A stretch of 64,000 bases of DNA from Natronobacterium texcoconense (GTDB lineage Archaea; Halobacteriota; Halobacteria; Halobacteriales; Natrialbaceae), in contig NZ_FNLC01000001.1 of the NCBI RefSeq assembly GCF_900104065.1, positions 620,001-684,000 of the forward strand. The letters run 5' to 3'. Position numbers and translations under genes: made by a program. The notes under the pieces were generated by a model that ran no database searches, had not been told where the DNA came from, and saw nothing but the letters and a program-made list of their open reading frames with translations. Position 1 is the first letter of the stretch; each line of letters starts with the position of its first letter. Shown here in pieces: positions 1 through 64,000 of the stretch.

Positions 1-27
1 TAGCGCGACTCGAGCGCACTCTTCTCA

Positions 28-1443
28 CTACTCGAGCCACTCGAGTTCGTACTCGTCGGTGACCTCCCCGGCAATCTCGTCGAACCGATCGAACGCCATT
101 GGCGGCGGATGCGGATGGCGTGCGCTAATATCGTCGGAGATGTCCTCGTGGTAACGGACCTGGACCTCCACGTCGTAGGGGAACTCTTCGGGGTCGGTGC
201 CGACGAACCCGTGGCCGTCCTGCGCTCGGGCGAGGAGGCTCCGCCACTGGTCGGCCGACGCGAGTCCTGCCGATTCGACGCCGTGGGCGAAGAGGTTCGC
301 CCGGATCTCGTCGTACGCGTCCGTGTTCTCGAGGTACTCCTCCATAAATTCGGTGTCCGACTCGGTGTTGAACGCCGCCCAGTAGGGAACAGAGCCGGTC
401 CGGATCGTCCACCAGGGTTCGACGAGGGCAAAGGACTGGACGAACAGCCGATCGACCGACCGGTCTCGTCTTTCGTACCGGCGTCGATAGAGATCCGCGA
501 CGAACGGACTCAGATCGCGCGGATCGTCGAACTGGAGCCGCCGGAGGTCGTATCCCTGCTCGTCGGCGACCCGCTCTACGTCCTCGAGCAGCGCGGGCTC
601 GAACCCCCACTCGGCCTCGAGGGTCCGGCCGTCGGGTTCCGGCACGTCCCACTCGCGGACGTCGGCGTCCTGTCGCTCGAGGAACTCCGAGATCTTCTCG
701 CTGCCCTCGTAGTACTCCTCGGGTTCGAGCCCTCCGAGCCCGCCGAGCTGGAAACTGTGCCGGTCGCCGAGGTCGATCGCCGGCCAGTCGTGTTCGCACT
801 CGAGCGAGATCACGGTCCCGCCGGGCTCGAGCACGGTTTTCAGGAACTCCTCGTAGGCCTCGCCCAGCACGCACGATTTCGTCCGGAAGTAGCCGAGTTT
901 CCGGACCATCAGCCGATCCTGGTTGGGGTCGTGCATCTGGTGGAGCGACACGTCGGGGTTCGCCTCGAGGAACGGCTCGGCGTGTTCGTACCCCCATCGG
1001 ATATCCTCACGGATCGCGTCGGGGTGACAGTCCCGCCGGACGGGGACGAGAAACGTCTGGGGGAGCCACGGGATACCCAGCAGTGCCGAGAGGAAGACGC
1101 CCGCGCCGTTGCTCGAGCCGACGATCACCGCCGGATACCCCCGCGTGGGGTACTGGTCGACGACCCACTCGCGGAAGCGTTCGACGTCGACGGAGTCGAG
1201 GTCGTCCGGCGAGACGCCCTCGTTCGCACCGCCCTGCGTGTAGATGGCGGTCCGGAGTCGCCGAGGGAGGTGATTGACGCGCTTCGCCAGTGGGGTTAGC
1301 CCGGGGTGAAGCATCCCGAGCCTGGGGAACTGCTCACCCCGGAGGTAGCTCGCCGCCGCCCGGACGAACACGGTCGTCGAGTCGAAGTTCGGGAGTCCCT
1401 GGGGGGTCGAACGATCGCCGGAGAGTAACTGTGAGATTCGCAT
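28..1443 (-). CDS. Uncharacterised protein with alpha/beta-hydrolase-like GxSxG motif
   Basis: This 471-residue protein is not one I recognise with certainty. The segment around residues 104-125 reads as a hydrophobic strand followed by G109-S-S111-N-G113, the form of a GxSxG nucleophile elbow, then a helix-like stretch, so an alpha/beta-hydrolase or acyltransferase-type fold is possible. The C-terminal half is rich in Asp, Glu, Tyr and Trp with no further motif that I can name. The start is placed at the ATG reading MRISQLL; an in-frame extension upstream would run into the trpB gene on the other strand and has a basic composition unlike haloarchaeal proteins. It is divergent from trpB with about 100 bp between them. 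The catalytic role is inference; the open frame itself is solid. Confidence 0.75.
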   Translation of the reverse strand: MRISQLLSGDRSTPQGLPNFDSTTVFVRAAASYLRGEQFPRLGMLHPGLTPLAKRVNHLPRRLRTAIYTQGGANEGVSPDDLDSVDVERFREWVVDQYPTRGYPAVIVGSSNGAGVFLSALLGIPWLPQTFLVPVRRDCHPDAIREDIRWGYEHAEPFLEANPDVSLHQMHDPNQDRLMVRKLGYFRTKSCVLGEAYEEFLKTVLEPGGTVISLECEHDWPAIDLGDRHSFQLGGLGGLEPEEYYEGSEKISEFLERQDADVREWDVPEPDGRTLEAEWGFEPALLEDVERVADEQGYDLRRLQFDDPRDLSPFVADLYRRRYERRDRSVDRLFVQSFALVEPWWTIRTGSVPYWAAFNTESDTEFMEEYLENTDAYDEIRANLFAHGVESAGLASADQWRSLLARAQDGHGFVGTDPEEFPYDVEVQVRYHEDISDDISARHPHPPPMAFDRFDEIAGEVTDEYELEWLE

Positions 1444-1547
1444 CGACTGCGTACCGATGGCAACGACACTCTGTCGGATAATACGCGGGCAAGCATTGCA
1501 CACTGCGGCGCGGAACTTACTTGAGAGTGAACCCCTACTTGACAGGT

Positions 1548-2714
1548 ATGTCCAACGATGCACACGACGAGGGAACGTTCGACGAATACGGGGGTCGACA
1601 CGTTCCGGAACCGCTCGAGAGGCCACTCGAGCAACTCGCCGCCGCCTACGACGAGGTTGCGACGACCGAGGAGTTCCAGGCCGACTTTCGGGACCACCTC
1701 GAGGAGTTCGCGGGACGGCCGACGCCGCTGTACTACGCCGGAAACCTGAGCGACCGCTACGGCGCGGACATCTATCTCAAGCGCGAGGACCTGCTGCACG
1801 GCGGCGCGCACAAGATCAACAACGTGCTCGGCCAGGCGCTGCTGGCCAAACGCGCCGGCCGCGACCGACTGATCGCCGAAACCGGAGCAGGACAGCACGG
1901 CGTCGCGACCGCGATGGCCGGTGCGCTGTTCGACCTCGAGACGGAGATCTACATGGGCCGAAAAGACGTCGAGCGACAGGAGATGAACGTCTTCCGGATG
2001 CGCCTGATGGGTGCCGACGTCAACGAGGTCACCCGCGGCGACGAGGGGCTGGCAGACGCCGTCGACGCCGCTCTGGAGGACTTCGCAGAGAACGTCGACG
2101 ACACGCACTACCTCGTCGGCAGCGTCGTCGGCCCCGACCCCTTCCCGCGGATGGTCCGTGACTTCCAGTCGGTCATCGGCGACGAAGCGCGCGAACAGTT
2201 CCTCAAGCGGACGGGCGAGTTGCCCGACGCCGCGGTCGCCTGCGTCGGCGGCGGCTCGAACGCGATCGGACTCTTCCACGCGTTCCGCGACGACGACGTG
2301 GCGTTCTACGGCGCCGAAGGTGGCGGCGAGGGCGCGGACTCGAGCAAGCACGCCGCGCCGCTGGCCGAGGGGAAAGACGAGGTCATACACGGGATGAAGA
2401 CGCGCGTCATCGACGACGACGTCGACGTCCACTCCGTCTCCGCGGGACTGGATTACCCCGGCGTCGGCCCCGAACACGCCATGTTCCGTGCCGTCGGCCG
2501 CTGTGAGTATACGGGCGTCACCGACGAGGAGGCCTTGGCCGCGTTCCGCGAACTGAGCGAGACCGAAGGGATCATCCCGGCGCTCGAATCGAGCCACGCC
2601 GTCGCGCGGGCGATCCAGCTCGCCGAAGCGGGCGAACACGAGACGATCCTCGTCAACCTCTCGGGACGTGGTGACAAGGACATGGAAACCGCGGCCTCGA
2701 AGTTCGATCTGTAG
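1548..2714 (+). CDS. trpB: Tryptophan synthase beta chain
   Basis: TrpB condenses indole with L-serine to L-tryptophan using pyridoxal phosphate. The 388-residue product has the usual family length and its landmarks: an EYGGRHVPE start region, the PLP-lysine segment GGAHKINN with K89, the ETGAGQHG loop carrying the catalytic Glu, and a C-terminal SGRGDKD segment. The start ATG (MSNDAHDEG) is preferred over an upstream in-frame codon because family homology begins right after it. No trpA lies next to it: the downstream gene is a HIT protein on the opposite strand ending one base away, and the upstream gene is divergent. It may therefore be a second, stand-alone TrpB copy, or trpA may lie elsewhere. 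The family assignment is firm; the copy status is inference. Confidence 0.95.
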   Translation: MSNDAHDEGTFDEYGGRHVPEPLERPLEQLAAAYDEVATTEEFQADFRDHLEEFAGRPTPLYYAGNLSDRYGADIYLKREDLLHGGAHKINNVLGQALLAKRAGRDRLIAETGAGQHGVATAMAGALFDLETEIYMGRKDVERQEMNVFRMRLMGADVNEVTRGDEGLADAVDAALEDFAENVDDTHYLVGSVVGPDPFPRMVRDFQSVIGDEAREQFLKRTGELPDAAVACVGGGSNAIGLFHAFRDDDVAFYGAEGGGEGADSSKHAAPLAEGKDEVIHGMKTRVIDDDVDVHSVSAGLDYPGVGPEHAMFRAVGRCEYTGVTDEEALAAFRELSETEGIIPALESSHAVARAIQLAEAGEHETILVNLSGRGDKDMETAASKFDL

Positions 2715-3131
2715 CTACGACCGGTCCTCGAGTACGGTTCGGATCCCGTTCGCCAGTTCTTCGCCCTCCGATTCCGCCAGCGTCTCGCGTGCCAGCGACA
2801 GCGAGACGCCGTCGTCCTCGAACCGCGGCAGGAGGTGGACGTGGGCGTGATCCACCGTTCCGACGAGCGGCCCACTCGTGTGGAAGACGCTGAATCCGGC
2901 GGGCTCGAGCGTCTCCTCGAGTGCTGCGGCGACGAGTCGGGCCGTCCGGAACACGCCGGTCGTCGTCGGTTCCGCGCCGGTCAGTACGTCTTCGTCGTGC
3001 GAACGGGGGATTATCAGGCTGTGTCCGGTGACGGCGGGGTTCTCGTCGAGAATCGCGATCGTCTCCTCGTCCTCGTAGAGGACGTGTGCCGGCTGGTCGC
3101 CGGCGACGATCCGGCAGAAGTCACAGTCCAT
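2715..3131 (-). CDS. HIT-family nucleotide-binding hydrolase
   Basis: This 138-residue protein belongs to the histidine triad family, which hydrolyses nucleoside phosphoramidates or dinucleoside polyphosphates. The triad HAHVHLLP near residue 98 contains the catalytic histidines. The N-terminus has a C-x-x-C pair (C3 and C6) of the kind that binds zinc in many HIT proteins, and a GHSLIIPRSH segment supplies the conserved strand. It converges with trpB, with the two stop codons directly abutting. The start is the ATG reading MDCDFC. The exact substrate cannot be read from sequence. Confidence 0.92.
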   Translation of the reverse strand: MDCDFCRIVAGDQPAHVLYEDEETIAILDENPAVTGHSLIIPRSHDEDVLTGAEPTTTGVFRTARLVAAALEETLEPAGFSVFHTSGPLVGTVDHAHVHLLPRFEDDGVSLSLARETLAESEGEELANGIRTVLEDRS

Positions 3132-3429
3132 GTCCCAAGCCTCTCGCGGATCCTATATGTATCCCACGTCGGACCGGGGCTTCGACCTGCCGAAACTCAT
3201 ACGGATTGCTGTACCGGCGAAACCGCAGGCGAAGTCGCGGTTACGCTGGAAATGACGTACAGTAGTCCGGATCCGTTGAAACCTCCAAGAGATGGCATAA
3301 ACGTCGTGCTGAATAGAGAGCGCAAATGTGTCACGACCTGAGGAGCGATCAACGTGGAAGTTCGAGCGTTCAATTCAGGAAGCACTACCAGCCAAAAACA
3401 TATACGAGAAGTAGAATTACTTACAGTGA
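3132..3429. other. Intergenic region between HIT gene and lipoprotein gene
   Basis: About 300 bp with no convincing gene. It must hold the promoters of the two divergent neighbours. GC content drops sharply over the last 120 bp, and an AT-rich TATA-like CATATA lies near 3399-3404, about 28 bases ahead of the lipoprotein start. Short open frames here lack haloarchaeal composition. Confidence 0.5.
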
Positions 3430-3885
3430 ATGACAGAAATGCTAACTCGCCGCCACCTCCTTGCTATTTGCGGAGTTTCAGCAACAGCAGGTTGTATGGA
3501 CCATGTATTATCTGACTCTGAGTCTGGTTTCCGACTCGGGAGCATCCGTATAATTAATACGACATATGAAGATTATAAAGTCGATCTAAGAATTGAGAGA
3601 AACAACGAACGCGTGTACCACGACACCAGTGAAATCGATGCAGATAATGAAGTGTGGATTGAGCCAACGTGGTCATCAGAGCCAGCAGAGTACTATTTGT
3701 ATTATGTTGTCAGCGGCGTAGATAAGGTACAAATCGCCCATTTAAGCCATGAGAAAGGGATTTCCCCTCCGCCCGAGGGAGACTGTCTCTTTGCAGACCT
3801 AGTGATTACAGAGGGACTAGTTCATAATAGCTCATTGACGGTTCGAGATGCCAAACTGAAAGAGGAGACCACCTGCAACCTCTAA
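3430..3885 (+). CDS. Tat-exported lipoprotein of unknown function
   Basis: The 151-residue product starts with a twin-arginine signal (TRRHLL, then a hydrophobic run) that ends in a lipobox-like TAGC at about residues 20-23, so it is probably exported folded and anchored by a lipid on the cysteine. The mature part alternates hydrophobic and charged residues in a beta-rich pattern and has a late C-x-n-C pair, but I recognise no family. The codons are strikingly AT-rich (ATA, TTA, AAA, GAT) compared with the flanking genes, which suggests recent acquisition or an orphan gene. No operon partner is visible. Confidence 0.8.
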   Translation: MTEMLTRRHLLAICGVSATAGCMDHVLSDSESGFRLGSIRIINTTYEDYKVDLRIERNNERVYHDTSEIDADNEVWIEPTWSSEPAEYYLYYVVSGVDKVQIAHLSHEKGISPPPEGDCLFADLVITEGLVHNSSLTVRDAKLKEETTCNL

Positions 3886-4038
3886 CTCACCGTTTAGTAC
3901 GCATCTCTACTGAATGTCTTATTCACTTGGATCAACGTGAAGTCACCTCGATTGTCATACTGCACTCATCCTCTGTATTCAGCAGACCAATTAAAATATA
4001 TAAATTTCCAAATAATCCAATGGAGCCAGTAGCCCGTA

Positions 4039-5100
4039 TCAGAGAACGCCCGACGACTCCCGCAGCCGTTCGTACGTCGTCAGGTACTGCTCTAAGACGG
4101 CGTCCTTGTCGTACTTCGCGAACGCCTCGTCGAACTCGCGTTTCTCGAGGTCGCCGGCCTCGACGATGGCGTCGGCGAGTTCTTCCTCGCTCGTGGTCCG
4201 GAAGCCTCGATCCCACCCGACGACGAGTTCGTGGGCGCTCGAGTTGACGTGGTATTCGACGATGCCGACACAGCCGGAGGCGATCGCCCACAGCATCTCG
4301 GTGGGGAAGACGCAGTACTCGGCGGTCTGTGCGAAGACGTGTGCGCCACGGTAGGCCGAGATCCGTTCCTCGAGCGAGCACTCGCCCGCGAACGTGACGC
4401 GGTCCTCGATCCGCAGGTCGCTCGCCAGTCGTTCGTAGGTGTCGCGCTCCGGGCCGTCGCCGAGGACCTTTGCGGTCCAGTCGCGGTCGCGGTACTCGGC
4501 CAGCGCCAGGAAGAGGCTCTCGAGGTTCGCGCCCTCGTCGAGGCGTCGCGAGTAGATCACGTCGACTTCCTCGCCGACTGGCGTCTCCTGGATTCGATCG
4601 ACGTCGATCGGGTTCGGAACGATGTCGACGCGGTCGTCGCTGACGTCGCGTTCCATGACCCACGTGGAGACGAGTTCCGAGGGGGTGACGATCCGGTCGG
4701 GCTTGCGAAGCGCCCAGCGCATCGCTCGATTGTCGGGGACCGCTTCCTGGCCGTACCACTCCAGAAGCAGTGGCACGCGTGTGAGAGTCGCTCCCCAGTT
4801 CGCCGCGATCACCTGTCCCGGCGGCTCCGGACTCGTGTGAACGACGTCCGGGCCGAGCGACACGATGGAGAACGGCAGCCGCGCGACGAACCAGGTGCGT
4901 GACTCGAGGTCGGAGACGAGGCCGTGGTACGTGATTCCGCCGCGTTCGAACGTCGAACGATCTCCTTCCCAGAACCGGGCACAGAAGACGTGAACGTCGT
5001 GTCCGGCGTTCTGGAGGAGTTTGAGAACCGTCTGGAGTCGTCGCTTCGTCTCGGTATCCCGATGGTGGACCGTCTCGAACGAGACGAACGCGACGCGCAT
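4039..5100 (-). CDS. GT4-type glycosyltransferase
   Basis: A 353-residue GT-B-fold glycosyltransferase. It begins MRVAFVSFETVHHRD, continues with an N-terminal acceptor domain, then has the interdomain strand DIVPNPIDVDRI near residue 180 and a C-terminal donor domain with the segment AEYCVFPTEMLWAIASG, corresponding to the acidic EX7E-type donor-binding motif of GT4 enzymes. Such enzymes transfer a sugar from a nucleotide-sugar donor to glycans or lipids on the cytoplasmic side of the membrane. The start at this ATG is supported by homology and by a TATA-like TTTTTATC about 27 bases upstream. The donor and acceptor are unknown; no other sugar-biosynthesis gene is adjacent. Confidence 0.85.
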   Translation of the reverse strand: MRVAFVSFETVHHRDTETKRRLQTVLKLLQNAGHDVHVFCARFWEGDRSTFERGGITYHGLVSDLESRTWFVARLPFSIVSLGPDVVHTSPEPPGQVIAANWGATLTRVPLLLEWYGQEAVPDNRAMRWALRKPDRIVTPSELVSTWVMERDVSDDRVDIVPNPIDVDRIQETPVGEEVDVIYSRRLDEGANLESLFLALAEYRDRDWTAKVLGDGPERDTYERLASDLRIEDRVTFAGECSLEERISAYRGAHVFAQTAEYCVFPTEMLWAIASGCVGIVEYHVNSSAHELVVGWDRGFRTTSEEELADAIVEAGDLEKREFDEAFAKYDKDAVLEQYLTTYERLRESSGVL

Positions 5101-5120
5101 ATGGTGTCGCCACGTAGTGA

Positions 5121-5131
5121 TGGGATAAAAA
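5121..5131 (-). promoter_or_regulatory. TATA-like box of the glycosyltransferase gene
   Basis: Read on the minus strand this is CTTTTTATCCC-like, centred about 27 bases upstream of the ATG at 5100. That spacing places transcription start at or next to the ATG, giving a leaderless mRNA. This is a sequence-only call. Confidence 0.5.
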
Positions 5132-5259
5132 GTCACTTTTTTCGTTACGCCCGTCCGCCCGACGCCGTCGCTAACAGCGAATCGAAAACCCTTGAATCCT
5201 GGCCATTCGAGTCCGCTACCGGGACATCGAGATATTTTCTCGAGTCTCGAGTCGATCAA

Positions 5260-5898
5260 TTAGTCGTCTTCGGTGACGTTGTCGACGAAGGCATCTATCT
5301 GGTCGAAGACACTTTCGTCCTCGTCGGGATCGACCGGGCTGTCGTCGCCGAGTCCGGGCGACTCCGTCTCGTCGTCATCGTCTTCGTCCGCCTCGTCAGC
5401 TTCATCGGCTTCGTCGTCGGGTTCTTCCGTTTCGGCATCGTCTTCGTCCGTCTCGTCAGCCTCGCCGGTTTCCGCCGTATCGCCGTCCGTATCGTTGGCA
5501 TCTTCGTCTTCGGCTTCGTCCGTGTCGTCGGAATCGGTCGCCTCGTCTTCGTCCTCGTCGAGGGCTTCGTCGTCGTTACCGTCGTCAGTTTCGTTGTCCA
5601 CGGGTGGATCGCCCTCGCTTTCTTCGTCTCCGTCAGCCTCGTCGGAGTCGGATCCGTTATTGCTCGAGGCGTCGTCGAACCCGTTCTCGCTGTCTCCTGG
5701 ATCGACTCCTTCGCCGGGGCCGGGACCGGGCTCCCCGATCGGTTCGACGTCTCCCTCCGGCGACGGGGAGTCTCCGCTTGCAAACTCCGGCGCGACGATC
5801 GCGACGGTCGCTCCGAACGCGATCAGAACGACGAGAATCGTGACGACCAGCGTCCAGACCGAACCACTGTCTCCCGTTCCCGTACTCGCACCTGTCAT
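5260..5898 (-). CDS. Membrane-anchored acidic low-complexity protein
   Basis: A 212-residue protein with a short Gly/Ser/Thr-rich N-terminus, one hydrophobic segment at about residues 15-38, and then a long tail made almost wholly of Asp, Glu, Ser, Thr, Ala and Gly. The tail has no fold motif and is probably disordered. The layout (one anchor, acidic exposed tail) suggests a cell-envelope protein whose tail projects outside or into the cytoplasm; topology is not certain. An in-frame GTG nine bases further upstream could also be the start. It is divergent from the S9 peptidase gene. The function is unknown. Confidence 0.75.
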   Translation of the reverse strand: MTGASTGTGDSGSVWTLVVTILVVLIAFGATVAIVAPEFASGDSPSPEGDVEPIGEPGPGPGEGVDPGDSENGFDDASSNNGSDSDEADGDEESEGDPPVDNETDDGNDDEALDEDEDEATDSDDTDEAEDEDANDTDGDTAETGEADETDEDDAETEEPDDEADEADEADEDDDDETESPGLGDDSPVDPDEDESVFDQIDAFVDNVTEDD

Positions 5899-6167
5899 CG
5901 CTCCCACGGATTCGGTCGACGACCTTTGTTAAGCACAGCAATGGAGCCGAAATTGCTCGAGACAGGTTCGCGCCGTCGGGCCTGCGTCGAAGCCAGGCGT
6001 CGCAAAGAGGGTGTACACGCGGTACGACCCCGTGTAAGTGGACGTTAGCCGAGTGAGGATCGCGATACAGTCCACGGAAGCCGTCAGGAGGCGGCTGGTC
6101 GACCGTCGAAGCGGCCGTGCAAACCGGAACCCAAACGCCTACCATCTCGAGTCGCAACGCTCCGGAT

Positions 6168-7982
6168 ATGAGTCGGTACGAGATCGAACGCTATCTCAAC
6201 ATTCGAAGCGCCTACGGTGCGTCGTTCGGCCCCGACGGTGAGCGACTCTCCTTCCTGATGGATACCACCGGGACGTCTCAGGTCTGGACGTTCACGGACC
6301 CACAGGAGTGGCCCGAGCAGCGAACCTTCTACGACGAACGAGTGACCTTCGCCTCCTGGTCGCCCGAACGCCCCGAACTGATCTTCGGGATGGACGAGGG
6401 CGGTAACGAGCGCGCTCAGCTCTACCGGCTTGACGCCGAGACCGGCGAGATCGAGAATCTGACGGCGATGCCCGACGCCAAACACCGCTGGGGCGGCTGG
6501 AGTCACGACGGCGACCGGTTCGCCTTCGCCTCGAACCGTCGCGACGAGTCGGTCTTCGACATCTACGTGCAGGATCGCGACGCAACCGGAGACGAGGCCA
6601 AACTCGTCTACGAGGGCGACGGCTGGCTCTCACTCGCCGGCTGGAGCCCCGACGACTCCCGGCTGCTCGTCTCGCAGGCCTACTCGAACTTCGATCAGGA
6701 CCTGTACGTGCTCGACCTCGAGACCGAAGAACTCGAGCATCTCACGCCTCACGACGGTGACGTCCGCTACGGCAGTGCAAGCTGGGCCCCCGACGGTGAG
6801 GGGATCTACCTCGTCACCGACGAGGGCGACGCGGACACGCTGTATCTGGCGTATCTCGACCTGGAAACGGGAGACCTCGAGACGGTCACTCGCGGCGAGG
6901 GGTGGAACGTCGACGGCATCGCACTGGACGACGAGACCGGCCGGTTCGTCTACTCGCGAAACGTCGAGGGGTACACCGAACTGACCGTCGGCGAGTTCGA
7001 CGAGGACGAACCGACCGTGTTCGAGACGTTCCCCGAACCCGACCTGCCGGGCGGCGTCGCCGGCGGCGTGAGTTTCGATCCCGACGCGGAACGATTCGCG
7101 CTGTCGACGACCGGCGACGCCGTGAACACGAACGTCTTCGTGGTCGACGTCGAGTCCGGTGCGGCCGAACAGTGGACGAGAGCCCCGACTGCGGGGATCC
7201 CACAGGAGACGTTCGACGAGTCCGATCTCGTCCACGTCAAGAGCTTCGATGGGTTGGAGGTACCCGGCTTCCTCACCCTGCCCGACGATCACGAGGAGGG
7301 GAACACGCCGGTCATCGTCGACATCCACGGCGGCCCCGAAAGCCAGCGCCGGCCGTCGTTCTCGAGCGTCAAGCAGTACTTCCTCGACCGGGGGTACGCC
7401 TACTTCGAACCGAACGTCCGCGGCTCCGCGGGCTACGGCGCCGACTACGCCGCTCTCGACGACGTCGAGAAACGCATGGACTCGGTCGCCGATATCGAGG
7501 CCTGCGTCGAGTGGCTCCAGGATCATCCCGCAATCGATCCCGACCGGATCGCCGCCAAAGGAGGTTCCTACGGCGGATTCATGGTGCTCGCCGCGCTCAC
7601 CGAGTACCCCGACCTCTGGGCGGCCGGCATCGACGTCGTCGGCATCGCAAACTTCGTCACCTTCCTCGAGAACACGGGCGACTGGCGACGCGAACTCCGC
7701 GAAGCGGAGTACGGAAGCCTCGAGGAGGACCGCGAGTTCCTGGAGGAGATCTCGCCGACGAACAACGTCGAGAATATCGACGCGCCGCTTTTCGTCCTCC
7801 ACGGCGAGAACGACCCCCGTGTCCCGGTCGGCGAGGCCGAACAGATCGCTGATCAAGCCGAAGCACAGGGCGTTCCGGTCCGAAAGCTGATCTTCGACGA
7901 TGAGGGCCACGGCTTCTCGAAACTCGAGAATCGCATCGAGGCCTACACCGAGATTGCGGACTTCCTGGACGAACACGTCTGA
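6168..7982 (+). CDS. S9-family serine peptidase (prolyl oligopeptidase / acylaminoacyl-peptidase type)
   Basis: A 604-residue cytosolic peptidase. The first 330 residues form beta-propeller-like repeats of the TolB/DPP type (repeated GWSPDD, SWAPDGE segments), which filter substrates to short peptides. The C-terminal alpha/beta-hydrolase domain carries the catalytic triad: S467 in GGSYGGF, D549 in GENDPRVP and H581 in EGHGF. The family cleaves small peptides, often after proline or from blocked N-termini. The start at MSRYEIERY fits family alignment; a longer in-frame extension is basic and unlikely. It appears to be monocistronic, flanked by divergent and same-strand genes with their own promoters. 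Confidence 0.93.
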   Translation: MSRYEIERYLNIRSAYGASFGPDGERLSFLMDTTGTSQVWTFTDPQEWPEQRTFYDERVTFASWSPERPELIFGMDEGGNERAQLYRLDAETGEIENLTAMPDAKHRWGGWSHDGDRFAFASNRRDESVFDIYVQDRDATGDEAKLVYEGDGWLSLAGWSPDDSRLLVSQAYSNFDQDLYVLDLETEELEHLTPHDGDVRYGSASWAPDGEGIYLVTDEGDADTLYLAYLDLETGDLETVTRGEGWNVDGIALDDETGRFVYSRNVEGYTELTVGEFDEDEPTVFETFPEPDLPGGVAGGVSFDPDAERFALSTTGDAVNTNVFVVDVESGAAEQWTRAPTAGIPQETFDESDLVHVKSFDGLEVPGFLTLPDDHEEGNTPVIVDIHGGPESQRRPSFSSVKQYFLDRGYAYFEPNVRGSAGYGADYAALDDVEKRMDSVADIEACVEWLQDHPAIDPDRIAAKGGSYGGFMVLAALTEYPDLWAAGIDVVGIANFVTFLENTGDWRRELREAEYGSLEEDREFLEEISPTNNVENIDAPLFVLHGENDPRVPVGEAEQIADQAEAQGVPVRKLIFDDEGHGFSKLENRIEAYTEIADFLDEHV

Positions 7983-8048
7983 TCACGTCCCGCACTATTC
8001 GTCCGCATTCCTGTCCCAACAACCGGCCATCGTTTCCGGTTCACTGGT

Positions 8049-8055
8049 GTTAACC
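8049..8055 (+). promoter_or_regulatory. TATA-like box of the UPF0104 gene
   Basis: GTTAACC is centred about 28 bases ahead of the ATG at 8080, consistent with a leaderless archaeal promoter. Confidence 0.45.
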
Positions 8056-8079
8056 CACCCGTACGTCTAAGGCGCGTCC

Positions 8080-9126
8080 ATGCGTTGGCGACGGGCGATC
8101 GGCGGGCTCGCAGCGGCGATCGTCGCCATTTCGCTTCTCGTCTACGGCGTCGGATGGAACGAAGTCGTAGCGAACGTGCGGGCTGCCCACCCCGCCGCGC
8201 TCGCCGCCGCCGTCGTCGCCGGCCTCGGAATGCTCGCGCTTCGAGCCGCGTTGGTCCGACGGCTGCTCGAGCCAGTCGCGGGTGGTGCCCGCGGCACCGC
8301 GTTCGTGACGGCCTACCTCTCCGGCTACTTCGCCCGGAGCGCCCTCCCGTGGGGCCGATCGACGGGGACGCCCGTGATGGCGTATCTGCTCGCTTCCGGA
8401 TCGGACTCCGACTTCGAGGACAACCTCGCGGTCGTCGCGGCCGGCGAGGGGTTCAACGTCCTCGGAAGTCTCGTCGTCGCCGGACTCGGCGTCGCAGGAT
8501 TCGTCGTTGCCGGCGGGTCGCTCGACGCGGTCTCGGCCGCGGTTGCCGTCGTCGGTGGCGGCGGACTCGTCGCCGCTGGTGTTCTCGTCGTGGCTAACCG
8601 AGGACTCGCGCGACGGATCTCCCTCGAGTTCGCGACGCGATGCGAGACTGTCGTTCGAAAGGTACCGTACTCGCGGTTGTCCCGGCAACGAGGGTTTCTT
8701 ATCGATCGAATCGACGGCTTCTTCCGGACGCTCGAGGCGATCCAGGCGTCCCGCCGGACGCTCGCCGTGGCGTTTGGGATCGCAGTCGTGAGCTGGGTGT
8801 TCAACGCGTTGCCGCTGTACTTCGCGTTGCTCGCGCTCGGCGTCGACGCGCCGCTGGCGCTCGTGCTGATCTGTGCGCCGCTTGCGCTCGTGCTGATCTG
8901 TGCGCCGCTTGCGTCGTTCGGCGGCGTCGTGCCGTTACCAGGTGGCAGCGGCGGTATCGAGGTCGTGCTGGCGAGCCTGCTCGTCGCGACCGCGGGCGTC
9001 TCTGCCGGCGTCGCAACCGCCGCAGCGATCCTCTACCGGTTGACGACCTACTGGACACACCTCGCGATCGGCGGCTGCGTCGCCGTCGCGGTCTCGGCAC
9101 TCGGAACCCGTCGGTTTCGTCGTTAA
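8080..9126 (+). CDS. UPF0104 / LPG-synthase-TM-type (flippase-like) integral membrane protein
   Basis: A 348-residue polytopic membrane protein with about eight or nine hydrophobic segments, interrupted near residues 75-110 by a polar loop with the PWGRSTGTPV segment typical of this family. The family includes the membrane domain of lysylphosphatidylglycerol synthase and flippase-like proteins (COG0392), so a role in lipid or polyprenyl-linked substrate handling is plausible. A PLPGGSGGIE motif sits near residue 288, also conserved in the family. An exact tandem duplication of 27 bp lies inside a membrane segment (see separate entry). The next gene, on the other strand, makes the archaeal lipid backbone, but the two are convergent and the link is only suggestive. 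Confidence 0.85.
   Translation: MRWRRAIGGLAAAIVAISLLVYGVGWNEVVANVRAAHPAALAAAVVAGLGMLALRAALVRRLLEPVAGGARGTAFVTAYLSGYFARSALPWGRSTGTPVMAYLLASGSDSDFEDNLAVVAAGEGFNVLGSLVVAGLGVAGFVVAGGSLDAVSAAVAVVGGGGLVAAGVLVVANRGLARRISLEFATRCETVVRKVPYSRLSRQRGFLIDRIDGFFRTLEAIQASRRTLAVAFGIAVVSWVFNALPLYFALLALGVDAPLALVLICAPLALVLICAPLASFGGVVPLPGGSGGIEVVLASLLVATAGVSAGVATAAAILYRLTTYWTHLAIGGCVAVAVSALGTRRFRR
8857..8910 (+). repeat. Perfect 27-bp in-frame tandem duplication
   Basis: Two identical 27-bp units (8857-8883 and 8884-8910) encode a repeated nine-residue hydrophobic block, ALVLICAPL twice, within a transmembrane segment of the UPF0104 protein. The copies have no mismatch, which suggests a recent duplication or a slip-prone site. 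Confidence 0.95.
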
Positions 9127-9152
9127 CGGACGGAGAGCGAGAGAAAATCGTA

Positions 9153-10214
9153 TCAGGAGATGACGCCGGTCTTCGTCGCGACGTCTCGAGCGGCCTCCTC
9201 GTTCATCCCGTCGCCGAGAATCGTGTAGCGGTCGCGGATCTCGTGGCAGGACGTCAGCGCCTCGAGGACCGTTTCGTCGTCGATGCCCAGTTCCGTGGCG
9301 GTCGTCGGTGCGTCGATACTGTCGAGGGCGTCACGGATGTCCGTCCAGAACCCTTTTTCCCCGCCGTGGAGGTACGCGGTCATGATCGAGCCGACGCCGA
9401 CCTGATGGCCGTGCAGCGCCGCGTTCGGTTCCAGTCGATCGAGCTGGTGGGAGAAGAGGTGTTCCGCACCACTGGCGGGTCGTGAGGAGCCGGCGATGCT
9501 CATCGCGACGCCGGAAGACATCAGCGCCTTGGTGACGACCCAGGACGACTCCTCGAGTCCGGGGCGGATGAGGTCGGCGTTGTCGACCAGAATTTCGGCG
9601 GTCATCTCCGAGAGTGCGGCGGCGTATTCGGAGTACTCGACGTTCTTGAGCCGTTTCGCGAGCCGCCAGTCCATGACGGCGGTGTAGTTCGAGATGATGT
9701 CCGCACAGCCGGCGGTCGTCAGTTCCCAGGGTGCCTCCGCGAGTACGGTAGTATCGGCGACGACGGCCAGCGGCGGCTCTGCCGCGACGCTATGGCGGGT
9801 GTCGCCGTCGGGAACCGAGCCGCGATTACTGACGATCCCGTCGTGACTGGCGGCCGTCGGGATCGAGAGAAAGCCCATCGAGAGGTGGTGGCTCGCCATC
9901 TTCGCGATGTCGATCGCCTTGCCGCCGCCGATGCCGACGAGGTAGGAAACCTCCTCGGCCTCGGCGACCTCGATCACCTTCTCGACGGAGTCGAAGGTCG
10001 CGGATTCGATCGTGACGACGGCGGGATCGATCCCTGCAGCTTCGAAGTCTTCGGCGATCGGATCCGCGGCGACCTCGCGCGGCGTGGGACTGGTGACGAA
10101 CAGCGGTCGTCCCTGCAGGTGAAGATCGTCGACGACGTCGACGACCTCGTCGAGGACGCCGTGGCCGACGGCGACGTTTCGTGGGAGTCGAATCCACTTC
10201 GACTTCTGGAACAT
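9153..10214 (-). CDS. egsA: NAD(P)-dependent glycerol-1-phosphate dehydrogenase
   Basis: EgsA reduces dihydroxyacetone phosphate to sn-glycerol-1-phosphate, the backbone with archaeal stereochemistry for ether lipids. The 353-residue protein shows the family features: a dinucleotide-binding GIGGGKAIDIAK segment near residue 95, SIPTAASHDGI, and zinc ligands in GCADIISN, GAEHLFSH and LHGHQVG. Its length is normal for the family. The ATG start (MFQKSKWI) has a TATA-like box about 27 bases upstream. It is divergent from an MFS transporter gene. The assignment is firm. Confidence 0.96.
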   Translation of the reverse strand: MFQKSKWIRLPRNVAVGHGVLDEVVDVVDDLHLQGRPLFVTSPTPREVAADPIAEDFEAAGIDPAVVTIESATFDSVEKVIEVAEAEEVSYLVGIGGGKAIDIAKMASHHLSMGFLSIPTAASHDGIVSNRGSVPDGDTRHSVAAEPPLAVVADTTVLAEAPWELTTAGCADIISNYTAVMDWRLAKRLKNVEYSEYAAALSEMTAEILVDNADLIRPGLEESSWVVTKALMSSGVAMSIAGSSRPASGAEHLFSHQLDRLEPNAALHGHQVGVGSIMTAYLHGGEKGFWTDIRDALDSIDAPTTATELGIDDETVLEALTSCHEIRDRYTILGDGMNEEAARDVATKTGVIS

Positions 10215-10236
10215 ATGCTGTCAACGGTGTGGGGGG

Positions 10237-10244
10237 CATAAAAT
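10237..10244 (-). promoter_or_regulatory. TATA-like box of egsA
   Basis: On the minus strand the sequence reads ATTTTATG, centred about 27 bases from the egsA ATG, as expected for a leaderless transcript. Confidence 0.5.
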
Positions 10245-10325
10245 CGTTCTCGTCGCACGTCCGCGGACACCGTCGCCGGGATAGTGGCATACTTGGGGCC
10301 CGAATTCCTTCGACCGACCAGTACA

Positions 10326-11510
10326 GTGAGACGTGACGTCGGCATTCGGTACGGTCCACACCTCGCGGCGGCGAGCGTCGGCTACGTCCTGTTCTCCTAC
10401 GCCTCCGTTCCGGGAGTCGTCGTCGAGACGTTCGGCGTCGGCTTCACCGCCGTCGGACTCCTGATGAGCGGCGCGCTCGCGTCGTTCGTCGTCGTCCAGG
10501 CGGTCGGCGGCCGACTCGTCGACGACCGGCCGACCGTCGGCGTCTTGCTCGCGGTCGTGGTCGCCAACGCCGGACTCGCTCTGGTCATGGACCTGACCAC
10601 CTCGTTCGCAGTATTGCTCGCGCTCCGGACCGTCTGGGGACTCGCCGGCGGCCTCGCGGTGACCGTCTGTGCGACCCACCTCTCGAGAGTGTACGAGGGA
10701 CCGACCGCGACCTGGCAGCAGGGATTAAACGGCGCGATGTTCACCGGCGGCGGGGCCGTCGCTTTCCTCGTGACGCCAGTCGTCGTCGCCCAGACGGGCT
10801 GGTTCGGCGTCCACGCCGTCGGCGCGCTCGTCTCGATTCCGGCGATCGTCGCGCTCTGGGCGGCGCGTTCTCGAGCGGACCTGACGACTCCGAGGACCGC
10901 CGACGGACAGCAGGTAGCGACCGACGGCGACGCCGCGGAACTCCCGAGTCGCCTCGAGGTCGTCCGCTCTCCGATCGTGCTGTTGGCGGCGGCGTGTAAC
11001 GTCGCCACGCTGGGGGCGTACGTCACGCTCTCGACGTTCGTTCCGGCGTACTTCGCGGATCTCGGTATCGTCGGGCCGATGAGCGCGTTCGCGCTGTTCG
11101 TCGCCTCGTTCGGCCGCGTCGGTGGCGGTATCGCAGTTCTCCGGCCGGACATCCACGACGGCCGGGTGATCGCTGGCGCTGCTGCCGTCGGGACGGTCTG
11201 TCTGTTCGGGTTGCTCGCCGGCACCGGGTCTGGGCAGACGGCGATCCTCGTCGTGCTCTCGCTGATCGCGCTCGCTTCGGTATCGTTACCCTTCGGAGCG
11301 ATCTTCAAGACGACGGCAGCGGCGACGAGTCGCGACGCCACTGCCGTGGCGTTCGTCGTCGCGATCGGAAACGTGGCTGCGCTGGTTCTCCCCGCAGTTA
11401 CGGGCTGGATACGCGACGTGACGGGCGATTACGGACTCGCGTTCGCGGTCGTCGGCGCCCTGAACCTCGTCGCCGCCGTCGCTGGTATCGCGATCGCTCG
11501 CCGGGGCTAA
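10326..11510 (+). CDS. Major facilitator superfamily transporter
   Basis: A 394-residue protein with about twelve hydrophobic segments in two blocks of six, split by a polar loop near residues 185-205, as in MFS permeases of the nitrate/nitrite or oxalate/formate-like groups. The substrate cannot be inferred. The start is uncertain: I use the GTG that begins MRRDVGIRYG just before the first membrane helix; another GTG at 10284 would add 14 residues without obvious function. Convergent with the epimerase gene. Confidence 0.85.
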   Translation: MRRDVGIRYGPHLAAASVGYVLFSYASVPGVVVETFGVGFTAVGLLMSGALASFVVVQAVGGRLVDDRPTVGVLLAVVVANAGLALVMDLTTSFAVLLALRTVWGLAGGLAVTVCATHLSRVYEGPTATWQQGLNGAMFTGGGAVAFLVTPVVVAQTGWFGVHAVGALVSIPAIVALWAARSRADLTTPRTADGQQVATDGDAAELPSRLEVVRSPIVLLAAACNVATLGAYVTLSTFVPAYFADLGIVGPMSAFALFVASFGRVGGGIAVLRPDIHDGRVIAGAAAVGTVCLFGLLAGTGSGQTAILVVLSLIALASVSLPFGAIFKTTAAATSRDATAVAFVVAIGNVAALVLPAVTGWIRDVTGDYGLAFAVVGALNLVAAVAGIAIARRG

Positions 11511-11545
11511 CTTAGAGCGTGTCGGATCGCTCGGCGAGAGACGAA

Positions 11546-12535
11546 CTAGAACGTGTCGAGAATACCGAGCACGCGTTCCTCCGCTTCCCTGTCCGGCCCG
11601 TTCTCGCGCCCATCACGGTCGCTCTCGAGGTGGTCCTCGACCGCTCGACCCATCGCTTCCTCGAGCGGCGTCGACTCCCAGCCCAGGTCTGCGAGTTTCG
11701 CCGTCGAGAGGACGTGTGGATAGTCGCGGTAGAGGGGGTAGTCCTCGAGGTCGATGTCGCCGGCCTCGAGTTCGCGCGGACCGGCGTGGACGATTTCGAC
11801 GTCGGTCTCTAGCTGGTCGGCGATCAGTTCGACCATCTCGTCCAGCGTGACGATGCGCCGGTCGCCCGTGTTGTACGCCTCGCCGGGTTCGCCGCGTTCG
11901 GCGACGACTCGCAGGGTGCTGGCGACGTCCTCGACGTAGACGCGGTGCCAGACGTTCGTTCCGTCGCCGGGGACGACGACCCGGTCGAACCGGTTCACGC
12001 GGTCGATCCAGAAATCGAGTCGCTCGGTGTAGTCGTGGGGGCCGTAGACGATCGGCGGGCGGACCGCCATCGCGTTGACGCCGTTCTCGGCGGCCTCGAA
12101 GACCGCGCGGTCGCCCTCGGCTTTCCGGTTGCCGTACGTGTCGTGGGAGTCGTCGGTCGCCTGCTCCTCGGTACACGGCTCCAGCGGCGTCTCGTCCTCG
12201 CGCTTGGGAATCTCCTCGCGGCCGTAGGACGATCCGCTCGAGATGTAGACGTACGCCTCGCAGTCGTCGAAAATCCGGGTCGCCCTCCGGACGTCTTCCG
12301 GGTAGTAGGCCACGCAGTCGAAGACGGCGTCAGGGTCGACCGCGTCCGCGGCCGCCTCGAGCGCGTCGTCGTCAGTCCGGTCGCCCTGGACGTGTTCGAC
12401 GCGGTCCTCGTCGGCGAAGGGGTTGTCGTGGTTACCCCGGTTGAAAATCGTCACGTCGTAGTCGTTTGCGAGCAGTTCCGTCACGAGGTGGCGACCGATG
12501 AATCGCGTCCCTCCGATAACGAGTGCGTCGTCCAT
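11546..12535 (-). CDS. NAD-dependent epimerase/dehydratase family protein (extended SDR)
   Basis: A 329-residue extended short-chain dehydrogenase. The N-terminus ALVIGGTRFIGRHL is the nucleotide-binding GxxxxIG fingerprint, followed by the acceptor-specific region NRGNHDN. The catalytic pair region appears as SSGSSYG, with a YGNRKAEGD segment (Y-x-x-x-K) near residue 136, and the C-terminal half has PIVYGPHDYTERLDFW. Proteins of this type act on nucleotide sugars or related isomers; some resemble the chloroplast RNA-binding CSP41 group. The start is the ATG directly before the Rossmann strand. It is divergent from the AddB-like gene. Substrate unknown. Confidence 0.88.
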   Translation of the reverse strand: MDDALVIGGTRFIGRHLVTELLANDYDVTIFNRGNHDNPFADEDRVEHVQGDRTDDDALEAAADAVDPDAVFDCVAYYPEDVRRATRIFDDCEAYVYISSGSSYGREEIPKREDETPLEPCTEEQATDDSHDTYGNRKAEGDRAVFEAAENGVNAMAVRPPIVYGPHDYTERLDFWIDRVNRFDRVVVPGDGTNVWHRVYVEDVASTLRVVAERGEPGEAYNTGDRRIVTLDEMVELIADQLETDVEIVHAGPRELEAGDIDLEDYPLYRDYPHVLSTAKLADLGWESTPLEEAMGRAVEDHLESDRDGRENGPDREAEERVLGILDTF

Positions 12536-12623
12536 GGTCGACGGTCGTCGCATCACAGGAAAACGATGACGAACCGCGTCGCGCTCGCGCCGGCCACTAC
12601 TCGCGTCGATCGACCGCCGTACC

Positions 12624-12629
12624 TTTATG
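12624..12629 (+). promoter_or_regulatory. TATA-like box of the AddAB-like operon
   Basis: TTTATG within ACCTTTATGTACC lies about 38 bases ahead of the ATG at 12665, which would give a short leader. It is the only clear TATA-like element in the divergent region. Confidence 0.4.
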
Positions 12630-12664
12630 TACCAACTCGGTCCTACACGGTGACGTACCAATCG

Positions 12665-14863
12665 ATGTCGCCGACAGTCCCCCTCGAGGGTAGCTGTAAA
12701 CTTCGAGAACGTCCCGCGTTCGACCCCCTCGAGGACGTCGCCCGCGAGTACGCCGCCCTCGCGGACGAGTACGGTCCCCGAAACGTGCTGGTCCTGAAAC
12801 GTCACCCGGCCGGCCTCGAGTCGGTCCGCGAGCGACTGGCCGCCGTCGACTCGACGAACGGCACGCCGCGCTCTCCCCGGATCGAGTCGGTCCCCGAACA
12901 CGCCTCGAAAGTTATCGAGGAGTACGATCCGACGCTGGATCGCCTCGAGTACGAAGAACGTATCGAACTCATCTCGCTCGTGATCGACGGCGCGAGCCGT
13001 GACGTCCCCGACTACCTCGAGCGGGCGGCCCGCCACGAGAGCTTCGCCCGCGACGTGGGACGACTGCTGCTCGAGGCGACCCGCCAGCGTCGCCGACTCG
13101 AGGACGGAACGGACGTCCACGACTGCCTCGAGTTCCTCTACGCGATGAACGACCGGTTCCACGAAGAAATCGAGTCCCGCGGCTACGTCGAGCGAGCCGA
13201 CGTGATCCCGCGAGCCGTCGACTTGCTCGAGGACGACGCCGACGGGCTTCGAACGCGAGTGACCGAATCGTTCGACGCCGTGCTCGCCCTCGAGTTCGAG
13301 GAGTACCGGGCCCTCGACAGACGCTACCTCGGCGCACTCTCGGCCGACGCACGGCTGGTCTGTCTCGGGGAGCGCCACGCCAGCGTCGAGCGAACCCGCG
13401 TCGAACCCGGCCGAATCGAGGACGTCGTCGGCGACGGACTCGAGGTCGAACTACTCGACGGGGACGCCGACTCGAGGACCGGCCCGCCACACCGCGATAT
13501 CGTCCGATTTCTCGCGACTGGGGATCCGCCGAAGACCGGCGGCGACTCGAGTGCGGAAAGCGAGAACCACACAGGACGAGCCCACCGCATCCGTTCCCGG
13601 ACCGCACGTGAGCAGGTTCGGGCGGTCGCCACCGAAATCCAGTCGCTGTCCGGGCGAGACGACTGGACGTACGACGAGTTCGCCGTCGCCGTCCCCTCGA
13701 TCGAACGGGTTCCGGACACCCGACGACGGCTCCGCGAGGCGGGCGTGCCGACGGCGACCATCGGAACCCCGTCGCTCGCGGAGGATCCGGCGGTCAACGA
13801 ACTCTACGCGTTCGTCGCGCTCCAGTGCGAGCGGGATCGGACGTCGACAGCGGACGCCGCTGAGGACGAATTCGCGCGCGAAGACGCCCTCGAGCGCCTC
13901 CGCGCCCGCGTCGAGGATTTTTCGCCCGATCTGCTCGCAGCGTGTGACGACTCGAGTGTCGTCCGCGGGCTCCGAGAGTGGATTCTGCGGACGAACCTGA
14001 AAGGCCGCATCGCGGCCGACGAGGACTGGGTCGACGCCCGCGAGCAGTACGAGGGCGTCCGTCGCGTCCTCGAGATCGCCGACTTCGTCGAGGAGACGGA
14101 CCTCGTCGGCCCGGACTGGCAGGGACTTCGACGGATGTTAGAGCGGACGATCCGGTACGACGCGCCGTACGTCCACGCCGTCGAGACCCAGCCGCCGACC
14201 GGCGGCGTCACGGTCTGTGCCGTCGACGGCCTCAAGTACGACGCCTACGAGGTCGTCTTCCTGCTGGACCTGATCGACGACGCGTATCCCGGCGAGCAGT
14301 TTCTCACGCAACTGTTCCCCGACGCGTGGCTCCGCGAGATGCCGTCGTATCCGGCCGTCACGGATCCCTCGCCCGAGACGGTCGCGGAGACGTTCGCGAC
14401 GGTCGACAGCCCGGAGGAAGTCGGCGACGCCTTCGAGACCTATCACGCCCAGCGGTCGCGGCGACGGCTCGCGCTCGGTGCCCGCGCCGCACGGAGTCGC
14501 CTCTACTGCTGTTCCTACGAGCGAGGTTCCGGCGGACTGCGCCGCACCTACGACGAATCCCGCTACCTCCAGCTAATCGCATCGACGCCCGGACTCGCCC
14601 TCGAGGACGCCGACACCCGCGACGAGGCAGCGATCCACGGCGAGACGAACGCACTCGAGGCCGTCCTCGACCAGCCACACGGCGAACTCGAGCGGGTCCT
14701 CCGGGAGGCGAGTACGGGCGGCGAAGCCGACCTCGCGGACACAGAAGAACTGTTCGAGGAGATTGCCGTCGTCCTGTCGGACGGAGACGTCGACGACGAA
14801 CTCGCCGAAGCGGTGCGTTCGCAGTTCGAGTTCGCGGCGGGCGAGGTGATGCGGAATGACTGA
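12665..14863 (+). CDS. AddB-like pseudo-helicase subunit (UvrD-fold, no Walker A)
   Basis: A 732-residue protein that I place with AddB/RecC-like helicase-fold subunits. The N-terminus should carry a Walker A motif but has PLEGSCKLRERPA followed by a helix and the strand RNVLVLKRH. The position of motif II reads ALEFEEYRALD, followed by RLVCLGERHASVERT where active helicases have a GDxxQS motif. Near residue 510-540 the strand-and-loop VTVCAVDGLKYDAYEVVFLLDLID resembles motif V, followed by GEQF. All match an inactive UvrD-like scaffold, as in AddB. Next come the nuclease-like protein (8-bp overlap) and the AddA-like protein, so the three probably form a double-strand-break end-processing complex. 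The start is the ATG reading MSPTVPL; upstream in-frame sequence is antisense to the epimerase. Confidence 0.8.
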   Translation: MSPTVPLEGSCKLRERPAFDPLEDVAREYAALADEYGPRNVLVLKRHPAGLESVRERLAAVDSTNGTPRSPRIESVPEHASKVIEEYDPTLDRLEYEERIELISLVIDGASRDVPDYLERAARHESFARDVGRLLLEATRQRRRLEDGTDVHDCLEFLYAMNDRFHEEIESRGYVERADVIPRAVDLLEDDADGLRTRVTESFDAVLALEFEEYRALDRRYLGALSADARLVCLGERHASVERTRVEPGRIEDVVGDGLEVELLDGDADSRTGPPHRDIVRFLATGDPPKTGGDSSAESENHTGRAHRIRSRTAREQVRAVATEIQSLSGRDDWTYDEFAVAVPSIERVPDTRRRLREAGVPTATIGTPSLAEDPAVNELYAFVALQCERDRTSTADAAEDEFAREDALERLRARVEDFSPDLLAACDDSSVVRGLREWILRTNLKGRIAADEDWVDAREQYEGVRRVLEIADFVEETDLVGPDWQGLRRMLERTIRYDAPYVHAVETQPPTGGVTVCAVDGLKYDAYEVVFLLDLIDDAYPGEQFLTQLFPDAWLREMPSYPAVTDPSPETVAETFATVDSPEEVGDAFETYHAQRSRRRLALGARAARSRLYCCSYERGSGGLRRTYDESRYLQLIASTPGLALEDADTRDEAAIHGETNALEAVLDQPHGELERVLREASTGGEADLADTEELFEEIAVVLSDGDVDDELAEAVRSQFEFAAGEVMRND

Positions 14864-15905
14864 CGGGTCCGACGCTCTGTCGGTCGAAGCCCTTCGGTCC
14901 TACCTCCACTGTCCCCGCCAGTACGAGTTCGCGCACGTCCACGACCTCGAGGGGACCGGCGAGGACGACGCGACCGACGACCGCGTCTCCCTGCTTCGAA
15001 CGGCGATCTGTGCCGCCCTCGAGACCGGCGAAACTGACCGGGAGACACTCGAGACGGTCGCAAAACGGCGGTTGACGGCGCTGTGGAACGACCACGACGA
15101 ACCGTTTCACTCGCAGGTCCAGCGACGCCACGAACGGCGCGTTCTCGAGGCGACGCTCCGGGCGTACCTCGAACGTGCGGGCGTCGAACACGCGACCGGA
15201 ATCGAGCAACTGCGACGAGACGTCGACGGGAACGCTGAACCACTCGTCGGGCCGGAAATCGAACTCTCGAGTACGGTCTCGGTCGTCGACTCCGACGACA
15301 CGGTGGACGAAGACGTCGAAACCGAATCGGTGACCCTCGAGGCAAGCGTCGACTACGTCTACGGCGACGGCTCGTCGCTCGTCGGCGTCCGGTTCGTCCC
15401 CACGCTCTGGCCGATGGGCTATCTCCGATACCGATCCGAGTGGGAGGACGTCGAGGACCAGTTTATCGATCACTTCGACCCCGAGGCCGACGCGTTCGAC
15501 CCCGATCCAGCAGGAACGTTGCTCGAGACCGCCGTCGCCCTCGACGGCCTCCGGAGCTACGCCGACCGACTCGGCCTGTCCGACCGAACCTGCCGGTACG
15601 TCTGGATTCCGCTCGCCGACCGCTCGGAGACGTCGGTCAACTGGGTGCGAGAAACCGTCGAGACGGACCTCGAGGTCGCAGATCTCACCGACGTCTACGT
15701 CGACCACCACACGTTCGGGATGACTCACGAACACCGCAACCGGACCGTCGACGGGCGACTCGAGTCGGTCGTCGACCGGATCGAGTCGAACGGCTTCGAT
15801 CCGGGCGAGCAGTGGGACGACGTCGTCGACGACGTCTGTCCCGACTGCGAGTACCGGGTCTGCTGTGGCGAGTACGTCGGCACGGAGGTGACGTTCGATG
15901 GGTGA
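14856..15905 (+). CDS. Iron-sulfur PD-(D/E)XK nuclease-fold protein, probably catalytically degenerate
   Basis: A 349-residue protein overlapping both neighbours by 8 bp. The cysteine layout matches Cas4/AddB nucleases with a 4Fe-4S cluster: C19 in YLHCPRQYEF and a C-terminal group C328, C331 and C336/C337 in VCPDCEYRVCCGEY. In active relatives the core has a D in a VD strand then (D/E)-x-K. Here the first strand reads ASVDYVYGDG but the next reads LVGVRFVP, so the lysine and its acidic partner are missing. I infer a structural, DNA-channel role like the nuclease domain of AddB detached as its own polypeptide. If the alignment of the second strand is wrong it could still be active. Confidence 0.8.
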   Translation: MTDGSDALSVEALRSYLHCPRQYEFAHVHDLEGTGEDDATDDRVSLLRTAICAALETGETDRETLETVAKRRLTALWNDHDEPFHSQVQRRHERRVLEATLRAYLERAGVEHATGIEQLRRDVDGNAEPLVGPEIELSSTVSVVDSDDTVDEDVETESVTLEASVDYVYGDGSSLVGVRFVPTLWPMGYLRYRSEWEDVEDQFIDHFDPEADAFDPDPAGTLLETAVALDGLRSYADRLGLSDRTCRYVWIPLADRSETSVNWVRETVETDLEVADLTDVYVDHHTFGMTHEHRNRTVDGRLESVVDRIESNGFDPGEQWDDVVDDVCPDCEYRVCCGEYVGTEVTFDG

Positions 15906-18900
15906 GCCCGAACGCGAGTCGGCGAACGACGCGCTCGAGCCCCGCGGAAACCAGGACGCGGTCATCGAGAGCACGGCCGCCTGTACCTCCGTCGACGCGG
16001 GTGCCGGAACCGGCAAGACCACGACGATGCTCATGCGGATCGAGCACGCCATCGAGAGCGGCGGGGTCGACCCCGACGACGTGCTCGTCCTGACGTTCGC
16101 GAACGAGGCTGCCGGCAGCATCCGCGACGCGGTCGCCGACCGGCTCGATCCCGAAATCGCGGCGTCGATCGACGTCTACACCTATCACTCGTTCTGTCAC
16201 CGGCTAGTCCGGGAGTACGCCTACTACCTCGGCTATTCGCCGGAGTTCGACGTCGTCACCGACCGGAAGCGCCGCCGAATCGTCGCTAGATTGCTCGCCG
16301 AGAACGACTACGGCTTCGCCGCGGCCACCGGCGACGGCTCGCCGGCCGAACTCACCGGCGCGGTCGACGGCTTCATTCAGGAGATGAGCCAGGAGGACGT
16401 CTCTCCCGGCGAACTACAGGACGCCCTGCCGGACGTCCGCACCCTCGAGCTACTCACCGAGTTCGTCCTCTGGCTCGACCGTCGAGCGAACGAGGAGCTT
16501 TCGTTCGACGCCGAGGCGCTCCGGTACTTCAACACCGAGGACCACCTCGGGACCGCGACGGAGTCGCTGGTCGACTACGGGAAACTGATCCAGTACTGTC
16601 GTGAGAAGATAGCGGACTCGTCGGCCTTCGGCGACGGCGAGGTCGTCCGGGACGTCGACCGCTACCTCGGGGTTCTCCAGGACTGCGTGACGGGGACGAT
16701 CGAGACGCTCACGCTCGATCAGCGTGAGACGAAACAGCTCCCGCGGGCGTTGTTCTGCAACCAAATTCGGCGCGAGGCGACCGATCGGATCGAACAGAGT
16801 CCCTTCGGCCGCCTGAAACACTACGTCGAGTTCCTCCGGCTCGCGCGCCACTACGCCGACGTCTACGCGGATTACCACGACGCCCTCGAGAACCAGGGGG
16901 CGCTGGACTTCGACGAACTCGTGCGGAAGGCGACACGGCTACTCGAAGACGAGGCGATCGCCCCCGAGATCACCGACCGGTGGGAGCAGGTCTACTGCGA
17001 CGAGTTCCAGGACACCGACGAGACGCAGTTTGCCCTGCTCACGGAACTGACCGACGGCCCCGACCGGCCGTCGCTGTTCGCGATCGGCGACAAGGATCAG
17101 GCGATCTACGGCTGGCGCGGGACGGATCGCAGGGGACTGGACCGACTCGAGTCCGTCTACGACGATCACGACGCGGTCGAACTCGGGCTCAACTTCCGGT
17201 CGCGCCAGGAAATTCTCGACCTGACGAATCGCTGTGAGTACGGCCCACAGTCCTCGAAGACGCTCCGGGAAGCGGACCGGACGCCGGGCGAGTACGGTGA
17301 CTACGACGACTACGAGCGTGCCGACGGCGAAACGGGGCTCGAGTCGCCGCCGGATCACGTCGTCAAGATCGAGAGCGCCGAGATCGACCGACCGATGGCC
17401 GAACAGGTTGGGACGACCGTCTCCCGGCTGCTCAACGGCGAGGCCGCGAACGTTCCGCGACGGCGACTCGAGGACGTCGCGATCGTCGTCAGGACGAACC
17501 GTCACGCCCAGGCCGTCGCGGAGGCACTCCAGAGTCGCCGGATTCCCCACGAGGTGTCCGGTTCGCCCGGCGGCGACGTCTCGCCCGGCATCCGGACGGT
17601 GCTGTCGTACCTCCGGATCCTCGTCGATCCCGATGCCGACGCCCACCTCCGGCGCGTCCTCTTCTATCGGTATCGTCTCCCGGAGTCGGATCTTCGGGTG
17701 CTACAGCAACAGGACGGACGGCTGCTGGACGCCGTCTTCGACGTCGAAAGCGACAGACTGGACCGCTCGGATCGCCTCGAGCGCGCCCGCGATCACCTCG
17801 AGACGCTCCGGGAGTACCGGCGAATCTACCCGCTCTCGGGATTCCTCCGGCGGTTCCGCGAGGTGACGCGACTCGAGTGGTTCCTCACGAACGACGAGCG
17901 CACGGAGTTCGAACGGATCGAGCGGTTCGTCGACGCCTACGACGCCGACTCGGTGCTTCGAACACTCTCCGTGGACTTTCTGGACGCTCTGGAGAACACT
18001 CTCGAGGGCAGCGAAAGCGAGCGAACGCGTGGCACGCACTCGAGCGACTGTGTGGACGTGATGACGGTCCATCAGGCGAAAGGGCTGGAGTTCGACACCG
18101 TCCTCGTTCCCTTCCTCTCGGACGAGGAGTGGTGCGTCGAGGCGGACTACGCCCAGCGGAGCCGCGAACGACTGCTCGCGGCGTTGCTTTCCGACGACGT
18201 CGACTCGCCGCTGCGTTCCGACCTCGCGGCCGAGACAGTCGGCGAGGAGTGGCGCGTGCTCCACGTCGCGCTCACCCGCGCGGAGAACCACCTCTTCCTG
18301 TTCGGTGCCGAGTACGACTACGAGGGCGAGGACGCACAGCTGGGCGTCGAGACCGCTGACGCCTGCCTCGCCGACGCGATCGAGTGGTCGACGGCTGGCC
18401 GACGGATGGACCTCTGGACGAGGTTGACCGAGAGCTTCGAGACCGTACGGGAAACCTACCCAGAGACCGTCGCCGACCGAACGACGGAACTGGCTCGCTC
18501 GAGCGGCGTAACGCCCGGATCGATCACCTACTACGCCGACTACGAGGACCGGCAGGTCGAACCGCTGCGAACGCGGGAGGCCATCGAGACGGTCCACCAG
18601 TTAGGTCGATTACTGCGCGACGACGCCCTGTTGCCCGCGGCCGACGCAGCGAGCCACGCCAATGGACGCGGGGAGGGCCTTCGGATTCCGGGCGACCGAC
18701 GGTTGTCGACGCTGACCGACGATACCGTCCGGTTCCCGGTCGAGACGCTCTCGGACGCGACCGAACTTCCGGTCGCGATCGCTCACAGCTACACCGCGAT
18801 GGAGACTCACGACACGTGTCGGCGAAAGCACTACCTCGATCACGTCGTCCGGGCGATCGACGATCCGGACGCTCGAGGCGAGGCGTCGGCCGGCGACAGC

Positions 18901-19560
18901 GGCTCGCGGACCGTCGGTACCGTCTTCCACGACGTCGCAGAAGAGGCGTTCTACCGCGAGTACGAGAGCCTCGAGGAGTGGCGCGAGGCGGCGACCCGGC
19001 AGCTGACCGCTCGAGGGCTGACCGACCACCGCGAGGACGTACTGGCCTGCGTCGATCGCTACTTCGAGGCCACAGCGGACGGTTTCGCTCGTCCAGTCGT
19101 CGACTGGGACCAACTCGCGGCCGAACTGCCGTTCTCGCTCGAGGATGCTGACGGCGTCACTGGAAACGTGATCGGCTACGTCGACTCGGTTCGTCGGACG
19201 CCCGACGGCGAACTCGTCGTACTCGACTACAAGGCGACCGCCGAGCGTGTCGAGCCGTCCGATGCCATCCAACTCGTGCTGTACGCCCGCGCCTGCGAAC
19301 AACGGTTCGACGAGCCCGTGTCCGCCGTCGGCTACGTCTACGTTGGCGAGGTCGACTCGAGTCCGCGGGTCGACCTGTTCGCTCCCGACTCCGACGAACT
19401 GCCGGAGTGGTCGTCGGTGCTCGAGACGCTCGCGGCCGTCGACGATCCGGGCTACCTCGAGACGACGCCGGGCGATCACTGTCGGTACTGTCCGCATCGG
19501 TCGCTTGGCTGTGGGCCGGACGAGTTCGAAAAGGAGCGGAAGCCGGTCAGAGAGACATGA
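15898..19560 (+). CDS. AddA-like helicase-nuclease (UvrD/RecB family)
   Basis: A 1,220-residue SF1A helicase fused to a RecB-type nuclease. Visible motifs: Q motif N18-Q19, Walker A AGAGTGKTT with K40, Walker B YCDEFQDTDETQ with D368-E369, motif III GDKDQAIYGWRG, motif V HQAKGLEFDTVLV and motif VI VALTRAENHL. The C-terminal nuclease has LVVLDYKAT (D1110, K1112) and a Fe-S cysteine set of C974 in HDTCRRKHY plus CRYCPHRSLGC near 1195-1205. It would unwind and degrade DNA ends for recombination, together with the two upstream products, as AddAB or RecBCD do in bacteria. The ATG overlaps the preceding stop by 8 bp. Its 3' end overlaps the convergent transporter gene by 14 bp. Confidence 0.93.
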   Translation: MGEPERESANDALEPRGNQDAVIESTAACTSVDAGAGTGKTTTMLMRIEHAIESGGVDPDDVLVLTFANEAAGSIRDAVADRLDPEIAASIDVYTYHSFCHRLVREYAYYLGYSPEFDVVTDRKRRRIVARLLAENDYGFAAATGDGSPAELTGAVDGFIQEMSQEDVSPGELQDALPDVRTLELLTEFVLWLDRRANEELSFDAEALRYFNTEDHLGTATESLVDYGKLIQYCREKIADSSAFGDGEVVRDVDRYLGVLQDCVTGTIETLTLDQRETKQLPRALFCNQIRREATDRIEQSPFGRLKHYVEFLRLARHYADVYADYHDALENQGALDFDELVRKATRLLEDEAIAPEITDRWEQVYCDEFQDTDETQFALLTELTDGPDRPSLFAIGDKDQAIYGWRGTDRRGLDRLESVYDDHDAVELGLNFRSRQEILDLTNRCEYGPQSSKTLREADRTPGEYGDYDDYERADGETGLESPPDHVVKIESAEIDRPMAEQVGTTVSRLLNGEAANVPRRRLEDVAIVVRTNRHAQAVAEALQSRRIPHEVSGSPGGDVSPGIRTVLSYLRILVDPDADAHLRRVLFYRYRLPESDLRVLQQQDGRLLDAVFDVESDRLDRSDRLERARDHLETLREYRRIYPLSGFLRRFREVTRLEWFLTNDERTEFERIERFVDAYDADSVLRTLSVDFLDALENTLEGSESERTRGTHSSDCVDVMTVHQAKGLEFDTVLVPFLSDEEWCVEADYAQRSRERLLAALLSDDVDSPLRSDLAAETVGEEWRVLHVALTRAENHLFLFGAEYDYEGEDAQLGVETADACLADAIEWSTAGRRMDLWTRLTESFETVRETYPETVADRTTELARSSGVTPGSITYYADYEDRQVEPLRTREAIETVHQLGRLLRDDALLPAADAASHANGRGEGLRIPGDRRLSTLTDDTVRFPVETLSDATELPVAIAHSYTAMETHDTCRRKHYLDHVVRAIDDPDARGEASAGDSGSRTVGTVFHDVAEEAFYREYESLEEWREAATRQLTARGLTDHREDVLACVDRYFEATADGFARPVVDWDQLAAELPFSLEDADGVTGNVIGYVDSVRRTPDGELVVLDYKATAERVEPSDAIQLVLYARACEQRFDEPVSAVGYVYVGEVDSSPRVDLFAPDSDELPEWSSVLETLAAVDDPGYLETTPGDHCRYCPHRSLGCGPDEFEKERKPVRET

Positions 19561-19963
19561 GGACGACCGCGAGCACGGCGAAGAAGATGCTCAATCCCTT
19601 TCGAGCCGTCACGTTTTCGTCGAACGCGACGATCCCGATGACGGAACTGACGGCGATAAAGAGGCCGTAGATCGGGACGACGACGCTGACGGGGCCGAGC
19701 TCGAGCGCGCGGTAGTACGCCAGGATGCCGATGGCGAGCAGAATTCCCCAGGCAAGAATGTACCGCGTTTTCGGATGCGAGAGGTACGTCGTCGGGGAAG
19801 TGCCCCGATAGACCAGAATTGCACCCAGCAGGACGAACATGATCGAGTTCGAGATGAAGACGGCCGTCGTACTGGGGATCGTCTCCATCGCGACCTTCAG
19901 CAGTGGTGCGACGAGGCTGTACGCGGCGAACGCCACGAGCGCGAACACGAGGTAGCGTCTCAT
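19547..19963 (-). CDS. EamA-type half-size transporter, subunit 2
   Basis: A 138-residue integral membrane protein with about four hydrophobic helices and the EamA-type segment LGPVSVVVPIYGLFIAVSS near residue 90. Full EamA transporters have two such units in one chain; here one unit is encoded alone and the upstream gene encodes a second, similar unit, so a heterodimer is likely, as in paired small multidrug resistance proteins. The ATG overlaps the upstream stop by four bases, giving translational coupling. The 3' end overlaps the end of the AddA-like gene by 14 bp. Substrate unknown. Confidence 0.88.
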   Translation of the reverse strand: MRRYLVFALVAFAAYSLVAPLLKVAMETIPSTTAVFISNSIMFVLLGAILVYRGTSPTTYLSHPKTRYILAWGILLAIGILAYYRALELGPVSVVVPIYGLFIAVSSVIGIVAFDENVTARKGLSIFFAVLAVVLMSL

Positions 19964-20382
19964 TCACCATCACCCGTGCTGAACCAGATTGCGAGCACTG
20001 CACAGCCGATGCCTGCTGCCCGCGTCGCGGTCAGCGATTCGTCGAGAAAGAGGATGCCGAGCACCGAACTCCCGACGATGAACATCCCGAAGATGGGGAC
20101 GACGATGCTTACCGGTCCCGCCTCGAGAGCGGCGGTGTAGGAGAGGATGCCGACCGTGAGGAAGACGCCGGCGACGTAGACGTAGACGGCCTCTCGCGTG
20201 AACGCGTAGCTGGGATCGGCAGTTCCCGTGGCCAGCATGACGCCCGTCGCGATGACGAGAAAGACCGCCGTCGCAAGAAAGAGTCCCGGCGTAGGTGGCA
20301 CCTCTCTCGTAACGATGCTCATCACTGGCGCAACAACCGCGTACGCGAGAAGTGCAACCAGTACCCACAGCAGATAGTCCAT
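19960..20382 (-). CDS. EamA-type half-size transporter, subunit 1
   Basis: A 140-residue membrane protein with about four helices and a segment AGPVSIVVPIFGMFIVGSS that is nearly the same as in its downstream partner, so the two are paralogues from a duplication. Together they have the size of one EamA/DMT permease. It is the first gene of the two-gene unit and is divergent from the Nudix gene. The ATG start (MDYLLWVLV) directly precedes the first helix. Confidence 0.88.
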   Translation of the reverse strand: MDYLLWVLVALLAYAVVAPVMSIVTREVPPTPGLFLATAVFLVIATGVMLATGTADPSYAFTREAVYVYVAGVFLTVGILSYTAALEAGPVSIVVPIFGMFIVGSSVLGILFLDESLTATRAAGIGCAVLAIWFSTGDGE

Positions 20383-20476
20383 ACGTCGGGACAGCCACTA
20401 CGTCGGCTTAACCGTTGATGCTCTCGCGCTCGCTTCCGATACGTGCGCTTATGTCGGTCGAACCGAACGATTCGGT

Positions 20477-21001
20477 ATGATCGAGGCGACGCTGTGTTTC
20501 CCGCTTCGGGGGCACGACGATGCGATCGACGGCGATACCACTGTCGACGTCCTCCTGATCGAGAAACGCCGCGGACTCGGCGAGGGCTGGTACAACGGTC
20601 CCGGCGGCAAACTCGAGGACGGCGAGACGCCCCGCGAGTGTGCGGTCCGCGAGACTCGCGAGGAGGTCGGCCTCGAGATTGATCCCGAGAGCCTCGAGAA
20701 GGCCGGCGAACTCACGTTCCTGCTGGACGGTGAGGTCCACATCGTCTGTCACGTCTACCGGACCGAGGAGTTCTCGGGGGAGCCGACGCCTTCGGAGGAA
20801 GCCCGGCCGGAATGGTTTGCAGTCGAGGACGTCCCCTACGACCAGATGTGGGAGGACGATCGGCTGTGGCTGCCAGGGGTTCTGGACGGAAAGACGGTCG
20901 TCGGCGAATTCTCGTTCGAGGGCGGTGAACCGCTGGACGAGGCCGAGTTTACCGGCCACGACCTCGAGTGGGACGTCGCGTTCGACTCCGCGGAGGAGTA
21001 G
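20477..21001 (+). CDS. Nudix hydrolase (8-oxo-dGTP diphosphatase-like)
   Basis: A 174-residue Nudix enzyme. The complete Nudix box runs from GGKLEDGE through RETREEVGL near residues 42-64 and supplies the metal-binding glutamates. The segment LEKRRGLGEGWYNGPGG-like region upstream resembles MutT/MTH1 proteins that clear oxidised dGTP; the alternative is another nucleoside diphosphate derivative. The C-terminal WLPGVLDGKTVVGEF segment also fits the MTH1-like group. The ATG directly follows an ACCGAA-CGA-TTCGGT inverted repeat (20462-20476). Convergent with the quinone oxidoreductase gene, with only three bases between. Confidence 0.92.
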   Translation: MIEATLCFPLRGHDDAIDGDTTVDVLLIEKRRGLGEGWYNGPGGKLEDGETPRECAVRETREEVGLEIDPESLEKAGELTFLLDGEVHIVCHVYRTEEFSGEPTPSEEARPEWFAVEDVPYDQMWEDDRLWLPGVLDGKTVVGEFSFEGGEPLDEAEFTGHDLEWDVAFDSAEE

Positions 21002-21004
21002 CAG

Positions 21005-21976
21005 TCAGGGCTTCAGGACGATTTTTCCGGAGCTCTTGCGATCCTCGATATACTGGTGGGCGTCGGCCGCGTCCTCGAGGTCGAACTCTTTCCCGAGAAT
21101 GACCTCGAGGTCGCCGCTGGTCAGCCCCTCGGTGAGTTCGGGAACGGCCTTCATGATCTTGCTCGGATCGTGGTAGGAGGCCTGCCCGAGGTGGAATCCC
21201 TTGACAGTCTTGTTCTCGAACAGCAGGCGCTGGTTCTCGGCCGAGGCGGGAACGCCGCTTGCAACGCCGAAGGTGACCATTCGGCCGAAGTGTTTCATGG
21301 CGTCGAGACTGCGGTCGAAGACGTCGTCGCCGACGCTCTCTAAGACGAGGTCGACGCCTTCGCCGTCGGTCTCGTCGTCGACGACTTCGCGGAAGTCCGT
21401 CTCGGTGTAGTTGATCGGATGATCACAGCCCAGGTCGGCCGCGAGCTCGAGTTTCTCCTCGGTGCTCGCGGTGCCGAACACTTCCGCGCCGGCGTTCGAG
21501 GCAAGCTGGACGGCGGCCGTCCCGACCCCTCCTGCAGCGGCCTGGATGAGGACGGTCTCGTCTTCCTCGAGTTCGCCCCACTCGAACAGACAGGAGTGGG
21601 CGGTGAGGAACTGGACGGGGAAGCCGGCGGCTTCCTCGAAGCTCATCCCGTCGGGGATGGGGAACAGCATCTGGGCGTTCGCGGTAGCGTACTCGGCGTA
21701 GCCACCGGTGTTGAGCATTGCGACGACGCGGTCGCCTTCGTCTAGGCCGACGCCGTCGCCGGTCGCGTCGATCGTTCCCGCAGCTTCCATGCCAGGGACG
21801 TAGGGTGCGTCTGGACCACCGGGATAATGACCGCGACGCTGCATCACGTCTGCAAAATTGATTCCTGCCGCTTCGACGTCGATTCGGACTTCGCCCGCGT
21901 CGGGTTCGGGTTTCTTGGCCTCGATTACCTCGAGACGATCGCTGTCGCCGTACTCCGTAACCTCGATAGCTCGCAT
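21005..21976 (-). CDS. NADPH:quinone oxidoreductase (zinc-free MDR superfamily)
   Basis: A 323-residue medium-chain dehydrogenase/reductase of the quinone oxidoreductase group, which reduces quinones or enone substrates with NADPH. It has the groES-like N-terminal domain with the family segment AAGINFADVMQRRGHYPG, the nucleotide-binding AAAGGVGTAAVQLA near residue 147, and a C-terminal DLEDAADAHQYIEDRKSSGKIVL. The zinc-binding cysteine set of alcohol dehydrogenases is missing, as expected for this branch. It is divergent from proS. Confidence 0.92.
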   Translation of the reverse strand: MRAIEVTEYGDSDRLEVIEAKKPEPDAGEVRIDVEAAGINFADVMQRRGHYPGGPDAPYVPGMEAAGTIDATGDGVGLDEGDRVVAMLNTGGYAEYATANAQMLFPIPDGMSFEEAAGFPVQFLTAHSCLFEWGELEEDETVLIQAAAGGVGTAAVQLASNAGAEVFGTASTEEKLELAADLGCDHPINYTETDFREVVDDETDGEGVDLVLESVGDDVFDRSLDAMKHFGRMVTFGVASGVPASAENQRLLFENKTVKGFHLGQASYHDPSKIMKAVPELTEGLTSGDLEVILGKEFDLEDAADAHQYIEDRKSSGKIVLKP

Positions 21977-22102
21977 AGGATTACAATGGTAACCAGTCCG
22001 TATAAATGTGTGAGAACAGGAAAAGGTCGGCCGGGCGTTTATCGCTCGCAGGCAGGGGAGTCGCCGAGTCGGGAGTTCCGTTCAGCGACGGCCTTCGCAC
22101 GA

Positions 22103-22108
22103 TTTAAG
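22103..22108 (+). promoter_or_regulatory. TATA-like box of proS
   Basis: TTTAAG lies about 28 bases ahead of the proS ATG at 22134, which fits a leaderless transcript. Confidence 0.5.
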
Positions 22109-22133
22109 ACCGCGCTGCCTGACTGTCGAACCA

Positions 22134-23621
22134 ATGAGCGACGAGAGCCAGGAACTCGGTATCACCGAGTCGAAATCGCACAAACCCGGCGAGTGGTACG
22201 CCGAAGTGGTCCAGAAGGCCGGAATCGCGGACTACGCGCCGATGGGCGGCTTCATCGTCACGAAGCCGCGCGGCTACGCACTGTGGGAATCCATTCAGGA
22301 TGCGCTCGACGGCTGGTTCAAGGAAACCGGCGTCGACAACGTCTACTTCCCGATGTTCATCCCAGAGAGTTTCCTCGAGCGCGAGAAGGACATCGTCGAA
22401 GGGTTCGACCCCGAGGTCGCGTGGGTCACCCAGGGCGGTCACGACGAACTCGAGGAGCGACTCGCAGTCCGTCCGACCAGCGAGTCCATCATCGCGCCCT
22501 TCATGGCCGACTGGACCCGCAGCCACCGCGACCTGCCCCTTCGCCTGAATCAGTGGTGTTCCGTGGTACGGTGGGAGGCGACCGAGACGAAGCCGTTCTT
22601 CCGCACGAAGGAGTTCATGTGGCAGGAGGGCCACACCGCCCACGCTACGGACGAGGGCGCGTGGGAAGAGGTCTGGACCCGACTCGACCAGTACGAACGC
22701 GTCTACGAGGACGTGCTCGCAATTCCGGTGCTGCGGGGCAAGAAGCCGGAACACGACAAGTTCCCCGGCGCGGACACCACGACCACGGTGGAGGCGCTGA
22801 TGCCCGACGGCAAGTCCGTCCAGGGTGCGACCAGCCACAACCTCGGTCAGAGCTTCGCCGAGGCGTTCGACATCACCTACGTCGACGAAGACGAGGAGGA
22901 GCAAACGGCCTACACTACCTCCTGGGGGCTGTCCTGGCGTGCACTCGGCGCGCTCATCATGACTCACTCCGACGACCAGGGGCTCGTGCTCCCGCCGACG
23001 GTCGCTCCCACCCAGGTCGTCATCGTCCCCATCTGGCAGGAAGACACCAAAGAGGACGTCCTCGAGTACTCCGAGAACATCGCCGACGACCTCGAGGAGG
23101 CCGGCTTCCGCGTCGAACTCGACGACCGCGACGAGCGCAACCCCGGCTTCAAGTTCAACGAACACGAGCTGAACGGCGTCCCCCTCCGTCTTGAGATCGG
23201 TCCCTACGAGGTCGAGGACGAGGAGGTCACGCTGGTCCACCGGCCGGACAACGAGGAGGCCGTCGAGGACCGCGACGGGATCGTCGACGCCGTCGACGAA
23301 CACCTCGAGACGATCTACGACAAACTCTACGAGGCCGCCGAGGAGAACTTAGAGGAGAACGTCCGAACGGCAGACAGCCCAGAGGAGATCATGGGGACGA
23401 TCGGCCAGCACGGTGGCTACGTGAAGGTACCGTGGTGTGGCGATCAGGCCTGTGAAGAGGCCATCAAGGAGAAGGTCGCGGCCGAAATCGTGATGCAGCC
23501 ACTCGAGGAGCAGGGCGGAACGACCGCCGGCGTCCCGAAGGCACCCGAAGAGGACGACGCGGAGTGTGCGGTCTGTGGCGACGCCGCGGACGAACTCGCG
23601 TACTTCGCGAAGAGCTACTGA
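22134..23621 (+). CDS. proS: Prolyl-tRNA synthetase, archaeal/eukaryotic type
   Basis: ProS charges tRNA-Pro with proline. The 495-residue protein is the short archaeal/eukaryotic type: class II motif 2 with RWEATETKPFFRTKEFMWQEG, the RPTSES segment, an anticodon-binding domain starting at APTQVVIVPIWQ, and a C-terminal zinc-binding domain with cysteines in WCGDQACEE and CAVCGDAADE, ending in the conserved aromatic KSY. It lacks the bacterial editing insertion. The start ATG (MSDESQELG) has a well-placed TATA-like box. It is monocistronic as far as can be seen. Confidence 0.97.
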   Translation: MSDESQELGITESKSHKPGEWYAEVVQKAGIADYAPMGGFIVTKPRGYALWESIQDALDGWFKETGVDNVYFPMFIPESFLEREKDIVEGFDPEVAWVTQGGHDELEERLAVRPTSESIIAPFMADWTRSHRDLPLRLNQWCSVVRWEATETKPFFRTKEFMWQEGHTAHATDEGAWEEVWTRLDQYERVYEDVLAIPVLRGKKPEHDKFPGADTTTTVEALMPDGKSVQGATSHNLGQSFAEAFDITYVDEDEEEQTAYTTSWGLSWRALGALIMTHSDDQGLVLPPTVAPTQVVIVPIWQEDTKEDVLEYSENIADDLEEAGFRVELDDRDERNPGFKFNEHELNGVPLRLEIGPYEVEDEEVTLVHRPDNEEAVEDRDGIVDAVDEHLETIYDKLYEAAEENLEENVRTADSPEEIMGTIGQHGGYVKVPWCGDQACEEAIKEKVAAEIVMQPLEEQGGTTAGVPKAPEEDDAECAVCGDAADELAYFAKSY

Positions 23622-23808
23622 GAATCCCCGCCGTTGAACGGGTTTCCCGACGTGTCCTCGCCGTCGAGTCCGTCATGCCTCTCGGAAGTCGTAGTTTCGA
23701 GTAACTGTCCACGATAGCAACCGGCCGATAATCCTGGGAGATCATCACTCTCATACCTAATCATTTAACCCAAGATTGCTTACCAGTGGCTGTTGACGTG
23801 GACATGTG

Positions 23809-23832
23809 GTGTTCACTTCGGTGGGTGAACAC
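23809..23832. repeat. Perfect inverted repeat upstream of gltB (possible operator)
   Basis: GTGTTCAC and GTGAACAC are exact reverse complements separated by eight bases. The symmetry suggests a dimeric regulator site or a hairpin terminating proS transcripts. The site lies about 150 bases ahead of gltB. Confidence 0.6.
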
Positions 23833-23955
23833 TACGTGCCTCTGACACCTTTTGACGCCGGTCCTCCAAAGCCGAGTCGACCGACCGTTCGGATATTATA
23901 CCTTATATTGCCTTCAATGCATATATAATACACTTAGCCATTATGGGTCATCCTC

Positions 23956-23960
23956 TTATA
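23956..23960 (+). promoter_or_regulatory. TATA-like box of gltB
   Basis: TTATA is centred about 25 bases ahead of the ATG at 23983. Other AT-rich TATA-like stretches at 23893-23930 could act as alternatives. Confidence 0.4.
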
Positions 23961-23982
23961 GAACGTCCAGCTACCGGTGTGT

Positions 23983-26900
23983 ATGTCACAGCCACACGGA
24001 GCGGCATCCACCGATCGAGCCCAGGGGCTCGCCGATCCCGGGGACGCCCGGTCGAACTGCGGCGTCGGCGTCGTCATGGATCTCGGCGGAGACCGAGGAC
24101 ACGACGTCGTCGCGGACGGACTCGAGTTGCTCGTCAACCTCGAGCATCGTGGCACGACCGGCGCGGAGAAAGATACGGGAGACGGCGCAGGAATTATGCT
24201 CCAGACGCCTCACGAGTTCTTCGCTGACGTTCTCGAGACCGATCTCCCCGACGTCTACGCGGTCGGTTCGATCTTCTTTCCGCAGGACGACGACGCACGC
24301 GAGGATCTCGTCTCTCTCTTCGAAGCGACGCTCACCGAGTACGATCTCGACGTGCTCGAGTGGCGCGACGTGCCGACGAACAACGACGACCTCGGGAAGA
24401 CGGCTGTCGACTCCGAACCGGACGTCCGGCAGGTCGTCGTCGCACCCGAAGACGACGTCTCGGGCACGGACTTCGATCGACGACTCTACGTCGCACGGCG
24501 TGCCCTCGAGAACGAAGTCGAGGACGCCGACGTCGACGGAACAGAGCGATTCTACGTCTGCTCGCTCGACTCGAAGACGATCGTCTACAAGGGACTGCTC
24601 AAGGGCGAGCAGGTCCCGACCTACTACCCCGACCTGACCGACGAGCGCATCGCGTCGAACTTCGTGATGGTCCACGAGCGGTTCTCGACGAACACGCTCG
24701 GGGCCTGGCACCTCGCTCACCCCCACCGGAACATCATCCACAACGGCGAGTTCAACACGATTCAGGGCAACGTCAACTGGATGCGCGCCCGCGAAACGGA
24801 TATCGAGAGCGACGTCCTGGAGGATCTCGAGGCGATCAAACCGATCATCGACGATCCCGACCAGTCCGACACGGCGAGCGTCGACAACGCGCTCGAACTC
24901 CTGATGCAGGACGGCCGCGACTTAGAGCACGCGCTGCGGATGCTCGTCCCCGAAGCCTGGCGCGGCGACGATCGGATGGACGAAGACCGCAAGGACTGGT
25001 ACGACTTCCACGCCTCGCTGGTCGAACCGTGGGACGGCCCCGCGCTGGTCGCGGCGACCGACGGCGAACGCGTCGGTGCCGTTCTGGACCGCAACGGGCT
25101 CCGACCCTGCCGGTACGACGTGACGACCGACGATCGGCTGATCGTGGCGAGCGAGGCCGGCGCGCTCGAGACCGATCCGGCGGACATCGAGGAACGCGGC
25201 CGTCTCCAGCCAGGCCAACTCTTTCTCGCCGACCCCGAAGAGGGACGGGTCATCCCCGACGAGGAAGTCTTCGACGAGCTAACCGACGACCGGTACGGCG
25301 AGTGGGTCGAACAGGAGCAGGTCCATCTGACCGACATCTGCACGACGGGGGACAACGCCCCGCGAAACGAAGTCGACGGCCTGCGAGAGAACCAGGCTGC
25401 CTTCGGCTACACGCACGACGAACTCGAGAACATGCTTGAGCCGATGCTCGAGAAGGGGAAAGACCCCGTCGGCTCGATGGGCGACGACACGCCGCTGTCC
25501 GTCCTGACCGAGTTCAACCGGCCGCTGTTTTCCTACTTCAGACAGTTGTTCGCACAGGTGACGAACCCGCCGCTTGACTACATCCGCGAGGAACTGGTTA
25601 CCTCGATGGAGTCCCGACTCGGGTTCCAGCGCAACCTGCTCGACGAGTCGCCGGAACACGCCCGGCAACTCGTCCTCGACTCGCCGATTCTCACCGACGC
25701 CGAACTCGAGTCGATCCGCGACTGTTCGGCAAACGGGATCACGGCGGCGACGGTCGATATCACGTACGAACCCGGGAGCGACGACCTCGGCACTGACCTC
25801 GAGAGTGCGATCGAACGTGTCCGCGAGGACGCCGTCTCCGCGATCGAGGACGGCCACGACGTCCTGATCCTCTCGGACCGCGAGGTCTCCGAGGATCGGG
25901 TGGCGATCCCGAGCCTGCTCGCGACCGGCGGCGTCCACCACGCGCTCGTCCGGAACGGCCTGCGCAACCACGTCGGTCTCGTCGTCGAGTCGGCCGAACC
26001 CCGGACCGTCCACCAGTTCGCGACGCTCGTCGGCTACGGTGCGGGTGCGGTCAACCCCTACCTCGCCTACGAGACGATCGGGGACCTCACCGCAGGCGCG
26101 GACGGCGCGGACACCGCGACGGCCATCGACGCCTACGTCGGCGCCGTCGAGGATGGCCTCCTGAAGATCATGGCCAAGATGGGCATCTCGACGGTCGAGA
26201 GCTACCAAGGTGCCCAGATCTTCGAGGCCGTCGGCCTCGACTCGAGCATCGTCGACGAGTACTTCACTGGGACCGAGAACCGCACCGAGGGGATCGGTCT
26301 CGCCGAGATCGAAGAAGACCTTCTCGAGCGCCACGAGACCGCGTTCGGAGACGACGACGGCGAAGACGAGATCGACCTCGAGCGCCACGGCGAGTTCGAA
26401 CACCGCTCGGATGGCGTCCACCACCAGTGGAACCCCGACACCGTCGGGACGCTCCAGCAGGCCGCCCGTGCGAACGACTACGAGCGATACCAGGAGTTCG
26501 CCGAGAAGATCAACGACCAGAACCGGAACCTCCAGACGCTCCGTGGGCTACTCGAGTTCGATTCCGATCGCGACCCGGTCCCGATCGACGAGGTCGAGCC
26601 AGTCACGGACGTCGTCGAGCGGTTCTCGACGGCGGCGATGAGCCTCGGCAGTCTCTCGCCGGAAGCCCACGAAAACAACTCGATTGCGATGAACCGAATC
26701 GGCGGCAAGAGCAACTCCGGCGAGGGCGGCGAACCGCCGGAACGGTTCGGCACCGAGAAGGAGTGCAACGTCAAGCAGGTCGCTTCGGGACGGTTCGGCG
26801 TCACCTCGACGTACCTCTCCTCGGCCGACGAACTCCAGATCAAGATGGCGCAGGGCTCGAAGCCCGGTGAAGGTGGCCACCTCCCCGGCGAGAAGGTAAA

Positions 26901-28545
26901 CGAGATGATCGCCCACGTGCGCAAGTCGACGCCGGGCGTCGGGCTGATCTCGCCGCCGCCGCTGCACGACATCTACTCGATCGAGGACCTCAAACAGCTG
27001 ATCTTCGATCTCAAAGCGGCGAACGAGGACGCGGATATCAACGTCAAACTCGTCTCGGAGGCCGGCATCGGCACGGTCGCGGCCGGCGTCGCGAAGGCGA
27101 ACGCCGACGTCGTCCACATCTCCGGCCATTCCGGGGGGACGGGCGCGTCGCCACGCACGTCGATCAAGAGCGCGGGTCTCCCCTGGGAACTCGGCCTCGC
27201 AGAGGCCAACCAGATGCTCCGTGCGACCGGCCTGCGCGACCGCATCCGCGTCTCCGCCGACGGCGGGATGAAGACCGGTCGCGACGTCGCCGTCGCCGCC
27301 CTGCTCGGCGCCGAGGAGTACGTCTTCGGCACCGCCTCCCTCGTCACGTCTGGCTGTGTGATGGCCCGGCAGTGTCACAACAACACCTGTCCCGTCGGCG
27401 TCGCCACCCAGCGTGGCGACCTGCGCGCACGGTTCCCCGGCGAACCCGAACACGTGATCAACTACATGACCTTTATCGCCCAGGAACTGCGCGAGATCAT
27501 GGCCGAGCTAGGGTTCCGGACGGTCGACGAGATGATCGGCCAGGTCGACGCCCTCGAGCAACGCGACGACGTCGCCCACCCGAAGGCCCGGAACGTCGAC
27601 CTCTCGGCCGTCCTCGCCGACCCCGAGGGTGACGTCCGACACAAGATCCGCGAGCAGGATCACGAACTTGAGGACCATCTCGACCGAGACCTGCTCGAGA
27701 CCGCCGGCGACGCTATCGAACGCGAGGAACCGGTCGACGTAGAGACCTCGGTCTCGAACGTCGACCGCGCGGTCGGCGCGATGCTCTCGAACCGAATCAC
27801 CAGCCGGTACGGTGAGCCCGGCCTCCCCGAGGATACCGTCACCGTCGACCTCGAGGGCACTGCCGGACAGAGCTTCGGTGCCTTCCTCGCGAGCGGGCTC
27901 TCGATGCACCTCGACGGCAGCGCAAACGACTACGTCGGCAAGGGTCTCTCCGGTGGCAAAGTCACGGTGCGGACGCCGGAGACTGCGAGCTACGATCCGA
28001 CCGAGAACGTCGCCATCGGCAACGTCGCACTCTACGGCGCGACCGACGGCCAGATGTACGTCAACGGCGTCGCCGGCGAGCGGTTCGCGGTCCGCAACTC
28101 CGGCGCGAAAGCCGTCGTGGAAGGCGTCGGCGACCACGGCTGCGAGTACATGACCGGCGGCGTCGTCGCCGTGCTCGGCGAGACGGGCAAAAACTTCGCC
28201 GCAGGAATGAGCGGCGGCGTCGCCTACGTCTACGACCCCGACGAGACGTTCGCCGACCGCGCGAACACCGGGATGGTCTCCCTGCACGACGAACTCGAGG
28301 AGAAAGACGAACGGATGCTGCGACGGCTCGTCGAGAACCACGTCGCCTACACGAGCTCCGAGCGCGGCGAACGGCTGCTCGAGAACTGGGAGCGCGCACT
28401 CGAGTGCTTCGTGAAGGTGATGCCCGAGGCCTACCAGGAGGCGATCACCGAGCAGGGAAGCGACGACGTTCGCAACGAACTCCCCGAGACGCCCGACGCG
28501 GGCGTGACTGCCGAGACGACCCGCTACGCCGCGAGCGACGACTGA
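23983..28545 (+). CDS. gltB: Glutamate synthase large subunit
   Basis: A 1,520-residue glutamate synthase, which makes glutamate from glutamine and 2-oxoglutarate. The class II glutaminase domain begins with NCGVGVV, so C26 is the probable catalytic nucleophile after removal of a 25-residue propeptide. The FMN/synthase domain has the ISGHSGGTGASP loop, and the 3Fe-4S ligands are C1125, C1131 and C1136 in CVMARQCHNNTCPVG. The C-terminal beta-helix has the usual GG repeats. No gltD is adjacent, so electrons probably come from ferredoxin or an unlinked partner. The ATG at 23983 is preferred over a GTG two codons earlier because of promoter spacing. Confidence 0.96.
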   Translation: MSQPHGAASTDRAQGLADPGDARSNCGVGVVMDLGGDRGHDVVADGLELLVNLEHRGTTGAEKDTGDGAGIMLQTPHEFFADVLETDLPDVYAVGSIFFPQDDDAREDLVSLFEATLTEYDLDVLEWRDVPTNNDDLGKTAVDSEPDVRQVVVAPEDDVSGTDFDRRLYVARRALENEVEDADVDGTERFYVCSLDSKTIVYKGLLKGEQVPTYYPDLTDERIASNFVMVHERFSTNTLGAWHLAHPHRNIIHNGEFNTIQGNVNWMRARETDIESDVLEDLEAIKPIIDDPDQSDTASVDNALELLMQDGRDLEHALRMLVPEAWRGDDRMDEDRKDWYDFHASLVEPWDGPALVAATDGERVGAVLDRNGLRPCRYDVTTDDRLIVASEAGALETDPADIEERGRLQPGQLFLADPEEGRVIPDEEVFDELTDDRYGEWVEQEQVHLTDICTTGDNAPRNEVDGLRENQAAFGYTHDELENMLEPMLEKGKDPVGSMGDDTPLSVLTEFNRPLFSYFRQLFAQVTNPPLDYIREELVTSMESRLGFQRNLLDESPEHARQLVLDSPILTDAELESIRDCSANGITAATVDITYEPGSDDLGTDLESAIERVREDAVSAIEDGHDVLILSDREVSEDRVAIPSLLATGGVHHALVRNGLRNHVGLVVESAEPRTVHQFATLVGYGAGAVNPYLAYETIGDLTAGADGADTATAIDAYVGAVEDGLLKIMAKMGISTVESYQGAQIFEAVGLDSSIVDEYFTGTENRTEGIGLAEIEEDLLERHETAFGDDDGEDEIDLERHGEFEHRSDGVHHQWNPDTVGTLQQAARANDYERYQEFAEKINDQNRNLQTLRGLLEFDSDRDPVPIDEVEPVTDVVERFSTAAMSLGSLSPEAHENNSIAMNRIGGKSNSGEGGEPPERFGTEKECNVKQVASGRFGVTSTYLSSADELQIKMAQGSKPGEGGHLPGEKVNEMIAHVRKSTPGVGLISPPPLHDIYSIEDLKQLIFDLKAANEDADINVKLVSEAGIGTVAAGVAKANADVVHISGHSGGTGASPRTSIKSAGLPWELGLAEANQMLRATGLRDRIRVSADGGMKTGRDVAVAALLGAEEYVFGTASLVTSGCVMARQCHNNTCPVGVATQRGDLRARFPGEPEHVINYMTFIAQELREIMAELGFRTVDEMIGQVDALEQRDDVAHPKARNVDLSAVLADPEGDVRHKIREQDHELEDHLDRDLLETAGDAIEREEPVDVETSVSNVDRAVGAMLSNRITSRYGEPGLPEDTVTVDLEGTAGQSFGAFLASGLSMHLDGSANDYVGKGLSGGKVTVRTPETASYDPTENVAIGNVALYGATDGQMYVNGVAGERFAVRNSGAKAVVEGVGDHGCEYMTGGVVAVLGETGKNFAAGMSGGVAYVYDPDETFADRANTGMVSLHDELEEKDERMLRRLVENHVAYTSSERGERLLENWERALECFVKVMPEAYQEAITEQGSDDVRNELPETPDAGVTAETTRYAASDD

Positions 28546-28590
28546 CCGCTTCATTTCGGCCGTTCGTGGCTTTTCCGCGGTCGGTGGCGT

Positions 28591-29211
28591 CTATCGACCG
28601 ATCGTGTGGAACTCGTCGTTCGGTCGCATGTCCGCGAACATCGCCATCCGGTTGCTCAGGTTGAAGAAGGCCGTCACCGCGGCGATGTCCCAGATCGCTT
28701 CCTCGCTGAAGCCGGCCTCGCGCAGTTTCTCGAGGTCTTCCTCCTCGATTTCCGTCGGTCGTTCAGTGAGTTTCACCGCGACGTCCAGCATCGTCCGGTG
28801 GGCGTCGTTGACGTCCGCGGTCCGGTAGTTCGCGACAAGCTGGTCCGCCAGTTTTGGCGCGTCTGCGTAGATCCGAGCGAGCGCACCGTGAGCGACGTTA
28901 CAGTAGTAACAGTGGTTGACACCCGAAACCGCGACGACGATCATCTCGACCTCCTCGCGCTCGAGCGCGGTGTCCTCGACCAGAGCGTCGTGGTACTGGA
29001 AGAACGCCCGGAAGTGCGACGGTTTGTACGCGAACGCCGAGAACACGTTCGGCGTGAATCCTGCGTCCTCGGTCTCGTCCGCGATCCGCTCCTGGAGGTC
29101 CTCGGGGAGTGTTTCGAAGTCGGGGGCGGGAAAGCGAGTCATCGCGTCGTCCTCGAGTGCTGGCTGCACGACCGGTTCATCCGCGCCGGAATCGTCGTCG
29201 GCGTTTCCCAT
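28591..29211 (-). CDS. AhpD-like peroxidase-related protein
   Basis: A 206-residue alpha-helical protein of the carboxymuconolactone decarboxylase/AhpD superfamily. The redox motif C-x-x-C appears as NHCYYCNVAH, with the neighbouring histidine typical of the family, and the surrounding helices (EEVEMIVVAVSG, HRTMLDVAVKLTE) match peroxidase-related enzymes of the Uxx group. It probably reduces peroxides or organic disulfides with thiol cofactors. An alternative shorter start at MTRFPAPDF (29142) cannot be ruled out. Convergent with gltB; 52 bp downstream of the GIY-YIG gene, so co-transcription with it is possible. Confidence 0.88.
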   Translation of the reverse strand: MGNADDDSGADEPVVQPALEDDAMTRFPAPDFETLPEDLQERIADETEDAGFTPNVFSAFAYKPSHFRAFFQYHDALVEDTALEREEVEMIVVAVSGVNHCYYCNVAHGALARIYADAPKLADQLVANYRTADVNDAHRTMLDVAVKLTERPTEIEEEDLEKLREAGFSEEAIWDIAAVTAFFNLSNRMAMFADMRPNDEFHTIGR

Positions 29212-29263
29212 ACACCTCGTTTTTCGTTCCCGGTAATAATTGGCAGCGAAACGTACTCGAGAT

Positions 29264-29689
29264 TTAGAGGAGATCGGACTCGAGAACGCCGCCCGCTTCC
29301 CGGGCCCCCTCGAGCAGTGCATCGGCGTCACCGTCCGGCGTCTCGAGCAGATGGGCCGAACAGTCACAGTCCGATGCTCCGAACGTGTCGACCGGCTCAC
29401 CGGGGAGTCGGCCAGCCAGTTCGCACTCGCGGTCCTCGTCGGGGAACCGGACAACGGTCTCGAGGGTCGTCGCCGGATGGCCGAGCAGGTAATCGACGTG
29501 CCAGTGTCTGGCGTCGCGGTCGCCGCGTGCGAGTTCCCGGTGGCGATCGACGCGGGCGAACCCACCCGGACCGAACGCACTGCCGACGTAGGCGTAGGTT
29601 CCGGCGGCGAACTCGCGTTCACCGAGTGCGCCGACCTCGATAGTCGAACTGCGACTCACGTCGACGACGAGAACGTAGGTACCGCCCAT
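29264..29689 (-). CDS. GIY-YIG / DUF123-type nuclease-fold protein
   Basis: A 141-residue protein of the DUF123 (GIY-YIG-like) family. The start GTYVLVVDV and the segment GTYAYVGSAFG match the two strands that give the superfamily its name. RHWHVDYLL and the late SDCDCSAHLL are hallmarks of this archaeal group, which is often fused to endonuclease III-type proteins. It may cut or bind branched or damaged DNA, but activity is not established. It lies upstream of the AhpD-like gene on the same strand and may share its transcript. Confidence 0.88.
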   Translation of the reverse strand: MGGTYVLVVDVSRSSTIEVGALGEREFAAGTYAYVGSAFGPGGFARVDRHRELARGDRDARHWHVDYLLGHPATTLETVVRFPDEDRECELAGRLPGEPVDTFGASDCDCSAHLLETPDGDADALLEGAREAGGVLESDLL

Positions 29690-29780
29690 ATCGGAAGCGG
29701 GCGTGGGCGCGTCAAAACGGCGACGGTTGCGATCGGAGACGGTCCGCCAGCCGCGGCCGATGAAATACCGACCTGGACCG

Positions 29781-31322
29781 TCAGGAGTCGTCGTGCTCTC
29801 TATCGTCCTCGGTACCCGGCGGCCGGTCGTGGACGTGTCGCCGATTACTCATGTCGTCGTCGGAGCCACTACCCCGTCGTTGGTCGCGGTCACCGCTCGA
29901 CTCGTGGCCGGAGTCGCCGGTCCAGTGGCCCTGTTCTGCCCGCTGGCCTCGCTGACGGTACTCGAGGCCGCCGCCGGACTGGGTGTCTTCGCCGTGGCCG
30001 CCCTCCGATCGATCGGATTCGAACTGGTCGGTATCCATTCGACCGGGGCGGTCCCGGCGACTCTCGGTTCGGCCACCCTGTCCGCCATGGTTGCCACTGC
30101 GACCGTGTCGTCCGCCCTGTTCGCTCTGGGCCTGCTGTCGGTGGGTTCGCCGGTCGCGGTAGTGATCGTCTCGGCCGCGAGCGTACTCTTTCCCTCCCCG
30201 GTCGTCGTCCCTGTCGTCGGCTCGACGCGCTCGACTCTTATTGTCTCGCTGGGTGGACTCCTCCCGCCGGCCCTGGCCGCGTCGTTCGTCCGGGAAGCCC
30301 TGACTTCGCTGGTGGCGACCACCCTGGGACTGGCCCTGTCGCGGACGGTTCTCGTGGCGGTCCTGCTGTTCGACCTCGCCGCGCGGCCGTCGCTGTTGCA
30401 TGCCGTGACGCTCGTCTCCTTGCTGTCGGTACTCGCCCTGAGATCTCTCAGTGTCCGTCTGTCTGCCCCGCTGTCCTCGCCGGCGAGGTCCGCCCTGCTG
30501 TCGGCCGCCGGACCGCTCGTCTTCCATGCGCCGGCCCTGCCGTTGGTCATCCTGGTCCCGTCGCTGGCCGCCTCGAGACTGTCGCCGACCGCGACCTGGA
30601 TCCTCGCGGCGACTGCCTCCGCTCTGCAGTGACTGTTGCTCCCGGCCGCCGGTGTCGAACTCTCGCCCTCGACCCTGTTCTTGCCCGCCACGCTGCCTGT
30701 GCTGGGGCTGACCCGGAGCCTGACTGTGTCGCTGCTCTCCCCGCCTCTCGCCGCCGTATTGCTCTCTCCCTTGCTCGCTCTGCTGGCGGCGCTCCTGTCC
30801 ACCCTGTTGACGTCGGCTCTGTCCGCCCTGTTGACGTCGACCCTGGCCACTCTGCTGGCGGCGCTCCTGTCCACCCTGCTGCTGGGTCTGTCTGCCCTGC
30901 TGGTGACTCTCTCGCCCTCGCTGACCGCGTTCGCTACGCATCTGCTGTCCTCGTCGATCGTCGCGCCCGATCTCACTTCGGTCGTCGTGTCGTGCCTCGC
31001 CGCCGTACTCGAGGTTCGCGTCTCGAGCGTCGGTTTCGAATCCGGAGCGATCCTGCTGGGAACGGCTGCCTCCCGATCGACCGCGGCCACCTTCCTGATA
31101 GTCTCTGGGGGGTTGCCCCCCTCGATCTCCGGATCGATGTCGTCGCTCGTCGTGGCCACCCTGTGGCCGTTCGTGGCCACCTCTATCGTAGCCGTCGCCC
31201 GGCTGATTCCAGCCACCTTCCTGCTGCTGACTGCTCTCGCGACGCCGGTCGTCGTGTGCTTCGTAGTCAGTTGCTCGCTCTCGCCCTCGGTCGTCCCGTC
31301 GGTCGTCGTTGTGGTCTCTCAT
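29781..31322 (-). CDS. Arg/Gln/Gly/Asp-rich low-complexity protein
   Basis: A 513-residue reading frame made almost entirely of Arg, Gln, Gly, Asp, Glu, Ser and His, with recurrent blocks such as RRQQGGQERRQQ, RGG and RGQ. No hydrophobic core is apparent, so it should be disordered. The charge balance looks basic to neutral, which is striking in a proteome that is otherwise acidic. RGG-type composition is known from RNA-binding and phase-separating proteins; that role is inference. Because the DNA repeats keep all frames open, the frame choice is supported by length, by hydrophilicity and by the ATG reading MRDHNDDRRD. Overlapping frames on the other strand look hydrophobic and are judged to be mirrors. 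Not recognised as a named family. Confidence 0.65.
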   Translation of the reverse strand: MRDHNDDRRDDRGRERATDYEAHDDRRRESSQQQEGGWNQPGDGYDRGGHERPQGGHDERRHRSGDRGGQPPRDYQEGGRGRSGGSRSQQDRSGFETDARDANLEYGGEARHDDRSEIGRDDRRGQQMRSERGQRGRESHQQGRQTQQQGGQERRQQSGQGRRQQGGQSRRQQGGQERRQQSEQGREQYGGERRGEQRHSQAPGQPQHRQRGGQEQGRGREFDTGGREQQSLQSGGSRREDPGRGRRQSRGGQRRDQDDQRQGRRMEDERSGGRQQGGPRRRGQRGRQTDTERSQGEYRQQGDERHGMQQRRPRGEVEQQDRHENRPRQGQSQGGRHQRSQGFPDERRGQGRREESTQRDNKSRARRADDRDDDRGGKEYARGRDDHYRDRRTHRQQAQSEQGGRHGRSGNHGGQGGRTESRRDRPGRMDTDQFESDRSEGGHGEDTQSGGGLEYRQRGQRAEQGHWTGDSGHESSGDRDQRRGSGSDDDMSNRRHVHDRPPGTEDDREHDDS

Positions 31323-31453
31323 AGTAGGATAGTGTTCGACGCGCTTACGTCGACCGTCGGTTGTCGTCGGCGACACGACCTAGACCGAACGAGGGGTTAA
31401 ATCCAGAGCGTGCGTTCGCTTGCAGCCCCGCCGAACCGAAAACAGTACGTTCG

Positions 31454-32452
31454 TTACTCTGCCGTTTCAGGCCACGTCGCAGTCGGAAATAGGCTCTCGA
31501 GGTCGACGTCCGCTGGCTTCGTTCGAAGACAGTACTCGTCGTCCTCGCATCCGACGACACCCTCGTGGTACAGGTGATCCAGATGGGCGTACGCTTCACC
31601 GGGGCCGTGGATGACGTGGATTCCCTCGAGGTCACCGAACAGGCGGGCGCTGACGGTCCAGGGATCGGCCGGTCCGTGCTCCTCGAGGACGTCGAGGATC
31701 TTCGCCGTGCGCTCGCGGTGGTGCTCGAGGATCGTCAGGGCACGGTCGGTCGGTTCCTCGATCGGGGCGCGGTGGCCCGGCCAGACCCGGTCGTAGTCAC
31801 GGTCGGCGATGGTCCGTAGCGTCTTGAGGTACTTTTCGAGTGGGCGATCGACCCGGACGTCCGCACCCCCGACGTTCGGCGTGTAGACAGGGAGGACGGC
31901 GTCGCCAACGAACGCCTCGTCGCCGTCGTCGATCTCGAAACAGCACAGGCCCGCAGCGTGACCGGGTGCGTGTACCGCCTCGAGGGTTCGGCCGCCGACC
32001 TCGAGGGCGTCGCCGTCCGCGATCGGCGTGGCGTCGACGGGTTCGCCTTCGATCTCCTCGAAGAGGTCGAGGAAGGAGAACAGCTCCTCCCTGGCGTCCT
32101 CGGGGACGCCCCACTGCTCGAGGAACTCACGGTGTCGGCGTTCGCGTGCCTCGAACGCGTCGGGATCCTGCTCGACCAGCGGGACGTCGGCCTCGTGGAC
32201 GTAGACGGTGGCGCCGCTCTCTGCCTGGATCTCGCCCGCGAGGCCGGCGTGGTCGACGTGGTAGTGGGTGAGAACGATATCGTCGACGTCCGCGAACTCG
32301 TAGCCGCGGTCGGCGAGTCCTTCCTCGAGGTCCGATCGCACGTCCGCCATCGCGACTCCGGTGTCCACCAGCGCGAGCGCGTCGTCGTCCTCGAGCACGT
32401 AGGCGTTGTTGCGCCCCTCGAACTCGTCGTTGCCCAACGTGATACGGTCCAT
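31454..32452 (-). CDS. MBL-fold metallo-hydrolase with C-terminal winged-helix domain
   Basis: A 332-residue metallo-beta-lactamase-fold protein. The metal-binding motif THYHVDHAG lies near residue 62; further ligands are in HAPGHAAG (near 163), FVGDAVL and WPGHRAP. After residue 245 a helical winged-helix-like region (ILDVLEEHGPADPWTVSARLF, then AHLDHLYHEG) resembles the C-terminal domain of LACTB2-type hydrolases. Members cleave thioesters, nucleotides or RNA, so the substrate remains open. Starts at ATG, divergent in function from its neighbours but on the same strand as the low-complexity gene downstream. Confidence 0.92.
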   Translation of the reverse strand: MDRITLGNDEFEGRNNAYVLEDDDALALVDTGVAMADVRSDLEEGLADRGYEFADVDDIVLTHYHVDHAGLAGEIQAESGATVYVHEADVPLVEQDPDAFEARERRHREFLEQWGVPEDAREELFSFLDLFEEIEGEPVDATPIADGDALEVGGRTLEAVHAPGHAAGLCCFEIDDGDEAFVGDAVLPVYTPNVGGADVRVDRPLEKYLKTLRTIADRDYDRVWPGHRAPIEEPTDRALTILEHHRERTAKILDVLEEHGPADPWTVSARLFGDLEGIHVIHGPGEAYAHLDHLYHEGVVGCEDDEYCLRTKPADVDLESLFPTATWPETAE

Positions 32453-32576
32453 GTGACAGCCAGTGGCCTGACGATATTAACTCACGGGATCTCGGACCGA
32501 TACGACGGTAGCCGTGAGTCCGCGTCGGCGACCGACGGTAACCCCGGCCGTATCGCTGGTCACGGACGAAGTCGCG

Positions 32577-34322
32577 TCAGTCGTCCAGTTGCACCACGCT
32601 TCCGTCGGCCACCTCGCTCCGCGACTCCGCGCCGACCTCGAGGGTGCCGTCCTCGCCGACGACGATCATATTCGCCGTCCCGTACGACCCGCCGACGTCG
32701 ACGTCGTGGCCTCGCTGCTCGAGTTCGTCGACGACCTCGTCCGGGAATTCGCGTTCCATCTCGAGAGTGTTGCCGACGTCGTAGGGGTACTGCGTCGACG
32801 GGAACGCGGTCGTCTCGAAGCGAGGGCTGTCGATCGCTTCCTGGGCACCGAGACCGAACTCGGCGACGGTGACGAACTGCTGGGTCTGTCCCTGCGGTTG
32901 CGTGTCGACGCCGGTGTTGCCGCCCAGCACGTAGGGATCGCCGTCGCGGGTCGCCAGATAGGGATTCGAGGTGTGCCGGACCTTGTAGCCAGGCGTCAGT
33001 CGGTTGGGATCGTCCTCCTCGAGCGCGAGCATCCGCATCCGGTTGTTGAGGTGGATCCCGGTGTCGCCGATCACCTGGAACTGCGCGCCGAGGCTGGTGG
33101 TCACTGCGGCCCCGTTCCCGTCGGCATCGACGACGTGGAAGGTCGTTGTGTGGTCGGCGTCGGTCTCTTCAAGGCCGGAGTCGATCGGCCACTCCATCGC
33201 TTCGTCCATCTCGATCCGGTCGCGTTGCTCCGCCGCGTACTCCTCGTCCAGCAGGTCAGCGACTGGGACGTCGACCCGGTCCGGATCGCCGACGTGGTGA
33301 TATCGATCCGCGAACGCGAGTTTGATCGCCTCCGCCTGGACGTGGACGGCGTCGGCGCTGTCGGGGTCGATCCCCTCGAGGTCGTACTCTTTGAGGACGT
33401 TCAGCGCGAGCAACTGCGTGATCCCCTGGCTGTTCGGCGGGTTCTGGTACACCTCGAGACCCTCGTCGTACTCGATCGAGACCGGATCGACGATCTCGGC
33501 CTCGAACTCCTCGAAGTCCGGGAGCGTGAGGTAGCCGTCCTGTTCGTCGGAGAACTCGACGATGTCCTCGGCGATCGAACCACGGTAGAAGTAGTCCCTG
33601 GCGGCCTGAATCGCCTCGCTTCGTCCCTCGTCACGTTCGTCGTCGTAGGCGTCGGCCAGCGCCTCGAACGTGTCGGCCATGTCCTGCTGGGAGACCGTCT
33701 CGCCCTCCTCGACGAGTTCGCCGTCGGGCATGTAGATCTCGGCCGCGTCAGTCCGCTCCTCGATCCGATCGACCCGGCGCTCGAGCCAGTCTACCATTCC
33801 CGGACTGGCGGGATACCCCTCCCGTGCGATCGTTATCGCCGGGGAAAGGACCGCCTCGAGGTCGAGTTCGCCGTACTCCTCGAGCCACAGCATCCAGCCG
33901 TCCCAGGCACCCGGCACGACCGACTGGTGCATTCCGTAGTCGCCGGCGCGGTCCTCGTAGTCTGCTACCGTTGCATCGGAGCCGACGGGACCCACGCCGT
34001 CGACGCTCGTCACCTCCTCCGACTCGGCCTCGTAGTACAGCGCCCAGGTACCGCCACCCAGCGCCGAGGAGAACCAGGGTTCGACCACCGACAGCGTACA
34101 GGCGACCGCGACCGCGGCGTCGGCGGCCGTGCCACCCTGCTCGAGGATCTCGAGGCCCGCGTCGGTCGCGAGGCCGTGTTGCGAGACGACGGCGACGGCG
34201 TCGTCGCTCGGGTCGTCCGCTCGAGTCGCGTTCGCTTCCGGACGAACGTCGCCAGTTACGGCCGCAACTCCGATTCCACCGCTGCCGAGGAGAAACTCCC
34301 GTCGATCGAGCGTCGGGACCAT
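32577..34322 (-). CDS. ggt: Gamma-glutamyltransferase with Tat signal
   Basis: A 581-residue Ntn hydrolase that transfers or hydrolyses the gamma-glutamyl group of glutathione-like peptides. Its N-terminus has a twin-arginine motif DRREFLLGS followed by a hydrophobic run, so it is probably exported folded. The autocatalytic nucleophile is T392 in DHTTTFHVVD, at almost the same position as T391 of the E. coli enzyme; the usual TTH triplet reads TTT here. The substrate loop NPPNSQGI and the C-terminal GGNTGVDTQPQ region (serine/glycine pocket) are also present. Haloarchaea use gamma-glutamylcysteine as a thiol, a plausible substrate. Placed between gatB and the MBL gene, all on the same strand but with gaps of 120-160 bp. 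Confidence 0.93.
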   Translation of the reverse strand: MVPTLDRREFLLGSGGIGVAAVTGDVRPEANATRADDPSDDAVAVVSQHGLATDAGLEILEQGGTAADAAVAVACTLSVVEPWFSSALGGGTWALYYEAESEEVTSVDGVGPVGSDATVADYEDRAGDYGMHQSVVPGAWDGWMLWLEEYGELDLEAVLSPAITIAREGYPASPGMVDWLERRVDRIEERTDAAEIYMPDGELVEEGETVSQQDMADTFEALADAYDDERDEGRSEAIQAARDYFYRGSIAEDIVEFSDEQDGYLTLPDFEEFEAEIVDPVSIEYDEGLEVYQNPPNSQGITQLLALNVLKEYDLEGIDPDSADAVHVQAEAIKLAFADRYHHVGDPDRVDVPVADLLDEEYAAEQRDRIEMDEAMEWPIDSGLEETDADHTTTFHVVDADGNGAAVTTSLGAQFQVIGDTGIHLNNRMRMLALEEDDPNRLTPGYKVRHTSNPYLATRDGDPYVLGGNTGVDTQPQGQTQQFVTVAEFGLGAQEAIDSPRFETTAFPSTQYPYDVGNTLEMEREFPDEVVDELEQRGHDVDVGGSYGTANMIVVGEDGTLEVGAESRSEVADGSVVQLDD

Positions 34323-34481
34323 TGGGGGACGGACGGAAAGCGAGAGGAAAGTGGTTGGGGGTGCGTTTGTAGGTGGTCTCTCCGGTGACGATCGGTCTCG
34401 TCGAACGAGAGCGTTCGTATGGCCGAAACGTAGTGCAGCAGTAATCAGAAAGTGACGCGGAGGCTAGGCGAAATCCCTCTA

Positions 34482-35975
34482 CTATTCGAGTTCCGCCCGC
34501 AGCAACTGGTTCACGTCGCCCGGATCTGCACTGCCGCCGGTCTTTTGCATCACCTGGCCGACGAGGAAGTTGATCGCGCCGTCGTCGCCCGACTCGTAGT
34601 CGGAGACGGCGTCGGGGTTCTCGTCGATCGCCTCGAGGACGGCTTCCTCGACCTCGCCCTCGTCGGTCTTGCCCAGGTCTTCCTCCTCGACGATCTCGTC
34701 TGGCCCCTTGCCGTCGTCGAGCATCGACCGCAGGACCGTCTCACGGGCGTTTTTCGCCGTGATCTCGTCTTCCGCGACGAGTTCCACGAGGCGGGTGACC
34801 TCCTCGAGTCGGCCCTCGAGTTCGGTGATCTCCATGTCGCGGTAGTTGAGTTCGCCCAGCAGGTTGTCCGCGACCCACGTCGCCGCGAGGTCGGGGTCGA
34901 ACTCGCTGGCGACGTCCTCGTAGAAGTCCGCGACCTGCTTGGTCGAGGTCAGCTTCGAGGCCGCCTCCTCGCTCAGGCCGTACTCTTCCTGGAACCGCTC
35001 GCGACGGGCACGCGGGAGTTCCGGAATCGCGATCTCTTCTTTCCAGCCCGAGACCTGCAGCGGCGGGAGGTCGGCCTCCTCGAAGTAGCGGTAGTCCTTC
35101 TCCTCTTCCTTCGAGCGCATCGAGACCGTGATCCCGCGGGACTCGTCCCAGTGGCGGGTCTCCTGCTCGACCGCCCGACCGCGCTGGATGGCGTTCTTCT
35201 GGCGCGTCTCCTCGTACGCGAGGGCCTTCTGAGCGCCCTTGTGACTCGAGATGTTCTTGACCTCCGTCCGGTTCGCGCTCTCGAGTGCTTCTTCACCGAT
35301 CTCGGTGACGTCGTCGCTCTCGATATCTTCCTCGGGGATGATCGAGAGGTTGGCGTCGATACGCAGGCTGCCGTCGCGTTCGGCCTCGAAGACGCCCAGG
35401 TACTCGAGCACTTCCTCGAGTTCCGCGAGGAAGGCTCGCACCTCGTCGGGGCTGCGGAAGTCCGGTGCGGTGACGATCTCCATCAGCGGCGTGCCGGCGC
35501 GGTTGTAGTTGACGAGCGTGTACTCGGCGGAATCGATACCGCCACCGCCGCCGACGTGCTGGAGGCTACCGGGGTCTTCCTCCAGGTGGGCGCGTTCGAT
35601 CGTGACGGTGCGTCGGTCGCCTTCGACGGAGACCTCGAGTTCGCCCTCCTGACAGATCGGTTCGTCGTACTGGGTGATCTGGAAGTTCTTCGGGAGGTCG
35701 GGGTAGTAGTAGTTCTTCCGGTGGAACCGCGTCTCCTCGGGAATGTCGGCGTCGATCGCCTTGCCGATCTTGACGGCCGCCTCGACTGCGCCCTCGTTGA
35801 GGACGGGAAGGGCACCGGGCAGGCCGAGACAGACCGGGCAGACGTTCTCGTTCGGTTCGTCGGTCGGCTCGGTCGAACAGCCACAGAAGATCTTCGTGTC
35901 GGTCTCCAGCTGGACGTGGACCTCGAGGCCGATGACGGTCACGAGGTCGCCCTGCTGGACGGTCTGGGCAGTCAT
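34482..35975 (-). CDS. gatB: Asp-tRNA(Asn)/Glu-tRNA(Gln) amidotransferase subunit B
   Basis: GatB, with GatA and GatC, converts mischarged Asp-tRNA(Asn) or Glu-tRNA(Gln) to the amide forms. The 497-residue protein has the signature IGLEVHVQLETDTKIFCGC near the N-terminus, zinc cysteines in CGC and CPVCLGLPG, the NYYYPDLPKNFQITQYD segment and the C-terminal YqeY/tail domain (INFLVGQVMQKTGG). GatA and GatC are not adjacent. The ATG start (MTAQTVQQG) fits family length. Confidence 0.96.
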   Translation of the reverse strand: MTAQTVQQGDLVTVIGLEVHVQLETDTKIFCGCSTEPTDEPNENVCPVCLGLPGALPVLNEGAVEAAVKIGKAIDADIPEETRFHRKNYYYPDLPKNFQITQYDEPICQEGELEVSVEGDRRTVTIERAHLEEDPGSLQHVGGGGGIDSAEYTLVNYNRAGTPLMEIVTAPDFRSPDEVRAFLAELEEVLEYLGVFEAERDGSLRIDANLSIIPEEDIESDDVTEIGEEALESANRTEVKNISSHKGAQKALAYEETRQKNAIQRGRAVEQETRHWDESRGITVSMRSKEEEKDYRYFEEADLPPLQVSGWKEEIAIPELPRARRERFQEEYGLSEEAASKLTSTKQVADFYEDVASEFDPDLAATWVADNLLGELNYRDMEITELEGRLEEVTRLVELVAEDEITAKNARETVLRSMLDDGKGPDEIVEEEDLGKTDEGEVEEAVLEAIDENPDAVSDYESGDDGAINFLVGQVMQKTGGSADPGDVNQLLRAELE

Positions 35976-36320
35976 TGAGCCACGATTCGGGCCGGGCGGG
36001 GTAAAACGTAACGGGACGCGGTCGTGGTCCGACGTCGGAGGCTGTAAATGACGCTCGAGAGTATCGGTGTGACCACCACGAAAGCCCCTTTCAGTCCCAC
36101 CCAGGGTGGCATGACCGGTCAGCCGACAGAGGTGGGGCTGAAAGGGGTTGCCGGCATCCGGGAAGATGGGCGACGGTGAGTCGAACGAAGCGCCTCTTCC
36201 GGAACATCATGAGAGAGCAAACCTCTCTCGAGCATCGCGAAAGCAAAGCGTTCGCTCAACGGACGGGTTTTCGTAGCGATCTCGAGCGTTTCGCCCTTCG
36301 AATCACGTAACCTGTGGTTC
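35976..36320. other. Intergenic region with a long imperfect hairpin
   Basis: A 345-bp region between gatB and the lactate permease gene. It contains an inverted repeat of 17 bases (see separate entry) followed by GC-rich sequence with short internal symmetries. A small open frame across 36119-36379 has no haloarchaeal character and runs into the permease gene. The region could be a mobile or dispersed non-coding element, or a terminator. Confidence 0.5.
36085..36147. repeat. Imperfect 17-bp inverted repeat (hairpin)
   Basis: The left arm CCCCTTTCAGTCCCACC (36085-36101) pairs with the right arm GGTGGGGCTGAAAGGGG (36131-36147) with one G-T type mismatch across a 29-base loop. The length suggests a stable RNA hairpin or a terminal inverted repeat of a small element. 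Confidence 0.75.
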
Positions 36321-38075
36321 CTAGAAGACCCCGGTGAAGGCCACGTAGCTGAATATCGTTGCGACGATACCGACGCCAATCGCGTAGTAGGCGAGCGGAA
36401 TCAGGTTCAGCCGGATCACCCGGCCCTCCTGTCCGACCAGACCGACGGTCGCGAGCGCGGCGACGATGTTGTGAATCGCAACGAGGTTCCCCATCGCGCC
36501 GCCGACGGCCTGCGCACCGACGATGATCTGGGTCGGCAGTCCCAGTTCCTGTGCGGCCGTGAACTGGAACCCGCTGAACGTGATGTTCGAGACGGTGTTC
36601 GAGCCGGTCATCGCGGCGCCGAGGCCGCCGATCAGGGCCGCGATGGTCGGATACGCAGCGCCGGTGACGTCGGCCGTCGCGATCGCCAGCACCTCGATCA
36701 TGCTCTCCTCGAGTGTCGCACCCGGATACGATCCGGCGTTGATCATCACCTGGACCATCGCGATGACGAACACGAGCGCGATAAACGGCGAGACGATCTT
36801 CTCACCGGCTTCGCGCCAGGCGGCTTTCACCTGCTGGCCGCTCATTCCGAAAATCGGGATGGCGACGAGCGCGCTCACGAGCAGCCAGAAGCCGGGAACG
36901 TTGACCCACTCGATGCCCGCCTCGAGTGCCTCGTACCCCAGAATTTCGTCCCAGGCGAGCACGAAGCCGACGGTGAACTCGCCGAGGTTAGTTTCGATCG
37001 GGATCAGCAGGCCTTCGACCAGAAACTCACTGATCTGGTCGGAAACTCGCGTGATGACCAGCAAGACGACGAGGAAGACGTACGGGGACCAGGCACGAAC
37101 CAGCGACATCGACGACCGATCGCCGGTGCCGTGTGCGTTGATCTCCCCGTCGCTGCCGGGTTCGATCGTCCCGACCCAGTGTCGCGGCCACTCCTCGCGG
37201 GGTGGGAACTCCCACTCGCTCTCGGGGAGGAAATAGCCGGCCCGCAACGCGGCGACCGTCACCGCCCCGCCGACCATCGAACCGATGAGCGCGGGGAACT
37301 CGGCCGTGAGGAACCACGCCGACGTCCAGTAGGGGATCACGAACGCGATGCCGGCGAACAGACACAGCGGCACAACCTCGAGTGCCGGTTTGATCGATCG
37401 CTCCTCGCTGAAGAAGTAGACGACCATGCCGACGGCGAACAGCGGCATCACGAACCCGACCAGCGAGTGGTAGGTCGCGGCCCAGGCAGCGACCTCCATC
37501 GAGTACTCCGTAACTGTCATTCCACTCTCACCGGTGATGACGCCCTCGTAGTCGCTCAGCGGCGTCTCGATCCCGACGATGATCGGGGTTCCGACCGCGC
37601 CGTAGGTGACGGCGATGATGTGGCCGATCAGCGCCGCGATCACCGCAGCGAGCGCCGGGAACCCGAGCGCGAGCAACAGCGGCGCGACGACGGCCGCCGG
37701 CGTCCCGAACCCGGCCGCCCCCTCGATGAACGTCGCGAGGAAAAACGCCAGCAGGACGATCTGGACGCGCCGATCGTCCGAGACCGCCGCGAAGCCCCGG
37801 TTTATCCGATCGAACGCGCCGGCCTGCATCAGCGTGTACAGCAACACGAGTGCGCCGAAGACGATCCAGAGGATCTCGAGTGCCGTCATCACGCCGACGA
37901 TCGAGGCACCGACGAGGAAGTCGACCGGATTCGCCCACACGAGGTAGCCGACGAGCAGGGCTGCGATCCACGCGAGCGGCATCGCCCGTGTCGCCGGCCA
38001 CAGCAGGCCGACGATCAGAACGGCGGTGAGAACGAGGGGGAGCGCCGCAGCCGCGAGTTCGACGACACTAGCCAT
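36321..38075 (-). CDS. lctP: L-lactate permease
   Basis: A 584-residue integral membrane transporter of the lactate permease family, with about thirteen hydrophobic segments. Family segments seen include FIEGAAGFGTPAAVVAPLL near residue 117, GAVGTPIIVGIE near 160 and the C-terminal MTGSNTVSNITFSGFQ and GAQAVGGAMGNLVAIHNIVA. It probably imports lactate or glycolate with protons or sodium. No lactate dehydrogenase gene lies next to it. The ATG start directly precedes the first helix; the promoter probably lies in the AT-rich stretch near 38180-38210. Confidence 0.94.
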   Translation of the reverse strand: MASVVELAAAALPLVLTAVLIVGLLWPATRAMPLAWIAALLVGYLVWANPVDFLVGASIVGVMTALEILWIVFGALVLLYTLMQAGAFDRINRGFAAVSDDRRVQIVLLAFFLATFIEGAAGFGTPAAVVAPLLLALGFPALAAVIAALIGHIIAVTYGAVGTPIIVGIETPLSDYEGVITGESGMTVTEYSMEVAAWAATYHSLVGFVMPLFAVGMVVYFFSEERSIKPALEVVPLCLFAGIAFVIPYWTSAWFLTAEFPALIGSMVGGAVTVAALRAGYFLPESEWEFPPREEWPRHWVGTIEPGSDGEINAHGTGDRSSMSLVRAWSPYVFLVVLLVITRVSDQISEFLVEGLLIPIETNLGEFTVGFVLAWDEILGYEALEAGIEWVNVPGFWLLVSALVAIPIFGMSGQQVKAAWREAGEKIVSPFIALVFVIAMVQVMINAGSYPGATLEESMIEVLAIATADVTGAAYPTIAALIGGLGAAMTGSNTVSNITFSGFQFTAAQELGLPTQIIVGAQAVGGAMGNLVAIHNIVAALATVGLVGQEGRVIRLNLIPLAYYAIGVGIVATIFSYVAFTGVF

Positions 38076-38400
38076 TCACACCACCCCCGCTGAGGTCGGT
38101 AGTCGATTCGCAGACGTGCTTCGTTCCACTACCCCTTGGTTGTCTTTCACTCCCATGGCGCGACGCACCATGATATTGTATATATGCATTTCGATAGTTA
38201 AAGGAAAGAACCATGTTTCGACTCGAAAACGTCCGTAGCCGAACCGTCGCTGCTCGAACCGACCCGGTCGGCGCTGCCCACGGTTGCAGGAAGGCGACGA
38301 CGGTGACGAGGGAAAACAGTCGCGTCCGTGCTATCGCAAGTCGGCGAACACGTCGCGAGTCAGTTTCGGATCGGCAGTTCCCGCCGAAGTCGACTATCGT
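38076..38400. other. Intergenic region upstream of the lactate permease gene
   Basis: About 325 bp without a supported gene. A run of AT-rich sequence at 38170-38210 (ATATTGTATATATGC, then AGTTAAAGG) carries TATA-like boxes for the permease on the minus strand with a leader of roughly 100 bases. An 82-codon frame starting at 38213 on the plus strand overlaps the AlaX gene and looks non-coding. Confidence 0.5.
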
Positions 38401-39129
38401 TTACACACTGTCCGCGAGTTCGAACTCGATTCGATCCGTGTCTTTGCCTTTCGACGCGTGATCGGTGATCTCCACGCGACCGATTTCGCCCAGACTGGAC
38501 ACGTGCGTGCCACCGCACGGACACATGTCGAATTCCTCCACCTCGACGACTCGAAGCGGATCCACGGAGTCGGGAATCAGATCGAGCAGCGCACGCCCTT
38601 CGTCGACCGACTCCTCGACGGTCGCTCGCGGCCGGTTCTCCTTGACGACCGGGAAATCCCGCTCGATGGCCTCGTTGGTGCGACGCTCGATGTACTCGAG
38701 ATCGTCCTCGTCGAACGACGCGGGCTCGAAGTCGATGCGCGACCGGTCTGGATGGATCTGATTCCCGGCGGTGCCGGCGTCGTACTCGTCGAGCACGACG
38801 CGGGAGACGACGTGCTGGGCGGTGTGCATCCGACTCAGCCGCCGGCGACGCCGTTCGTCGATTCGACCCTCGACTGTCGTTCCCTCGGGTGGGAGTTTCC
38901 CCTCCCGGAGGTCGACGTCGTGGCGAACCTCGCCGTGATCTTTCTTCACGTCCGTCACGTCGGCAACGCCGCCGTTCCACTCGAGGACGCCCCGATCTGC
39001 CGGCTGTCCGCCGCCCTCAGGATAGAAGTACGTCCCGTCGAGGAACACGCTGTTCGTGCTCGTTTCGGTGACGGTAGCCGTAAACGTCGTCACGTCGTCG
39101 GCGTCCGGAAGGTATCGAAGCTCGGTCAC
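38401..39129 (-). CDS. AlaX-type alanyl-tRNA editing protein
   Basis: A 242-residue free-standing editing protein that hydrolyses Ser-tRNA(Ala) or Gly-tRNA(Ala). It has the N-terminal barrel with DGTYFYPEGGGQPADRG, the zinc motif HTAQH near residue 101 (HxxxH) and the second half of the zinc site in CPCGGTHVSSL near residue 204 (C-x-x-x-H). The domain order matches the AlaRS editing domain without the aminoacylation part. It starts at GTG (MTELRYL); no better ATG is in frame. Divergent from the halorhodopsin gene. Confidence 0.92.
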   Translation of the reverse strand: MTELRYLPDADDVTTFTATVTETSTNSVFLDGTYFYPEGGGQPADRGVLEWNGGVADVTDVKKDHGEVRHDVDLREGKLPPEGTTVEGRIDERRRRRLSRMHTAQHVVSRVVLDEYDAGTAGNQIHPDRSRIDFEPASFDEDDLEYIERRTNEAIERDFPVVKENRPRATVEESVDEGRALLDLIPDSVDPLRVVEVEEFDMCPCGGTHVSSLGEIGRVEITDHASKGKDTDRIEFELADSV

Positions 39130-39274
39130 GGGTACGAGTCGGTTTGGTACGAGGGTGCAAAGACGCTACTGGTCTCCGAACGGCGTCGACCAACCGACTC
39201 GCAGTCGTCGGCTGTGCCCTAACCAGTATGGTACCTCGTTCACTTCGCCCAGGCACAAACGTGACAACGTAGCC

Positions 39275-40129
39275 ATGAAACCGACCGGATTACTGGCAGC
39301 AACTACACGGGACATCGTCCTGCAAGCACCGGAGACGCAGCGAGAAATCTTCGAGTTCGTATTCGAAGACACGTTACTCGCGCTCTCGTTCGTAGCGAAC
39401 ATCGCCCTCGCAGGGCTGACGATCCTCTTCATCGTCGCGATGGCCCGAGGAGTGACCGATCCGCGCACGAAACTGATCGTCGTCGCGACGATGCTGATCT
39501 CGGTCGTCTCGATCTCGAGTTACACCGGGCTCGCGTCGGGGCTGACGTTGAGTTTCATCGAGATGCCCGCAGGTCACCCGCTCGCGGGCGAGGAGGTTCT
39601 CACGATGTGGGGTCGGTACCTCACCTGGACGTTCTCCACGCCGTTCATCCTGATCGTGCTCGGGATGATCGCCGGCTCGAACCTGACGAAGATCGGGACC
39701 ACCTGTGCGATGACGATCGCGATGTGCGTCACCGGCCTGGCGGCCGCGCTGACCACCTCGTCGTACCTCATGCGCTGGTGGTGGTTCGTGCTCAGTTCGA
39801 CGTTCTTCCTGGTGATCGTCTACGTCATCCTGGTCGACTGGACTCGCGAGGCCGAGCGGACCGGCACCTCGGACCTGTTCACGAAGCTGAAGCTCCTCAC
39901 CGTCGTCGGCTGGTTCGGTTACCCGATCCTCTGGGCGCTCGGCGTCGAGGGGTTCGCCCTGCTCGAGGTCTGGATGACCTCCTGGGGCTACAGCGTGCTG
40001 GACGTCATCACCAAGTACATCGTCACCGTGTTGATCGTGCTGTACGTCGTCGACGAACCGGAGACGATCACTGCCGGCGCCGACTACGGTTCCACGCTGA
40101 AAGGCGTCGGTGCGCCCGCGGACGACTGA
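39275..40129 (+). CDS. hop: Halorhodopsin (light-driven chloride pump)
   Basis: A 284-residue seven-helix retinal protein. Helix C reads RYLTWTFSTPF: R114, T117 and S121 replace the bacteriorhodopsin Asp85/Thr89 pair, the signature of chloride pumps. The position equivalent to Asp96 is V128, where the well-known halorhodopsins have Ala. The helix G retinal lysine is K247 in LDVITKYIVT with D243 four residues before. The loop WGRYLTW and GLIAGSN-like MIAGSNLTK also match halorhodopsins. It would import chloride in light, helping osmotic balance and energy conservation. The ATG start reads MKPTGLL; an upstream in-frame extension would overlap the AlaX gene. No bacterioopsin or carotenoid gene lies beside it. 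Confidence 0.95.
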   Translation: MKPTGLLAATTRDIVLQAPETQREIFEFVFEDTLLALSFVANIALAGLTILFIVAMARGVTDPRTKLIVVATMLISVVSISSYTGLASGLTLSFIEMPAGHPLAGEEVLTMWGRYLTWTFSTPFILIVLGMIAGSNLTKIGTTCAMTIAMCVTGLAAALTTSSYLMRWWWFVLSSTFFLVIVYVILVDWTREAERTGTSDLFTKLKLLTVVGWFGYPILWALGVEGFALLEVWMTSWGYSVLDVITKYIVTVLIVLYVVDEPETITAGADYGSTLKGVGAPADD

Positions 40130-40171
40130 GACAGCCCCTGTAAACCAGTGTGTAAAATCGTAGTCGGTCGG

Positions 40172-42190
40172 CTATCGTGCTTCTTTAAGCTCGTCGAGCG
40201 CTTCGGGGTTCTCGATGCTGCTCATGTCGCCGAGTTCTTCGCCGGTGTAGATGCCCTCGATGGCCCGGCGAATAATTTTGCCCGACTGGGTCTTGGGGAA
40301 CTCGTCGACGAACAGCACCTCGCGCGGACGGAACGGCTTGCCCAGTTCCTCGCCGACCTGGGCGCGCAGTTCCTCGCGGAGGTCGTCGCTCTCCTCGTGG
40401 CCGTCCTCGAGGATGACGTAGGTGACGACCGCGGTACCGGTAGTGTCGTCGGGTGCGCCGATGGCGGCGGCCTGGTTGACGGTCTCGTGGTCGATGAGCG
40501 CGCCTTCGACCTCGGCGGGCCCGACCTTGCGGCCGGCGACGTTGAGCGCGTCGTCGGCGCGGCCGTGGAGGAACCAGAACCCGTCCTCGTCCTTCTGGGC
40601 CCAGTCGCCGTGGTTCCACATGTCTTCGAAGGTCGACCAGTACTCGTTCAGATAGCGTTCGTCGCCCGACCACAGCGACTTCGTCATCGACGGGCAGGAG
40701 TCCTTCGCGACGAGGTAGCCGCGTTCGTGATCTTCCTTGATCGACTCGCCGCTGCGGTCGACGACGTCGATGTCCATGCCGAGTCCTGGCCCGCCGAGCG
40801 TACAGGGTTTCAGGGGTTCGGTCGGCATCGGCATCAGGAAACAGCCACAGATCTCGGTCCCGCCGGAGATGTTGATGATCGGCGCTTCGCCGCCTCCGAC
40901 GTTCTCGTAGAACCACCGCCAGGACTCGGGGTCCCAGGGTTCGCCGGTCGAGCCAAGGAGCCGAAGGGAGGAGAGGTCGTGGCCCTCGAGCCACTCGTCC
41001 CCGTGCTTGCGCAGTGCGCGGATCGCGGTCGGCGAGATGCCAAACTGGGTCAGTTTGTGCCGGTCGATCATCTCCCAGAACCGGTCGGGTTCGGGGTGGT
41101 CCGGCGCGCCCTCGTACATGAAGACGGTGCCGCCGAAGGTGTGAGTCCCGATCAGCGTCCACGGGCCCATCATCCAGCCGATGTCCGAGACCCAGAAGAA
41201 CCGGTCGGCGGGCTTCAGATCGAAGCCGAAGTACAGTTCCTTGGCACACTGGACCTGCACGCCCGCGTGGGTGTGGACGATGCCTTTCGGCTTGCCCGTC
41301 GTCCCCGAGGAATAGAGGAGCATCGACTCCTGGCTCGAGTCCAGTGACTTCGTCTCGTACTCGTCGTCCTGGGTCTCGACGGCCTCTGCCCACCACTCGT
41401 CGCGGTCGTCGTTCCAGGGAATCTCGTGTTCGCTGCCCTCGTCGCTCGCCCCTAGCCGATCGAAGACGATCGTCTCCTCGACGTAGCCGGCCTGTTCGAT
41501 CGCGTCGTCGGCCGACCCCTTGAGGTAGATCGGGTCGTCTCGTCGGAGGAAGCCGTCGCCCGTGAACAGCACCGAACACTCCGAGTCCTCGATTCTGGTT
41601 GCGGCGGCGTCGACGCCGAACCCGGAGAAGATCGGAACGGCGATCGCACCCACCTTGAAACAGCCATAGAGGATCGAGACGACCTCGGGCACCATCGGCA
41701 TGTAGAGCCCGACCGTGTCGCCCGTCCCGATGCTGCGTTCCTCGAGTGCGTTCGCGACCTTGTTCGACTGGCGGTGGAGTTCGTGGTAGGTCACCTCGCG
41801 GACGTCGCCGTCCTCGCTCTCCCAGATGGTCGCGACCTTGTTGCGGCGTTCCTCGTCGACTGCGGCGTGCCGGTCGAGGGTGTTGTGGGCGATGTTGAGT
41901 TCGGCGCCAGGGTACCAGTCGGTGAACTGCGGCCCCTCGCTGTTATCGCGGACATCGTCGTGCTCCTCGTAGAACTCGATGTCGAGGTAGTCGACCAGTT
42001 CGTCCCAGAACCAGTCGACGCCCGACGCCTCGACCCCCTCGAGGTCGGTCGTCGTCCGCTCGATGAGTCCCTCGTAGTCGTCGATGCCGTACGCCTGCAT
42101 GAACTCGTAGACGTTCGTCGACTCCACGAACTCGTCGCTCGGTTCGTGGACGATCTCGTCTACGTCCTCGAGTGCGGTGTTCCCCGTCAT
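40172..42190 (-). CDS. Acetyl-CoA/acyl-CoA synthetase family enzyme (AMP-forming), wide-pocket type
   Basis: A 672-residue AMP-forming acyl-CoA ligase. The P-loop is YSSGTTGKPKGIVHTH near residue 290, the hinge region lies in WFLHGRADDALNVAGRKVGPAEVE, and the catalytic C-terminal lysine is in KTQSGKIIRRAI. In true acetyl-CoA synthetases a Trp of the WWQTET motif closes the acetate pocket; here the aligned segment reads NISGGTEIC, with Gly at residue 443. That predicts a larger acyl pocket, for example propionate, acetoacetate or 3-hydroxybutyrate. It is four bases downstream of a 3-hydroxybutyrate-dehydrogenase-like gene on the same strand. Annotation as plain acetyl-CoA synthetase is likely in databases but may be wrong on substrate. 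Confidence 0.9.
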   Translation of the reverse strand: MTGNTALEDVDEIVHEPSDEFVESTNVYEFMQAYGIDDYEGLIERTTTDLEGVEASGVDWFWDELVDYLDIEFYEEHDDVRDNSEGPQFTDWYPGAELNIAHNTLDRHAAVDEERRNKVATIWESEDGDVREVTYHELHRQSNKVANALEERSIGTGDTVGLYMPMVPEVVSILYGCFKVGAIAVPIFSGFGVDAAATRIEDSECSVLFTGDGFLRRDDPIYLKGSADDAIEQAGYVEETIVFDRLGASDEGSEHEIPWNDDRDEWWAEAVETQDDEYETKSLDSSQESMLLYSSGTTGKPKGIVHTHAGVQVQCAKELYFGFDLKPADRFFWVSDIGWMMGPWTLIGTHTFGGTVFMYEGAPDHPEPDRFWEMIDRHKLTQFGISPTAIRALRKHGDEWLEGHDLSSLRLLGSTGEPWDPESWRWFYENVGGGEAPIINISGGTEICGCFLMPMPTEPLKPCTLGGPGLGMDIDVVDRSGESIKEDHERGYLVAKDSCPSMTKSLWSGDERYLNEYWSTFEDMWNHGDWAQKDEDGFWFLHGRADDALNVAGRKVGPAEVEGALIDHETVNQAAAIGAPDDTTGTAVVTYVILEDGHEESDDLREELRAQVGEELGKPFRPREVLFVDEFPKTQSGKIIRRAIEGIYTGEELGDMSSIENPEALDELKEAR

Positions 42191-42194
42191 CGTT

Positions 42195-43052
42195 TCACTC
42201 GTAGGTTAGAGTCATCCCCCCATCAAACAATAGGTCTCCACCGGCGAGGTGTTTACCCAGATCGGAGAAGCCGATCAGGAACAGGTTCGCGACGTCGATC
42301 GGCTCCATCATCTCCGTAGCCCGGGACTGGCCGAGCATCACGTCGTCGATCACCTCCTGGACCGAGATGCCGCGCTGTTCGGCCGTCTCCTCGAGTTGCG
42401 CCGTCACGAGCGGCGTCTTCACGTAGCCGGTGCTGACCGAGAACGACCGGATCTTCCCCCCGCCTTCGGCGGCGATCGACTGGGTTAGCCCGCGCAGGCC
42501 GAACTTCGAGACGTTGTAGGCGACCTTGTCGCTGGTGACGTAGTGGCCGTGAACCGAGGCCATGTTCCCGACGCAACCCCGGCCGTCGTCGGTCTCCCGG
42601 AAGTGCGGAATGCAGAGCTTCGAGAGGTACAGCGGCGCACGAAGCATGATCTCGTGCATCCGATCGTAGGTCTCCATCGGGAAGTCCTCGATCTCGTCGA
42701 TGTGTTGCATCCCGGCGACGTTCGCGAGGTACTTGATATCACCCAGCTGTGCGGCTTCCTCGACGATCCGCTCGAGGTCTTCGTCGACCGTCAAATCCGC
42801 CACGATCGACTCGATCTCGCCCTCGAGGTCGAGTTCCTCGCCACGTTCGATCGTCCCCTCGAGGCCGGTCTCGTCGATATCGGTCGCTGCGACGGTCAGG
42901 CCGTTGCCGGCCGCCGCGAGCGCGGTCGCTCGTCCGATTCCCGATCCGCCGCCGGTGACGATACAGACGTTGCCAGCGTGGAATGAATCGTCGTCGATCG
43001 TGTGGATGTCGTCGCGCGCTACCGACGGTGGTGTGACCTGTTGTCCGGACAT
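42195..43052 (-). CDS. Short-chain dehydrogenase/reductase, 3-hydroxybutyrate dehydrogenase-like
   Basis: A 285-residue classical SDR with the NAD-binding TGGGSGIGRATALA near residue 35, the NVAG-like ANVAG segment, catalytic Y-x-x-x-K in YNVSKFGLRGLTQS, and an N-terminal extension of about 30 residues. Its overall pattern (loop before FRETDDGRGCVGNMASVHGHYV, long C-terminal segment) resembles D-3-hydroxybutyrate dehydrogenases, which interconvert hydroxybutyrate and acetoacetate. It is the first gene of an operon with the acyl-CoA ligase, four bases apart. ATG at 43052 is chosen; a GTG at 43064 is also in frame. A TATA-like box lies about 34 bases upstream. Confidence 0.88.
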   Translation of the reverse strand: MSGQQVTPPSVARDDIHTIDDDSFHAGNVCIVTGGGSGIGRATALAAAGNGLTVAATDIDETGLEGTIERGEELDLEGEIESIVADLTVDEDLERIVEEAAQLGDIKYLANVAGMQHIDEIEDFPMETYDRMHEIMLRAPLYLSKLCIPHFRETDDGRGCVGNMASVHGHYVTSDKVAYNVSKFGLRGLTQSIAAEGGGKIRSFSVSTGYVKTPLVTAQLEETAEQRGISVQEVIDDVMLGQSRATEMMEPIDVANLFLIGFSDLGKHLAGGDLLFDGGMTLTYE

Positions 43053-43082
43053 CTGTGTACTCACGTACTACGCGTAGCGGAG

Positions 43083-43090
43083 GTTAAAGC
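43083..43090 (-). promoter_or_regulatory. TATA-like box of the SDR-ligase operon
   Basis: CTTTAACC on the minus strand lies about 34 bases from the ATG at 43052, implying a short leader. Confidence 0.45.
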
Positions 43091-43194
43091 ACATGTGTTA
43101 ACATATCAACTTCGTTCATATAGCCGATCGAATCAATCTCCCAGCGAGACTGTCACAAAAATCTACCAGTAGGATGAATTGTGTCTGACGTACG

Positions 43195-43200
43195 TTTATG
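43195..43200 (+). promoter_or_regulatory. TATA-like box of the smc operon
   Basis: TTTATG lies about 27 bases ahead of the ATG at 43225, so the transcript is probably leaderless. Confidence 0.45.
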
Positions 43201-43224
43201 TGATAGGGAGAAGGCCTAGAAGAT

Positions 43225-43557
43225 ATGTCGAACAACCGCGTCGAGCAACTCGAGTCGACAGTAGCGGAACTCGAGTCGACGGTAGAGGGTCTAACGGACG
43301 AGCTTATCGAGGCGAAAGAGCGTATCCGCGTCCTCGAAGCCGAACTCGACACCGAGACGCCGACGCGTGTTCCGGAACGCCGGTCCGAGGGACAGATCGG
43401 AACGGACGAGTCGGAGACGCCGGAGACGTCGGCGGAAACCGATCTCGAGGACGTCACCGAGACGGACACGTCGGCCGAGACGAGCACGGAGGTCGTAACC
43501 GAGGACACTGGGGACGAAGCGGAAGACTCAGGTAGCGACGACATTATCGTTGCATAA
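43225..43557 (+). CDS. Small coiled-coil protein with acidic tail, first gene of the smc operon
   Basis: A 110-residue protein. Residues 1-45 have heptad spacing of Leu, Val and Ile (EQLESTVAELESTVEGL, then ELIEAKERIRVLEAEL), giving a coiled coil. The rest is a disordered tail of Thr, Glu, Ser and Asp ending in the hydrophobic DIIVA. It lies 65 bp ahead of smc on the same strand and has the only clear promoter of the set, so it is probably co-expressed with SMC and may interact with it. I do not recognise a named family for it. Confidence 0.82.
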   Translation: MSNNRVEQLESTVAELESTVEGLTDELIEAKERIRVLEAELDTETPTRVPERRSEGQIGTDESETPETSAETDLEDVTETDTSAETSTEVVTEDTGDEAEDSGSDDIIVA

Positions 43558-43622
43558 CTACCGATCGGGAGCCGTCCCGATCGACCGTCCACTGTCGCTC
43601 CCAGGGAGGGTTCGAGAAGAGA

Positions 43623-46600
43623 ATGTACATCAAGGCAGTCGTTCTGGACAATTTCAAGAGCTTCGGCCGGAAGACGAAGATTCCGTTCTATCAGGATTTC
43701 ACGGTCGTTACCGGTCCAAACGGCTCCGGCAAGTCGAACATCATCGACGCCGTGCTCTTCGCACTCGGTCTGGCCCGTACTCGCGGGATTCGCGCCGAGA
43801 AACTGACCGACCTCATCTACAACCCCGGTCACGAGGACGGCTCGAGTTCGAGCGGTCCGCGCGAGGCGACCGTCGAGGTCGTCCTCGACAACAGCGACGG
43901 CACGCTCACTCGCTCGCAGGTCGTCAACGCCGCCGGGAGCGAGGACGTCGGTGACGTCGACGAGATCCGCATCCGACGTCGGGTCAAGGAGACCGACGAC
44001 AACTACTACTCCTACTACTATCTCAACGACCGGTCGGTCAACCTCTCGGACATCCAGGAACTGCTGGCCCAGGCGGGCGTCACGCCGGAGGGGTACAACG
44101 TCGTCATGCAGGGCGACGTTACCGAGATCATCAACATGACTCCCCACTCCCGCCGGGAGATCATCGACGAAATCGCGGGCGTCGCGGAGTTCGACGCCAA
44201 GAAAGAGGACGCCTTCGAGGAACTCGAGATCGTCGAGGAACGAATCGACGAGGCCGAACTCCGCATCGAGGAGAAACGCGACCGCCTCGACCAGCTCGCA
44301 GACGAGCGCCGCCAGGCCATGCGATATCGCCGGCTGCGCCGCGAGAAAGAGGAGTACGAGGGCTACCAGAAAGCCAGCGAACTCGAGGAGAAACGCGAGG
44401 AACTCGAGACGACCCAGGCGAAAGTCGAGGAACTCGAGGACGAACTCGCCGACCTCCAGCGGGAACTCGACGAACGCGAAGGTCGCGTCGTTCGCCTCCA
44501 GGAGGATCTCGAGGATTTAAACGCCGAAATCGAGCGTAAGGGCGAGGACGAACAGCTCCGGATCAAAAGCGAGATCGAGGAGATCAAAGGCGAAATCTCG
44601 CGTCTCGAGGACAAGATCGAGGCCAGCGAGGAGACGATCGAGGAGGCCGAATCCGAGCGGCGCGAGGCGTTCGTGCAGATCGACCGCAAGCAGGAGACGA
44701 TCGAGGAACTCGAGGAGGAGATGCGCGAGCACAAACTCGAGAAGGCCTCGATCAAGACCGAGATCCAGGAACGCGAGGGGGAAAAAGAGCAACTCGAGGC
44801 CGAGATCGAGGCGGTCGACACCGAGTTCGACGAACTCAAGACTGAACTCGCCGAGCGCAAGTCCGATCTGGAGGACGCGAAAACCGAACGCAACGACCTC
44901 CAGCGCGAGCAGGACCGCCTGCTAGACGAAGCGCGCCGGCGCTCGAACGCGATCGACGAGAAAGCCGAGACGATCGAGGAGAAACGCGAAGAAATTCCCG
45001 AACTCGAGAGCCACAAGAGCGACCTCGAGCGGGAACTCGAGAAAGCCGAGAAGAATCGGGCGAACATCGCGGACGTCGTCGACGACCTGACGGAGAAAAA
45101 GCGTCGCATCCAGTCCGAGGTCGACGACCTCGACGACGAGATCCAGGCGAAACAACAGGAGTACGCCGAACTCGAGGCTAAAGCGAACGAGAGCGGCGAC
45201 TCCTCCTTCGGTCGTGCGGTGACGACGATCCTCAACTCGGGAATAAACGGCGTCCACGGTGCCGTCGCCCAGCTGGGATCGGTACCGGGCGAGTACGCCG
45301 TCGCCTGTGAGACCGCTGCAGGCGGCCGACTGGCGAACGTCGTCGTCGACGACGACGTGGTCGGCCAGCAGTGTATCGAACACCTCAAGTCGCGCAACGC
45401 CGGCCGTGCGACCTTCCTGCCGCTGACGGACATGAGCAAGCGGCGACTTCCGAGCAAGCCCTCGGACCCTGGCGTCGTCGGCTTCGCGTACAACCTCGTG
45501 GACTTCGACGACCAGTACGAAGGCGTCTTCTCGTACGTACTCGGTGATACGCTGGTCGTCGAGGACATCGAAACCGCTCGCTCGTACATGGGCGACTACC
45601 GGATGGTCACGCTGGACGGCGACCTGGTCGAAAAGAGTGGCGCGATGACCGGCGGTTCGGGCGGCGGCTCGCGGTACTCGTTTACCGACAGCGGCGAGGG
45701 CCGACTCGAGCGCGTCGCAAAACAGATCACGGAACTGCAGGAGGAACGCAACTCGCTTCGTGACGATCTCCGAGACGTCGAGGAGCGACTCGACGACGCC
45801 CGCGACCGCAAGACCGACGCGGCCGACGAGGTGCGCTCGCTCGAAAGCGAGATCGAGAGTCTCGAAGACGACCGCGAGTCTATCGAAAACGAGATCGAGG
45901 AACTCGAGACCGAACTCGAGGACCTCGAGGACGAACGCGAATCCGTCGACGAACGGATGAACGAGATCGCGGCCGAGATCGACGAGAAGACCGACGAGAT
46001 CGAGGAGATCGAAGGCGAGATCGAGGAACTCGAGACCGAACTCGAGGATTCGAAGATTCCGGAACTGACCGAACAGATCGAGGAGCTCGAGGGCGAGATC
46101 GACGAGCGCGAGGATCGGATCGCGGAGATCGACGGTAAACTCAACGAACTGAGCCTCGAGAAGGAGTACGCCGAGGACGCGATCGAGGATCTCCACGACG
46201 ACATCGAGACCGCCCAGAACCGGAAGGCCGAGCACGAAGAGCGCATCGAGGAGTACGAAGAACAGATCGCGGAGAAACGTGGCTCCCTCGAGGAGAAACG
46301 CGAAGCGGTCGAAGAGCTCGAGGCCGAACTCGCCGAACTCAAAGAGGACCGCAGCGAACTCAAAGAGGACCTCGCCGAGGCTCGGAAAGAACGCGACGAG
46401 CAACAGTCCAGGGTCGATACGGTCGAGAGCAAACTCGAGGGCGAACGCGAACGCGTCGACGAACTCGAGTGGGAGATCGAGAGCTTGGAATCCGAGGTTG
46501 GCGACTACGATCCCGAGGACGTCCCCGACCACGAGACGGTCCTCGAGATGATCGACCTCCTGCAGGCCGACATGGAGGCGATGGAGCCGGTGAACATGCT

Positions 46601-47207
46601 GGCGATCGACGAGTACGACGAGGTCCGCGAAGATCTCGACGAACTCGAGGACGGGAAGGCGACGCTGGTCGAGGAGGCCGAGGAGATCCGCAGCCGGATC
46701 GAGGAGTACGAGACCCAGAAGAAAAAGACGTTCATGGACTCCTACGAGGCGATCGCCGAGCAGTTCACCGAGATCTTCGAACGGCTCTCGGAGGGAACCG
46801 GCTCGCTCCACCTCGAGAACGAGGAGGATCCGTTCGACGGCGGGCTGACGATGAAGGCCCAGCCTGGAGACAAGCCGATCCAGCGCCTCGACGCGATGTC
46901 CGGCGGGGAGAAGTCCCTGACCGCACTCGCTTTCATCTTCGCGATCCAGCGACACAACCCGGCACCGTTCTACGCGTTAGACGAAGTCGACGCCTTCCTC
47001 GACGCCGTCAACGCCGAGCGGATCGGCCAGATGGTCGAGGAACTGGCCGGCGAAGCCCAGTTCGTCGTCGTCTCGCATCGCTCGGCGATGCTCGACCGCT
47101 CCGAGCGAGCGATCGGCGTGACGATGCAACAGGACAACGTCAGCGCGGTGACGGGCATCGACCTGAGCGACGACAGTGAGACCGAGGAGGTGCCGGTCAG
47201 TGACTAG
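43623..47207 (+). CDS. smc: Chromosome segregation protein SMC
   Basis: A 1,194-residue SMC ATPase that organises and segregates chromosomes as a dimer. The N-terminal head has Walker A GPNGSGKSN with K37 and the family start YIKAVVLDNFKSFG. Long acidic coiled coils follow on either side of a hinge at about residues 525-690 containing GRLANVVVDDD and the SGAMTGGSGGGSRYSF loop. The C-terminal head has the signature LDAMSGGEKSLTALAF and Walker B FYALDEVDAFLD. The length and domain order are normal. scpA overlaps its stop, as in other archaeal condensin operons. Confidence 0.97.
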   Translation: MYIKAVVLDNFKSFGRKTKIPFYQDFTVVTGPNGSGKSNIIDAVLFALGLARTRGIRAEKLTDLIYNPGHEDGSSSSGPREATVEVVLDNSDGTLTRSQVVNAAGSEDVGDVDEIRIRRRVKETDDNYYSYYYLNDRSVNLSDIQELLAQAGVTPEGYNVVMQGDVTEIINMTPHSRREIIDEIAGVAEFDAKKEDAFEELEIVEERIDEAELRIEEKRDRLDQLADERRQAMRYRRLRREKEEYEGYQKASELEEKREELETTQAKVEELEDELADLQRELDEREGRVVRLQEDLEDLNAEIERKGEDEQLRIKSEIEEIKGEISRLEDKIEASEETIEEAESERREAFVQIDRKQETIEELEEEMREHKLEKASIKTEIQEREGEKEQLEAEIEAVDTEFDELKTELAERKSDLEDAKTERNDLQREQDRLLDEARRRSNAIDEKAETIEEKREEIPELESHKSDLERELEKAEKNRANIADVVDDLTEKKRRIQSEVDDLDDEIQAKQQEYAELEAKANESGDSSFGRAVTTILNSGINGVHGAVAQLGSVPGEYAVACETAAGGRLANVVVDDDVVGQQCIEHLKSRNAGRATFLPLTDMSKRRLPSKPSDPGVVGFAYNLVDFDDQYEGVFSYVLGDTLVVEDIETARSYMGDYRMVTLDGDLVEKSGAMTGGSGGGSRYSFTDSGEGRLERVAKQITELQEERNSLRDDLRDVEERLDDARDRKTDAADEVRSLESEIESLEDDRESIENEIEELETELEDLEDERESVDERMNEIAAEIDEKTDEIEEIEGEIEELETELEDSKIPELTEQIEELEGEIDEREDRIAEIDGKLNELSLEKEYAEDAIEDLHDDIETAQNRKAEHEERIEEYEEQIAEKRGSLEEKREAVEELEAELAELKEDRSELKEDLAEARKERDEQQSRVDTVESKLEGERERVDELEWEIESLESEVGDYDPEDVPDHETVLEMIDLLQADMEAMEPVNMLAIDEYDEVREDLDELEDGKATLVEEAEEIRSRIEEYETQKKKTFMDSYEAIAEQFTEIFERLSEGTGSLHLENEEDPFDGGLTMKAQPGDKPIQRLDAMSGGEKSLTALAFIFAIQRHNPAPFYALDEVDAFLDAVNAERIGQMVEELAGEAQFVVVSHRSAMLDRSERAIGVTMQQDNVSAVTGIDLSDDSETEEVPVSD

Positions 47208-48237
47208 GGAGTCACGAGGGGACCCAGAGACGACGGGTGGAGAGCAAAGTGACTCGCCCGTGGACCGCGACGAATTCTACACGGACGGCGGGGAGGACAT
47301 CCCGCTGAACATCGCCGGTCACGAGGACCGCGAACGACCTGGCGAGTCGGACGACGAGGATGAGCCCGGTCCCGAAGAATCGGTACTCGAGTTCTCCGAG
47401 GACGAGGCCCTCGACGAGGAGACGGACGACGACGAGGTCGAACCCGTCGAACTGCTCGTCCAGCTCGCGAAAGACGGCGAGATCGATCCCTGGGACATCG
47501 ACATCGTCCACGTCACTGACCGGTTCCTCGACGCCCTCGACGAGGCCGACCTCCGCACCTCGGGCCGGGCGCTGTTCTACGCGAGCGTCCTCCTGCGGAT
47601 GAAAAGCGACGAACTGTTCGCCTCGGACGACCCCGACGACGAGGAGGAGCTTCCACCCTGGGAGGCAGCCTTCGCGGACGACGACCCGTCCGTCGACGAC
47701 GGTGACGATGCCGGACCAGGGTTCGACCCCGTCGAGAACCTCGAGGCCGAGATGGAGCGTCGCCTCGAGCGCAAGCACGCCCGTGGGAAACCCGAGACGC
47801 TCGACGAACTCGTCCGGGACCTCCGCAGCGCCGAACGCGATAGCTGGTGGAAGGAATCCCGGAGCTACGACACGAGCGACTCGCCGAGCGGCTACAACCG
47901 GGGCGTTCAGGAACTGAGCTACCATGCAGAAGACGGTGGCCGCGCCGGTGACGAACCCTCGAGCGACGACGTCACTCACACGACCCACGAGGAAGACATC
48001 GAGACCGTCATCGACGACGTCGAGGACGCACTCGAGAGCCAGTACGAGAAGGGACGCGACGAGGTGCTGTACGCCGAGATCGACCAGGTCGGCGGCTCGC
48101 GCGTAATGACCTACCTGGCGTTGCTCTTTCTCGCCCACCGTGGCCGGGTAACCCTCGAGCAGGACGAACTGTTCGACGACCTCTGGGTCCAGCAGGTGAC
48201 GGTGGAGGCGGAGGCCGAAGAAGCGATCGCGGACTGA
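47200..48237 (+). CDS. scpA: Segregation and condensation protein A (kleisin)
   Basis: A 345-residue kleisin that bridges SMC heads. The core has the ScpA pattern VELLVQLAKDGEIDPWDIDIVHVTDRFL near residue 85, an ALFYASVLLRMKSDELF helix, and a C-terminal winged helix (AEIDQVGGSRVMTYLALLFLAHRGRVTLEQ). The N-terminal 75 residues and the middle are acidic linkers, as usual in haloarchaea. A GTG start overlapping the last eight bases of smc (GTGACTAG) is chosen, which implies translational coupling. No scpB is seen downstream. Confidence 0.93.
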   Translation: MTRESRGDPETTGGEQSDSPVDRDEFYTDGGEDIPLNIAGHEDRERPGESDDEDEPGPEESVLEFSEDEALDEETDDDEVEPVELLVQLAKDGEIDPWDIDIVHVTDRFLDALDEADLRTSGRALFYASVLLRMKSDELFASDDPDDEEELPPWEAAFADDDPSVDDGDDAGPGFDPVENLEAEMERRLERKHARGKPETLDELVRDLRSAERDSWWKESRSYDTSDSPSGYNRGVQELSYHAEDGGRAGDEPSSDDVTHTTHEEDIETVIDDVEDALESQYEKGRDEVLYAEIDQVGGSRVMTYLALLFLAHRGRVTLEQDELFDDLWVQQVTVEAEAEEAIAD

Positions 48238-48512
48238 CGGTTGTGACGGGATTTACGAACTGCTAGCTGGCTGATAACAGGGGAGCCGCAACTCCACCGT
48301 GACCAGTTCGACCGTTTTCACCGATCAGGGCGGTCTCGGCACCCGCTCGATCGTCCTCCTCCTATCGGCCAGTATCTTTCATGAACTTTTATGTAGTAGT
48401 GGTTCGTAGCCGGTGGTACATGATCCACACGTCGGTCGTACGTGCCGTAGTACTCTTCTAACCCACTCGAGACGACGTATCGCTTCACGACGATATCCAC
48501 ACCCGACCGACA
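48238..48512. other. Intergenic region after scpA
   Basis: A 275-bp region with no supported gene. An AT-rich stretch CTTTCATGAACTTTTATGTAG near 48375-48396 contains TATA-like sequence on the plus strand, which may drive the small gene at 48513 with a leader of about 100 bases. Confidence 0.4.
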
Positions 48513-48737
48513 ATGAGTACACGAAACTACCAGACCCAGACCCAGACCCAGTCCCGTTCGCCCATCGACCGACCACAGCCATCCGAAACAGCCGCGACCA
48601 GTGCTGACACTCGACCAGTTACCGAGTCCGCACCAGCGACTTTCTCCCACCGGAACACGCAGCGACTCGAGAACCTGATCGACGAGTTCAACGCTTCCTT
48701 TGCGGATTCCCGGACGTCCTCGTCGACGGAACCGTAA
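48513..48737 (+). CDS. Possible small hypothetical protein
   Basis: A 74-codon frame beginning at ATG (MSTRNYQTQ). It has a Gln/Thr repeat at the start, a Ser/Thr/Pro-rich middle, and a helix-like segment RNTQRLENLIDEFNASF near residue 47. The C-terminal helix and acid-neutral composition are protein-like, but there is no recognised family and no good promoter at leaderless distance. A frame on the other strand across the same DNA is Gly/Arg/Cys-rich and less plausible. Treat as tentative. Confidence 0.4.
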   Translation: MSTRNYQTQTQTQSRSPIDRPQPSETAATSADTRPVTESAPATFSHRNTQRLENLIDEFNASFADSRTSSSTEP

Positions 48738-48899
48738 GGACGGCTGACGAACGCCTTTACTGACGCAGACACCCTCGAGCGGCGAGACTGCCAGGCCCGT
48801 CGCAACTGACGAGTCTGGAGACGTTCTGCCGAATTCACTTAAAGCGTGGCGTATTTCACGCACAGAATAACGCGAGTTCGTCGAATCGGTATCGACGTA

Positions 48900-49754
48900 A
48901 TGGTGACCGGAGGTGACGGCGACGATCGTCGCCCGACTCGACGACTGCTTCTTCGCTCAGTCGGCGTCGCCGGGAGCCTGTCGGCCGTCAGCGGCGTCGG
49001 CTCGTTCGTACGTGACCGATCGTTCGACGACAGCGACGGCGACGGCATTCCCGACGAGACGAAACAGTCGACGTCGTTTCATCGCCGCCTGCGATCGATC
49101 TTCGGCAATCAGTTCGGCGGACTCGAGGTCGGCCGTCCCGAACTCCTGCTCGACGTCAGATACGTCGGCGATACGTCGATCTACCCGGTGACGAAACGGA
49201 CGATCGTCGATCTGCTTCGCACCCACGGAATTCACGCCCAGTGGCTCGATTACCCGACTCGATACGACGCCGAGACGATTTCGGAACAGTACGGCGGCAC
49301 CGTCAAGAATCTACTCTGGGGTCGGAACAGTTTCTACAGCGAAGAGGTCGAAAATGCACTCAAAAACGTCGCACTCCAGTTGCTCGTGGTCCCGGGCTCG
49401 ACGGCGACGTCCGACGAAGGCCGGATCTACAGCCACTGGATGGACGCCGCAGGCGGCGGCGTCGACGGCTACGTCAACGGGTTCAGTCTCGGCAACCGCG
49501 CCGTCGTCGCTGACCGCGAAGATCGACTCGAGGAAGCCGCCCTCGTCCTGCACGAGATCGCACATCTCGTGCTCTGTCACGACAACGACCCCGAAAACAC
49601 GGGCGTGATGGGGACCGCTGAGGAGGTCGACCTGATGGACCACGAGTGGGAGCAGTTCCGAAACGGACTCGACAACGTCCGGGACACGACCGGCTACGAC
49701 CTGATCTTCCGGCCGTGTCTCTGGGAGGAGAATCTGTCTGCAGTCCTCGAGTAG
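48900..49754 (+). CDS. Tat-exported HExxH metallopeptidase-like protein
   Basis: A 284-residue secreted protein. The N-terminus has a twin-arginine motif (PTRRLLLRSVGVAGS) and hydrophobic core. Residues about 43-54 contain a calcium-binding, thrombospondin-type-3-like element DDSDGDGIPDE. A zinc-protease helix LHEIAHLVLCHD lies near residue 220, giving the HExxH motif with a further His three residues later. The middle is a mixed region with DVRYVGDTS. It would act outside the membrane on peptides or surface proteins, but no close family is recognised. The start is the ATG before the Tat signal; an in-frame upstream ATG adds 18 basic residues. The last gene before the AT-rich boundary. Confidence 0.8.
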   Translation: MVTGGDGDDRRPTRRLLLRSVGVAGSLSAVSGVGSFVRDRSFDDSDGDGIPDETKQSTSFHRRLRSIFGNQFGGLEVGRPELLLDVRYVGDTSIYPVTKRTIVDLLRTHGIHAQWLDYPTRYDAETISEQYGGTVKNLLWGRNSFYSEEVENALKNVALQLLVVPGSTATSDEGRIYSHWMDAAGGGVDGYVNGFSLGNRAVVADREDRLEEAALVLHEIAHLVLCHDNDPENTGVMGTAEEVDLMDHEWEQFRNGLDNVRDTTGYDLIFRPCLWEENLSAVLE

Positions 49755-50714
49755 TACAGTGGGAAAGCGTCTTGGCCGGGACGTGTGTAGACTCGAGTGG
49801 CCGATGACGATGCACCCGCTCCGAGCCGGACTCGGCACCCGGTGACGACGAGCCCTATGAGTGCCGAGGCCTCATAACTGACGTTAGTATTTACGAGATG
49901 AATGGACTAGAGTCTAACGGTTATTTAAAGGCAGAAAGCATCCGTCAAATCCGGATGTGAATCTGTTAACAATGGTGACAGTGCAAAGCCAGATCCATGT
50001 GCGTCTATAGGATGATCGCGGTACGATCGTAGAACTCCAAGGAGCTACGCCGCGACTTTCGAAGTACGACAGGGAATTGGTCAATTTTACAGGATTAGTC
50101 ACTCTTCAAAATAATATATTAAGAAATCCATATAGTTCAACCGGGAACTAATATTGGTTAAAAATCACAAAGGGTGAAAAAGACACTGCTCCATATCTGT
50201 ATTTGAGAAGATACAATCACACATATAGCAGAAAGATGATGAACTGAAAATGCTGTAGAACTCATACTGATCTTCAAAGAAGAACGCATCACCCCCAAAG
50301 AAAATTCCAAACTCATTCCTCTGCAGTAATCCTATGCATCGATACGGTGGAATTCTCATTTCCTGATCCAGACTCTAACACGTACCAAATAGCCACTATG
50401 TCAGTCGGCTATAGTGGAACAAAAATATTTTATACTAGGTAATCAGAACCCCCTCTTCACCCACCACTCGGAGCAAACTAACTACTACAAACCAAACATC
50501 ACCTCCCATTTACTACTAACTTCAGACATAAACCGCTGACTGATACATTATGGTCGAAACGGCCACTAACAGGCCCCACAAGCCCTGACGAAGAAAAATT
50601 CAAATACTAATATCGGAATTTTTATATCATTTCCCGCCGACAGTTAGAACTGTGAATCACGATGAGAAGGTAATCGGTAAACCCGGCCGACCAGACACCT
50701 GCCCCGTCCAAAGA

Positions 50715-50726
50715 CCAGGATCCTGG
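50715..50726. repeat. Perfect 12-bp palindrome upstream of the foreign operon
   Basis: CCAGGATCCTGG is an exact palindrome about 225 bases ahead of the first operon gene. It could be a regulator site for one of the winged-helix proteins, but a 12-bp palindrome may also occur by chance. Confidence 0.5.
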
Positions 50727-50805
50727 GATGGCCGGTACCCACGAGAGCGTACGTATACACCCTGCGGGACTACATAGGGGTCTATGCGTCCGGAGCGCAA
50801 TAACA

Positions 50806-50830
50806 CTTCGCACTTCACACAGTGACGAAG
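50806..50830 (+). repeat. Bulged hairpin upstream of the foreign operon
   Basis: CTTCGCACT and AGTG-A-CGAAG pair over nine bases with one bulged A and a six-base loop. The element lies about 120 bases ahead of the start at 50947, inside the presumed leader or promoter region. Confidence 0.5.
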
Positions 50831-50946
50831 AATTGCGCGATAACGTTCTCCACGACGGCACAATCTTCCGAATGATTTCCCATACCCGCTGCTGAACTAC
50901 GCAGCCAATAAGAGCGAACCAACGGCCCGACGCGCACCCACCGAGC

Positions 50947-52116
50947 ATGTACAAGTCCATCGATTTCTATGACCTCGCGCCCCCGGAACAACGCCAACTG
51001 ATCCGGAACCGGCGAGTAGCAACAACAAACCAGTTGCTACGGGAGATTCCAGACGGAGAGCCACCGATCCGGGTGTTTGAACAGTCGGTTGAGGAGCTGA
51101 TTCTCGATCGCCTGGAACAGGGTCGATACTCCAACGCCGAACTGGCAGCAGAGTTAAGCATCCAAGAGATGGACGTCCGCCGTATCGTCAACAAGTACCG
51201 ACGGCGCGGCACTGACGACCTCACCAACGAATCGTTCAAATACAATCTTTTGACCGCACGTGATGGCGTGATCCGCGTGAAAGATATCGAGGGCAATGCG
51301 TTTTACTACACGATCGAAAAGATCCCGTTCTTCGCCCGGATCGTCGACCCCACACTTGGAGTCTCCCTCCTAAACATCCACGAACGGATGCAAAACTTCC
51401 CCCGACTCGCCGATCACATCCCCGCAGGCAAAGCATCCGACCTTGACGAGACCTACGCAGTCCTGATCGGGGACTTCTGGGACATCGACCCACAGGAAGT
51501 GTTCGACTTCATCACCGACTTCGACCGAGAATACATCGACACCGCACTGATGCCGTTCCCAGTCGTCGACGCCACAGACGAATACGACCGCGTCACCACA
51601 CGATTCAAACAACACAGCGATATCCACAACTGGTACCGTAACCCAGAGAAATCGATCAACACAGTCGGCGAAGACTTCACAGACGTCGCCGAACGCGGAA
51701 ATCCCGGAATCCGCATGTACCAGCTCACCCACATCGAACTCGCTGACCTCCTGTGGTACGCCGAAACCACCGACCCCGCACTACTCCGATCCATCAACAA
51801 CTGGGCCGACACCATCGTCGACTCACTCCACCCCGACACCGACACCACCGATGACTACCAGACCACCGCCGAGACACCAACAGACACGATAACCATCGAA
51901 GATGAGGTCCTCTCCGTCCTCGGTGAGGAATTTCAAACACCCGACGAAGTCTTCGAGTCGCTTCCCGGTATGGTCCAGACCGAAACCACACCCGACGAAG
52001 TCCACGACTCACTCGAACTCCTCGCCGGACTCGGTATCATCAAAAAAGAGACGCGAAACGACACCACCGAATACAACGCAGACACCGGCACAGTCTCCCG
52101 CGAATCAGTCTTGTAA
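50947..52116 (+). CDS. Winged-helix-like protein, first gene of the candidate defence operon
   Basis: A 389-residue protein that I do not recognise. Residues about 45-88 (VEELILDRLEQGRYSNAELA, then IQEMDVRRIVNKYRRRG) form a helix-turn-helix-like unit. The middle (about 90-290) is alpha/beta with a DFWDIDPQEVFDFI segment. Residues about 318-370 (EVLSVLGEEFQTPDEVFESL, then SLELLAGLGIIKKE) make a second winged-helix-like unit. It may sense or bind DNA for the downstream ATPase and helicase, or regulate the operon. The ATG start follows an AT-poor leader; 47 bp separate it from the next gene. GAA and ACC codons dominate, unlike the core genome. Confidence 0.85.
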   Translation: MYKSIDFYDLAPPEQRQLIRNRRVATTNQLLREIPDGEPPIRVFEQSVEELILDRLEQGRYSNAELAAELSIQEMDVRRIVNKYRRRGTDDLTNESFKYNLLTARDGVIRVKDIEGNAFYYTIEKIPFFARIVDPTLGVSLLNIHERMQNFPRLADHIPAGKASDLDETYAVLIGDFWDIDPQEVFDFITDFDREYIDTALMPFPVVDATDEYDRVTTRFKQHSDIHNWYRNPEKSINTVGEDFTDVAERGNPGIRMYQLTHIELADLLWYAETTDPALLRSINNWADTIVDSLHPDTDTTDDYQTTAETPTDTITIEDEVLSVLGEEFQTPDEVFESLPGMVQTETTPDEVHDSLELLAGLGIIKKETRNDTTEYNADTGTVSRESVL

Positions 52117-52163
52117 CCCATCAGACTGACACCTGAACGATCAACACACCACAATACTCACAC

Positions 52164-52943
52164 ATGACACTTCAATACGCACGCCTGTTCCAACTCCGGG
52201 CCGGACTCGAACTCATCGCAAACCGCGAACAGACAACGCGCGACGAGCTCGCAGACGCCCTCCGGCAACGGAAAAACTTCGACTTCCATGACAAAGACGC
52301 GGCAGAAGGAGCCGACGACATCATTTCCCATCTCCGAGACGCCTATCTGATCCGCGAAACTGATGAAGGCTACCAACTCTCGACTACCGACGACGTAGAC
52401 GCAGCAGTCGACAACACCGTCTTACTCTATGCCGGCGACGAAATCCTGGGCGCTGGAAACGAACGCGTCCAGGCCGACCGGGTGCTCGCCAACTTGATGT
52501 ACGAACACCCGATGCTGGTGATCCTCGCAAAGCATGTCCACCGTCACGGCCCCATCACCAGCAACGAAATGAAACGCGAATTCGACGGAGACGCGTTCCT
52601 CGGCGACAAAATGAACTCATTCACTATCGACATGGGCCTTGATCTCCTGGATGATGCCGACGTCATCGAACACGGACCAAACGGCTATACGAAAGGCCGC
52701 TGGCCCATCCGCCTGTTCGCCCACGTCGTTCACGAAGAATATACCGACCTGGGCGGGACCGCCGACACCGGCATACGCGAACCCCAACTCTTCGAACGCC
52801 TCGAAACACTGTACGGCATCGACCGCAGTACCTTCGATAGACTCCTCTCCCGCCTCCAGACAGAGGGCATCGTCTCCGAAGCCAGCTACGAGGAACTGAT
52901 CTTCAACCCAGAAACCATCCACGGAGCAAACATCCATGAGTAA
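52164..52943 (+). CDS. Winged-helix-like protein, second gene of the candidate defence operon
   Basis: A 259-residue protein with no recognised family. The N-terminus (LELIANREQTTRDELADALR, then IISHLRDAYLIRETDEGYQL) reads as a winged helix, and the C-terminus (YGIDRSTFDRLLSRLQTEGIVSE) as another. Between them is a helical region with VLANLMYEHPMLVILAKHVHRHG. It could be a partner or adaptor of the ATPase encoded next, whose start overlaps its last eight bases. Proteins of this size and fold occur beside ATPases in systems such as BREX, but I see no specific match. Confidence 0.85.
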   Translation: MTLQYARLFQLRAGLELIANREQTTRDELADALRQRKNFDFHDKDAAEGADDIISHLRDAYLIRETDEGYQLSTTDDVDAAVDNTVLLYAGDEILGAGNERVQADRVLANLMYEHPMLVILAKHVHRHGPITSNEMKREFDGDAFLGDKMNSFTIDMGLDLLDDADVIEHGPNGYTKGRWPIRLFAHVVHEEYTDLGGTADTGIREPQLFERLETLYGIDRSTFDRLLSRLQTEGIVSEASYEELIFNPETIHGANIHE

Positions 52944-55900
52944 ATCAACAGCCAAATACGACCGGTTCGACTTCGACCAGGACCCGTTCTCAACGACGAT
53001 CGCCGACGAAGAAACCGCGGCCCGCTACAAACTCGTCGGCCGCGACGAACAGGAACACCAACTTCAAGAATTCGTCGAAGAAGGCATCCGAAGCCCGACC
53101 CCGATGAAACGTCGGATGATCTTCGGCGAATACGGGACCGGTAAATCACACCACCTCGTCACCCTCCGCGACTCCATCCGCAACGGCGTCACAGTCGACG
53201 ACACCACGCACGATGCCATCGCCGCATACGTCGGCAACCTCGGACTCAGTATCAAACTACTCTACGAACGCATTCTCGACGAGATTACCGATAACGCCCC
53301 GGAACTCGAACCCCTCGTTGACGACCTGCCACCCGTCGAACCCGAAGCCAGCGTCGACGAAGCCTACAAGTTCGAACGATTGCAGGACAACATCATACAA
53401 AACCTGCGGCAGGTAATAAACGCCGCACGCGACGACCACGATTATCGCGCAGTCTTCATCTTTATCGACGAAGCCGAAGACATCGCCAACGAGGACGAAG
53501 AAATCGTTAAGCCATTCGTTCGGGCCTTTCGCCACCTCGTTGATAAACTCAACGCTGCTGGCGTCCACATCCTGCTCGGATTCTCACAGGGCGCGCGAAT
53601 GCGGATCACCAGCTACGACGATGATGACGACGCCCTTGGCAACGCACTGGTCCAACGCTTCCAGGGCGGCGAAATCTATCTCGGTGACCTGCCCACGGAA
53701 AACGTGAAGGAAATGCTGATCGACCGAATGGACCAGCACCGAACAACGAACCAGGGCGAGATCACCCCGATCGTCCCCGAAACCGTCGAGGTCGTCACCG
53801 AGATAACGGGCGGACACCCGCGGGAAATTCTCCGACTCTACTCAGAGGCACTCAAATATGCTGCAGAGGTCGAATCAGACCGCATCGATGGCGAAGCCAT
53901 CGTCTACGCCCTCACCGGGTTCAAATCGTTCACCCGCGACGAGGAGCTCCTTGACCAGCGCGCCATCACCCGCCTCAAAAACGCCCTGGAAGATGTCCAT
54001 CCCGACGCCCGCGACGACTTCGACCGACTCCAGGGACGACTCATCGGTGAGGGAGAAGCCGTCCCCGAACGCGCCTTCTCCGACGGCGTCCCCGGAGAAC
54101 TCCTCGGCGCGATCACCATCGAAGGGGAAGACACACAGGAACTCCGCGTCCTTGAACAGCGTGAACACCACGGCCGCTACACCTACACACTCAGCGAAGA
54201 AGCCCAAGACTTCCTCTTTGGCGGAAGCAGCGAAGACGGCACCGAAATCCAAAAACTCGACCTTCAGGCCCAGACCGCCGCAGACAAATTCCAACAGGAC
54301 CTGACACGCGGACTCGGCCTCGCCCTGAAAGAAGCAGGCCACGGCAGCCTCCACAAGAACCCGGTGACGGCAACCCGTGACCGGTACGAATTCAAACTAT
54401 ACCTGATCAACATTAAGCGGGACGAGGGCCAGAACAACCAGACCGTCGCACTCGGCGTCTACAACGGACAAGAAATCCCGAAAGAACTAGTCCAACTCTA
54501 CGTCGAAACGATCCAAAACCGGAAGGCCGCGTTCGGTGTCCTCGTCAAGCAGAACCAGCAACTCTCCGCGGAAGCAAACAAATATTTGCACGACCTCGAA
54601 CCACACGACCAGAACTACTACCAGGAACGCGTCATCCAGATCGACATCACAGCCAGCCAGCGCGACGAATTCATATACGGCCGGCTGCTGGCCTTGGGAC
54701 GGACCGACACCACTGCCAGCGAAGACGTCTCTGAAGACACACTCGTCAACGAACTGGCGGTCATCCCGGAACTGCAGGACCGGTTCGACGACCTGCTCCT
54801 CCCGTACCCCGAATCAACCTTCCGCGACGTCGTCGACCATCTCCGCGACAACAGCACGACATCGTTCGCGATCGGTGACCTCCGAGAGACACTCGACCTG
54901 AAACAACACGAACTCGACAGCGACATCATGCAGGGACTCCGCGACCAGTCACTGGTCGCCAAGGACAGCCGCCGCTGGACCTACCCTGACCTCGAAGACG
55001 ACCGGCCACCGTGGTACGAACTCTACCGACTGCTCAATCAGGACGGCCCACTCACCGTCGACGAATTACAGGAACAACTCGGCCAGGAATACGTATTCGA
55101 CTGTCCTCCTGGCGACGAGAACGCCATGTTCCAGTGGTACCTCGACCACCTCCAGATCCACGACTACGTGGAACCCGTCACAGTTCAGCGCGACGGGAAA
55201 ACGATCGACGCGTACGACGTGGTTAGCGTCAAAGACCAGTTCAACGAAACCCGGCAACGGGCAGAGAACCGTCTCGAAGCCGCAGAAGATATGGTAGACC
55301 AAGCGATCGATCTCTCCGTAGACGGAGCGAACAACTACCAAAACACGGTCTCCGATCTGGAAACCGAACTGGACGACTACCAAACGGTCTGGGAACCCGA
55401 CCCTAGTGACCTCAGCGATATCAATCAGCTCGTCGACGACATCACCGATCTCGAAGAAGACGTCGAGAACGCGATCGAGGAACGGCAAGAAGTCATCGTC
55501 GGAGAAGCGGAAAACCTCCGAGATTACACGATCCAGAACCTGATCGACCGGATCGAAGAAGCAGAAGTCGAAGGCTCACTCGCTGCTCAACTCTCCGAGT
55601 ACCGGGGCGACCTTCGGCAGTACCGGTCCGAACTCAACGACCTCATCGACAACAATCAGTACAACCGCCTGCAGGACCGAACCAGTGCCATCGAAACCGA
55701 GGTCGACGATATCGAATCCGACATCGAGGACATCCTCGAGAAGAAAGACCAGTGCCACGACCTCTACGACACCGTAACGTCTGACCGCGACGACGCAGAG
55801 GACACGATCACGAGCATATCCGACGACAATCCGACAAAGGCTGACCTCGAGAGCGACCTCGAAACACTGGAAGGCTATATCGCGGACTACCGGGATGCGT

Positions 55901-56346
55901 ACAACGCCGGAAACTACGACACCGCACTCCAGATCCTCCAGGACGACGCCAAGCAACTCGCTACCGACCTCCAGTCCCAGGCCGCCACAATCGCACGACA
56001 GCAACGACAGTACGAGAAGCAACTCGAGAACCTCGAAGCAGAGATCGACGGCATCAGTACCGAGGATACGCGGGAAACAGCCCACAGTCTATTAGACGAC
56101 GCCCAGACCGAGTTGGCCCAAGGAAACTTCGCCGAGCTCCCGCACCTCATCGACGAGATACAGGATCTCCTCACCGGACCAACGCGCGAAGAACAGTTCA
56201 TCACGGCTCTTCACGACCACGATGGCCGACTTACGGACATCATCGAACACACCGACTTCGACGCTACGGAGAGCTTCGAATTCCTCCAGCAATTGTACCA
56301 GACAGATGAAATCGCGGACATCCACGTGGTGATCGACGATGAGTAG
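52936..56346 (+). CDS. Large AAA ATPase with winged helices and C-terminal coiled coil
   Basis: A 1,136-residue protein. The AAA domain opens like Orc/Cdc6-type ATPases (FDQDPFS, LVGRDEQEHQL), with Walker A GEYGTGKSHH (K70), Walker B FIFIDEAEDI (D178, E179) and a sensor-like ILLGFSQGARM. Residues about 320-560 hold mixed domains with VALGVYNGQEIPKE. Residues about 620-780 look like tandem winged helices. From about 790 to 1060 a long heptad pattern forms a coiled coil, similar in style to BrxC/PglY or DpdH ATPases. I infer a DNA-bound motor or sensor for the helicase and nuclease. Its ATG overlaps the previous stop by eight bases and its end overlaps the helicase start by eight. No orthologue named with certainty. 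Confidence 0.88.
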   Translation: MSKSTAKYDRFDFDQDPFSTTIADEETAARYKLVGRDEQEHQLQEFVEEGIRSPTPMKRRMIFGEYGTGKSHHLVTLRDSIRNGVTVDDTTHDAIAAYVGNLGLSIKLLYERILDEITDNAPELEPLVDDLPPVEPEASVDEAYKFERLQDNIIQNLRQVINAARDDHDYRAVFIFIDEAEDIANEDEEIVKPFVRAFRHLVDKLNAAGVHILLGFSQGARMRITSYDDDDDALGNALVQRFQGGEIYLGDLPTENVKEMLIDRMDQHRTTNQGEITPIVPETVEVVTEITGGHPREILRLYSEALKYAAEVESDRIDGEAIVYALTGFKSFTRDEELLDQRAITRLKNALEDVHPDARDDFDRLQGRLIGEGEAVPERAFSDGVPGELLGAITIEGEDTQELRVLEQREHHGRYTYTLSEEAQDFLFGGSSEDGTEIQKLDLQAQTAADKFQQDLTRGLGLALKEAGHGSLHKNPVTATRDRYEFKLYLINIKRDEGQNNQTVALGVYNGQEIPKELVQLYVETIQNRKAAFGVLVKQNQQLSAEANKYLHDLEPHDQNYYQERVIQIDITASQRDEFIYGRLLALGRTDTTASEDVSEDTLVNELAVIPELQDRFDDLLLPYPESTFRDVVDHLRDNSTTSFAIGDLRETLDLKQHELDSDIMQGLRDQSLVAKDSRRWTYPDLEDDRPPWYELYRLLNQDGPLTVDELQEQLGQEYVFDCPPGDENAMFQWYLDHLQIHDYVEPVTVQRDGKTIDAYDVVSVKDQFNETRQRAENRLEAAEDMVDQAIDLSVDGANNYQNTVSDLETELDDYQTVWEPDPSDLSDINQLVDDITDLEEDVENAIEERQEVIVGEAENLRDYTIQNLIDRIEEAEVEGSLAAQLSEYRGDLRQYRSELNDLIDNNQYNRLQDRTSAIETEVDDIESDIEDILEKKDQCHDLYDTVTSDRDDAEDTITSISDDNPTKADLESDLETLEGYIADYRDAYNAGNYDTALQILQDDAKQLATDLQSQAATIARQQRQYEKQLENLEAEIDGISTEDTRETAHSLLDDAQTELAQGNFAELPHLIDEIQDLLTGPTREEQFITALHDHDGRLTDIIEHTDFDATESFEFLQQLYQTDEIADIHVVIDDE

Positions 56347-59110
56347 CACCGACGACACGGACAATTCCCACCTCACCGGCGTGGCCGAGATGTGGGACGC
56401 GCTCAAAACCGCGGACGAAGCCGAACAGGTCGAGCAACAGGTACTCCGATGGACCGATAACGAATGTAAAGAGCAGATCAACGCCGGGAACTATGACGCC
56501 ACCGTCTCGCTCTCCGATCTGTACGACCGGTTCTATCGGTTTTTCGTCCAGGGCGACACAGATGCCGGTACCGGAACCCCCGTCGACATCACACACGCCT
56601 TCCCGGCCGAACTCACCAACGCCGTCGCAAGCAAACTCCTGTTCCAGCGTGTCATCGACCAGCTCGTCGAACGGGACGCACTACTCTACGTGTACGACAA
56701 GCAACGCGTCCGAAGCCGGGCAGCCGAAGTCACCCGGTATTTCGCCCTCCTCCGACAGCGATTCGACGACGAAAGCGATTTCGAACACGCCCCTAGCCTC
56801 ACCAAGATGGTGAAGATGGACATCCAGTCCCGGGAGAAACCAAAATGGGGCGAAGACGGGATCAATCTCAGCGACGAGATCCGGGATATCCTCGACACGA
56901 TCCGCACCGCCGATCCCGCCCCCGAACTGGTGGCAAGCGCCGACACCGGGTCATGGCGAGACGCGACACATCAAGCGCTCGAACTCATCTACGAACTCTG
57001 CCACCGCCGAGAGATGACCGGACTGGCCGCCTTCCAGGGCCGAGCACTCGACCGACTGTACCGCCAGGCCGTCACTACCGAAGCACAAGACACGTCCCAC
57101 GTCGTCACCGCCAGCACCGGCGGCGGCAAAACCGAGGCCTTCCTGTTCCCCATACTCGCGTACACGTTCACCACCGCCCATCCCGACATCCAACTTGACG
57201 GCGTGGAAGCGGTCCTCGCCTACCCCCGGAAAGACCTCTGTGACAACCAGTTCGAACGGATTGTCGAATACCTGTACGACCTCAAGCAGATCATCGCAGA
57301 CAACGACACCCCGTTCGACTCGCTGCCCGTCACCGTCGCACTCCAGCACAGCGGCGCGGAGAACACGGAAATCGACTGCCCAGTCGATGACTGCGACGGC
57401 CGGATCTCGACCGACAGCATGGAGTGCAGCAAAGACCCGGCCCACAGCCTTGACTTCGCACGGGCCGACAAAGGCGCAACCGCCGACATCATCGTCATCA
57501 CACCGGACACCCTCCACCGCCGCCTGATGGACCACCGCGGCCACAGCCAGTTCTGGAAACACAGTTCACCACCAAAGTTCGTCGTCCTCGACGAGGTCCA
57601 CGTCTACACCAACCAGTACGGCATGCACGTCGCCAACGTGATGCGCCGGTTCAAGGCCGCACTCAAAGCCGTTGACGACCAACAGGAACCCAGCCTCGTC
57701 GCCTCCAGCGCGACCATCTCCAACGCTGCACCGTTCACCAAGAAAATCTTCGGGACACCGCACGCGGAGGAGATTACGCCCTGCAAAGGAACGGACTGTG
57801 ACGGCGACCACTACAAAAATCATTGCGACGAAAACGAGATCGAAGAGATCGGCTGGGAATACCTCGTGTTCGTCAAAGCGACCGATCCCCGGGAGGTCCA
57901 GGTCCCGCAGGGAGAGGCAAAATACCTGCCCCGCCGCGACTGGGACGAAGACGACTACGTGGAAACAAACGTCACCAACCTCTCCTCGATGATCCAGGTC
58001 GCGTTCTCGATGTATCACACCATCCTGAAAGAGCGGCCAGACGACGGTCCGATGAAGAACAAGATCTTGGGATTCGTGGACTCCATCGACTCCGTCAAAC
58101 GGCTCGGAGACTACATCCACGACGCAGAAAGCGACCGCGGCGTCTCTGCCCAAGCACTGTTCACACTCCGCGCACCGGACGCATTCCTCCGAGAAGAAGG
58201 CGAAGACGGAACGAACCCCGACTGCCCAAAACACCAGTTCCGCTCGAATGCAGCCGACCACGAACGTGCTGTTTGCGAGCCCCTCCCACCGAACGCACAG
58301 CTCAATCCCTGCCCCGTGTACGAGGCCGGAGAATGCTGGTGGACGATGACCGACGACCTGGACCTCGAACCGATGGACGTCTACATGCACAAAAGCGGCC
58401 GGACCGAAACACCGGACGGACGCCCGGCCAACGACGACGCGTGGGACATGATGGTCACAACCAGCGCCCTGGAAGTCGGATTCGATCACCCCGGCATCGT
58501 CGGCACGTTCCAGTACCGGGCACCGATGAACATTCCCGGCTTCGTCCAGCGAAAAGGCCGGGGCGGCCGCGACCCCGAAGACCAACCGATCTCCGTCGTC
58601 GTCCTCGGCTCCCGACCCGAAGACGCGTTCTACTTCCATCACGAAAACCTGCTCAGCGATCCTGACCCCCGCTACCTCCAGATTAATCTCGACGAAGAGA
58701 ACGAGTTCGTCCGCACCGAGCACCTCGTCTCCGCGATCTTCGACTACCTGAACATTACCGACCACGATACGGCAGACGAAATCTACCGCCGACTGGACAT
58801 CGAGACACTCGACGACAAACTACAGAACACCGACGAGATCGAATCATGGCTCCACCGAGCGTTCCCTGCCGTAGACGACGATCTCATTACAGAAGTCGTC
58901 GACGAGATACAGCGCTACGTTGCCCGGACCCAGGCACCGCTCACCCCTGCAGCCGTCGGCGGCGACATGCAGCAGTTCTGGGAAGCAGCCCGAATCCCTC
59001 GCGGCACCAAACAATCCGACCTCGAGTCCCAGCTCGACGACCTCAAATTCAAACGCCGACTGCTCCAGGAACTCGAAGACAACAATCTCAACATCCAGAC
59101 CGATGAGTGA
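56339..59110 (+). CDS. DEVH-box SF2 helicase (DrmA/YprA-like)
   Basis: A 923-residue SF2 helicase. Walker A is ASTGGGKTEAF (K264), the Walker B box is VVLDEVHVY (D418-E419-V-H421), motif III reads ASSATIS, and motif VI lies in VQRKGRGGRDP. The core holds two cysteine-rich insertions (CPVDDCDG with a later Cys, and CKGTDCDGDHYKNHC) that could bind zinc, plus further Cys near 640-670. This layout is shared by DISARM DrmA and the MrfA/YprA family, but here the DUF1998 domain is not fused at the C-terminus: it is encoded by the next gene. It probably translocates on DNA in the same complex. The start ATG overlaps the ATPase stop (ATGAGTAG). Confidence 0.9.
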   Translation: MSSTDDTDNSHLTGVAEMWDALKTADEAEQVEQQVLRWTDNECKEQINAGNYDATVSLSDLYDRFYRFFVQGDTDAGTGTPVDITHAFPAELTNAVASKLLFQRVIDQLVERDALLYVYDKQRVRSRAAEVTRYFALLRQRFDDESDFEHAPSLTKMVKMDIQSREKPKWGEDGINLSDEIRDILDTIRTADPAPELVASADTGSWRDATHQALELIYELCHRREMTGLAAFQGRALDRLYRQAVTTEAQDTSHVVTASTGGGKTEAFLFPILAYTFTTAHPDIQLDGVEAVLAYPRKDLCDNQFERIVEYLYDLKQIIADNDTPFDSLPVTVALQHSGAENTEIDCPVDDCDGRISTDSMECSKDPAHSLDFARADKGATADIIVITPDTLHRRLMDHRGHSQFWKHSSPPKFVVLDEVHVYTNQYGMHVANVMRRFKAALKAVDDQQEPSLVASSATISNAAPFTKKIFGTPHAEEITPCKGTDCDGDHYKNHCDENEIEEIGWEYLVFVKATDPREVQVPQGEAKYLPRRDWDEDDYVETNVTNLSSMIQVAFSMYHTILKERPDDGPMKNKILGFVDSIDSVKRLGDYIHDAESDRGVSAQALFTLRAPDAFLREEGEDGTNPDCPKHQFRSNAADHERAVCEPLPPNAQLNPCPVYEAGECWWTMTDDLDLEPMDVYMHKSGRTETPDGRPANDDAWDMMVTTSALEVGFDHPGIVGTFQYRAPMNIPGFVQRKGRGGRDPEDQPISVVVLGSRPEDAFYFHHENLLSDPDPRYLQINLDEENEFVRTEHLVSAIFDYLNITDHDTADEIYRRLDIETLDDKLQNTDEIESWLHRAFPAVDDDLITEVVDEIQRYVARTQAPLTPAAVGGDMQQFWEAARIPRGTKQSDLESQLDDLKFKRRLLQELEDNNLNIQTDE

Positions 59111-61235
59111 CGCACCCCTCGCCGAAGCAGAAGACCAGACACAGGAAGAGCGGCTGCTGGCCCGGCTCAACGGCCTCATCCAGTACCAGGACGACCTCCT
59201 CGACCGGGTACGGCGCAACCGATTCAGCCCCTACTGCCACATTCCGGACCTGTTCAAACTGGACCCGGAAGCCACCCGGCCGTACAGCGTTCCGAGCACA
59301 TTCATCTCCGAACAGGTCGGTGGAAACGTAAGTGTCACTAACGCCAGTGGAGGGTTCCTCGCGAACGAACCACTCGACCTGATGCTCGGCAGCTTCCTCC
59401 CCGGCGGCTACAAACGCCGGTGGGAGTTCGAAGTCTGGACCGGAAACTTCGAGCCGTCATCTCGCCCCGGATTCGCAGATATCAAGCCTGGCCTCCGCAT
59501 CCGAACCTCCGAATCCCTTGATCAAATCCTCCCGGACACAGACGAGGAACAGTACACACCCTACCGGCACGACCCGGAAACAGTCGATGTCTACATCCCC
59601 AACCAGTTCATCGTCTGGAATCCCAGCGTCGGCGAAAACGGCGAAGTGACACACTACTACTGGGATGAATCACACGGCATCGTCCGCAACCGAAACCCAG
59701 ACGATGTCTCCGACGATGTCCTCCGCAAACTACACAGCGATCCCACTTCCCAGTTCCTCTGGTTCAAACACCTCCTCGACCGGGGAACGGTCCGCAACGA
59801 CCACTCCCTCGACGACCAAACGAATGGCTTGTTCCACTCGGCCACGTTCAGCGACGACGCGGTCTTCTTGAAAACCTACTACGCCACACTCCTCACCCTC
59901 TATGGCGACGACCGCACCTTTTCAGAGGTCATCCGCTACCGGCACGAGGACGACGACAAAACGGCGTTCGTCGGCAGCCGGGAAGAGAGCCAGGTCGTCC
60001 TTTTCGATCTCGACAAACCGTTCCTCGCCGACCTCGTCGACCAGACGCTCACCGAAGACACACCGCTGTACCGAGACCTCCAGTTGTCCCTCCTTTACCG
60101 CCTGCTCTGGGACCGCCTGTTCTTCCAGGAAGACGCTCTCAGCCACGCGTTCAGCGTCACTCCCTTCTTCAGCGCACTTGTAGCGACAGACTACACTTTA
60201 GCGACTACCTCGTCGATGCCGGACTCGATCTTCGACGCCTCGCTCGAGACCATCCAAGACCTCCTGCCTAGCCTTCTCCCCCGTCCAGACGCACGCCTCG
60301 GGCTACTCGACTACGACGAGACACAACTTGAGCAGTACGCAGCACTCTGTGACGACTACAGTTCCACCCTCACCGCTATCCTCGAGGAATGTAGCGACCC
60401 AAGCCGGATTGAAACGTTCGCACAGCACGTCCTCGTCCATTCACTGAAACACGCCGTCGCCTCCTGGGCCGCCGAATACAGCGCCGGCGGCAGCGAGTTC
60501 GAAGCCTGGTACGACGTCAACTTCCAAGAACACGACGACGACCAAATCGAACTCGGGATCTACGACTCCATCCAGGGCGGTGCTGGCGTCAGTAAAGAAA
60601 TCTTCGACGACATCCAGTCCATTGACGACGACACACTGCTCACCGGCATCGGTTCACAGGGGTGCTGCCACATCGGCGCAACTGAAGAAACACTGCTCAC
60701 CGTCCTTCAGGAACACTCCGGAGAATACCTGTTCGACCTTATAGAGATGACCGAACCGACCACCACTACCCAGAACAGCGATCTCCACGCTGCATACGAC
60801 ACGCTCGGAACCGACTACCGGCACACCGATTTCGAGGACGTGCAACCACTCGTCCGCCGCCAACTCGCCTCGGTCGCCGAAACCCAGGAACTCGCACGGT
60901 TCTACGCTACCGTTGCCGACGAATACGATGCCGTTCGTGACCGACTCGGACGCACACCGCGTGCGGTCGACGTTGTCTTCGCCCTCGAAGATCGCACGTT
61001 CTTCGATACCCGGGTCCGGCAGACCTACGAACGGTTCGCAAACCGCCGGTCACAGCGCCGCGACATCAGTGAACTCGCGGAACGTGTTGAAGAGATCACA
61101 AAACAGTGCGTGCACGCCTGTCCCGACTGCCTCAAACGCCACTCGTGCACCCACCAGTACCGGTACCAGGAACAGATGCTCGACCGACGACTGCTCACTC
61201 GCAGTATCGCTGCACTCGAGGAGGAGACTGAATGA
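59103..61235 (+). CDS. Stand-alone DUF1998-type protein (DrmB-like)
   Basis: A 710-residue protein. The C-terminal third matches the DUF1998 pattern: VHSLKHAVASWAAEY near residue 455, YDSIQGGAGVSKEI near 490, and a terminal cysteine cluster CVHACPDCLKRHSC near 668-683 followed by the basic helix MLDRRLL. The first half is an unassigned mixed domain with a PGGYKRRWEFEV segment. In MrfA the DUF1998 region is fused to the helicase and the cysteines bind a metal; in DISARM it is a separate DrmB. Gene order directly after the helicase (8-bp overlap, ATGAGTGA) supports a two-subunit complex with it. Its start overlaps by ATG at 59103. Confidence 0.87.
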   Translation: MSDAPLAEAEDQTQEERLLARLNGLIQYQDDLLDRVRRNRFSPYCHIPDLFKLDPEATRPYSVPSTFISEQVGGNVSVTNASGGFLANEPLDLMLGSFLPGGYKRRWEFEVWTGNFEPSSRPGFADIKPGLRIRTSESLDQILPDTDEEQYTPYRHDPETVDVYIPNQFIVWNPSVGENGEVTHYYWDESHGIVRNRNPDDVSDDVLRKLHSDPTSQFLWFKHLLDRGTVRNDHSLDDQTNGLFHSATFSDDAVFLKTYYATLLTLYGDDRTFSEVIRYRHEDDDKTAFVGSREESQVVLFDLDKPFLADLVDQTLTEDTPLYRDLQLSLLYRLLWDRLFFQEDALSHAFSVTPFFSALVATDYTLATTSSMPDSIFDASLETIQDLLPSLLPRPDARLGLLDYDETQLEQYAALCDDYSSTLTAILEECSDPSRIETFAQHVLVHSLKHAVASWAAEYSAGGSEFEAWYDVNFQEHDDDQIELGIYDSIQGGAGVSKEIFDDIQSIDDDTLLTGIGSQGCCHIGATEETLLTVLQEHSGEYLFDLIEMTEPTTTTQNSDLHAAYDTLGTDYRHTDFEDVQPLVRRQLASVAETQELARFYATVADEYDAVRDRLGRTPRAVDVVFALEDRTFFDTRVRQTYERFANRRSQRRDISELAERVEEITKQCVHACPDCLKRHSCTHQYRYQEQMLDRRLLTRSIAALEEETE

Positions 61236-64000
61236 TCCATACACTACCAGCAGTGGTCGACGACACAGACCACCACGGCGAAGAGGTCACTGTTCGATGC
61301 ACCGTCCATGACGGCCCACAAATGGGGAACCGTGGCGGCCAGAAAACGATGTACGAAATCGATGTCAGTGGCTGCCAGTTCGACGGACCAGCATTCCTCT
61401 CCTGCTGGCACGAATCCCCGGTGTGGACCGACGCGTTCGGTGCTACCCCGGAATACGTCCACGACACGCTCGACAACGTTCCCCTACAGCACGGCGAAAC
61501 GGTTATCGCACGGGGTGTCCCGAACGAGCACAACGACACATGGTACTTCAACGTTACATCCATCCTCATTCGCGATCCCGAGACACCGATCGGGAAAAGC
61601 GAGATGCGGTCCGCGAACGAATGTCCTCGCATCTACAACCTGAAATATGAAAAACAGGTCTTCTCTCCCGGTCGTTACGATCTTTCACCCGGTTCCGTCA
61701 AAGGCCGTATCGTTCACAGTCTCCTCGAGTACGCCATTGACAACCCGGACTACCGCGACAACTTTGAACACGGCTGGACAGAAGCAGAGATGGATGCGTG
61801 TTTCGAGGATGTTCTCGATTCCGAATATGCCGTCGACCTTGCACTCTGTCGGTTGGCCTGGATCAGTCCGAACGACATCAAAGAGCACGCTTGGAACGCC
61901 ATCGAACCACTTCTGACAGACGATACCTTCACGGACACCATTAACGAGGCGGAATCGGTAAACACAGAGGTTGCACTGTCTTCATCGCTCGGGTTCAACG
62001 GCCGGGTCGATCTCGTGATTGATGGGACCCCGTACGATTTGAAGACGAGTTACCAGCCGACCGACGCACAGCGCAACCATCACCGGTTCCAGCTCCGGAT
62101 CTACCTGCTCGCACTCGCGCTGGAAACGCTCGAACCCGGTGAACGGCTCATGGACCGGATTGAGGACGGGGTCGAAGGTGTTCTGGTCTATCCGAACCTC
62201 GCCGATGCAGACGGCGTGGAACTCGAGCGGGTCGAACTTCGGAAACACGACCTGCAGGCCATCATGGAGATGCGGAACGATGCAGCCGTTCTCCGGGGCG
62301 GATTCGGTACCCCGACCACCTACGGTCGTGACTGCACCGGTTGCATGTTCAAAGAGCCCACAGCGATCAGTGGTGATACCGACGAGCAACTGCCGGCACC
62401 GTGTCAGTTCTACTGTCAATCCGAACGGCGGTGGGACTGTTTCGAAACCGACGAAGACGGAGACATCATCACCCAGTGTCCTCTCTTCGACGAATGTGAC
62501 CAGCGTCTCGAGTTCCGTAACCCGGCGGTAACCGATCACTACAACCGGCTACGGACCGCCCTGAACGAAGAACGAGACGCACGCCACGCACTCGGCACGG
62601 AACTTGAGCACCTGAGCCGTGATAGTTTAATCCAGGCCGGACTGCTCCTCCCACAACTGGAACTCCACACGGTCGAAGGACAGCGACGGCTCCGGTTCAC
62701 AACCGATCAGCCTGTCGTCCCGGCGTTTCGCCCCGGGGACAAGATCCGGCTCTACCATGCCGATACCGAGTACTACCAGACAGCCACGTACTACGGCCAC
62801 GACGGTGAAGAAATCGTATTCGAACTTGACGGGCAACCGAACGTAGCCTTCCTCAACCCACAGGCAACATTTGAGGCACGGCGGACGGTCTCCACCGACA
62901 CGTTCCCACGCGACTTGCTCAGCCAACTCGATTACGCACAACGCGCAGAGGTCACGCCTCTACTGGAGACCACCGGAGACGCCGGCGACGCGCTCGCGGA
63001 ACTCTCACCGGAAGAACCCGAGCAGGTGGCCACCTATCTCGATAACAAGGAACTCTATATCGACGTCCCGGTCCGTCGAGATCGGTCTGAACTCATCGCG
63101 GACCTCGTGCACCACGTGACGGCCACCCAACTCCAGAAACCCGGTGGAGACGGGGCCATTCCTCAGGACGACCAGCGTGTTCTGGTCCTGAGCGGGGTGC
63201 CAGAAATCACCGATACGATCGATGCCTGCATCGGTGACCGCGACGGCGTGATCCGGATGGACGGATTCGCCGATGCAACCGCAGACGCCATCACGCCGGA
63301 TATGGACGGACACACTATTTATACGTCGCTTGACACCGCCGATGTCGTCCTCTCATCAACCCGGTACGCTCTCGCAGATCATGTCTTCCACGCCATGCGA
63401 ACCGGTGATTCCGATGCACGCCCGCATTCTGACCGGTTCTTCGACTCCGTGGTACTCGTCGGTGCCGAGCCACTGACCGAGCCCCAGTTCCACTTCCTGC
63501 GGGTCCTCGGTGACCGCATAGTGGCAATCGGCGACACCCGCCGCCCCGGACCCCAGATGGTCAGCGGCGATGCACGGACATCACGATTGAACGAGAGCTA
63601 CTTCAACCGTCTGTACCGCCGGTTCGCGAACGTGGAAAACGACGACAGCCAAAGTCTCGTGGTCCCGGCCGAGCTCCCAGAGCCAATCGCCGACGCATTC
63701 ACCGGGATCGATGTCACAACAACTCGTATCCCCGGATCGGTCGACTTCGTGGACGCAACCGGGAACACGGAAACCGCACTCACGGAAACGACCCACGAAT
63801 ACCGTGTGACCTGTCAAGACACGAACATGGACGCTCGGTTCCTCCGTCTTGAACCCGCTGAAGAAGTCGATGCACTCCAGATCTCCCATGCACTCGACGA
63901 TCTGCGGACACTGGACGCCGGTGCGCTGACGATTCAAAACGAGTACACGATCCAGGACATCCGGTTCACGGTACTGACGAACAATCCTATCGATGGCGAC
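61232..64000 (+). CDS. Dna2-like protein: Cas4/RecB-type nuclease plus degenerate SF1 helicase (cut by window end)
   Basis: The frame runs 923 codons from ATG 61232 (overlapping the previous stop as ATGA) to the last base of the window with no stop, so the C-terminus is missing. Residues 1-115 look like an OB fold. The nuclease has an iron-sulfur-type cysteine C131 (NECPRIYNL), D260 in GRVDLVI, D269-x-K271 in YDLKTS, Q287-x-x-x-Y291, and cysteines C368, C371, C391, C395. A beta-barrel (RPGDKIRLYHAD) precedes the helicase part, whose Walker A position reads IDVPVRRDRSEL (about 610-621), with no GKT, and whose motif II reads VVLVGAEPL (740-748) instead of DEA. Motif III survives as AIGDTRRPGPQ. 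I infer an active nuclease on a dead helicase scaffold. Confidence 0.9.
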   Translation, partial: MIHTLPAVVDDTDHHGEEVTVRCTVHDGPQMGNRGGQKTMYEIDVSGCQFDGPAFLSCWHESPVWTDAFGATPEYVHDTLDNVPLQHGETVIARGVPNEHNDTWYFNVTSILIRDPETPIGKSEMRSANECPRIYNLKYEKQVFSPGRYDLSPGSVKGRIVHSLLEYAIDNPDYRDNFEHGWTEAEMDACFEDVLDSEYAVDLALCRLAWISPNDIKEHAWNAIEPLLTDDTFTDTINEAESVNTEVALSSSLGFNGRVDLVIDGTPYDLKTSYQPTDAQRNHHRFQLRIYLLALALETLEPGERLMDRIEDGVEGVLVYPNLADADGVELERVELRKHDLQAIMEMRNDAAVLRGGFGTPTTYGRDCTGCMFKEPTAISGDTDEQLPAPCQFYCQSERRWDCFETDEDGDIITQCPLFDECDQRLEFRNPAVTDHYNRLRTALNEERDARHALGTELEHLSRDSLIQAGLLLPQLELHTVEGQRRLRFTTDQPVVPAFRPGDKIRLYHADTEYYQTATYYGHDGEEIVFELDGQPNVAFLNPQATFEARRTVSTDTFPRDLLSQLDYAQRAEVTPLLETTGDAGDALAELSPEEPEQVATYLDNKELYIDVPVRRDRSELIADLVHHVTATQLQKPGGDGAIPQDDQRVLVLSGVPEITDTIDACIGDRDGVIRMDGFADATADAITPDMDGHTIYTSLDTADVVLSSTRYALADHVFHAMRTGDSDARPHSDRFFDSVVLVGAEPLTEPQFHFLRVLGDRIVAIGDTRRPGPQMVSGDARTSRLNESYFNRLYRRFANVENDDSQSLVVPAELPEPIADAFTGIDVTTTRIPGSVDFVDATGNTETALTETTHEYRVTCQDTNMDARFLRLEPAEEVDALQISHALDDLRTLDAGALTIQNEYTIQDIRFTVLTNNPIDGD

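Follow-up and report, generated by a model that had tools for sequence, protein, structure and literature searches.

Positions 29781–31322 (minus strand) of the 64,000-nucleotide stretch of Natronobacterium texcoconense DNA analysed here (the window, at its full length) encode a 513-residue member of an apparently undescribed protein family of an already known general kind, motif-bearing disordered proteins. Its members combine nearly invariant short islands with linkers that keep their composition and not their sequence. We tentatively regard them as scaffolds of the sticker-and-spacer type, in which islands may serve for docking, linkers for solubility, and the whole might form a condensate or loose assembly; our confidence in this reading falls slightly short of an even balance.

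Results

Reading frame and composition of the protein

The coding sequence begins with ATG at 31322 and ends with a stop at 29781, while the mechanical open reading frame runs 18 codons beyond this ATG, to a GTG. All five genomes of the genus that were searched keep the frame open, with proteins of 511–557 amino acids starting from the conserved ATG, and every one of the 68 gaps in nucleotide alignments of six homologue pairs is a multiple of three. Disruption of the frame in relatives, which the earlier note had proposed to look for, was therefore not encountered. In the same six pairs dN/dS is 0.23–0.34, substitutions pile up at codon position 3, and the six-frame reading of four pairs gave pN/pS of 0.28–0.44 in the 513-residue frame versus 1.0–2.8 in other frames, with the exception of an antisense frame that shares third positions but is riddled with stops. 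Plus-strand open reading frames of 309, 254 and 694 amino acids do overlap the coding sequence, but the idea that one of them is the true gene and the minus-strand frame is spurious is left with practically no probability, since pN/pS well under 1 without stops and indels that are all multiples of three characterize the minus-strand frame only, its ATG is preceded by a candidate promoter element, and its Gln, Asp, Glu and His codons are chosen as in adjacent genes; with selection acting on this frame and not on the others, the plus-strand frames are by-products. Judged by these patterns of sequence change, the region is a genuine gene, the frame of which is under selection.

Some codon preferences of the gene are peculiar. 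CGA makes up 40% of its Arg codons versus 17% in neighbouring genes, AGT accounts for 32% of Ser codons versus 5%, so codon choice is shifted towards A-containing codons; GC3 is 0.67 (comparison range 0.75–0.87).

The product is rich in Arg, Gln, Gly, Asp and Glu and nearly free of Lys (R 111, G 93, Q 76, D 55, E 45, S 37 and K 2 residues; R 21.6%, G 18.1%, Q 14.8%, D+E 19.5%, S 7.2%, H 4.3%), with 15 aromatic residues out of 513. Dominance of Arg, Gln, Gly and Asp, pointed out in the earlier note, is thus borne out by residue counts, as is the status of an outlier in an acidic proteome: the pI is 10.5, while 36 genes that a simple script called in the window have a median of 4.4; two other called reading frames exceed pI 9, both coding for hydrophobic membrane proteins. 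The designation "basic" holds for the pI (10.52) but not for the charge, which is just +13 (NCPR +0.025) and ranges in 24 family members from −0.02 to +0.07 per residue, being negative in one member; one member has a pI of 6.1. The high pI comes from the high pKa of Arg more than from net charge; by its charge the protein is a near-neutral polyampholyte, not a strongly basic one. RGG blocks, also proposed as a defining feature, do not stand out from composition: there are 5 RGG versus 3.6 expected after composition shuffling, 20 RG versus 20.2, and no di-RGG, that is, the clustering typical of RGG/RG-motif proteins is absent. Arg-rich stretches such as RRQQGGQ are present.

Conserved islands in a disordered chain

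An AlphaFold2 model built with eight homologue rows, an approach weak on induced folding, gave a mean pLDDT of 41.9 with no residue reaching 70. The whole chain is thus apparently disordered according to the model, in accord with the low-complexity disordered protein described in the earlier note and with the lack of a stable fold in motif-repeat scaffolds. Linkers are scarcely alignable between members: at one extreme they are Q-rich, with 25% Q in Halopiger, and at the other R/G-rich, relatives of the genus having 27% R. Islands, by contrast, are nearly invariant across genera; comparison of the window protein with its nearest relative gives a dN of 0.14 for islands and 0.34 for linkers, and a dN/dS of 0.22 and 0.32, respectively. 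Linker composition obeys rules: Lys does not exceed 0.5% (range 0–0.5%), Arg accounts for 14–27% and hydrophobic residues for 6–11%. Depletion of Lys relative to neighbouring genes has a P of about 2e-11, and charges are mixed better than in shuffled sequences in all 26 members analysed (z < 0, about −1 to −4).

All islands are given here in their minus-strand positions. The N-terminus MRDHNDDRRDDRGRER (31275–31322, alignment A2) follows the family consensus M-[NTS]-D-R-[NYH]-D-x-R-R. Island M2, SGFETDARDANLEYGGEARHDDR (residues 93–115, 30978–31046), found by profile A4 in its own genome at 2.9e-15, has the consensus SGFETDAxxEANLEYGGEARHD with the core FETDAxxxNLEYGGEAR; it is present here in one copy and in relatives in 1–3 copies at varying positions, as expected for a docking motif. 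Next come RHSQAPG (residues 198–204, 30711–30731), conserved inside the genus, M3, HGMQQRRPRGEVEQ (residues 306–319, 30366–30407), recognizable as R-x-PRGE in several genera, and M4, RPRQGQSQGGRHQRSQG (residues 326–342, 30297–30347), with the family form GRHQRSQG and with R336, H337 and R339 unchanged across 12 members. M5, QSGGGLEYRQRGQRAEQGHWT (residues 448–468, 29919–29981), has the family form QSGGGLEYRQxGRRSExGDWT, and M6, DDDMSNRRHVHD (residues 488–499, 29826–29861), has the family form DMSNRRHVHE, in which RRHVH is invariant in the 12-member alignment. One more island, RGWLHGLFSRG, is found in most genera and is degenerate in the genus of the window. PDB searches with the islands returned chance-level matches only. 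Conservation of the islands is evidence of constraint, not of docking. The islands, as well as the promoter element, the fixed locus and the family itself, are absent from the earlier note.

Family and its distribution

The homologue search in relatives, suggested earlier, was run and revealed the protein across Natrialbaceae: tblastn detected it in Natrialba, Natrinema, Halopiger, Natronorubrum, Haloterrigena and Natrarchaeobius. Among 391 sampled genomes of the class, a profile of the C-terminal island matched 44, all of Natrialbaceae, and the M2 profile matched 40 Natrialbaceae genomes with 1–3 copies per reading frame. The full-length profile A1 found only 9 of 125 family genomes versus about 45 for the short island profiles A3 and A4, probably because of compositional bias. 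Weak or short members were added by synteny (G013, G083, G122 and G053), and the family totals approximately 45–50 sampled Natrialbaceae genomes, with one locus per genome in each genome checked, at a fixed place beside DUF123 and gltB, and clean absence in the others. The window protein belongs to it by its M2, M4, M5 and M6 islands, its Lys-free composition and its DUF123/gltB surroundings.

Two kinds of variants are worth mentioning. In G118 an 84-residue mini version (L120, 1372–1686, minus strand) has nothing left but the N-terminus, RDESGDWTE and DEDVSNRRHVH, and is a natural internal in-frame deletion. In L115 (1211–3058, plus strand) the linkers have become acidic (DDEEADEDDEDPVSDAE), with RSGGGLEHDQDRLRDESGNWTD retained and RRHVH lost; an acidic variant was among the members found by synteny (G089).

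The 513-residue protein has no Pfam match at 0.01, LEA and WHy included, and no NCBIfam or PHROG match; Pfam was equally silent for a relative. Curated libraries thus miss such genes, all three being without an entry. No relative was found on the plasmids and viral contigs searched, and the test for a proviral protein was negative. Literature searches on archaeal or haloarchaeal condensates, hydrophilins and Arg-rich disorder did not bring up this protein.

The 391 genomes were also scanned at the DNA level for the pattern L-[EQ]-Y-G-G-E-[ASTP]-R. Beyond Natrialbaceae it matched in eight, falling in four sugar kinases and four disordered Q-rich reading frames. The latter belong to one genome of family f6 (G410) and three of f3 (G228, G334 and G387), carry the motif as LEYGGESRHEQ or LQYGGEARH(D/E/G)Q and lie in loci unrelated to that of the family. 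Like the family, L191, L192, L193 and L194 have [LEQ]YGGE[AS]RH within a Gln-rich disordered chain, and L191, L192 and L194 also share its D/R/H-rich N-terminus; unlike the family, these four lack M5 and M6, have another neighbourhood and contain far more Gln; they are possibly distant relatives. Since the M2 core occurs in Q-rich frames of f6 and f3, it is common to disordered proteins of three haloarchaeal families, and common ancestry of the core-bearing proteins seems likely. Gln-rich frames with the YGGE[AS]RH core were recorded at L191 5354–7039 (minus), L192 6334–7311 (plus), L194 3675–4667 (plus) and in L153; L192 and L194 adjoin a 981-residue protein (MSLIERVS...). Matches to LEYGGEPR in f4 and G247 were rejected as relatives, as they lie in sugar kinases. 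These enzymes (L149, L154, L155 and L156), which we take by eye to be 2-keto-3-deoxygluconate-kinase-like, bear nearly the M2-core octapeptide, probably by coincidence.

Genomic locus and promoter region

In most genera the gene stands between a KaiC-like ATPase gene and the genes for a DUF123 protein and a carboxymuconolactone-decarboxylase (CMD)/AhpD-like protein, followed by gltB, which faces back; the KaiC-like gene is preceded by genes for a G1P-dehydrogenase and an epimerase that face away. In the window the position upstream is taken by an MBL-fold gene. The usual downstream neighbour, DUF123, is located at 29264–29689 (minus), 91 bp past the stop, and the CMD/AhpD-like gene follows at 28594–29220 (minus) in the same direction. 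Judging by the short gaps, these two genes (28594–29689, minus) may be co-transcribed with the gene of the disordered protein. The KaiC-like ATPase of other genera, exemplified by L091 (5133–6137, plus), has a CxxC Zn-ribbon-like N-terminus. In G065, G064, G063, G106, G041 and others KaiC-like and DUF123 genes abut, being approximately 75–185 bp apart. The gene of the disordered protein is thus an insertion that a conserved locus can do without, and by this comparison of gene orders it is dispensable over evolutionary time.

Upstream of the gene a 19-bp element TGCAAGCGAACGCACGCTC (31406–31424, minus; consensus TGCAMGCGAACGCACGCTC) is composed of half-repeats GCAMGC and GCACGC 10 bp apart, and is followed by a TATA-like box TTTAA (GGATTTAACC, 31397–31401, minus), identified by its sequence and its aligned position in relatives. 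We infer that transcription may start about 25 nt downstream of TTTAA, leaving a leader of about 50 nt. The consensus TGCAMGCGAACGCACGCTC with at most 4 mismatches per 19 positions, followed by a TTTA box, was found at 21 of the 26 distinct loci with the gene, about 96 to 194 bp before ATG (−96 to −194). The background is low, with 26 matches in 1.29 Mb on both strands, mostly at these very promoters. As a regulon marker the element was unproductive: in four genomes of the genus no copies beyond chance were found elsewhere, and the genome of the window itself yielded no second copy of good quality. Among 13 Natrialbaceae loci lacking the gene it is kept in one (L126, 2843–2861, plus), without the TATA box, and is there likely a fossil. 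Together TGCAMGCGAACGCACGCTC and the TATA-like box are best read as the gene's own promoter region.

Discussion

What such a protein might do can be approached from its two conserved properties, islands and composition. In the tentatively favoured scaffold model one or several folded partners would be bound by the islands, primarily by FETDA...LEYGGEAR, QSGGGLEYRQ...GDWT and RRHVH. The linkers would remain flexible and in solution at molar KCl, a concentration that screens ordinary attraction between charges, and weak non-ionic contacts of Arg and Gln side chains could bring the disordered protein together with its partners in a condensate or a loose assembly. Disordered linker and scaffold proteins with repeated short docking motifs are known from pyrenoids (EPYC1) and carboxysomes (CsoS2). 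The family resembles them in having a long chain without a folded domain, short conserved motifs between low-complexity linkers and one motif, M2, repeated 1–3 times, even if the window protein has a single copy. It differs in having fewer repeats, no known sequence relation, Lys-free and near-neutral composition and haloarchaeal origin; this is a likeness only.

Condensation at high salt has a precedent. Protamine, a polypeptide rich in Arg, phase-separates again near 2.75 M KCl/NaCl via Arg–Arg contacts, while poly-Lys does not (PMC9705477), which by analogy makes a condensate plausible for a family nearly free of Lys. Protamine is a strong polycation, whereas the 513-residue protein is near-neutral with well-mixed charges, and such a composition could equally stay a dissolved coil. 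The scarcity of aromatic stickers (15 in 513 residues) counts against the scaffold model, and since many Natrialbaceae manage without the gene, its role is not a central one.

Another candidate role is that of a stress protectant similar to hydrophilins or LEA proteins: an abundant and very hydrophilic Gly-rich coil, which would shield proteins or retain water under desiccation or salt shock and would need no specific partner. Compositional criteria of hydrophilins (Gly > 6%, GRAVY < −1), which the source paper itself calls insufficient as a definition (PMC4190154), agree with the protein's Gly of 18.1% and GRAVY of −2.46. Preservation of linker composition and not sequence, dispensability of the gene and a dedicated promoter element, which might provide for induced expression, also fit this role. 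For a pure protectant, islands that are near-invariant between genera and a motif recurring in other families are superfluous, and neither LEA, WHy nor any other Pfam domain was matched, which makes this explanation unlikely, though it deserves some weight.

We find it just as doubtful that the protein binds RNA or DNA by its Arg/Gly-rich linkers, as the earlier note proposed. High Arg and Gly, a pI of 10.5 and Arg-rich segments speak for the idea, and in some relatives RG does exceed compositional expectation (50 versus 32 in L008, 43 versus 27 in L010). In common with the RGG/RG RNA binders FUS, nucleolin and SERBP1, the protein has an Arg/Gly-rich disordered sequence, but it lacks their di-RGG and their RRM or other domain (no folded RNA- or DNA-binding domain was matched in Pfam), its RGG and RG occur at composition frequency, and its net charge is near zero. 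Besides, multi-molar salt screens Arg–phosphate contacts.

Still less probable is a local functional module, in which the protein would be a dedicated partner of a neighbouring product, either the KaiC/RAD55-like ATPase or DUF123. The gene order fixed in most genera invites such an interpretation, but G000 and G001, both of which have the disordered protein, gave no KaiC-like match, elsewhere KaiC-like and DUF123 genes do without it, distant relatives in other families adjoin unrelated genes, and the gene has a promoter element of its own.

Halobacteria are predicted to be rich in disorder, which covers 34% of residues (PMC2880407). Disorder alone is therefore unsurprising; what surprises is that selected motifs, a frozen composition and a private promoter occur together. 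In its boldest form, which seems to us a rather unlikely extension of the scaffold model, the family might found a haloarchaeal class of Lys-free, charge-balanced scaffolds, which would condense via Arg/Gln contacts at multi-molar KCl and recruit clients by FETDA...LEYGGEAR. If true, the cytoplasm would possess a condensate system of its own, adapted to very high salt. Rules of protein disorder and phase separation derive mostly from work near 0.15 M salt, and the family offers a natural, evolutionarily replicated test of which interactions (Arg, Gln, Gly, aromatic) continue to organise proteins under charge screening.
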